Assembly (NCBI GenBank): GCA_018065125.1
Contig: JAGHTY010000207.1
Coordinates: forward strand, 1 to 35,057
Length of the DNA stretch: 35,057 bases
Reading direction: 5' to 3'
Origin: Candidatus Minthousia equi
Lineage (GTDB): Bacteria > Bacteroidota > Bacteroidia > Bacteroidales > Bacteroidaceae
Part shown: piece by piece, positions 1 to 35,057 of the stretch
How the letters are laid out: the number at the start of each line of letters is the position of its first letter
Numbering within the stretch: position 1 is the stretch's first letter
Notes under the pieces: model-generated
Database searches by the model: none
What the model was told of the DNA's origin: nothing
The model's input: only the letters and a program-made list of their open reading frames with translations
Program-made: the position numbers and the translations under genes

Positions 1-735
1 GGATTAGGTGATGAGGATACCAGCGAAGACTATCCTTTCCTGACTTCGGATGGTTCTGTACTTTATTTTGCTCAGAAAGGTGGAGAGGACAACTTAGGTG
101 GCTACGATATCTATGTTACTAGAACAGGCAGTAATTCAAGTCGTTACCTAAAACCAGAAAACCTCGGAATGCCATATAACTCTCCATACAACGACTATCT
201 GTTTGTGCTGGATGAGTTTAACGATCTGGGATGGTTGGCAAGCGACCGTTTCCAGGAAGAAGGAAAAGTTTGCATCTATGTGTTTGTTCCTAATGAAAGC
301 CGTCGCCCCTTTGATTATGATAGTGATGATGAAGACCTGATCCGTACTTGTGCCATGCTAAACAATATTGCGGCAACACAACAACTGGATGTGGCAAATC
401 CTGCAGAGGCAAAGGCACGTTTGAAGGCGGCGTTGGCATATAAGCCAAAGGCAAAGGTAAAGAAAGAATTTGAACTGGTGATAGATGATAATCGCACCTA
501 TACTCAATTCTCTGACTTTAGAAATGCACGTGCAAAGGTACAATGCCAGAAGTGGGTAGAAATGAAAAAGGAACTTGCCACCTTGCAGGAATCTTTAGAG
601 GTGAACCGCATCACTTATTCAAATGGAAAGTATAACCTTGCATCTACCATTCGCCAGCAAGAAGCAAGATTCGAGCAGTTGGTAGTAGAAGTACAGGAAA
701 TGGAAAAGCACGTTCGCAATCTGGAATTGCAATAA
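1..735 (+). CDS. C-terminal part of a PD40/WD40-like beta-propeller (TolB-like) protein, truncated by window start
   Basis: Frame 1 is open from base 1 (GLGDEDTSEDYPFLTSDGSVLYFAQKGGEDNLGGYDIYVTR...), with typical PD40 motifs 'P.FTSDG..LYFAS' and 'GGYDIYVT'; stop at 735. Confidence 0.75.
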   Translation, partial: GLGDEDTSEDYPFLTSDGSVLYFAQKGGEDNLGGYDIYVTRTGSNSSRYLKPENLGMPYNSPYNDYLFVLDEFNDLGWLASDRFQEEGKVCIYVFVPNESRRPFDYDSDDEDLIRTCAMLNNIAATQQLDVANPAEAKARLKAALAYKPKAKVKKEFELVIDDNRTYTQFSDFRNARAKVQCQKWVEMKKELATLQESLEVNRITYSNGKYNLASTIRQQEARFEQLVVEVQEMEKHVRNLELQ

Positions 736-836
736 AGGGTTTCAAGTTTTGAGTTATGAGTTGAGTCAGTTAACTTGCTGACCATCTCGAAGCGATAGCT
801 TTGCGTCTTAGCGACTTTGGGGCTAATTATAATACT

Positions 837-1712
837 ATGGAAAAGAAATATTTTGCCCCATCTGAATTGATTATCAATGAAGATGGAACTGTTTTTCATT
901 TACATATAAAACCAGAGAATCTGGCAGATAAAGTGATTCTGGTAGGAGATCCTGGTAGGGTAGAAACCGTAGCGCGGTTTTTTGATTCACGCGAATGTGA
1001 CATCTGCAGTCGTGAGTTCCATACCATAACAGGTAGTTATCATGGAAAGCGAATTACGGTAGTGTCAACGGGTATTGGTTGCGACAATATCGATATTGTC
1101 CTGAATGAACTGGATGCCTTGGCCAATATTGATTTCCAAACCCGTTATGAAAAAGATAAGCTCAGGACCTTGGAACTAGTTAGGATTGGCACATGTGGCG
1201 GCTTGCAACCTTATACTCCACTTGGTACTTTTGTCTGTTCAGAAAAAAGTATTGGGTTTGATGGTTTGCTGAATTTCTATGCTGGCAGAAACGAAGTCTG
1301 TGACCTGCCTTTTGAAGAAAGCTTCAAGCAGCATATGAACTGGAATCCACAATTGTGTGCACCTTATGTTATTGATAGTAACAAGGAATTGCTAGAGCGC
1401 ATCTGTGGTAATGATATGGTAAAGGGTGTAACCATTGCATGTGGCGGTTTCTTTGGTCCTCAGGGCAGGGAATTGCGCATTCCGTTGGCAGATCCTCAGC
1501 AGAATGAAAAGATTGTTTCTTTTGAATACAATGGCTATAAGATAACGAACTTTGAAATGGAGAGTAGCGCCTTGCAGGGGTTGGCAAGGTTGATGGGACA
1601 TAAGGCTATGACGGTTTGCATGGTGGTTGCCAACCGATTGGCAAAAGAGGCAAATAGCGGTTACAAGAATACTATAGGAACGTTGATTGAGAAGGTACTT
1701 GATAGAATTTGA
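837..1712 (+). CDS. nucleoside phosphorylase (uridine phosphorylase-like, PNP_UDP family)
   Basis: MEKKYFAPSELIINEDGTVFHLHIKPENLADKVILVGDPGRVE...; 'VGDPGR' and 'NFEMESSAL' motifs. ATG at 837 preferred over the ORF-track start at 801. Confidence 0.85.
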   Translation: MEKKYFAPSELIINEDGTVFHLHIKPENLADKVILVGDPGRVETVARFFDSRECDICSREFHTITGSYHGKRITVVSTGIGCDNIDIVLNELDALANIDFQTRYEKDKLRTLELVRIGTCGGLQPYTPLGTFVCSEKSIGFDGLLNFYAGRNEVCDLPFEESFKQHMNWNPQLCAPYVIDSNKELLERICGNDMVKGVTIACGGFFGPQGRELRIPLADPQQNEKIVSFEYNGYKITNFEMESSALQGLARLMGHKAMTVCMVVANRLAKEANSGYKNTIGTLIEKVLDRI

Positions 1713-1732
1713 TTCTTTACATAAACATAAAT

Positions 1733-1774
1733 AAAAAAAGAGTTGGAAACCATGTGGAATCCAACTCTTTTTTT
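1733..1774. terminator. bidirectional intrinsic terminator between convergent genes
   Basis: AAAAAAAGAGTTGGA-aaccatgtgga-TCCAACTCTTTTTTT: perfect long inverted repeat with A-tract/T-tract, between converging genes. Confidence 0.9.
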
Positions 1775-1792
1775 GTATGTGGTAATCTATAA

Positions 1793-4147
1793 TTACTTGC
1801 TTAACATAGCATCCATGTTAGCAGCAGCACGACGGCCATCACCCATTGCAAGGATAACGGTAGCACCACCACGAACAATATCACCACCAGCAAAGATGGT
1901 TGGGATGTTACTCTGCATCTGCTCGTTAACAGCAATGGTATTCTTGCGACCCAATTCCAAACCTTCAACAGACTTAGGAACGATTGGGTTAGGAGATACA
2001 CCTACTGCTACTACTGCAAAGTCTACGTCCAGAGTTACGGTTGCACCTGGGATGGCAACTGGAGAACGACGACCACTAGCATCAGGCTCGCCCAACTCCA
2101 TCTTCTGCAGGATTACCTGCTTAACAGCACCCTTCTCATCAGCAATGTACTCTAATGGGTTATGCAAGGTCAGGAATTCAATACCTTCTTCCTTAGCGTG
2201 CTTAACTTCTTCTGCACGTGCAGGCATTTCCTTGTCAGAACGACGGTAAACAATCCATACCTTCTCGGCACCCAGACGCTTAGCGGTACGGCAGCTATCC
2301 ATTGCTGTGTTACCACCACCAACTACCATTACGTTCTTACCCTTCATGATAGGAGTATCGAACTCTGGGTTAGATGCATCCATCAGGTTGATACGGGTTA
2401 GGTACTCGTTTGATGACATGATACCTGTGCTGTTCTCTCCTGGGATACCCATGAAGTTAGGCAGACCAGCACCGCTGGCAATGAAGATGCCCTTGTAACC
2501 TTCTGCCTCCAAATCAGCAACGCTGATAGTCTTTCCGATTACGCAGTCCTTGATGAAGTTAACACCCAGCTTCTCTAGGTTCTGGATTTCAACGTCAACA
2601 ATCTTGTTAGGCAAACGGAACTCAGGAATACCATATTTCAATACACCACCGATTTCGTGCAATGCCTCGAATACGGTAACGTCGTAACCATTCTTGATCA
2701 TATCGCCTGCGAAGCTCAAGCCTGCAGGACCAGAACCTACAACAGCAACCTTGATACCCTTTGCTGGTGCCTTCTCTGGCAGAGAAATGTTGCCACTCTC
2801 ACGCTCGTAGTCGGCAACGAAACGCTCAAGGTTACCAATAGCTACAGCTGGCTCGTTCATCTTCAAGTGAATACACTGACTCTCGCATTGCTTCTCCTGA
2901 GGACAAACACGACCACAAACTGCAGGAAGGGCAGAAGTTGACTTCAATACCTTTGCAGCATCCAGGAAGTGACCACGTTCTACGTTCTTTACGAATGAAG
3001 GAATGTTGATGCTTACAGGACAACCCTGCATACAGGTTGGGTTCTTACAATCCAGACAGCGCTTAGCTTCGGTCAATGCCTGCTCTACGGTCAGGCCAGT
3101 GTTAACCTCTTCTACACGGGTTGTAGCACGATATACAGGATCCAGTTCGCCCATTACGCAACGCTCGATAGCAGTACGCTCTTTTGGTTTCATGCTCTTC
3201 TGCAATTCCTTACGCCATTCAGCATCGCGGTTGGTCAGTTCTGCCAAAGATGCCTTTCCATCCTCTGCAGCAGGAGCAGGAATATCGACAGTCTTAGCTT
3301 CGGCCTTCTGTGAAGTGCAGCAGCAAACATGTTCTTCCAGCTTCTTCATTTCCTCGATCTCGATAGGCTTGAAGGCACCCATACGCTTGAACATCTCATC
3401 GAAGTCAACCTGATGACCATCGAATTCAGGACCATCAACGCATACGAATTTCATCTTGCCACCTACGGTGATACGACAAGCACCACACATACCTGTACCA
3501 TCTACCATGATAGTGTTCAATGATACATCGGTAGGGATTTCATATTTCTTTGTAAGCAGACAGCAGAACTTCATCATGATAGCAGGACCGATGGCGAAGC
3601 ACTTGTCTACCTTCTCACGCTGGATTACGCTCTCAATACCAACGGTTACAACACCCTGGTTTCCGTATGAACCATCATCAGTCATGATGATTACCTCATC
3701 AGAATACTTGCGAACTTCTTCTTCAAGGATAATAAGTTCCTTGGTACGGCCAGCCAATACAGAGATAACTCGGTTACCTGCTTCCTTCAAGGCCTTGATG
3801 ATAGGCAACATTGGAGCTACACCAACACCACCTCCAGCACATACTACAGTACCGAAGTTGTCGATGTGGGTTGCCTGTCCTAGAGGACCAACAACGTCGA
3901 GGATCATATCGCCCTCGTTCATACGGCAAAGCTTGGTTGAGGTCAAACCTACGGTTTGTACAACAAGTGTGATGGTTCCAGTTTCAAGGTTTGAATCCGC
4001 AATGGTCAGAGGGATACGCTCACCCTTCTCATCTACACGGATAATCACGAAGTGACCTGCACGACGTGATTTTGCAATCAGAGGAGCTTCAACCTCCAAA
4101 AGGAAAACCTTCTCTGAAAATTGCTGTTTGCGTACAATTCTATTCAT
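1793..4147 (-). CDS. fused NfnA-NfnB type protein: ferredoxin-NADP reductase-like N-terminal module + NADPH-dependent glutamate synthase small-subunit-like C-terminal module
   Basis: N-terminal FAD/NAD reductase with 'GTGMCGACRITVGG' cluster motif, then 'CLDCKNPTCMQGCPV', 'VVGSGPAGLSFA', 'VVGGGNTAMDSCRTAKRLGAEKVWIVYRRSDKEMPARAEE'. Confidence 0.9.
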   Translation of the reverse strand: MNRIVRKQQFSEKVFLLEVEAPLIAKSRRAGHFVIIRVDEKGERIPLTIADSNLETGTITLVVQTVGLTSTKLCRMNEGDMILDVVGPLGQATHIDNFGTVVCAGGGVGVAPMLPIIKALKEAGNRVISVLAGRTKELIILEEEVRKYSDEVIIMTDDGSYGNQGVVTVGIESVIQREKVDKCFAIGPAIMMKFCCLLTKKYEIPTDVSLNTIMVDGTGMCGACRITVGGKMKFVCVDGPEFDGHQVDFDEMFKRMGAFKPIEIEEMKKLEEHVCCCTSQKAEAKTVDIPAPAAEDGKASLAELTNRDAEWRKELQKSMKPKERTAIERCVMGELDPVYRATTRVEEVNTGLTVEQALTEAKRCLDCKNPTCMQGCPVSINIPSFVKNVERGHFLDAAKVLKSTSALPAVCGRVCPQEKQCESQCIHLKMNEPAVAIGNLERFVADYERESGNISLPEKAPAKGIKVAVVGSGPAGLSFAGDMIKNGYDVTVFEALHEIGGVLKYGIPEFRLPNKIVDVEIQNLEKLGVNFIKDCVIGKTISVADLEAEGYKGIFIASGAGLPNFMGIPGENSTGIMSSNEYLTRINLMDASNPEFDTPIMKGKNVMVVGGGNTAMDSCRTAKRLGAEKVWIVYRRSDKEMPARAEEVKHAKEEGIEFLTLHNPLEYIADEKGAVKQVILQKMELGEPDASGRRSPVAIPGATVTLDVDFAVVAVGVSPNPIVPKSVEGLELGRKNTIAVNEQMQSNIPTIFAGGDIVRGGATVILAMGDGRRAAANMDAMLSK

Positions 4148-4194
4148 TAGTTGTTTAGCTAGTTGTGGTTATACTATATATTTTTTACTACAAA

Positions 4195-5511
4195 TTAGTC
4201 GATGATGTCGAATCCTGTAAATGCCTGCAACGCTTTTGGAATCTTGATGCCTTCTGGAGTCTGGTTGTTTTCAAGCAAGGCAGCAACTATACGTGGAAGT
4301 GCAAGTGCAGAACCATTCAAGGTGTGACAAAGTTCGGTCTTCTTGTCTGCTGTGCGGTAACGGCACTTCAAGCGGTTTGCCTGATAGGTGTCGAAGTTTG
4401 ATACAGAAGAAACCTCAAGCCAACGACCCTGAGCTTCAGAATATACCTCGAAGTCATAGCAGATGGCAGAAGTAAAACTCTGGTCACCACCACAAAGACG
4501 AAGAATACGGTATGGCAAATCTAGTTTCTGCAACAAACCTTCAACATGTGCCAACATTTCCTTGTGGCTTTCAGCAGAATGCTCTGGAGTATCGATACGA
4601 ACGATTTCAATCTTTGAGAACTCGTGCAAGCGGTTCAAACCACGAACGTCCTTTCCGTAAGAACCTGCTTCGCGACGGAAACATTGGGTGTAGGCACAAT
4701 TCTTGATTGGCAACTCCTTCTCATCAAGGATAACGTCACGATAGATATTGGTTACAGGAACCTCGGCAGTTGGGATTAGGTATAGGTCGTCAAGGTTGCA
4801 ATGGTACATCTGACCTTCCTTGTCTGGTAACTGACCAGTTCCATAACCTGATGCAGCATTAACAACTGTAGGAGGCATGATTTCCTCATAGCCAGCCTTG
4901 CTTGCCTCTGCTAGGAAGAAATTAATAAGCGCACGCTGCAGCTGAGCACCCTTTCCGCGGTATACAGGGAAACCTGCACCTGTAATCTTAACACCTAAGT
5001 CAAAATCGATGAGGTTGTATTTCTTTGCCAATTCCCAATGAGGAAGCTTTGCATCGTCGTTGCCTGGGTTAGCAGTCCAGTTGCCAACGGTATCTTCGCC
5101 AACCACACAATCCTTCAGGTTAGATTTTACTACCCAGTTGTCTTCTGCACATGAACCTTCTGGAACTTCATCGTAAGGGATGTTAGGGATGGTGCAAAGC
5201 AATGTGGTGAGTTCTTCTTGTGCCTGATTCATCTGCTCCTGCAGATCCTTGTTGGCTTCTTTCAGCTCGGCTACGCGTGCCTTTGCTTTTTCAGCCTCTT
5301 CCTTCTGACCTTGCTTCATGAAAGCGCCAATGGTCTTTGAAAGCTTGTTGGCCTCAGCCAGATTGTTGTCAAGGATGTTCTGGGTAGAACGACGCTTTGC
5401 ATCGATTTCCTGAACCTTTGCGATGGCAGCTTCAGCATCACCAAAGTGCTTCTTCTTTAAACCGGCAATGACCTTGTCAGTTTGCTCATTGATTAATTTA
5501 AGTGTAAGCAT
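4195..5511 (-). CDS. serS: seryl-tRNA synthetase
   Basis: N-terminal coiled coil, class II aaRS motifs ('FRREAGSYGKDVRGLNRLHEFSKIEIV', 'EVSSVSNFDTYQANRLKCRYR', 'LNGSALALPRIVAALLENNQ'). Confidence 0.97.
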   Translation of the reverse strand: MLTLKLINEQTDKVIAGLKKKHFGDAEAAIAKVQEIDAKRRSTQNILDNNLAEANKLSKTIGAFMKQGQKEEAEKAKARVAELKEANKDLQEQMNQAQEELTTLLCTIPNIPYDEVPEGSCAEDNWVVKSNLKDCVVGEDTVGNWTANPGNDDAKLPHWELAKKYNLIDFDLGVKITGAGFPVYRGKGAQLQRALINFFLAEASKAGYEEIMPPTVVNAASGYGTGQLPDKEGQMYHCNLDDLYLIPTAEVPVTNIYRDVILDEKELPIKNCAYTQCFRREAGSYGKDVRGLNRLHEFSKIEIVRIDTPEHSAESHKEMLAHVEGLLQKLDLPYRILRLCGGDQSFTSAICYDFEVYSEAQGRWLEVSSVSNFDTYQANRLKCRYRTADKKTELCHTLNGSALALPRIVAALLENNQTPEGIKIPKALQAFTGFDIID

Positions 5512-5545
5512 ATGTATGATTTATTTCTTTTTTTACTAACAATTT

Positions 5546-5554
5546 GCAAAATTA
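5546..5554 (-). promoter_or_regulatory. Bacteroidetes -7 promoter element for serS
   Basis: Minus strand reads TAATTTTGC (TAnnTTTGC) with a TTG about 20 nt upstream, 35 nt before the serS start. Confidence 0.55.
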
Positions 5555-5590
5555 CAAAAAATCATAGCCTTACACAATAAAAAACGACAA

Positions 5591-5626
5591 AAAAAAGAGC
5601 CTTTCCCTACGGGAAAAGCTCTTTTG
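5591..5626. terminator. intrinsic terminator downstream of rplU-rpmA
   Basis: AAAAAAGAGCctTTCCC-tac-GGGAAaaGCTCTTTT: stem with A/T tracts. Confidence 0.85.
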
Positions 5627-5648
5627 TCGAGAATATTTTGGTATTCGA

Positions 5649-5909
5649 TTATGCTTCAGCTGGAACAACAGAAACAAAGCTTCTGTTCAAACGTCCCTTC
5701 TTGAACATTACAGTACCATCTACCAAAGCGTACAGAGTGTGGTCGCTACCCATGCCTACGTTAGTAGAAGGGTTGTGAACTGTACCACGCTGACGAACGA
5801 TGATATTACCTGCCTTGCAAGCCTGACCACCGAAAATCTTAACGCCTAATCTCTTACTTGCTGACTCACGGCCGTTCTTAGAACTACCAACACCTTTTTT
5901 ATGTGCCAT
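5649..5909 (-). CDS. rpmA: 50S ribosomal protein L27
   Basis: [43 protein letters not shown]. Confidence 0.98.
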
Positions 5910-5933
5910 TTCTTGTTCCTCCTATAAAATTAA

Positions 5934-6251
5934 TTAAGCGATAACTGATTTGATTGCCAACTCGGTGAACTGCTGACGATGACCGTTCAACTTGCGATGA
6001 CCCTTACGACGCTTCTTGTGGAATACCAGAACTTTCTCACCCTTTACCAGTGGAGTTACTACTTCTGCTACTACCTTTGCACCTTCTACGGCAGGAGCAC
6101 CTACGGTAATTGCACCATTGTTGTCAACCAACAAAACTTTCTCAAATTCAACAGTTGCATTAGCTTCTGCATCAGCAATGTGATGTACGAAAAGCTTCTT
6201 GCCTTCCTCAGCCTTGAACTGCTGACCGTTAATCTCTACGATTGCGTACAT
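5934..6251 (-). CDS. rplU: 50S ribosomal protein L21
   Basis: [25 protein letters not shown]... [28 protein letters not shown]. Confidence 0.97.
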
Positions 6252-6342
6252 TTTATTTATTACTTAAACGGGTTTTCTCCGGGAGGTGGATTTTCAACAC
6301 TTAAAATCTCTTGCTTCGAACCCCCAACGGACCAAATCGGGT

Positions 6343-6375
6343 GCAAAATTAATACAATGTTTTGGATTACCCAAA
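6343..6375 (-). promoter_or_regulatory. rplU-rpmA promoter
   Basis: Minus strand TTTG (6375-6372) - N20 - TAATTTTGC (6351-6343), matching the Bacteroidetes -33/-7 consensus; predicted 5' UTR about 85 nt. Confidence 0.7.
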
Positions 6376-6398
6376 ACTTTCTGTGGTTTTCTTTTCTA

Positions 6399-6947
6399 TT
6401 ATTTTACAACTCCACCTGCTACCCATGTCCTTTGGTAGTAACTTGAACGTAAATCATCTATTCTTACGCCTTTACTGCTGCTGGCATGAATAAACATACA
6501 GTCGCCAAGATAGATACCCACATGGGTTACCTTTTTCGTCTTTCCTGTTGCAAAGAATACTAGGTCGCCTATCTGAAGTTCATTGCCATTGATGTAGTAG
6601 GCAATGTCTTTCATATATTGGTCATTGCTGCTTCTGTGCAGCTGCTTTCCGTAAACTTTAAGGAATACTTGGCAAACAAATCCAGAACAGTCAACGCCTC
6701 TCTTATCATTACCTCCATAGCGATAGGGAACACCTATCCACGAATTGGTTTCCTTGTATAACTCACGTGCCAGATGCTTGTCGGTTGAGGTAGGAGTGTA
6801 GACATTTGTATTGGTGTTTACGTTTACGTTGTAATTGTTGTGAGTGTAGATGTCGTCTTCTCCATAGATGTAGCGACGTGAACGGCAAGAGGCGAAAGCC
6901 AAAAGCAGCACAACGCATATCGTGTATTGAAAAAACGACTTACTCAT
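6399..6947 (-). CDS. NlpC/P60 (C40) family lipoprotein peptidase
   Basis: Lipobox 'LLAFASC'; 'RYGGNDKRGVDCSGFV' catalytic Cys motif, 'THVGIYLGDCMFIHAS' His motif. Confidence 0.9.
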   Translation of the reverse strand: MSKSFFQYTICVVLLLAFASCRSRRYIYGEDDIYTHNNYNVNVNTNTNVYTPTSTDKHLARELYKETNSWIGVPYRYGGNDKRGVDCSGFVCQVFLKVYGKQLHRSSNDQYMKDIAYYINGNELQIGDLVFFATGKTKKVTHVGIYLGDCMFIHASSSKGVRIDDLRSSYYQRTWVAGGVVK

Positions 6948-6950
6948 GTT

Positions 6951-7682
6951 TTAATCCTTAATTTCGAAATACTCTTCCAGTTCCTTTTCTGCAGAGTTGT
7001 TTTCGTTCATGATGTCACGAATAATCACACCATTCTCCAACAGGGCAATGCGAGGGCAGATGTCGGTAGTGTGATTCAGGTTGTGACTAGAAATCAGGAT
7101 AGTTGCACCTGTTTCCTTGTTGTATTGCTGAAGAATGTGCTTGATGGCACTCTGAGAACTAGGGTCAAGGAAATTGAATGGCTCATCCAGAATCAGCACC
7201 TTTGGCTGTTGAATCATGGCAGCAATGATGCCCACCTTCTGCTTGTTAACGGCAGAAAGATTACGAATCAGTTTCTTCTGACCTAAAACCTCACCATTCA
7301 TGAATCTTTCATATAAAGCGAGATGTGCCTCTAGTGCATCTTGTGAAACACCACAGATTTTTGCTACAAAAGCAAAGTATTCATCTGGTGTAAGGTAATC
7401 TATCAGGAAACCCTCATCAATGAAGGAACCTGTCCATTCTTTCCAGTCTTCTGTGGTTTTTACGTCAATGTCCACTTGCTGCTCCTGGAAATTTCCTACC
7501 ATTCTAACGGTTCCCTCATCAGCCTTGATAAGGTCCATGATCAGACGGAACAAGGTACTTTTACCTGCACCATTGTTTCCTACCAATCCCAGCAGGTCGC
7601 CGCTGTGAATGGTGTAGTTAGGTATATTTACGGCACATTTCTCGCCGAAATTCTTCTTAAGATTTTCAATAACAATATCCAT
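6951..7682 (-). CDS. ABC transporter ATP-binding protein
   Basis: MDIVIENLKKNFGEKCAVNIPNYTIHSGDLLGLVGNNGAGKSTLFRL (Walker A), 'VLILDEPFNFLDP' (Walker B). ATG at 7682 preferred over the ORF-track start at 7844. Confidence 0.9.
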   Translation of the reverse strand: MDIVIENLKKNFGEKCAVNIPNYTIHSGDLLGLVGNNGAGKSTLFRLIMDLIKADEGTVRMVGNFQEQQVDIDVKTTEDWKEWTGSFIDEGFLIDYLTPDEYFAFVAKICGVSQDALEAHLALYERFMNGEVLGQKKLIRNLSAVNKQKVGIIAAMIQQPKVLILDEPFNFLDPSSQSAIKHILQQYNKETGATILISSHNLNHTTDICPRIALLENGVIIRDIMNENNSAEKELEEYFEIKD

Positions 7683-7693
7683 ATCGTTGTGTT

Positions 7694-9202
7694 TTACTGA
7701 CGTGAAGAACGGAATCCTTCCATGTTGGTATATCTGCGTTTCATGAAACGCTGGTAAATATTCTGAATCCAAATTCTGTGGGTTGCCAAACCGATAAGGC
7801 CCAGCACACACATGCCTGCATAGCCACCTGTAGTACCTAAGCATACAATTAGTATCTTTTCTATCATCAAAGGTACAAACATAGCCACAAGGCTAACTAC
7901 TTGCTGTACCCAGTTTCCTTGCTTGCCCGTGAGCTTGGCGTTCAGGGGCAATGTGCTGTTGTTATAAACTGCCATCTGGAAGATGCTAGGGTATATAACG
8001 CCTGCAGTAAACAACAGATATCCTAGGCTCATCATGAACTCGATTTTTCCGGTAAAGATGGGAATCAAGGTAATGAAGAATGGTACCAACAGCAATAGTA
8101 CATTAAAGTAGTATTTTGCACAAAGCAATGAGTAGATACTCTCGCGTCGGCTCATTAATCCGTCTATGTAATTGCCTTCATGACACATGATGGTAACCAA
8201 TGTCATCATACCTAATACTACAAAGCTGTACATGCAGATAAAGCTGGTCATGAAAGCGCCATCATACACAGATGTAAATGCCAATGCCAAACTGAATAGT
8301 ACCATGAATGCCACACCGATGAAGAATTGCTGTTTTACCGGCTTGTTGCGCATCCTCAACTTTATTTCCAGCTTTAGGTATTCACCCATAGCGCCATACT
8401 TGTTCAGGAACTTGATGTCGCTGGTATTCTTAACAACAACCTCTTCTACCTTGCCGATTTCCTTGTAGATCATGCCTGCTTGAAGCTTGCGTGTCAACAG
8501 GAAGAAGATTACGATGACGGCAATTTGTGGCAACCAAGACAAAGGATTCCAGAAGATGCATTGCTCTAACCAGTCGGTAAACAAATATCCTAGTGTGTTG
8601 GTTTCTGGAAGGATGGTAGCCAATACTATTGCTGCATGGCAAACCAATGGTAGCAGAATCCAGATCAGTTTCTTCAGAATAAGGGTTCGGCAGAATTGGT
8701 AGATATAACTGTTTGCCACTATCAGTAGCCAATAGCCAAACAACCAACCCAATACTCCTGCCATTCCATAGTATTTAAGGATGGCAACAAGAGCAAACGG
8801 TACCAAGAAAAACATCCAGAAAAGATTACCTAATGTCAATCCATTACGGAAGAGATACATGTTGGTAATGAAGTTTTTATGGATGGGTAGGGTTATGTAA
8901 GGCTTTATCTGCTGAGCAGGTGTTTCCTGGAACATGAACCTTGTCCAGAAATCAACTATCAGCAAGTAAAAGAACCCACTATCCAGAACGTGGAATGCCG
9001 CCATTGAACGCATGGTAGATTCAAATGCAAGAGGCAAGGTGGCACCCAGCAGCATTAGGATTCCTGCAAAATATACAATCATGAAATAACCCATGAACTT
9101 GGCAAACTTGTTCTTCTCGAACATGGGATGCCTTTTGTTCTTGAGCTTGTCATTCTGCCTTAGCAGTTTGTATAGCTGAAAGTTGGTTAGTTTCTGTTTC
9201 AT
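7694..9202 (-). CDS. DUF5687-like multi-TM protein, likely permease partner of the adjacent ABC ATPase
   Basis: Many hydrophobic segments, N-terminus 'MKQKLTNFQLYKLLRQNDKLKNKRHPMFEKN', directly upstream of the ATPase gene (11 nt gap). Confidence 0.75.
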   Translation of the reverse strand: MKQKLTNFQLYKLLRQNDKLKNKRHPMFEKNKFAKFMGYFMIVYFAGILMLLGATLPLAFESTMRSMAAFHVLDSGFFYLLIVDFWTRFMFQETPAQQIKPYITLPIHKNFITNMYLFRNGLTLGNLFWMFFLVPFALVAILKYYGMAGVLGWLFGYWLLIVANSYIYQFCRTLILKKLIWILLPLVCHAAIVLATILPETNTLGYLFTDWLEQCIFWNPLSWLPQIAVIVIFFLLTRKLQAGMIYKEIGKVEEVVVKNTSDIKFLNKYGAMGEYLKLEIKLRMRNKPVKQQFFIGVAFMVLFSLALAFTSVYDGAFMTSFICMYSFVVLGMMTLVTIMCHEGNYIDGLMSRRESIYSLLCAKYYFNVLLLLVPFFITLIPIFTGKIEFMMSLGYLLFTAGVIYPSIFQMAVYNNSTLPLNAKLTGKQGNWVQQVVSLVAMFVPLMIEKILIVCLGTTGGYAGMCVLGLIGLATHRIWIQNIYQRFMKRRYTNMEGFRSSRQ

Positions 9203-9210
9203 AGTGAAGT

Positions 9211-10149
9211 TTAAAGTTGGTTCTCTGATAGATAACGCTCTGCTTCAATGGCAGCCTTACACCCAGAACCTGCAGCAACAATAGCCTGACGGTAATGTGG
9301 ATCTGCAACGTCTCCAGCAGCAAATACTCCAGGAACACATGTCTTAGGACTTGCACCTTCTGTAATGATATAGCCAATTTCGTCGGTCTTTACCCATGGC
9401 TTGAACAAGTCGGAGTTTGGCTTGTGGCCAATAGCCAGGAAGAATCCGTCTATAGGCAGGTCGTAATGTGTTTCGTCTGGTTGTCCCTTGCGCTTAACCA
9501 GATGTACTCCTTCAACGCCATTGTCACCATAGAGACCTTCTGTATTATGTTCGAACAAAACCTCAATCTTTGGATGATTCAGCACACGCTCCTGCATGAT
9601 CTTAGAAGCACGCAGGTAGTCTTTTCTAACAATCAGGTAAACCTTTGCTGCCAATCCTGCCAGATAGGTCGCTTCTTCGCAGGCAGTATCTCCACCACCT
9701 ACAACTGCAACCACTTTCTTGCGATAGAAGAATCCGTCGCATGTAGCGCAGGCACTAACTCCTTGGCCATTGTATTTCTTTTCATCTTCCAAACCTAGAT
9801 ATTTGGCAGATGCACCTGTACAGATGATTATGGTTTCTGCTTCAACCTCATCACCATTGTCGAACCATACCTTGTATGGACGTTCCGACAAGTCGCACTT
9901 GGTGGCAATGGCAGCACGGATATCTACACCAAAGCGTTCTGCCTGCTGACGGATGTCATCCATCATGTCGGTACCACTAACGCCTTCTGGATAACCTGGA
10001 AAGTTTTCAACTTCTGTAGTGATGGTTAACTGACCTCCTGGCTGAATACCTTCGTAAAGAACAGGGTTTAGGTTAGCACGACCTGTATAGATGGCTGCAG
10101 TATAACCTGCAGGACCAGATCCTATGATTAAGCAACGAACTTTTTCCAT
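9211..10149 (-). CDS. trxB: thioredoxin-disulfide reductase
   Basis: MEKVRCLIIGSGPAGYTAAIYTGRANL..., redox-active 'CATCDGFFYRKK', 'GGGDTACEEATYL', 'GVFAAGDVADPHYRQAIVAAGSGCKAAIEAERYL'. Confidence 0.96.
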   Translation of the reverse strand: MEKVRCLIIGSGPAGYTAAIYTGRANLNPVLYEGIQPGGQLTITTEVENFPGYPEGVSGTDMMDDIRQQAERFGVDIRAAIATKCDLSERPYKVWFDNGDEVEAETIIICTGASAKYLGLEDEKKYNGQGVSACATCDGFFYRKKVVAVVGGGDTACEEATYLAGLAAKVYLIVRKDYLRASKIMQERVLNHPKIEVLFEHNTEGLYGDNGVEGVHLVKRKGQPDETHYDLPIDGFFLAIGHKPNSDLFKPWVKTDEIGYIITEGASPKTCVPGVFAAGDVADPHYRQAIVAAGSGCKAAIEAERYLSENQL

Positions 10150-10162
10150 GTTGTTTTGTATT

Positions 10163-10783
10163 TTATCGTAAATCAATTATTTCTGCTTTTGGCGCATAAC
10201 TTTTCTTGAATGCAAAGGTTGAATCTGCAAGTTTTTTCTTCTTAAAGCTATTTATATTGATGACAGAATGAATATTTCCTTCTATCATCTTGATTTGCAG
10301 CGGTTGGTAGGTTGCTTGATCTACCAGTAGAGTTATCTGAACCTGAGCAGATTTTCCGGTAGAATTAAGGATTATCTCATATACCTTTTGCTTGCCAACC
10401 TTTGTTGTTGGTCCCATCTTGTAGGCAAATCCTTTCTTGTACATGTATAGAAAGGCATAAGGATTGATGTTTTGCAATTCTTGTTTGGTTGGAACGCTCA
10501 CATTCACTTCTTCATTTGCCTTGATATAGGTCCATTGGGTTTTTCCGTCGAACCAAGTGGTAATGCCACCGCCATCCATCCTGAATTTCTGTCCTTTCAA
10601 CTGAATGGTGCCCGAGGCGTTTCCTTGATTGCTCAGGAGGGTATAGCCGGCCTCTATGCCATTTGATTTTGCAATAGAAGAAGAAACTTTGTCAAGTACT
10701 TCACCTGCCTTGGGGTCATTCTTGGCACTAATTGGCAGAATGAAAGCCAGTAGTGACAAAGTTAACAATACAAATCTTTTCAT
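10163..10783 (-). CDS. LolA-like outer-membrane lipoprotein carrier protein
   Basis: Signal peptide; 'KFRMDGGGITTWFDGKTQWTYIKANEEVNVSVPTKQELQNINPYAFL' is typical of Bacteroidetes LolA-like proteins. Confidence 0.8.
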   Translation of the reverse strand: MKRFVLLTLSLLAFILPISAKNDPKAGEVLDKVSSSIAKSNGIEAGYTLLSNQGNASGTIQLKGQKFRMDGGGITTWFDGKTQWTYIKANEEVNVSVPTKQELQNINPYAFLYMYKKGFAYKMGPTTKVGKQKVYEIILNSTGKSAQVQITLLVDQATYQPLQIKMIEGNIHSVININSFKKKKLADSTFAFKKSYAPKAEIIDLR

Positions 10784-10800
10784 CTTTTCACCTTATTATA

Positions 10801-13362
10801 TTAAAGAAGTCCTAATGACTCCAATTTCATTTCCAAATCCTGCTCGGTAGGGCAGAGCACGTCTCTTGCCTTACTGCCGTTAGCAGCACCTACAATACCA
10901 GCTCGCTCCAACTGATCCATCAATCGGCCAGCTCGGTTGTAACCAATGGCAAACTTACGCTGAATCAATGAGGTTGAACCTTGTTGATATGTTACTACCA
11001 ATGTAGCTGCTTCACGGAACATTGGGTCGAGTTCCTTCATGTTAACTTCACCAGGAGTCATTGCATCCTCATCACCCTCTTCATGAACAGGGTGTAGTTC
11101 AAATGCGCTGATGTAACCCTGCTGGCTGGCAATGTGGGTGTTGATAGCCTCTACCTCTGGGGTGTCTACGAATGCACACTGAACACGAACTGGTTCTGTT
11201 CCACCTAGATAAAGCATGTCACCACGACCTACCAACTGGTGTGCGCCACCTCTATCCAGAATTACACGACTATCCATCATGCTGGATACACGGAATGCTA
11301 CACGAGCAGGGAAGTTGGTCTTGATGTTACCTGTTACGATGCTGGCTGTAGGTCGCTGGGTAGCAATGATACAGTGAATACCAATGGCACGTGCCAACTG
11401 AGCCAAGCGGCAGATAGGAACTTCTACTTCTTTGCCTGCGGTCATCATCAAGTCGCCATATTCATCGATAATGGTAACGATGTATGGCAGGTAGTGATGG
11501 TAAACAGGATAGTCGCGCTTATGAGTCATTGGCACTTCCTTCTCTGGGTTCAGTTTGCGGTTGATAAACTTCTCGTTGTACTCCTTGATGTTACGCACGC
11601 CTGCACGTTTCAGCAAATCGTAACGGTCGTCCATTTCCTGACAAAGAGATTTCAGGGTTGCCACAACCTTATCTACATCGGTAATGATGGCCTCTTCGTT
11701 ATCAGGCAGCTTTGCCAGATAATGCTTCTCGATAGGAGCATAGATACCAAATTCTACTTTCTTTGGGTCGATAATTACGAATTTCAGTTCGGCAGGATGT
11801 TTCTTATAAAGCAAAGAAGTAACTACTGCGTTCAAACCTACAGACTTACCTTGTCCGGTAGCACCAGCTACCAACATATGAGGTGCTTTTGCCAAATCCA
11901 CCATGAATACATCATTGGTGATGGTTTTACCAAAGGCGATAGGCAGTTCAAACTTGCTTTCCTGGAACTTACGGCTGTTGATGATATCACGCATTGGAAC
12001 AATCTGCGCATTCTTGTTAGGAACCTCAATACCGATGGTTCCCTTTCCTGGGATTGGAGCAATGATACGGATACCTAATGCAGCCAAGCTTAGTGCAATG
12101 TCATCTTCCAGATTCTTGATCTTAGAGATGCGGACACCTTCGGCAGGAGTGATTTCATACAATGTAATGGTAGGACCAACGGTTGCCTGAATGCTGTCGA
12201 TTTCTACACCAAAGCTGTGTAATACGCGGATAATCTTGTTCTTGTTGGCATTCTGCTCTTCCTGGTCGATATCAATTTTCTGGAAGCCAAAGTCCTTCAG
12301 CAAGTTAACGGTAGGGAACTTGTAATTCTCCAGATCCAGACGTGGGTCGTAAGGTTTCTGGTTAATCTTTTCTGCAACTTCAATCTCTGCAGCTGCCTCA
12401 ATGCCAAAGTTAGGATCGGTAGGCAAAGGCTTAACGGCAGTTTTTGTGGCAGCAGGCTGGTCGTTCACAATCACGCCTTCTTCCTCTACCTCTGGCTCAT
12501 CCACAACTGGTGGCTGCTGGATAACAACAGCAGGATCTTCAGGTTCTGGAGTGTATGCAGTTTTTTGTTCCGTGCCTACGGAATTTTTGTTTTCTGCCGA
12601 GGTAGCAATATTTTCCTCGCCTTCTACGTTATTTTCACCCTCGTCTTCATCATCTGTGTCATTACCCTCTGCAACCTTTGTCGTGAAGGAGATGTGGTGA
12701 ATGTATCTTTCAGGATGCAATGCCTTGCGGATGATGTTAATGGTTTCCTTGCTCACAAAGATAAGGAAGGCCAATGCTATGGTAAACAAGGCAATGAGCA
12801 ATCCCGGCACACCTATGTGGTTGATGGTCCATGTAGAGATGAATGCTCCATGGTCTCCACCAGGACGTAGGAAACTGGTGTCGAAAAGATTGGTTGCAAT
12901 GAATCCCAGCAGAACAGAGAACCAGAACATCAGGATAAACAATGAGAAGAACCATTTCCAAAGGCAGATGTCGTAGGCACGTACCAGCTTCAAACCCCAT
13001 ACAAACAGGAACACAGGGATGAAGTAGGCCGCAAATCCAAAGCAACGGTTCATCAGGAAGAATGCCATCTTGGCACCCAGAGAACCTCCATGGTTCGAGA
13101 TTTCCCCATGCTCGTTTGCCATTGCTTCGTCACTCATGCTTTCTACCGCACTCTGGTCCTCGGCACCTGTGAAGATGAATGAGGTAAAGGTAAACAACAT
13201 GTAGATTGCAACCATCATACAGATTAATCCAAGGATAACCTGCATGGAATCGGCCTTCATGATGGTAATGAATTTTCCAGGAGCACCCAATGCGCTCTTG
13301 GTGAATTTATCTAGTTTATCTGTTTCTTCTACTTTAGTATTTTTTTTCTTAGCTTTTGCCAT
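10801..13362 (-). CDS. ftsK: FtsK/SpoIIIE-type DNA translocase
   Basis: N-terminal TM segments, acidic linker, 'HMLVAGATGQGKSVGLNAV', 'DEYGDLMM', C-terminal gamma winged helix 'STSLIQRKFAIGYNRAGRLMDQLERAGIV'. ATG at 13362 preferred over 13407. Confidence 0.96.
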   Translation of the reverse strand: MAKAKKKNTKVEETDKLDKFTKSALGAPGKFITIMKADSMQVILGLICMMVAIYMLFTFTSFIFTGAEDQSAVESMSDEAMANEHGEISNHGGSLGAKMAFFLMNRCFGFAAYFIPVFLFVWGLKLVRAYDICLWKWFFSLFILMFWFSVLLGFIATNLFDTSFLRPGGDHGAFISTWTINHIGVPGLLIALFTIALAFLIFVSKETINIIRKALHPERYIHHISFTTKVAEGNDTDDEDEGENNVEGEENIATSAENKNSVGTEQKTAYTPEPEDPAVVIQQPPVVDEPEVEEEGVIVNDQPAATKTAVKPLPTDPNFGIEAAAEIEVAEKINQKPYDPRLDLENYKFPTVNLLKDFGFQKIDIDQEEQNANKNKIIRVLHSFGVEIDSIQATVGPTITLYEITPAEGVRISKIKNLEDDIALSLAALGIRIIAPIPGKGTIGIEVPNKNAQIVPMRDIINSRKFQESKFELPIAFGKTITNDVFMVDLAKAPHMLVAGATGQGKSVGLNAVVTSLLYKKHPAELKFVIIDPKKVEFGIYAPIEKHYLAKLPDNEEAIITDVDKVVATLKSLCQEMDDRYDLLKRAGVRNIKEYNEKFINRKLNPEKEVPMTHKRDYPVYHHYLPYIVTIIDEYGDLMMTAGKEVEVPICRLAQLARAIGIHCIIATQRPTASIVTGNIKTNFPARVAFRVSSMMDSRVILDRGGAHQLVGRGDMLYLGGTEPVRVQCAFVDTPEVEAINTHIASQQGYISAFELHPVHEEGDEDAMTPGEVNMKELDPMFREAATLVVTYQQGSTSLIQRKFAIGYNRAGRLMDQLERAGIVGAANGSKARDVLCPTEQDLEMKLESLGLL

Positions 13363-13396
13363 GATGATAGAGTTGTCTATTTTAAATAATGTGGCA

Positions 13397-13404
13397 CAAA
13401 GATA
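13397..13404 (-). promoter_or_regulatory. -7 promoter element for ftsK
   Basis: Minus strand TATCTTTG, 35 nt upstream of the preferred ftsK start. Confidence 0.5.
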
Positions 13405-13478
13405 CAAAAAATACTTGTGACTTTCTCGACGAATTATAAAAAATAAATTTAAAACGTGTTTAAATAAATTTGTTTTAT

Positions 13479-13487
13479 TACCTTTGC
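13479..13487 (+). promoter_or_regulatory. -7 promoter element for the DUF5063 operon
   Basis: TACCTTTGC (TAnnTTTGC) 25 nt before the ATG at 13512. Confidence 0.5.
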
Positions 13488-13511
13488 AGTCAAATCTGCA
13501 TTTGGAATACT

Positions 13512-14057
13512 ATGGAAAAAGAGCAAAAGTCTGTCTTGATGGATCGCAACGTAGTCGAGTTTGTTACCGTTGCTGCTGAGTTTTGCGCCTTTCTTGAAAA
13601 AGTTGAGGCCCGCTCTAGAAAAGACTTTGTTCAGGTAGCTCTGAAAATCCTTCCCTTATTGTACATAAAGGCATCTATGCTTCAACCTCTGGAAATGGAA
13701 GAGGAAGATATGCTCGAGACAATTGTAAACGAGGACGACTACGAGGTACTACGCATTTCCATTGCCAGCATCATGGGTGAACAGGATGACTACCTCGACG
13801 TGTTCGTAGAGGATATGAAATATAGCGACAAACCTGTACTGAAGACTATTTCCGAGGATCTGGCAGATATCTATCAGGATATCCGAAACTTTGTGGGTGT
13901 TTTTAAGATGGGATTGGAGTCAACCATGCACGACTCACTGGCTCAGGTTCAGCAGAATTTTGAAAACTATTGGGGACAAACCCTTGTAAACACTATGCGA
14001 GCATTGCACGATGTGCTTTACAATCAGCACATTGATGAAGACGAAGAAACACTATGA
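13512..14057 (+). CDS. DUF5063-like protein
   Basis: MEKEQKSVLMDRNVVEFVTVAAEFCAFLEKVEARSRKDFVQVALKILPLLYIKASML; adjacent to an RNase D-like gene, the usual context as I recall it. Confidence 0.7.
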   Translation: MEKEQKSVLMDRNVVEFVTVAAEFCAFLEKVEARSRKDFVQVALKILPLLYIKASMLQPLEMEEEDMLETIVNEDDYEVLRISIASIMGEQDDYLDVFVEDMKYSDKPVLKTISEDLADIYQDIRNFVGVFKMGLESTMHDSLAQVQQNFENYWGQTLVNTMRALHDVLYNQHIDEDEETL

Positions 14058-14695
14058 AAAAACTCAAGGTTAAGACAAGCAAGGACTACATAAATACGCT
14101 ACCCGTTGTAAATTTCGAGGGCAGAATCATAACCATTCTCTCCGAAGGGGAGGTAGAAAAGGCTGTGAATTACCTGCTTTCTTTCCCAATCTTGGGATTG
14201 GATACCGAAACACGTCCTTCTTTCAAGAAAGGCAAGCAGAACAAGGTAGCCTTGCTGCAGGTATCGAATGAAGATACATGTTTTCTTTTCCGTCTTAACA
14301 ACTATGGATTGACACCACCCTTGATTCGTTTGCTGGAATCTCCGGTAATAAAGGTGGGACTTTCTTTACACGACGACTTTGCATGGTTGCACAAACGTGG
14401 TGATTTTGTTCCTACGAACTATGTGGAGTTGCAGGAACTTGTTCGTGAGTTTGGTATACAGGATTTAAGTCTGCAGAAAATCTATGCAAACCTTTTTGAT
14501 ATGCGTATCTCAAAGGCACAGCGCCTTACCAATTGGGAGGCCGAAATCCTTACCGACAAGCAGAAGAAATACGCAGCATTCGATGCTGTAGCGTGCGTTC
14601 AGATTTACAATGAACTGATGCGTCTGAAAGAAACAAAAGATTACATTTTAGAGGAAATTCATGAAGAAAATATATCTGAAACGGGGGAAGGATGA
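14054..14695 (+). CDS. 3'-5' exonuclease (RNase D-like, DEDD superfamily)
   Basis: 'LGLDTETRPSF', 'VGLSLHDDFAWL', 'TNWEAEILTDKQKKYAAFDAVACVQIY'; ATGA overlap with the upstream gene. Confidence 0.88.
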   Translation: MKKLKVKTSKDYINTLPVVNFEGRIITILSEGEVEKAVNYLLSFPILGLDTETRPSFKKGKQNKVALLQVSNEDTCFLFRLNNYGLTPPLIRLLESPVIKVGLSLHDDFAWLHKRGDFVPTNYVELQELVREFGIQDLSLQKIYANLFDMRISKAQRLTNWEAEILTDKQKKYAAFDAVACVQIYNELMRLKETKDYILEEIHEENISETGEG

Positions 14696-15839
14696 ATCGC
14701 TGAAACGCTTTCACCCTTGGGTGTTCTCTGGCGCAATTGCCAAGGCAGATGCCAAGATTGAGGAAGGCGAATTGATTGAAATCATCAACTCGGATAATGA
14801 GTTTATTGCTATTGGTCATGCTCAGATTGGCAGTATTGCCGTAAGAGTGCTGACTTTCAAGCGTGAACCTATCAATGTGGCATTCTGGGAACATCGTCTG
14901 GCAGTAGCTTACGACTTGCGCAGAAGCATTGGCTTGGCAGAAAGCGAAAATACGAATGCCTATCGTTTGGTACATGGTGAAGGCGATAATCTTCCTGGTT
15001 TGATTATAGATGTTTATGATCGTACGGCAGTAATGCAGGCACACTCGGTTGGTATGCATGTTTGTCGTATGGAAATAGCACAGGCCTTGCAGAAAGTAAT
15101 GGCAGGCGTGATTGACAATATTTACTACAAGAGTGAAACCACTCTTCCTTACAAGGCTGAGTTGGGTCAGGAGGATGGCTACATTGTTGGTGGAGGTGAG
15201 GAGTGTGTTGCTCGTGAAAACGGTTTGCTCTTCCATGTTGACTGGCTACAGGGTCAGAAGACAGGATTCTTTGTTGACCAGCGTGATAACCGCTCGCTTT
15301 TGGAGAAGTTTTCAAAAGGTCGTTCGGTATTGAACATGTTCTGCTATACGGGTGGTTTCTCTTTCTATGCCATGCGTGGAGGTGCAAAGTTGGTACATTC
15401 TGTGGATAGTTCTCAGCGTGCTATCGACCTTACCAATGAAAATGTGCAGCTGAACTTCCCTGGTGATCCTCGTCATGAGGCTTATGCCGAAGATGCTTTC
15501 AAGTATCTGGATAGAATGGGTGACCAGTACGACTTGATTATCCTTGATCCGCCAGCCTTTGCAAAACATCGTGATGCATTGCGCAATGCGCTTCGAGGTT
15601 ATACTCGTATCAATGCCAAGGCATTCGAGAAGATTAAACCTGGTGGTATACTGTTTACTTTCAGTTGCTCTCAGGCGGTTAATAAGGATCAGTTCCGTTT
15701 GGCAGTATTTACAGCAGCAGCTCAGAGTGGCAGAAACGTGAAGATTTTGCACCAGCTGCATCAACCTGCAGATCATCCTATCAACATCTACCATCCAGAG
15801 GGAGAGTACCTGAAGGGTTTGGTATTGTATGTTGAATAG
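14661..15839 (+). CDS. class I SAM-dependent rRNA methyltransferase (RlmI-like, PUA + Rossmann)
   Basis: MKKIYLKRGKDESLKRFHPWVFSGAI (PUA), 'VLNMFCYTGGFSFYAMRGGAKLVHSVDSS', 'DLIILDPPAFAKHRDALRNALRGYTRIN'. Confidence 0.93.
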   Translation: MKKIYLKRGKDESLKRFHPWVFSGAIAKADAKIEEGELIEIINSDNEFIAIGHAQIGSIAVRVLTFKREPINVAFWEHRLAVAYDLRRSIGLAESENTNAYRLVHGEGDNLPGLIIDVYDRTAVMQAHSVGMHVCRMEIAQALQKVMAGVIDNIYYKSETTLPYKAELGQEDGYIVGGGEECVARENGLLFHVDWLQGQKTGFFVDQRDNRSLLEKFSKGRSVLNMFCYTGGFSFYAMRGGAKLVHSVDSSQRAIDLTNENVQLNFPGDPRHEAYAEDAFKYLDRMGDQYDLIILDPPAFAKHRDALRNALRGYTRINAKAFEKIKPGGILFTFSCSQAVNKDQFRLAVFTAAAQSGRNVKILHQLHQPADHPINIYHPEGEYLKGLVLYVE

Positions 15840-15961
15840 TTTGCAAGTTGGAATAGCTAGTTTTATGTAAACAAATCCTAATTCTAGACCAATAACTCTT
15901 AAATAGTGTAAAATTGTGCGCGTTAACACGGCAAATATTATGCTGTATAACATAAAAGCAC

Positions 15962-16045
15962 TACTTTTGCATTGTGTTTTTCATGGTATTAGATTTATAA
16001 GGTTTTTAAAGATTGGTTGTCGTGATGACAACCTTCTTTTTTTTT
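15962..16045 (+). ncRNA. candidate small RNA: promoter-like element followed by ~70 nt ending in an intrinsic terminator
   Basis: TACTTTTGC at 15962-15970, then a 66-70 nt segment ending in GGTTGTC-gtgat-GACAACC-TTcTTTTTTTTT (16015-16045). Confidence 0.4.
16015..16045 (+). terminator. intrinsic terminator
   Basis: Perfect 7-bp stem GGTTGTC/GACAACC, 5-nt loop, followed by a T tract. Confidence 0.88.
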
Positions 16046-16058
16046 ATACACTTTGTAA

Positions 16059-16090
16059 TTTGTAAGAAGAAAAAAATCTGCTAACTTTGC
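16059..16090 (+). promoter_or_regulatory. promoter of the MFS gene
   Basis: TTTG (16059-16062) - N19 - TAACTTTGC (16082-16090). Confidence 0.7.
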
Positions 16091-16171
16091 ACCAATTATT
16101 AATAAGGTTAAGTTTATAGATTTTCGTCTTTGTTTTCTTACTGATAGAAGACGATGTTGAGCATAAGGTTT

Positions 16172-17428
16172 ATGAAATTACAGAGTCGTCTCACTCTCAT
16201 GAGTTTTTTAGAGTTCGCCGTATGGGGAGCTTATCTCACCTCCATGGGATCTTATCTTATGAAGGCAGGATTAGCAACTAATATCGGGTACTTTTATGCA
16301 GTGCAGGGATTTGTTTCCCTTTTCATGCCTGCGCTTATGGGAATTGTGGCCGATCGCTGGATACCAGCTCAGAAGGTTTTATCGTTTTGTCATTTCATGG
16401 CAGCCTTCTTTAAATTGAGTCTTTTCTATTATGGAATTACAACCGAAACCGTAAGTTTCCCGATACTCTTTACGCTTTATGCTTGTAGTGTAGCATTCTT
16501 TATGCCTACACTTGCGCTATCTAATTCTGTAGCCTATTCGGCATTAGAAAGGGCTGGTTTTGATACCATAAAGTCATTCCCGCCTATCCGTGTGTTTGGA
16601 ACCATTGGTTTTATTGTTTCCATGATAGCAGTGGATTTGGTACAGTTGCAAAGCACCTCTGGGCAGTTTGCTGTTTCTGGAGGGTTGGGAATTATTCTGG
16701 CGTTCTATGCGCTTACACTTCCTTCTTGCCCTACATCAAAGAGTAAGAAGGGCAAGGGATTTGTCGAGGCATTGGGCTTGCGCGCATTCACTCTGTTTAG
16801 GCAGAGAAAGATGGCTATTTTCTTCCTCTTCTCTATGTTACTGGGTTCTGCCTTGCAGATAACCAATGGATATGCCAATCCATTCATTTCCTCTTTTGCA
16901 GCCTATCCTGAGTATGCCGATACCTTTGGTGTGCAGCATGCCAATATTCTCATATCCCTATCGCAGATTTCCGAGGCATTGTGCTTCCTGCTTATTCCAT
17001 TCTTCCTGAAAAGATATGGAATTAAGGTGGTGATGCTCATTGCCATGTTTGCCTGGGTGTTGCGTTTTGGATTCTTCGGATTAGGCAATCCTGGCAGTGG
17101 CGTCTGGTTGTTTGTGCTGTCAATGATTGTATATGGTGTGGCATTCGATTTCTTCAATATATCAGGTTCACTTTTTGTGAATCAGGAAACCGACAAGCGT
17201 GTACGTAGTAGTGCACAGGGATTGTTCATGCTCATGACAAATGGTTTGGGTGCAACCACGGGTACATTGGTAGCACAAGGTATTGTGAATAAGTTTGTGA
17301 ATGAGGTTCCAGCCGAGATGCAGCAGCAAGGTTGGGTTACAGCATGGTATATTTTTGCTGCCTATGCATTGGTAGTAGCAGTGTTGTTCATGCTGCTGTT
17401 TAGGTATAAGCACACCCCTCAAAAGTAA
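16172..17428 (+). CDS. MFS nucleoside transporter (NupG/XapB-like)
   Basis: MKLQSRLTLMSFLEFAVWGAYLTSMGSYL...; 12-TM pattern. Start at 16154 or 16172. Confidence 0.82.
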   Translation: MKLQSRLTLMSFLEFAVWGAYLTSMGSYLMKAGLATNIGYFYAVQGFVSLFMPALMGIVADRWIPAQKVLSFCHFMAAFFKLSLFYYGITTETVSFPILFTLYACSVAFFMPTLALSNSVAYSALERAGFDTIKSFPPIRVFGTIGFIVSMIAVDLVQLQSTSGQFAVSGGLGIILAFYALTLPSCPTSKSKKGKGFVEALGLRAFTLFRQRKMAIFFLFSMLLGSALQITNGYANPFISSFAAYPEYADTFGVQHANILISLSQISEALCFLLIPFFLKRYGIKVVMLIAMFAWVLRFGFFGLGNPGSGVWLFVLSMIVYGVAFDFFNISGSLFVNQETDKRVRSSAQGLFMLMTNGLGATTGTLVAQGIVNKFVNEVPAEMQQQGWVTAWYIFAAYALVVAVLFMLLFRYKHTPQK

Positions 17429-17434
17429 AAAGAC

Positions 17435-18142
17435 ATGAAGGAAGTTAGATATTTCTATACCCCCGATATTGCCACTTCATCACAGTTGCCAGATGAAGAA
17501 GCACAACATGCATTGCGTGTGCTTCGTATGCACGAAGGCGATGAAATGGTATTGATGGATGGAAAAGGTACCTATTATCAGGCCGAAGTATTGTCATCTG
17601 CAGGTAAGCACTGTGTGTTTCAGGTAAACCAGACGATGCCTCAGGAAAAAGCATGGAAGGGTCATCTGCATCTGGCTATGGCACCAACCAAGAACATGGA
17701 TCGTACAGAGTGGTTTGCAGAAAAGGCTACAGAAATAGGTTTTGATGAACTTACCTTCCTTAACTGCCGTTGGAGTGAAAGAAAGGTTATCAAGACAGAG
17801 CGTGTGGACAAGATTCTGGTATCTGCCATGAAACAAAGTCACAAGGCATGGAAACCTATTCTGAACGAGATGATGGATTTCAAGAAGTTTGTGCAACAGC
17901 CTTTCTCTGGGCAGAGATTCATTGCTCATTGTCATAAGGATGATCTGCCAGAGCTGCGCAATACTATCCAGAATAATACTGATGCCTTGGTGCTGATTGG
18001 TCCTGAGGGTGATTTCAGTGAAGAGGAAGTAGCACTTGCCGAACAAAATGGATTTGTGAGCATCTCTTTGGGAAAAAGTCGTTTGCGCACCGAAACAGCT
18101 GCTCTTGTGGCCGTACATATTATGCAATTATTTAACTCATAA
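17435..18142 (+). CDS. rsmE: 16S rRNA (uracil1498-N3)-methyltransferase
   Basis: SPOUT family: 'HALRVLRMHEGDEMVLMDGKG', 'ATEIGFDELTFLNCRWSERKV', 'LIGPEGDFSEEEV', 'SLGKSRLRTETAALVAVHIMQ'. Confidence 0.95.
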   Translation: MKEVRYFYTPDIATSSQLPDEEAQHALRVLRMHEGDEMVLMDGKGTYYQAEVLSSAGKHCVFQVNQTMPQEKAWKGHLHLAMAPTKNMDRTEWFAEKATEIGFDELTFLNCRWSERKVIKTERVDKILVSAMKQSHKAWKPILNEMMDFKKFVQQPFSGQRFIAHCHKDDLPELRNTIQNNTDALVLIGPEGDFSEEEVALAEQNGFVSISLGKSRLRTETAALVAVHIMQLFNS

Positions 18143-18152
18143 AAATATCATT

Positions 18153-19622
18153 ATGAAGAAATTTTTATTTTTCTGTGTAGCTAGTATCTTGTTGCTGCTT
18201 TCATCTTGCAGCAAGAACGATTATGCAAATGCCATTCCAAAGGAGGCTGTAGCAGTAATGTCATTGAACTGCAACAATTTTGTTGATAAGGCAGGTATCA
18301 AGTCGAGTGATTTGGTGAAGGAAATAAAAAACAACGAGTCGGAAATGGATAAGGATTTCGTTGATTTCATTCTCCCATTGATAGAAGAGCCAAAGGAAGT
18401 GGGTATTGATTTCAGACAGAAACTATATGCTTACGTTCATGACAATGGCATGGGTGTGGTACTTCCTGTCATTGATGAAGACAAACTTACCAATGTCTTG
18501 AAGAAACTAGCCGAGAAAGACAAGGGACTGAAACTTGAAACAGAAGGCGACTATAACTATGTTGCTTTGGATAATTTCTTGGTTGTTTACAATGGAACTA
18601 CCTTGGTAGGTAGCAATTTCTATGGCGATGACAAACCTTTCCGTCAGCGTTTGCGTAACCAGATTGAACAAGACAACGAAAAAAGCTATGCCTCAACAGA
18701 AGGTTTCAAGCGTTTAGAAAAGAGCGAGGAAGACTTTGTTGTAACAATGGATTTGAGCAATCTTCCAGAAGCAGCAACCAAGAACGTGCCAGTGGATGTA
18801 GACCTTGAGGATTATTCTGTTATGATGTCGTTGAATTGTGAGAAAGGTAAATTGGCTGCCAAATTCAACCTTTACTCTGAGAAAGAGAAGGTGCAGAAGG
18901 AACTGGAAGAGAAAATGACGAAGATGATCAGCAAGGTTTCTGGCACTTATCTGCCAAACGTACCAGAGAATGCGCTTGGATTCATTGCTCAGGGTATCGT
19001 AGGTGAGGATTACCTGGATACAATGATGAAGCAGAATCCTCAGCTTGGCATTGCTCTGACTATGGCTAACCAGATCATGCCAATCATGGATATCCTAAAG
19101 GGCATCAATGGTGATATGAGCGGTTTTGTTACCATGGCAAATGTTGAGGAAGCCCCACAATTCTTGGTAATGGCACAGATGCCAAAGGGGTCGGAGGTAT
19201 TCAGCGATCCTTCTCGTTGGGACACTCAGGAACTGGGTGCATCATTTAATCCTGCCAATAATGAGGTTGCCATGGAAGGTATTGTCATGGGTACTACAGG
19301 TAAGGAATTGTATGTTACCAATTCCGAGGAACTGAAGGCAAAGGCTTCAACAAAGAGTGGCAATACTAAGTTGAATGAGTTGGCAAAGGAAATAAAGGAA
19401 AGCTATAGTTATATTTGGATTGATCTGCCAAAGGCAGTTAAGTTGGTTCCTGTCAATAATGGTAATGAAGGATATTTGACGATGGCTCGTATGCTTACTG
19501 GTTTAACCAAGGACTTGGTGATGAAGTTGACTTCACCATTGGAGTTCAAGGTGGAACTGAGAGTTAACTCTGAAGACAACTTCTTGAAGTTCTTTATTGA
19601 TACATGCAAAACATTCATTTGA
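18153..19622 (+). CDS. DUF4836-like lipoprotein
   Basis: MKKFLFFCVASILLLLSSCSKNDYANAIPKEAVAVMSLNCNNFVDKAGIKSSD; lipobox LSSC. ATG at 18153 preferred over 18105. Confidence 0.78.
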   Translation: MKKFLFFCVASILLLLSSCSKNDYANAIPKEAVAVMSLNCNNFVDKAGIKSSDLVKEIKNNESEMDKDFVDFILPLIEEPKEVGIDFRQKLYAYVHDNGMGVVLPVIDEDKLTNVLKKLAEKDKGLKLETEGDYNYVALDNFLVVYNGTTLVGSNFYGDDKPFRQRLRNQIEQDNEKSYASTEGFKRLEKSEEDFVVTMDLSNLPEAATKNVPVDVDLEDYSVMMSLNCEKGKLAAKFNLYSEKEKVQKELEEKMTKMISKVSGTYLPNVPENALGFIAQGIVGEDYLDTMMKQNPQLGIALTMANQIMPIMDILKGINGDMSGFVTMANVEEAPQFLVMAQMPKGSEVFSDPSRWDTQELGASFNPANNEVAMEGIVMGTTGKELYVTNSEELKAKASTKSGNTKLNELAKEIKESYSYIWIDLPKAVKLVPVNNGNEGYLTMARMLTGLTKDLVMKLTSPLEFKVELRVNSEDNFLKFFIDTCKTFI

Positions 19623-20251
19623 TAGAAGCTTTGCCAAAGGTTTTTGAAGAACGTCGCACTTCTATGAAGAGCGACGTTTGGTTGCAGAATCTCACTCTTG
19701 AAAAAGGAAAGCTTTACTTGGTTGAGGCTGCTTCGGGTACAGGAAAATCATCCCTGTGCAGCTACATCTTTGGCTACAGAGAAGATTTCTCTGGGCAGAT
19801 AACCTTTGATGGAAAAGACATCAATACCCTTAAGGTGCACCAGTGGGTAGAACTGCGTAAGCGTTCACTCAGCATCCTTTGGCAGGAGTTACGTCTTTTC
19901 CCAGAGTTAACTGCCTTGGAAAATGTACAGATTAAGAATAAGCTAACCGGTTATCAAACCGATAAGCAGATAGAAGAGTGGTTCGATATGCTAGGCATTG
20001 CCGATAAGCTACAGGCAAAGATTGGCCGTATGAGTTTTGGTCAGCAGCAGCGTGTAGCCATGATTCGTGCTCTTTGTCAGCCTTTCGACTTTATCTTTGC
20101 TGATGAACCTGTGAGTCACCTTGATGAAGGGAACTCTAATATAATGGGACAAATCATGATGACCGAGGCAAAGAAGCAAGGTGCAGGTGTGATAGTTACC
20201 AGTATTGGCAAACATATTGATTTGAATTACGAAAGGGTATTGAAGTTATGA
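19604..20251 (+). CDS. ABC transporter ATP-binding protein
   Basis: 'VEAASGTGKSSLCSYIFG' (Walker A-like), 'MSFGQQQRVAMIRALCQPFDFIFADEPVSHLDEGN'. Confidence 0.87.
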   Translation: MQNIHLIEALPKVFEERRTSMKSDVWLQNLTLEKGKLYLVEAASGTGKSSLCSYIFGYREDFSGQITFDGKDINTLKVHQWVELRKRSLSILWQELRLFPELTALENVQIKNKLTGYQTDKQIEEWFDMLGIADKLQAKIGRMSFGQQQRVAMIRALCQPFDFIFADEPVSHLDEGNSNIMGQIMMTEAKKQGAGVIVTSIGKHIDLNYERVLKL

Positions 20252-21447
20252 AGTTGGTTTGGAAACTTTTGCGTCAGCACATTAGCATTGGGCAGTTTGC
20301 TGGTTTTACCTTGGCCAACCTCATCGGCATGCTGATAATTCTGCTGGGTGTACAATTCTATCAGGACGTTTCGTCAATCTTCTCTTCACGCGAAAGCTTC
20401 ATGAAGAAAGATTATATTGTGGTGACAAAGCAGGTAAGTACAGCCTCAACCTTTGGTAAGAGCAGTGCTTTCTCTCGCAAGGATGTAAAGGATTTGAAGG
20501 AACAACCTTTTGCCAAGTCTGTGGGTAGTTTCCAGCCATCCGACTTCCAGGTGTCTGCTACTATGGGTATGAAGGATTTGGGCGTGGCATTCACTACAGA
20601 GATGTTCTTTGAGAGTGTGGAGGATGAATATGTGGATTTCAATTCCAGTCAGTGGAGTTTCACTCCAGGGCAGGAAAGCATTCCTATCATCTTGCCAAGA
20701 AACTACCTGAACTTGTATAACTTCGGTTTTGCACAAACGCGAGGATTACCTAAGATTTCCGAGGGAGTCATCAGTATGATTACCTTGGGCATTGATATTC
20801 GTGGTGTGGCAAATCGTGCGCATTATGAAGGAAATATCGTGGGCTTTAGCAATAGACTGAATACCATCTTGGTACCACAATCTTTCATGGAGTGGGCTAA
20901 TCAGGAATATGGAACGGGAAATCCTGCTCAGCCATCACGCTTGATTCTCGAGGTATATAACCCTACAGATGATGCTATAGCCAAGTATTTCAAGGAGAAA
21001 AAATACGAGACAGAGGACGACAAACTAGAGCAAGGAAAAACAACCTGGTTCCTGAAAATCATTGTTATGATTGTCATGGCAGTGGGAGTTCTTATTACAA
21101 TACTGGCATTGTATATCTTGATGCTTAGTGTTTACTTGTTGGTACAGAAAAACACTACCAAACTTGAGAATCTGCTACTTATTGGCTATAGTCCGGCAAG
21201 GGTAGCTATGCCATACCAGTTGCTTACCTTAGGCCTTAACGTATTGGTACTGATTATTGCTATTGTATTACTGGTGGTAGTTCGTGCTCAATATTTGCAA
21301 TTGTTACAGGCTTTGTATCCAGATTTGCTCATTGGTGGTATCAGTACTGCCGTAATGGTGGGTGTGGGCATCTTTGTTGTAGTAAGTTTGCTTAACCTTT
21401 GGGCTATTCGTCAGAAGGTGGCAACAATATGGAAAAGAAAGGATTAA
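20248..21447 (+). CDS. FtsX-like ABC transporter permease
   Basis: N-terminal TM, large extracytoplasmic domain, three C-terminal TM segments ('LLLIGYSPARVAMPYQLL'); ATGA overlap with the ATPase gene. Confidence 0.8.
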   Translation: MKLVWKLLRQHISIGQFAGFTLANLIGMLIILLGVQFYQDVSSIFSSRESFMKKDYIVVTKQVSTASTFGKSSAFSRKDVKDLKEQPFAKSVGSFQPSDFQVSATMGMKDLGVAFTTEMFFESVEDEYVDFNSSQWSFTPGQESIPIILPRNYLNLYNFGFAQTRGLPKISEGVISMITLGIDIRGVANRAHYEGNIVGFSNRLNTILVPQSFMEWANQEYGTGNPAQPSRLILEVYNPTDDAIAKYFKEKKYETEDDKLEQGKTTWFLKIIVMIVMAVGVLITILALYILMLSVYLLVQKNTTKLENLLLIGYSPARVAMPYQLLTLGLNVLVLIIAIVLLVVVRAQYLQLLQALYPDLLIGGISTAVMVGVGIFVVVSLLNLWAIRQKVATIWKRKD

Positions 21448-21450
21448 TCT

Positions 21451-22431
21451 ATGTATAAGGCACTACAGACTTTGGCCGGATGGCTATCGCACTACACAAG
21501 CTATTTCATTATTGGAATAGCTGTGCTTACCTATATCTGTCCTCCATTGTTTACGTGGGTAAAAGGAAACACGCAGACCAGTATCTTGGGTTTCATTATG
21601 CTTACCATGGGACTTACACTTACCACGCACGACATGAGGGTGTTGGCTTCTCGTCCTTTCGATATTTTGATAGGTACCCTTGCCCAGTTTACTCTAATGC
21701 CACTTATTGCCTACACACTTACCGTGGGGTTAGGACAAATCATTCCAATAGATAAGAGTATCGTCGTGGGTATCATCCTGGTGGGTTGCTGTCCAGGTGG
21801 AGTAAGTAGTAATATCATGTCGTTCTTGTGTAAAGGTGATGTGGCTTTCTCTGTTGGAATGACAACAGTTTCTACTTTGCTGGCGCCTGTTGTAACACCT
21901 TTGCTCGTTCTGTTTCTTGCAGGCGAACAAGTTGATGTGGATGCCGTGGGAATGTTCCTGAATATTCTGATTGTAACCATCATTCCTGTTGGGATAGGTT
22001 TCTTCTGTAATATGTTCTGGGGCAAGAAATCAGCTTTCATAAAGACACAGGCAGTTATGCCAGCATTCAGTGTACTGGGCTTGGCATGCATTGTAGGTGG
22101 TGTTGTAGCTGCCGTTCACGATCAACTGTTGCAAGAAGGATTTACTTTCTTCCTGGGCGTTTTGGCCATTGTGTTCTGTCATAATTCCCTAGGCTACCTG
22201 TTGGGTTATTCTGTAGGTAGGTTGTTCCACTTTAATAAGGCAAAGAACCGCACCATCTCTATTGAGGTTGGTATGCAGAATGCGGGATTGGCTACAGTAC
22301 TAGCAAGCAAGTTCTTTCTTGCTACCTGTCCTTTGGCTGTTATTCCTTGTGCCGTAAGTTGTGCTTGGCACTCTATTTCGGGTACCATCCTAGCATCTTG
22401 GTTTGCGCATCGGGATTTAAAAAAGGTTTAA
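21451..22431 (+). CDS. bile acid:sodium symporter family protein
   Basis: 'PPLFTWVKGNTQTSILGFIMLTMGLTLT', 'VGCCPGGVSSNIMSFLCKGDVAFSVGMTTVSTLLAPVVTPLL', 'SIEVGMQNAGLATVLASKFF'. Confidence 0.9.
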   Translation: MYKALQTLAGWLSHYTSYFIIGIAVLTYICPPLFTWVKGNTQTSILGFIMLTMGLTLTTHDMRVLASRPFDILIGTLAQFTLMPLIAYTLTVGLGQIIPIDKSIVVGIILVGCCPGGVSSNIMSFLCKGDVAFSVGMTTVSTLLAPVVTPLLVLFLAGEQVDVDAVGMFLNILIVTIIPVGIGFFCNMFWGKKSAFIKTQAVMPAFSVLGLACIVGGVVAAVHDQLLQEGFTFFLGVLAIVFCHNSLGYLLGYSVGRLFHFNKAKNRTISIEVGMQNAGLATVLASKFFLATCPLAVIPCAVSCAWHSISGTILASWFAHRDLKKV

Positions 22432-22480
22432 AAGTTTAAAGGTTTAAAAGTTTAAAGGTTTAAAAGTTTAAAAGTTTAAA
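22425..22480 (+). repeat. 8-bp tandem repeat, seven units of (A/G)GTTTAAA
   Basis: GGTTTAAA AGTTTAAA GGTTTAAA AGTTTAAA GGTTTAAA AGTTTAAA AGTTTAAA; starts inside the last codons of the symporter gene. Confidence 0.95.
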
Positions 22481-22525
22481 AGATATAATCTCTGATCCCT
22501 AATTCACTATTATATAATTTAAGAA

Positions 22526-23413
22526 ATGAAGAACAAACAACGTTTATATACTCTTTTGGTTGTTGCCATCTGTTTAGTCGTGGCAGCTATTCCTATTTTG
22601 AAGCAGGCAAATGCCCAAACTTCTAACACAGAAACTGCATCAGTAGATTCTGTGATGGTAGAAGAGTCAGTGGCAACGCCTGAGGCAATGAACATTGCAA
22701 CTGTTCCTCAGGGAATCGATTTTTCTCTTCCTGCCTTGCGCAAGAACAGTGGTGAACAGATTCTGCATCGTTCGCAAATGACCATCTCTTATAACAAGGA
22801 GTGGGGTGAACCAAACTGGGTGGCATATTACCTTACCAACTATGATTTGAATGGTGATGTGGGTCGTGAACCAGAGTTTTATCAGGATTTTGAAATAGAC
22901 GAGAAGCATCGTGTAAGTACCTTCGACTACAGTCGTTCGGGTTATGATCGTGGTCATATGGCACCAGCCGGTGATTTCAATAACAACAGGAAAGCCAAGA
23001 AAGAGACTTTCTACATGACTAATATCTGCCCTCAGAACCATACCTTAAATGCTAATTCATGGAACACCCTTGAAAAGCAATGCAGAACTTGGGCTCGTCG
23101 TGAAAAGGGTATATATGTGGTAGTTGGCCCAATCATGGGAAAGAACCCTAAACGCATAGGAAAGCATAATGTAGCAGTACCTGAAGGTTTCTTCCGTTGT
23201 ATTTTATCCATGAAACCAGGACATGAAAAAGCTATAGGCTTCATTTATCAGAATAACGACCAGCGTCAGCGTATCTCACATGCTGTTCGTTCTGTTGATG
23301 AGGTAGAACGTATTACTGGTCTTGATTTCTTTACCGCCCTTCCTGATGATATGGAAAAGCGTCTGGAATCAAAACCAAACCTAAAGGACTGGGGATATCC
23401 TAAAGAGGATTAG
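22526..23413 (+). CDS. exported DNA/RNA non-specific endonuclease
   Basis: Signal/TM N-terminus; 'YDRGHMAPAGDFNNN' (DRGH) and 'FYMTNICPQNHTLNANSWNTLE' of the NUC family. Confidence 0.93.
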   Translation: MKNKQRLYTLLVVAICLVVAAIPILKQANAQTSNTETASVDSVMVEESVATPEAMNIATVPQGIDFSLPALRKNSGEQILHRSQMTISYNKEWGEPNWVAYYLTNYDLNGDVGREPEFYQDFEIDEKHRVSTFDYSRSGYDRGHMAPAGDFNNNRKAKKETFYMTNICPQNHTLNANSWNTLEKQCRTWARREKGIYVVVGPIMGKNPKRIGKHNVAVPEGFFRCILSMKPGHEKAIGFIYQNNDQRQRISHAVRSVDEVERITGLDFFTALPDDMEKRLESKPNLKDWGYPKED

Positions 23414-23437
23414 TTCATTAGTCATGAGTAAAGTCAG

Positions 23438-23944
23438 ATGCGGGATACTGAAGGTCATAGAATAGGGATAGCTGATATTAAGGCAAGTGCCAGCGCCATT
23501 CATTCGTCAGAGGAATTGAATGACCTGATTGCTATTATCACCTCAGAAGATCCTATCAAGAGCAGGAATGCTGCATGGGTAATGACACATTTTACTGCGC
23601 AGCAGTTGCTATTGGTAACACCTTGGCTCAATCAGATTATTGATATTATTATTGCTACACAAAACCAGTCGTTAAGGCGTTTGTTGCTAAATGTGATAGA
23701 GCAGTACGATAATACACATGGTTTTTTCGCTGCCGAAACCTTGCGTACTGATTTCCTTGATTTCTGTCTGGAGCACATGTATCAGCCATGGGAGTCGGCA
23801 GGTGTGCAATCGCTGTGTATAAAGCTGGCCTATCGCCAATGTTCATTTTATCCCGAACTGCTTCTGGAATATAAGAATACGCTTCAACTCATGCAGCAAG
23901 GCTATGCACATAGTGTAATGATGCTGCGAAAGAAATTCCTATAA
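23438..23944 (+). CDS. hypothetical helical (HEAT-like) protein
   Basis: Intact 168-aa ORF with alternating amphipathic helices; no definite family recognised. Confidence 0.6.
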   Translation: MRDTEGHRIGIADIKASASAIHSSEELNDLIAIITSEDPIKSRNAAWVMTHFTAQQLLLVTPWLNQIIDIIIATQNQSLRRLLLNVIEQYDNTHGFFAAETLRTDFLDFCLEHMYQPWESAGVQSLCIKLAYRQCSFYPELLLEYKNTLQLMQQGYAHSVMMLRKKFL

Positions 23945-23955
23945 ATAGTTTTTAA

Positions 23956-24192
23956 TCACAGAGAAAGTTCCTCCTTGAGATAATCCATTACATAGATAGA
24001 ACTTTGGAAATAAAGGCCTGTTGATTCTCGTTCAATCTTTTCGTAGGTACGCGACTTATATAGTGTGTCAAGGGCTGATTCCAAAGTGTAGCCATAATCC
24101 TCAATGAGTATTTTTGCAAGGTCGGTAGTTAAGCATTCTACCAAAAACTGTTTGTCTTGACGATGTTGCTCTTCCTTTGTACGTTGTTTCAT
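23956..24192 (-). CDS. DUF3791-like small protein
   Basis: 'KFLVECLTTDLAKILIEDYGYTLESALDTLYKSRTYEKIERESTGLYFQSSIYVMDYLKEEL'; ATGA overlap with the DUF3990-like gene. Confidence 0.65.
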   Translation of the reverse strand: MKQRTKEEQHRQDKQFLVECLTTDLAKILIEDYGYTLESALDTLYKSRTYEKIERESTGLYFQSSIYVMDYLKEELSL

Positions 24193-24674
24193 AGTATCCC
24201 GATTTTAATAAGGTGAGCTATTGCTTTTTTTGATCCAAAAAAATACTGGAAAGTTTCTTCTTTGTATTGAATCTCTTGCATGAAGCGTTCTTCATCAATG
24301 TACTCCATGTCAAGAAGACGCATTTGCTTAGCTATGGTGTCATCTGCAATAGGACCATATACAATGTCATGGTTATGCAAGGGCATTTCTGTTTTGTTGC
24401 GTCTGTTAGCTCTTACGAAGCGTGACCACTCAAGGTTGTAATGTTGGAAGATTTTGACGTCCAAGGTTCCAGATGTAATAAGTGAATCGTCAAATTCAAA
24501 TTCTGTAACAATAGGAGTACCTTCTCCTTCACGGTCAACAACTGTGTCTGCCATTTCACGAGCCTGCTGAAGGTTTGCGCTAAGATAAAATCCTTGTCCA
24601 AAATCTTTGCCTCGTCTTCCTCGTGTTAGGTCAATGGCATCAATCTCAGTATTTGAGCCATGATATAGTCTCAT
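24189..24674 (-). CDS. DUF3990-like protein, predicted ADP-ribosyltransferase-like fold
   Basis: 'MRLYHGSNTEIDAIDLTRGRRGKDFGQGFYLSANLQQAREMA' and 'HDIVYGPIADD'. ATG at 24674 overlaps the upstream stop (ATGA). Confidence 0.8.
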   Translation of the reverse strand: MRLYHGSNTEIDAIDLTRGRRGKDFGQGFYLSANLQQAREMADTVVDREGEGTPIVTEFEFDDSLITSGTLDVKIFQHYNLEWSRFVRANRRNKTEMPLHNHDIVYGPIADDTIAKQMRLLDMEYIDEERFMQEIQYKEETFQYFFGSKKAIAHLIKIGIL

Positions 24675-24898
24675 AGTATCAATGCGCCTCCATTTCGCAA
24701 GCATATATGCGCACAATCTTCAACAGCATCTTCAATAGAGAAAGTATGCACAGTGTTGTAGTGCTTCTGAAGGTACGCCAATCCTTGGTGTTTTTGCAAA
24801 TACCTATAAGCCTGACCATTCGTGAGCGAGAAACGTTCTGCGAATGCTCCTACACAGCAAACAATATATTCTAATACGTCTGTTTGATATTTGCTCAT
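24671..24898 (-). CDS. DUF3791-like protein
   Basis: 'FAERFSLTNGQAYRYLQKHQGLAYLQKHYNTVHTFSIEDAVEDCAHICLRNGG'. Confidence 0.75.
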   Translation of the reverse strand: MSKYQTDVLEYIVCCVGAFAERFSLTNGQAYRYLQKHQGLAYLQKHYNTVHTFSIEDAVEDCAHICLRNGGALIL

Positions 24899-24923
24899 AA
24901 TAGTCTATATGTGTGATGTTTTT

Positions 24924-24955
24924 GCAAAAGTACGTTTTTATTTAATACCTACAAA
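24924..24955 (-). promoter_or_regulatory. promoter of the DUF3791/DUF3990 cassette
   Basis: Minus strand TTTG (24955-24952) - N19 - TACTTTTGC (24932-24924). Confidence 0.7.
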
Positions 24956-25105
24956 ATGTTTCTGTATTTTTGAATGAAAATTATCAATAGCTAAAACAAA
25001 GAATGAGAGGTTGCAACGATTCAATAACGGATTATCAAAATACTGATACTTTACTTAGGATTATCCTTAACTCAAGTAGGAATTGCGATATAAATTCCCG
25101 TTTTA

Positions 25106-25864
25106 TCAGTCTCCCTTTTTTGCTTTTTTGTTGGAATGTTCCTTTCTTGCTTCTCTTAATTCGTCTAGATAACGAGCTGTAATAACACCTGATGGTAAAG
25201 CAATAACGGCAACGCCAAACAAGGATGAAATCATGCTAATACATCTACCAATATCTGTTACGGGGCAAAGGTCTCCATAGCCAACAGTTGTAAGTGTAAC
25301 GGTTGCCCAGTATATTGCATCAAAGAAAGAAGTAAATGTTTTTGCTCCTGTCTCTGGGTTTATTTTAGGCTCAACATTAAACATTATCAATGCTGTAACA
25401 AAAATGTAAAGTAGAGCGATTAGCAATACGGAAAATAGTATTCTTCTTTCTAACTTTAGAATATTAAAAAACAATACAATAGACCTTGACAGTCGAAGCA
25501 ATTTGAAGACTCTAAAGATTTTTATTAACCTTATGCAACGAAATACTTTGTAAGCAGGGTTTATAAGGCTAATTGCAGGAAGTATGGAAAGCACGTCTAT
25601 TATTGCCATTATATGAAAGGGGTATTCCATATAAGAACGTGTACTTTTGTTGATTGTTAGGTCTGCTATATACCATCTTGCAAGATAGTCAATAACAAAT
25701 AATATGGTTGTTGCTATTTCAATCGTAGTAAACCAAGGTTGACTTTCCATACACATCAATGGGAGCAAACTAATAATAACTACAATAAAAGTTGAGATAT
25801 TATATATCTTTGCTCCGATACCTGTTTCTCCTTCCAATATACTATAGAGTACTTGTTTTGCCAT
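25106..25864 (-). CDS. voltage-gated potassium channel-like ion channel (6TM)
   Basis: S4-like 'RCIRLIKIFRVFKLLRLSRS' and selectivity filter 'TVTLTTVGYGDLCPVT'. Confidence 0.92.
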   Translation of the reverse strand: MAKQVLYSILEGETGIGAKIYNISTFIVVIISLLPLMCMESQPWFTTIEIATTILFVIDYLARWYIADLTINKSTRSYMEYPFHIMAIIDVLSILPAISLINPAYKVFRCIRLIKIFRVFKLLRLSRSIVLFFNILKLERRILFSVLLIALLYIFVTALIMFNVEPKINPETGAKTFTSFFDAIYWATVTLTTVGYGDLCPVTDIGRCISMISSLFGVAVIALPSGVITARYLDELREARKEHSNKKAKKGD

Positions 25865-25878
25865 TCTGTAATTGCTTT

Positions 25879-28800
25879 TTATTTTGTGGAAATATCGTCT
25901 GGTAGGATTTCTGATAAAGTGTCTTTGGTCAAGTTTGGTTCAGAGGCCAAACGTGATGCTTGGTTCTCAATAGTTTTTTCAAATAAATTGCGAACATAAC
26001 GTCCATTGCCGAAATTCTTGTCTTTATGTTCAATAGCATTCCTGATGACACAATGTAATACATCAATAGCTTCATTCTTTATGGTATATTCATGTTTAGA
26101 TAAACTAAGTTTGAAAATTTCAACTAATTCATCTTCTGAATAATCTATGAAATGAATATATCTATTGAATCTTGACTGTAATCCAGGGTTGGAATTAATG
26201 AAATCCTTCATTTCGTTCGAATAACCAGCAAGTATAACTACTAGTTTGTCACGGTCATCTTCCATTCGTTTCAACAATGTAGATATGGCTTCCATTCCAT
26301 AATCATTGTTACTGCCCTGCACTAAAGAATAAGCCTCGTCAATAAAAAGAACACCATCTAAGGCAGAATCAATTATTTTGTTGGTCTTGACTGCTGTTTG
26401 TCCCACATATTCTGCAACAAGTCCAGATCTGTCCGTCTCTACCAAATGGCCTTTCTTTAGAATACCAAGGTCTTGATAAATGTTTGCAATAATACGTGCA
26501 ACAGTAGTTTTGCCTGTTCCTGGATTACCTGTAAATACACAGTGATATGAGATTGGTGTTGTTTTAAGACCATTCTTCTTTCTGGTTTGCTGTATTTTGA
26601 TAAAATTGATTAATCTGTTTACTTCTTCTTTTACTAGGTGCAAACCGATTAATTCCTGAAGTTCATTTTGAGAATTAGATGGTATTATTTCAGGCTGAAT
26701 TACATCTTCTTTTACTTCAGAAGGATTTCTGGTTGCATTGAATATTTTTTCCACTTCTTCAATCGTGTTTACCATTAGTTGAGGAAATAATTTGTCTTCA
26801 CATCTTTTTATTATACCAAGATTTTCTAACTGGTCTATTATTCTACTTGCTCTATTATAACCGATGCAAAAATTTCTTTGTACAAAACTGGTGCTAATAC
26901 ATTTTTTCTCTACTATAACTTTAGCAACATCTTCTATAATTGGGTCATATCCCGAAAGGGTATTCTTTGTTTTACCTGTCCAATCTGTATCTTTAATTGT
27001 TGCCAAAGGTTTGCCATCTGTTGTTAGATCTTTTGCTTTCATCAAGTTAGCAAGGATTTCACTTTCTCGTGCATCAATTGTACCATCTGCTTTTGCAATG
27101 GCAGAAGCAAAACGATAAAGGTGTACCATATACTGTGACATTAAGTTCTTGTCAACATATTGAAATGCGTGTTGTAGGAAAAATTGTCCAAATGGGATAG
27201 GACTGTTATTTTTATTTTTTATAAAGTGATCAAAAAGTTTTCGGGTATTAGGCGCAACTTTGTCACGATAATCTGTCAATCTAGAATAGTCTAAAATGAA
27301 ATCAGGTGATGATATATTGTTTGCAAAAAGTAACAAACCTATTTCTTCAGCATTTCCACTATTAAGTTTATATCCTAGGTCTGAATAGCATCGATAGCTA
27401 TCCATTAACATTGTAAAGGTTATTTTGTCATCTAAAGGCCATGGAGATCCGTCTTTATTGGTTAAGGACATCATTCTGTCTATTTCTTTTCTTACTTCAT
27501 GTTTTCTTGTTGCAGACTTCAGGAATCCACATAACGATCTGGCTTCTGTTTGCATAAGATCAAACCGTTCTTTTGTAAGTATGGGTACTAAAATGGTGGG
27601 TTTATTATTTTCGTCTTTATCCCTGATGTTTTCTTCTTGTTGATTCTCTGTTTTTATATCATCCAATATTATTTTATCAAATTTACTATTGATTGAATTT
27701 CTTGGAACTACATTGTTGTATTCTTCTAATGAACCTGTGAAATTTTCTGCGGCCTTTGAGTTGCTAAACAGAAATGTTGTAGAGAATAGTTTCAATGGAT
27801 TCTTATAACAAGAAAACTTAATCTCTCCATATTCAAATATTAAGAGTTGGGGATTGTATGCAAATCTCTTATCGGGGCCTCCATTTTTATTGACATAAGT
27901 CCATGTTGTCCCAAGTAAATTGGAGTCAAAAGGACGGATGTCTTTTTCCTGAAAGCGTGTACTTTTGTATGAAATATTAATTTCATCATAGTTATATACA
28001 GAAAAATCCGACGTATTTTTTGCAACAATAATGAAACATGGATAAAGGTATATTTTGTAACAGCCATCATCAAAAACAGGAATGTCGTAGTCGGAATGAA
28101 TAAAGTTAAAAACACCAACATAAACAGATGCTTCTTTTCTCTCAACAAGATTTATAGCAGAAGCTTTAGTCTGATTGTTTGAAACTTTATTATATACATT
28201 CCAGATACGCTCGGAGGTTAATAAAGTTTCAAATCTTTCACAAATGTGCTCAAATCTTTCTCGTGAATCATCATTTAGACTGGCATCGGCATTATACTGA
28301 CTTGCTTCAATGAGATTTCGCGCTGTTTGTAGCTTACTCTCATGTTCTGCCAGTATGTCTTTATATTTTTCTTTCCTATCTATCTCTATTTTCTGCTTTA
28401 AGTTGGAAACTATACCTTCCTCATCTTCAATTTCATCAGCTAATTCACAGCATTTTATGAATGAATTTAGAATCAGTTTCTTTGTGCTGTCTTCTTTGCA
28501 TGATGCAAATGCGGATTTTGCATCCACCAAGTATTGAGGAGTTTTCTTGCTTATAGAGTTCTCACCATTACCATACCAATAAAAGTATTCTGATAATTGC
28601 GATAACAAAAGATACATAAATATTATGGCAGGAATAAAGCAGATGTATGTACCTTTTACCGCTAGAAAAATAAATAATGCCATAGCTAATAAGCATCCTA
28701 TAATACCAACGACATAAGCGGAAGGAGAGTTTTGGGCTCTTTGTTTATCTATGCTTTGTGTATTAACTAATGGACTTGCGTTTTTATGTCCGTCTATCTT

Positions 28801-28971
28801 TTTTCTACTATAGAACCCAGTACCAGGGATACCTGTGTTTACATAAGTACCTTTTTGCCCAAATGTCATACTTGCACCTCTAACGCCAACAGAAGTACTG
28901 ATACCCCCCTTGCTTACATTAACGTGTAACCCTGGTGCAATTTTGATGCGTTTACGATAATTCCATGCCAT
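25879..28971 (-). CDS. multidomain protein: DUF4236 + two TM helices + coiled coil + TerB-like + FtsK-gamma-like winged helix + CbxX/CfqX-type AAA+ ATPase
   Basis: N-terminus 'MAWNYRKRIKIAPGLHVNVSKGGISTSVGVRGASMTFGQKGTYVNTGIPGTGFYSRKK' (DUF4236); 'FASAIAKADGTIDARESEILANLM' (TerB-like); 'STSFVQRNFCIGYNRASRIIDQLENLGII' (FtsK gamma-like); 'CVFTGNPGTGKTTVARIIANIY...GVLFIDEAYSLVQG' (AAA+). ATG at 28971 preferred over GTG at 28992. Confidence 0.88.
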   Translation of the reverse strand: MAWNYRKRIKIAPGLHVNVSKGGISTSVGVRGASMTFGQKGTYVNTGIPGTGFYSRKKIDGHKNASPLVNTQSIDKQRAQNSPSAYVVGIIGCLLAMALFIFLAVKGTYICFIPAIIFMYLLLSQLSEYFYWYGNGENSISKKTPQYLVDAKSAFASCKEDSTKKLILNSFIKCCELADEIEDEEGIVSNLKQKIEIDRKEKYKDILAEHESKLQTARNLIEASQYNADASLNDDSRERFEHICERFETLLTSERIWNVYNKVSNNQTKASAINLVERKEASVYVGVFNFIHSDYDIPVFDDGCYKIYLYPCFIIVAKNTSDFSVYNYDEINISYKSTRFQEKDIRPFDSNLLGTTWTYVNKNGGPDKRFAYNPQLLIFEYGEIKFSCYKNPLKLFSTTFLFSNSKAAENFTGSLEEYNNVVPRNSINSKFDKIILDDIKTENQQEENIRDKDENNKPTILVPILTKERFDLMQTEARSLCGFLKSATRKHEVRKEIDRMMSLTNKDGSPWPLDDKITFTMLMDSYRCYSDLGYKLNSGNAEEIGLLLFANNISSPDFILDYSRLTDYRDKVAPNTRKLFDHFIKNKNNSPIPFGQFFLQHAFQYVDKNLMSQYMVHLYRFASAIAKADGTIDARESEILANLMKAKDLTTDGKPLATIKDTDWTGKTKNTLSGYDPIIEDVAKVIVEKKCISTSFVQRNFCIGYNRASRIIDQLENLGIIKRCEDKLFPQLMVNTIEEVEKIFNATRNPSEVKEDVIQPEIIPSNSQNELQELIGLHLVKEEVNRLINFIKIQQTRKKNGLKTTPISYHCVFTGNPGTGKTTVARIIANIYQDLGILKKGHLVETDRSGLVAEYVGQTAVKTNKIIDSALDGVLFIDEAYSLVQGSNNDYGMEAISTLLKRMEDDRDKLVVILAGYSNEMKDFINSNPGLQSRFNRYIHFIDYSEDELVEIFKLSLSKHEYTIKNEAIDVLHCVIRNAIEHKDKNFGNGRYVRNLFEKTIENQASRLASEPNLTKDTLSEILPDDISTK

Positions 28972-29203
28972 AATTATATTTATATCCAGCACCTAGGTGT
29001 ATATAATATAGAAGCGTGGTGCTGATATGCCACCACATCGTAGTTTGAAGGTCCTGAGAAAACCCTGAGATACAGATATGAGGATAGCAGCCCACGCTAT
29101 ATGCGCAGGGAGCCATCATGACATTCTTTGTATCTCGTCTTGAAAGTTTCTCAGGTTTTCAAACTACAAAGAAAGCATAACGCTTCCATAAATTCCAATA
29201 AGT
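28972..29203 (-). ncRNA. structured 5' leader of the DUF4236-AAA/channel operon
   Basis: 128-nt rod (29040-29167) with nested helices 29040-29049/29158-29167, 29053-29061/29147-29155, 29067-29074/29129-29136, 29083-29088/29112-29117, 29091-29093/29108-29110, 29095-29097/29103-29105; plus hairpin 29016-29021/29031-29036. Confidence 0.7.
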
Positions 29204-29206
29204 TCT

Positions 29207-29215
29207 GCAAATATA
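29207..29215 (-). promoter_or_regulatory. -7 promoter element driving the structured leader
   Basis: Minus strand TATATTTGC (TAnnTTTGC), about 40 nt upstream of the rod. Confidence 0.55.
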
Positions 29216-29355
29216 CACTTTCTTTCTTAAAGTTAATAAAATAGATAGAAAAACTTTATGTGTTTAATTTTGGAATGTCTAAATATACTTATCCATGTTT
29301 GACGGTTTTGTCGTGGCACAGTATCCCATGCGTAACAACAAGTTCATGCGTAGGC

Positions 29356-29417
29356 TCGATTGGTGTTCGATTGAGGTTCGAATAATCCTCGATTCAGGGT
29401 CGCTTATAGAATCGAAG
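29356..29417. repeat. 11-bp-periodic TCGATT array (6 degenerate copies)
   Basis: TCGATT/TCGATT/TCGAAT/TCGATT/TCGCTT/TCGAAG starting at 29356, 29367, 29378, 29389, 29400, 29412. Confidence 0.7.
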
Positions 29418-29593
29418 GTTGTATGACGAACACAGGTGTTCAATGAGAAAAAAGTCTAAGTCAACAACATGCCTACGGAATTTCATTCCGCTGCGGATGT
29501 AACAATATTCCTCTGCCCACGGAACGCATATTTGATATATTTCCGATTTTCGATATTTAGGAAGCTCAAAAAAAACATAAAAAACACGATTTT

Positions 29594-29741
29594 ACCTCTC
29601 ACCTCTCACCAAGGCTGTGTTCATGGGCTTTTCAAGGGTGAGAGATTGTTTTTAACCTCTAACCCACCTCTCACCCTTTAAGCTAATCATGAAACATCGA
29701 TGAATAAAGGACTTCGTACACAAAGGTGAGAGGTGAGAGGT
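29594..29741. repeat. nested inverted repeats built on GGTGAGAGGT
   Basis: 17-bp perfect arms ACCTCTCACCTCTCACC (29594-29610)/GGTGAGAGGTGAGAGGT (29725-29741) enclosing 11-bp arms AAGGGTGAGAG (29634-29644)/CTCTCACCCTT (29668-29678). Confidence 0.9.
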
Positions 29742-29800
29742 GTTTTTGCATTTTTCTAAAATTTATATCTTAACTTATCTTATAGAGCATCCTTACATGG

Positions 29801-29830
29801 AATTTTATGGCTGTAAATTTTATGGCTATA
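29801..29830. repeat. 15-bp tandem direct repeat, two copies
   Basis: AATTTTATGGCTGTA / AATTTTATGGCTATA. Confidence 0.85.
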
Positions 29831-29875
29831 ACATTTGGTTGTAAATGGGGCTATACTGCTTATTACTTTTACTAT

Positions 29876-29904
29876 GTGTAAAGCACCTTTACACAGGTGT
29901 AAAG
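29876..29904. promoter_or_regulatory. overlapping dyad operator candidate upstream of the efflux operon
   Basis: GTGTAAAG-cac-CTTTACAC-ag-GTGTAAAG: two perfect inverted repeats sharing the central half-site. Confidence 0.6.
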
Positions 29905-29969
29905 ATACTTAACAGGTTAAAGCGTGGGGCTAATTTATAAACTGCTGATTATTAGAAGAACCCTTGCTT

Positions 29970-29985
29970 TGGCACGCTTAATGCA
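29970..29985 (+). promoter_or_regulatory. sigma-54 (RpoN) -24/-12 promoter of the efflux operon
   Basis: TTGGCACGcttaATGCA: GG at 29971-29972 and GC at 29983-29984, exactly 12 nt apart; close match to TGGCACG-N4-TTGCA; predicted TSS about 29996, 20 nt before the ATG. Confidence 0.75.
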
Positions 29986-30015
29986 ATAGTTTATGCAAAA
30001 AGATGTAAAACAGAT

Positions 30016-31353
30016 ATGAACTATTGCAAGTTTACAATTATGGCATTGTGGATGCTGGGGGCAGAAACCATGCTGGCGCAAACACGCATGACATTGCGCC
30101 AATGCATGGAATATGCCATCAGCAATTCTACAAAGATGAGAATATCGCAAGCCGATAGAGAGGATGAACGCATTTTAAGGCGCGAGGCCATTATGCAGGT
30201 ATTTACGCCATCCGTTCAGGCGCAGACAAATATCTACAATCAGTATGGCCGTAACCTCGACCCCGAAACCAATACCTATAATACTGTAACTACCTTTCAT
30301 AACGGATATTCGCTTTCGGCAGGAATAACATTGTTCGATGGTTTTAGGGCAATCAACAACCTGCGTATTGCCAAGACAACGCAGAAGTTGGGGGTAAGTA
30401 AGGAAGAAGAGACAAGAGACCAGATTTGCCTGGCTACCATGGAAGCCTTCTATAATTACGCTTATTATCATCAACTAGAGGCGGTACTTGAAAAACAGGT
30501 TGAAACTTCGGAAAAAGCATTAGAGAGAGCAAGACGAGAAGAGCAGCTGGGTAGAAAAGGACATGCTGATGTGGTACAGATGGAAAGTGAACTGGCGCAG
30601 AAACGATATCAGTTTATCAATACTGCCAACATGAAGGAGGATGCCTTCATTACCCTGAAAGATGTGATGTTCTGGCCCATGACCGAAGAACTGCTCATTG
30701 ATCCCGAAACCAAGGAACCAGCAAGCATGCTTGTGGCTACCGATGACCTGATTCTCACAGCAAAAGCCACACAACCATCGGCACGTATTGCACAGCTAAA
30801 CCTGAAGAATGCCGAGATAAATCTGAAATCGGCACGTGGTGCCTATTCTCCTACCTTAGGACTATATGCGGGATGGTCAACCTCTTATTATACCTATCCA
30901 GGAAACAACAACTATAAAAAGATTCCTTTTAAAGATCAGTTCAAGAACAATGCTGGTGAATACATTCAGTTACAACTGAGTATCCCAATCTTCGACAGGT
31001 TTGAACGGCGCACAAGAGTAAGCCAGCGTAAGCATGATGTTACACGTGCCATGGCAAACTACGACCAGAAGATGCGCGACATAGAAAACGAAGTATATCG
31101 TGCCGTGGCAGATAGGGATGGTGCACAGGCTTCGTTCTACCAGGCAGACAAATTGAGTAATGTGCAGGAAGAAGCATTCAACCTTAGCCTTAAGCAGTAT
31201 GAACTGGGATTAATCTCGGCAATAGAATACCAAACGGCATCGCAAACCTATCTGAATGCAAAAGCCGAACGCCTGAACAGTCTTCTGAAATGGAAACTGA
31301 AGGATGCCGTAGTGCGGTATTATAATGGAGAAGCATACATTAATCAAGATTAG
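30016..31353 (+). CDS. TolC family outer-membrane efflux protein
   Basis: Signal peptide 'GAETMLAQ', 'TLRQCMEYAISNSTKMRISQAD', repeated coiled-coil halves, 'QYELGLISAIEYQTASQTYLNAKAERL'. Confidence 0.93.
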   Translation: MNYCKFTIMALWMLGAETMLAQTRMTLRQCMEYAISNSTKMRISQADREDERILRREAIMQVFTPSVQAQTNIYNQYGRNLDPETNTYNTVTTFHNGYSLSAGITLFDGFRAINNLRIAKTTQKLGVSKEEETRDQICLATMEAFYNYAYYHQLEAVLEKQVETSEKALERARREEQLGRKGHADVVQMESELAQKRYQFINTANMKEDAFITLKDVMFWPMTEELLIDPETKEPASMLVATDDLILTAKATQPSARIAQLNLKNAEINLKSARGAYSPTLGLYAGWSTSYYTYPGNNNYKKIPFKDQFKNNAGEYIQLQLSIPIFDRFERRTRVSQRKHDVTRAMANYDQKMRDIENEVYRAVADRDGAQASFYQADKLSNVQEEAFNLSLKQYELGLISAIEYQTASQTYLNAKAERLNSLLKWKLKDAVVRYYNGEAYINQD

Positions 31354-31376
31354 TGATTAGAGATTAGTGATTTATT

Positions 31377-32636
31377 ATGGACAAGATATTAGAAAAGAAA
31401 AAAGGATGGCGTGCCGTTTTCACTAAACGTGCATTGCCATGGTGGGCAGGAGGAGTACTTTTGCTGCTGGTGATATATGTTATTGCCATGCCAAGGCATA
31501 GCACGCAAAGAATCAGTTCCGAAACCATTACGGTAAGCGAAGTAACACGTGGAGAATTCAACGACTACGTGCGCATTAGTGGCACGGTTCAGCCTATGGT
31601 AACCATACAGATAAGTCCTGTTGAGGGCGGAAGGGTTGAAGAGATAATGATAGAAGAAGGTACCCAAGTTAAGAAGGGTGATGAAATCTTGCGTTTGTCA
31701 AACGATGGACTTGACCTGCAGATACTTAATTCAGAGGCAGAACTGGCAGAGAAGGAAAACATCCTTCGCAACACACAGATACAGATGGAGCAAGACCGTT
31801 TAAATGTGCGTCAGCAGAAAGTAGAATTCAATTCGAATGTTCGCAGACTGAAACGTGCATACGAGCAGCAAAAAGAACTATATCAGGAAAAGCTGATAGC
31901 AAAGGAAGAATACCTGAAAGCAAAGGAGGATTACGACCTTGCCTTAGAGAAACTGCACCTGATAAAGGAGAAAGAAGTGCAGGATAGTCTTTACCGCAGC
32001 ACGCAGGTAGAACGAATGCGTGAGAGCCTGGAAAACATGCAACTGAACATGCAGATGATTCGCCGAAGAAAAGATAACCTTACCATAAAGGCACCTATCG
32101 ACGGACAACTGGGATTACTAGATGCTGTATTGGGAGAAAACATCGCTGCAGGAACAAAGATTGGTCAGATTAGTGACATGAGCAGCTACAAGATCGAGGC
32201 TCAGATTGACGAGCATTATATAGATAGGGTGGTGCCAGGACTTAATGCAGGAATGGAACGACAGAAAGAAGAATATTCTGTCTCGCTCAGGAAGGTATAT
32301 CCTGAAGTGCGTGATGGTAAGTTCAAGGCCGATTTCAAGTTTGGTGATAAAGTGCCTTTGAATATCCGAAGTGGCCAGACGTATTATCTGAATCTTCAGC
32401 TTGGTTCACCTGTCGAGGCCATCCTTATTCCTCGTGGCAGTTTCTATCAGAAGACAGGTGGCAAGTGGATATATGTTGTAGATAAAGACGGCGATAAGGC
32501 TGTAAGGCGAGAGATAAAGATAGGCCGACAGAATCCTCAGTATTATGAGGTGCTTGAGGGATTGAATCCTGGAGAAAGAGTCATCTCGTCAGGTTATGAA
32601 AGTTTTGGTGATAACGATATTTTGATATTAAAATAA
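31377..32636 (+). CDS. HlyD/MacA-type efflux periplasmic adaptor
   Basis: Single N-terminal TM, 'ISPVEGGRVEEIMIEEGTQVKKGDEILRL' lipoyl motif, coiled coil, 'IKAPIDGQLGLLDAVLGENIAAGTKIGQI'. Confidence 0.92.
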   Translation: MDKILEKKKGWRAVFTKRALPWWAGGVLLLLVIYVIAMPRHSTQRISSETITVSEVTRGEFNDYVRISGTVQPMVTIQISPVEGGRVEEIMIEEGTQVKKGDEILRLSNDGLDLQILNSEAELAEKENILRNTQIQMEQDRLNVRQQKVEFNSNVRRLKRAYEQQKELYQEKLIAKEEYLKAKEDYDLALEKLHLIKEKEVQDSLYRSTQVERMRESLENMQLNMQMIRRRKDNLTIKAPIDGQLGLLDAVLGENIAAGTKIGQISDMSSYKIEAQIDEHYIDRVVPGLNAGMERQKEEYSVSLRKVYPEVRDGKFKADFKFGDKVPLNIRSGQTYYLNLQLGSPVEAILIPRGSFYQKTGGKWIYVVDKDGDKAVRREIKIGRQNPQYYEVLEGLNPGERVISSGYESFGDNDILILK

Positions 32637-32645
32637 AAAGCTGCA

Positions 32646-34994
32646 ATGAATAAGTTTTCAAAGACAAAGGCTTCGCCCATACTGAACATCCTTGGCATGA
32701 CCATTGCCTTTACGGCATTCTATGTAATTATGTCGCAGGTGATGTATGATGTTACGTTTAACCAAAGCATAAAGGATGCGGACAAGAAGTATATGATCTG
32801 TTCGCGGTTTCAAGATGGATGGATTTCTCGTTCTCCGATACAAGCAAGCATAAAGACGGCAGATGCTATGCCAGGTGCTAAGGTTGGTTATTTCAACTTG
32901 ATGGAACTAGGCAATAAAGTATATGGAGGCAAGGATGGTACCGACCTGTATCACTTCAACTCTCATTATTTCACCCATCAGGCAGCCGAGGTGTTAGGCT
33001 TGGAGTTCATATCAGGTAAGTACCCAGAGGCAGATGGTGATGTGGCAATCTCTGATAAGGTGGCCGAGACCATGTCTGTGGCTTCAGGAGATATGATTTA
33101 TGTATTCGATACAGATGAACAGAAGAAGGTTGCAGTTACTGTCACTGGTATCTTCAAGTCTTATCCTGCCAACTCAGACCTTGGTGAATGTGATGTGCTG
33201 ATAAACGAGGAGAAAGAAATTCTTGCTACAACCGATGGTAATTTCAACTATAATGGTGTTGTTTCGCTGGAAAATGCAGACGATACAGAAAAGTTCCTAT
33301 ATATTCTGCGTAAGAATGTGTATGAATCATGGAAGAACCTAGTTGAAAAATACAATCAGCAGCATGATACTAATTATGGTGAAGATTTCATCCAGCAGCG
33401 CATGCAGGAGTTCAAATTGGTACCATTAACTGATTTACATTTCTCGGATGTTCAGGATGATGTCAAGCGCCGTGCTTCAAGATCTACTGTATTTGAAATG
33501 ATAGGTATTGCTCTTTTGATTGTCATTATTGCTTTCATCAACTTTGTGAATTTCTTTGTGGCGTTGGTGCCAGAGAAGATGCGTTCGGTGAATATCCGCA
33601 AGGTGTTTGGAGCATCACGTACATCTCTCATCTGGAAGTTTGTCAAGGAGGCGCTAATCTATGTAAGTGTGGCTATTATACTTGCATGTATCTTGATATT
33701 AGCCATCTCAAAGAGTTCGATTAATGAACTCACAGATGGCAGCATAGGCTTTCAGCAGAATCTGCTTGCTTTCGTAGTCTTGATACTTGTTTCGGTAGTG
33801 TTTGCAGTTTTATCTGCATTGTTCCCTGCCTTGTATGTTACTCGTATCAATGCTGCTGTGGGTGTGAAGAGTGGTTTCTCTCGCAGTCGTGCTGGTGTAG
33901 TATTAAGAAAGGTTTTGATTACCTTCCAGTTGGCAACTGCTGTGGTGATGATGATTATATCAGCTGTTTTCTTTATGCAGTATCGCCACATGACCTCACA
34001 GCAACTTGGTTTCGACAAGGAAAACCTTTTTGTGGCGGGAATTCCTTATTATAAGCCAGAAATCAAGTCAAGGGTAGAGGGAATAGCAGGAGTGAAAGCG
34101 GTTACAGCCTCAAGTAATCAGGTTACTGGTAATGCAGGCATGACGCATGAAATCGTAAAGGATGGTATTTCGCTTACCCTTAAGGTTCGTAGGGTTTTGC
34201 CAAACTATCTTGACGTGGTGGGCATTCCGCTCATCTCGGGTGAGGTTTTTACTGATAGTAACGTTGGATCTCTGATTGTTGAAGACGCTATGAAGGATTT
34301 TGGTGATGACCAGAAAATACAAGAGATTATCTCGACAGCCAATGATTACAAATTGACAGGATTCTGCGTCAATACCAATAGCAAACCCGCTACAGATAAA
34401 ACAGAGAATGGTATAGAGGCATATACCAATGTAGGTAATGACTATCAATACCTGTGGTGTTTGATTGTTCGCACAGAACCAAATGTTGATCCAAAGACTA
34501 TTAGTTCACAGTTGAAACAGGCTATCGTGGATGTATATCAATTGGATGAGGAAATGAATGCATGGACAGTTGATACAGAGATGACCGAGCGATATGCACG
34601 TTTTATGCGCCAGTCGCAGATTTTCGGTCTTTTCTCGCTCATTGCCATTATCATTGCCTTGATGGGTGTGTTTGGTATTGTCCTCTTCGAGACAGAGCAT
34701 CGCCGCCACGAAACTGCTGTGCGTAAGGTGCTTGGTGCAGATGAACTGGGTATTATTGGTTTGTTCTGCAGGCAGTACATCTGGATTATTCTTACAGCAT
34801 GCCTTATTTCAACACCTATTGCACATATCGTAACAGAACAATGGCTGCAGCAGTTCTCTTCTCAGATTGATGTTCCTTTCTGGGTGTATTTGGCAGCATT
34901 TGCTATTGTTGCAGTACTTACCTTTGCTGTTATAGCATTGCGTATTGCCAAGGCTGCAAAGGAGAATCCGGTAAATAATCTTAAGTCAGAATAA
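32646..34994 (+). CDS. FtsX/MacB-like ABC transporter permease
   Basis: MNKFSKTKASPILNILGMTIAFTAFYVIM; FtsX domains 'EKMRSVNIRKVFGASRTSLIWKFVKEALIY' and 'HRRHETAVRKVLGADELGIIGLFCRQYIW'. Confidence 0.92.
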   Translation: MNKFSKTKASPILNILGMTIAFTAFYVIMSQVMYDVTFNQSIKDADKKYMICSRFQDGWISRSPIQASIKTADAMPGAKVGYFNLMELGNKVYGGKDGTDLYHFNSHYFTHQAAEVLGLEFISGKYPEADGDVAISDKVAETMSVASGDMIYVFDTDEQKKVAVTVTGIFKSYPANSDLGECDVLINEEKEILATTDGNFNYNGVVSLENADDTEKFLYILRKNVYESWKNLVEKYNQQHDTNYGEDFIQQRMQEFKLVPLTDLHFSDVQDDVKRRASRSTVFEMIGIALLIVIIAFINFVNFFVALVPEKMRSVNIRKVFGASRTSLIWKFVKEALIYVSVAIILACILILAISKSSINELTDGSIGFQQNLLAFVVLILVSVVFAVLSALFPALYVTRINAAVGVKSGFSRSRAGVVLRKVLITFQLATAVVMMIISAVFFMQYRHMTSQQLGFDKENLFVAGIPYYKPEIKSRVEGIAGVKAVTASSNQVTGNAGMTHEIVKDGISLTLKVRRVLPNYLDVVGIPLISGEVFTDSNVGSLIVEDAMKDFGDDQKIQEIISTANDYKLTGFCVNTNSKPATDKTENGIEAYTNVGNDYQYLWCLIVRTEPNVDPKTISSQLKQAIVDVYQLDEEMNAWTVDTEMTERYARFMRQSQIFGLFSLIAIIIALMGVFGIVLFETEHRRHETAVRKVLGADELGIIGLFCRQYIWIILTACLISTPIAHIVTEQWLQQFSSQIDVPFWVYLAAFAIVAVLTFAVIALRIAKAAKENPVNNLKSE

Positions 34995-35007
34995 AGCAAG
35001 TCGTCAT

Positions 35008-35057
35008 ATGAAGTTTTTTACAAAGACAAAAGCGTCGTCAATACTGAACGTGCTGGG
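35008..35057 (+). CDS. start of a second, paralogous FtsX-like permease (truncated by window end)
   Basis: MKFFTKTKASSILNVLG resembles MNKFSKTKASPILNILG of the preceding gene. Confidence 0.7.
   Translation, partial: MKFFTKTKASSILNVL

Follow-up and report, generated by a model that had tools for sequence, protein, structure and literature searches.

Genes and features of the locus

The window, by which we mean the whole stretch of 35,057 nucleotides that was analysed (Candidatus Minthousia equi, assembly GCA_018065125.1, contig JAGHTY010000207.1), carries on its minus strand a promoter box, a structured leader element and, behind it, two genes in the same orientation. The gene that follows a leader is here called its cargo, and all coordinates are those of the window:

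29207-29215, minus strand: -7 box of the Bacteroidetes type, TATATTTGC, recognised by sequence; the box is conserved in 161 aligned copies
29011-29187, minus strand: conserved leader element, rod and base, GGAAGCG...CGCTTC, delimited by its conserved boundaries
25879-28971, minus strand: cargo gene, encoding a DUF4236 - FtsK_gamma - AAA - AAA_lid_6 protein (Pfam)
25106-25864, minus strand: second gene, encoding an ion-channel protein (Ion_trans, Pfam), separated from the first by a 14 nt gap and on the same strand

The preliminary description of this DNA, made from the letters alone, had placed the TATATTTGC element and the ATG at 28971 correctly; this ATG lies 39 nt past the rod, and transcription would start at about 29200. 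The domain order DUF4236 - FtsK_gamma - AAA - AAA_lid_6 encoded by 25879-28971 is unusual and gave weak IetA and TRIP13-like matches in PADLOC, and possibly the DUF4236-AAA gene and the ion-channel gene constitute a membrane-acting conflict system. Adjoining these two genes, just behind them, a DUF3990 protein and a small partner are encoded at 23956-24716 on the minus strand, with a match to the PADLOC candidate defence family PDC-M13. Elsewhere in the window, an 8-bp unit (AAAGGTTT/AAAAGTTT) is repeated in an array at 22422-22490, in the gap separating two genes, and a 40-nt direct repeat, 78% identical, occurs at 12573-12612 and 29470-29509, the second copy being upstream of the leader. A search of 28900-29500 with Rfam cmscan on both strands found no match up to an E value of 5, in keeping with the earlier remark that the leader was not recognised as a known Rfam class; the sole Rfam match elsewhere in the window is a copy of FopS at 15974-16046 on the plus strand (RF04319, 65.9 bits).

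Rod structure and strand of the leader

The minus-strand RNA of 29016-29203 has a minimum free energy of -70.8 kcal/mol against -43.6 +/- 4.0 for shuffled sequences (z -6.8, 0 of 200 shuffles). The rod is built from the following parts:

29171-29187, minus strand: small 5' hairpin GGAAGC-gttat-GCTTTC (fold; swap z -5.4)
29171-29187 with 29011-29017, minus strand: P1, the first strand of the 5' hairpin paired with ACGCTTC (swap z -6.3)
29158-29167, minus strand: 5' strand of P4, GTAGTTTGAA, pairing with TTCAAACTAC at 29040-29049 (covariation, swap test z -24.9)
29147-29155, minus strand: 5' strand of P5, CCTGAGAAA, pairing with TTTCTCAGG at 29053-29061 (covariation, swap z -12.0)
29129-29136, minus strand: 5' strand of P6, GAGATACA, pairing with TGTATCTC at 29067-29074 (covariation, swap z -28.9)
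29083-29117, minus strand: apical hairpin with conserved tandem G.U pairs (covariation, swap z -6.1)
29040-29074, minus strand: 3' strands of P6, P5 and P4 (fold and covariation)

All the rod arms named in the preliminary description are present where it put them. It had drawn the leader at 29016-29203; the structured minus-strand RNA is indeed there, but the conserved element occupies 29011-29187 (covariance model match at 29009-29187, 149.8 bits) and the structure extends further downstream, and the small 5' hairpin, which exists, lies at 29171-29187 instead of about 29173-29189. The plus strand of 29016-29203 is also a strong folder (z -6.4), so that the strand is not assignable from folding alone. 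The wobble pairs of the apical stem, however, are kept among 98 relatives (U.G in 86/98, G.U in 95/98 and U.G in 87/98), which makes the minus strand the likelier functional one, and the conserved -7 box and the co-directional gene, better evidence on the strand, point the same way. The minus-strand reading proposed before thus appears well founded.

Covariation was assessed on 100 copies fitted to the model, giving 98 distinct rows. Across these rows 95.3% of the rod cells are paired, 26 of the 50 rod pairs contain double changes, and the check for covariation in homologues that the preliminary description had called for turned out strong: double-changed cells numbered 495, where shuffles gave 144 +/- 11 and slid partners no more than 87. 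These exact figures lean towards the structure, since the copies were aligned to a related structure and are themselves related. P4, P5 and P6, however, also came top in the swap tests and when all column pairs were ranked by mutual information. The swap and shuffle statistics, here and below, ignore kinship among the copies.

Further helices were considered and set aside. Covariation in the near set was unsupportive for P3 and P2 at the rod base (z +1.0 and +0.2), an alternative 3' hairpin GTGG/CCAC was not significant (z -1.2), and a 5' terminal hairpin ahead of the rod, present in 195/204 copies against 174/204 shuffled ones, is not claimed because it stands little above the shuffles and its consensus form is absent from the window.

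Alternative helices and a long-range pair

The single rod seen in the preliminary description is conserved, but it is one of two conserved foldings, and the mini-ORF at its base and a long-range pair had been missed. The strands concerned are:

29124-29132, minus strand: middle strand of PX, TACAAAGAA, whose alternative partner is the mini-ORF strand TTCTTTGTA at 29165-29173
29140-29146, minus strand: AltB strand CTTTCAA, with the alternative partner TTTGAAA at 29157-29163
29018-29024, minus strand: rod tail CAGCACC, forming P11 with GGTGCTG at 28987-28993 (duplex -14.1 in the window)
28975-29010, minus strand: P10, an AT-rich hairpin between rod and start codon with the loop GGTGCTG (fold -3.7 kcal/mol)

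The swap test, which takes no account of kinship, gave PX a z of -8.4 in near copies and -6.5 in distant ones; AltB (TTGAAAA with TTTTCAA) reached -8.6 in near copies and was not significant in distant ones, and AltC, the apical strand with the tail, reached -4.1 and -5.1, respectively. AltA is a weak accompaniment of the PX-side state, and control segment pairs were flat. PX, AltB and AltC exclude parts of the rod (P4-P6, P1 and the apical stem), and since these exclusive helices covary as well we read the RNA as bistable, forming either a 5' and a 3' arm or one rod. The 5' half of the window element, folded alone, forms PX. The conserved pairings suggest that the leader RNA is bistable; against this, single-sequence folds are dominated by the rod state.

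The rod tail is usually CAGTTCC, complementary to a stretch, often in a hairpin loop, ahead of the start codon; a hairpin with this loop motif was found in 106/204 copies against 26 shuffled ones. In 140 unbiased copies the energy of P11 was -9.03 kcal/mol within a copy against -7.24 with partners swapped (z -11.8), and the signal was retained in 68 copies with a variant tail (z -11.4) and in 23 distant copies (z -5.5). At least six sequence solutions of this pair occur, among them CAGTTCC/GGAACTG, TTGGCTC/GAGCCAA, AAGTCCC/GGGACTT and CAGCACC/GGTGCTG, the last being that of the window, which is thus a variant-tail copy. In distant lineages (L335-L355) the rod ends in CCCACGCTTTTT, such that P1 or AltC followed by the T run resembles an intrinsic terminator; transcription attenuation may be an older mode of the leader.

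The mini-ORF at the rod base

At 29164-29178 on the minus strand the window has a mini-ORF, ATG CTT TCT TTG TAG (MLSL*), whose start, short length and frame are conserved in relatives. In the family it reads ATG-CTT-ATC-TTG-stop or a close variant of 3-9 codons. The counts were made on 119 copies gathered without requiring its motif: the start is ATG in 110/119 and GTG or TTG in most others, and the frame closes within nine codons, at TAA, TAG or TGA, in 116 of the 118 copies scored. Where codon 5 is not a stop, a stop triplet in P5 is in frame in 50/59 copies, against 20/58 where codon 5 is a stop (Fisher 2.4e-8, or 1.9e-4 on distinct strings, shared ancestry still being within the test). The codon-5 stop signal is due in part to the PX pairing of TTGTA. 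From this contrast the frame appears to be kept, and the mini-ORF may be translated. Its peptide sequence is variable and has no conserved motif. It is present in intermediate lineages and absent from many distant ones that retain the rod and P11, and therefore it cannot be a universal sensor.

Distribution of the family

The window leader belongs to a large family of switch-like RNA leaders in Bacteroidota that appears to be undescribed. With the 128-nt rod as query, 13 of 61 genomes were seen to contain relatives, with four at most in any of them. With a consensus query, 189 of 400 genomes of the same family proved to carry the element, representing 19 of 29 genera, the copy numbers from this query being lower bounds because two candidates were scored per genome. 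A covariance model built from 18 copies was positive in 67 of 248 genomes of the order, with up to 11 copies in one genome, and in five genomes from other orders of the same class. Among the matches listed by a pattern scan of named genomes were Bacteroides, Phocaeicola, Prevotella, Parabacteroides, Alistipes, Butyricimonas and Muribaculaceae; a few listed under Staphylococcus or Clostridia probably carry a wrong label or come from mis-binned sequences. The element also occurs on seven plasmid records and a few contigs of viral collections.

When 161 flanked copies were aligned, the order was the -7 box TAtTTTTGCA, strongly conserved across these copies, then a brief stretch 5' of the rod, the rod itself (GAAGCG to CGCTTC) and finally the next start codon. 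The first ATG-initiated ORF begins at a median of 50 nt past the rod (201 usable copies), and the distance falls between 30 and 70 nt in 163/201 copies against 15/155 on the divergent side. Covariation, the promoter box and this fixed distance to a co-directional gene support the riboswitch-like structured leader of the preliminary description; the effector RNA that it had offered as another option found no support.

Cargo genes

The leader had been described as that of the DUF4236-AAA operon. It does precede that gene, but a specific link was rejected, for the cargo is unrelated between copies, and the 201 downstream genes fall into 103 unrelated clusters. They include DarT, GIY-YIG, HSDR_N, a TOTE-type helicase and an Erm-type methylase, as well as GNAT and MBOAT enzymes, surface proteins with LRRs and a large number of products that are lipoprotein-like or unknown, such that antibiotic-resistance and defence genes are found among more than 100 kinds of cargo.

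On the plasmid pBUN1 (locus L201) blaMUN-1 stands behind a leader. Beta-lactamases of the MUN/cfxA type were nevertheless discarded as regular cargo, since a search of 301 genomes yielded four identical MUN-1 copies in one genome. That genome (G090) has them on four contigs, at least one with a leader about 50 nt upstream; none of the leader sites listed for another genome coincides with the 67%-identical homologue that it encodes, and the other homologues in the 301-genome search are at most 45% identical.

Mobility and exchange of cargo

In pBUN1 the order is integrase, primase, toprim, MobV, leader and blaMUN-1, and in a Parabacteroides plasmid it is toprim, a further gene, leader and a DarT-domain gene. 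A MobV-like gene, called by its contextual resemblance to pBUN1, is directly upstream in 30 of the 126 copies with a callable upstream gene.

Pairs of loci that share this mobilizable backbone upstream (up to 3 kb, at 90-95% identity) switch cargo at the 3' end of the rod, and where the cargo is the same but the upstream DNA is not, similarity breaks off around the promoter box. Two loci (L199 and L257) have the same cargo and clearly different 3' parts of the leader, a pattern expected if exchange takes place by recombination within the conserved leader. No general similarity was found following the cargo genes, where likeness mostly tracks shared cargo or later genes; this lack of a generally shared sequence 3' of the cargo leaves a two-site cassette system unsupported, and an attC-like cassette array was rejected for want of a general second site beyond the cargo. 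Nor is a MITE or insertion element landing at random supported, given that the leader keeps to one strand and a set distance with respect to the gene that follows.

Proposed mechanism and alternatives

We favour, with a probability of roughly 0.55, the reading that the element is a cis-regulatory leader RNA, bistable and linked to a promoter, which has spread across accessory genes. Comparison of the copies shows that the RNA downstream of the -7 box can form either the rod (P1, P4-P6) or two arms, of which one joins the mini-ORF strand to the middle segment (PX, accompanied by AltB and weakly by AltA) and the other joins the apical strand to the tail (AltC); through P11 the rod tail also pairs with the hairpin loop about 20-30 nt ahead of the cargo start codon. 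The balance between the states would be set during transcription and, where the mini-ORF is present, a ribosome on it would melt PX and shift that balance, which would decide if the 3' domain (P1, AltC, P11-P10) promotes or prevents expression of the cargo. Leader and promoter would be passed together between mobilizable elements and chromosomal loci by recombination, so that a single control would come to govern a wide range of unrelated accessory genes. Putative steps in this scheme, drawn from the sequences, are transcription from the box, co-transcription with the cargo and the switching.

The main rival is a metabolite-binding riboswitch, which we consider unlikely. The rod and the apical domain of such an orphan riboswitch would bind a metabolite or an ion and thereby choose between the helices, the mini-ORF being incidental or acquired later. 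Several copies per genome ahead of many unrelated genes, the conserved apical sequence with its wobble pairs, the mutually exclusive conserved helices and the distant copies without a mini-ORF would all suit it; however, the mini-ORF frame is apparently kept, and the cargo has no common pathway hinting at a ligand.

A translational attenuator of the tetQ/erm type, in which ribosomes stalled by a drug on the mini-ORF would change the fold of the leader and so unmask the cargo start site, seems to us improbable. The mini-ORF does sit in a pairing strand, there are resistance genes among the cargo (the Erm-type gene of locus L069 and MUN-1), and tetQ is a Bacteroides precedent. Nevertheless, when a ribosome was placed on the mini-ORF of 98 copies, the unpaired probability at the cargo start was 0.520 vs 0.527, in a secondary-structure model that takes in neither the P11 pseudoknot nor kinetics, and shuffling the 3' region did not make the start site more accessible. 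The idea that folding masks the cargo start was discarded for this lack of effect, and a mini-ORF ribosome that leaves start access as it was does not support the simplest attenuator. The variable peptide and the fact that resistance genes are a minority, most cargo being of other kinds, also speak against it.

It is quite improbable that the element acts without switching, as a stabilising or processed leader or as a small RNA with read-through, whether by protecting the mRNA, by offering an RNase III cut or by acting in trans. Such roles would be served by the long double-stranded rod of high stability and, in distant copies, by rods ending in the terminator-like T run; but the covariation of the exclusive helices and of P11 exceeds the needs of stability, the spacing to the cargo ATG is fixed, and a T5 run follows the rod in 7.5% of near copies only, which argues against a small RNA.

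We also hold it highly improbable that ribosomes which initiate on the mini-ORF and terminate at the foot of the rod, within P5 at the latest, are then carried over the intact rod by way of P11/P10 to the cargo start, although, if true, this hand-over across the rod would be a bacterial counterpart of ribosome shunting, serving any cargo about 50 nt downstream.

Least credible is an element acting at the DNA level on mobilizable elements, with the folded strand as its active form (an attC-like site, a single-strand origin or a transposon derivative): it would agree with the MobV gene adjoining about a quarter of the copies, with the sharp change of cargo at the rod 3' end and with the wobble positions, which folded-strand asymmetry would likewise preserve, but not with the conserved promoter box and fixed start-codon distance, the covarying pair that reaches the cargo start region, the lack of a second shared site beyond the cargo, or the absence of mobilization genes near most copies.

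Significance and comparison with known systems

A large, conserved RNA family with no place in Rfam thus appears to serve widely in the control of accessory genes of Bacteroidota, gut species included, with lipoproteins, DarT- and restriction-like genes, an Erm-type methylase and the MUN-1 beta-lactamase among its cargo. One leader on mobilizable elements with exchangeable cargo could give arriving genes a ready-made regulation, and may represent a shared, mobile control device for gene cargo. Its signal, once identified, would predict the switching of more than 100 kinds of genes, and the exclusive helices, defined to the base, together with the covarying long-range pair make mutational tests straightforward. 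A search of the openly licensed literature found no prior description of the family, and one may possibly exist outside these papers; the kind of element, a structured cis-regulatory leader, is known, and what appears to be new is this particular family, the range of unrelated cargo over which it has spread, and its mobile nature.

FopS, of which the window has a copy, is a trans-acting, multicopy Bacteroides RNA family of about 70 nt (RF04319; PMC11697453) that is bound by RbpB and represses polysaccharide-utilisation operons in B. thetaiotaomicron (PMC11697453). The leader is likewise a multicopy RNA family in Bacteroides, but the element has no FopS match. With integron cassettes and their attC sites it shares a folded repeat adjoining exchangeable cargo on mobile elements, whereas the leader lies upstream of its gene with a promoter and conservation at the RNA level, and no arrays were seen.

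Closer parallels are found among regulatory leaders. In E. coli the toiL uORF of topAI-yjhQ is derepressed by several classes of ribosome-targeting drugs, and there too a leader uORF is tied to RNA refolding, ahead of a toxin-type gene (PMC12121999); toiL is, however, described for one operon, whereas the window leader belongs to a conserved family with diverse cargo. For tetQ on CTnDOT of Bacteroides, the passage of PMC5418344 that cites Wang et al. 2005 describes leader control by translational attenuation. The tetQ/erm leaders resemble the present one in their very short leader ORF, in hairpins that compete with one another and in serving a resistance gene carried by a mobile element; unlike them, the family has a much larger covarying rod, a pairing over long range, cargo of more than 100 kinds, a start site without predicted masking and no conserved peptide motif. 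The tetQ leader peptide has 3 residues.

Broad-regulon riboswitches, such as c-di-GMP-I, place one RNA structure before many unrelated genes, and the family is like them in its several copies per genome and its mutually exclusive helices; it differs in showing no Rfam relation (E to 5), in having a mini-ORF within the switching strand and in being swapped among mobilizable elements. By analogy, the leader would work most like leader attenuators and riboswitches.
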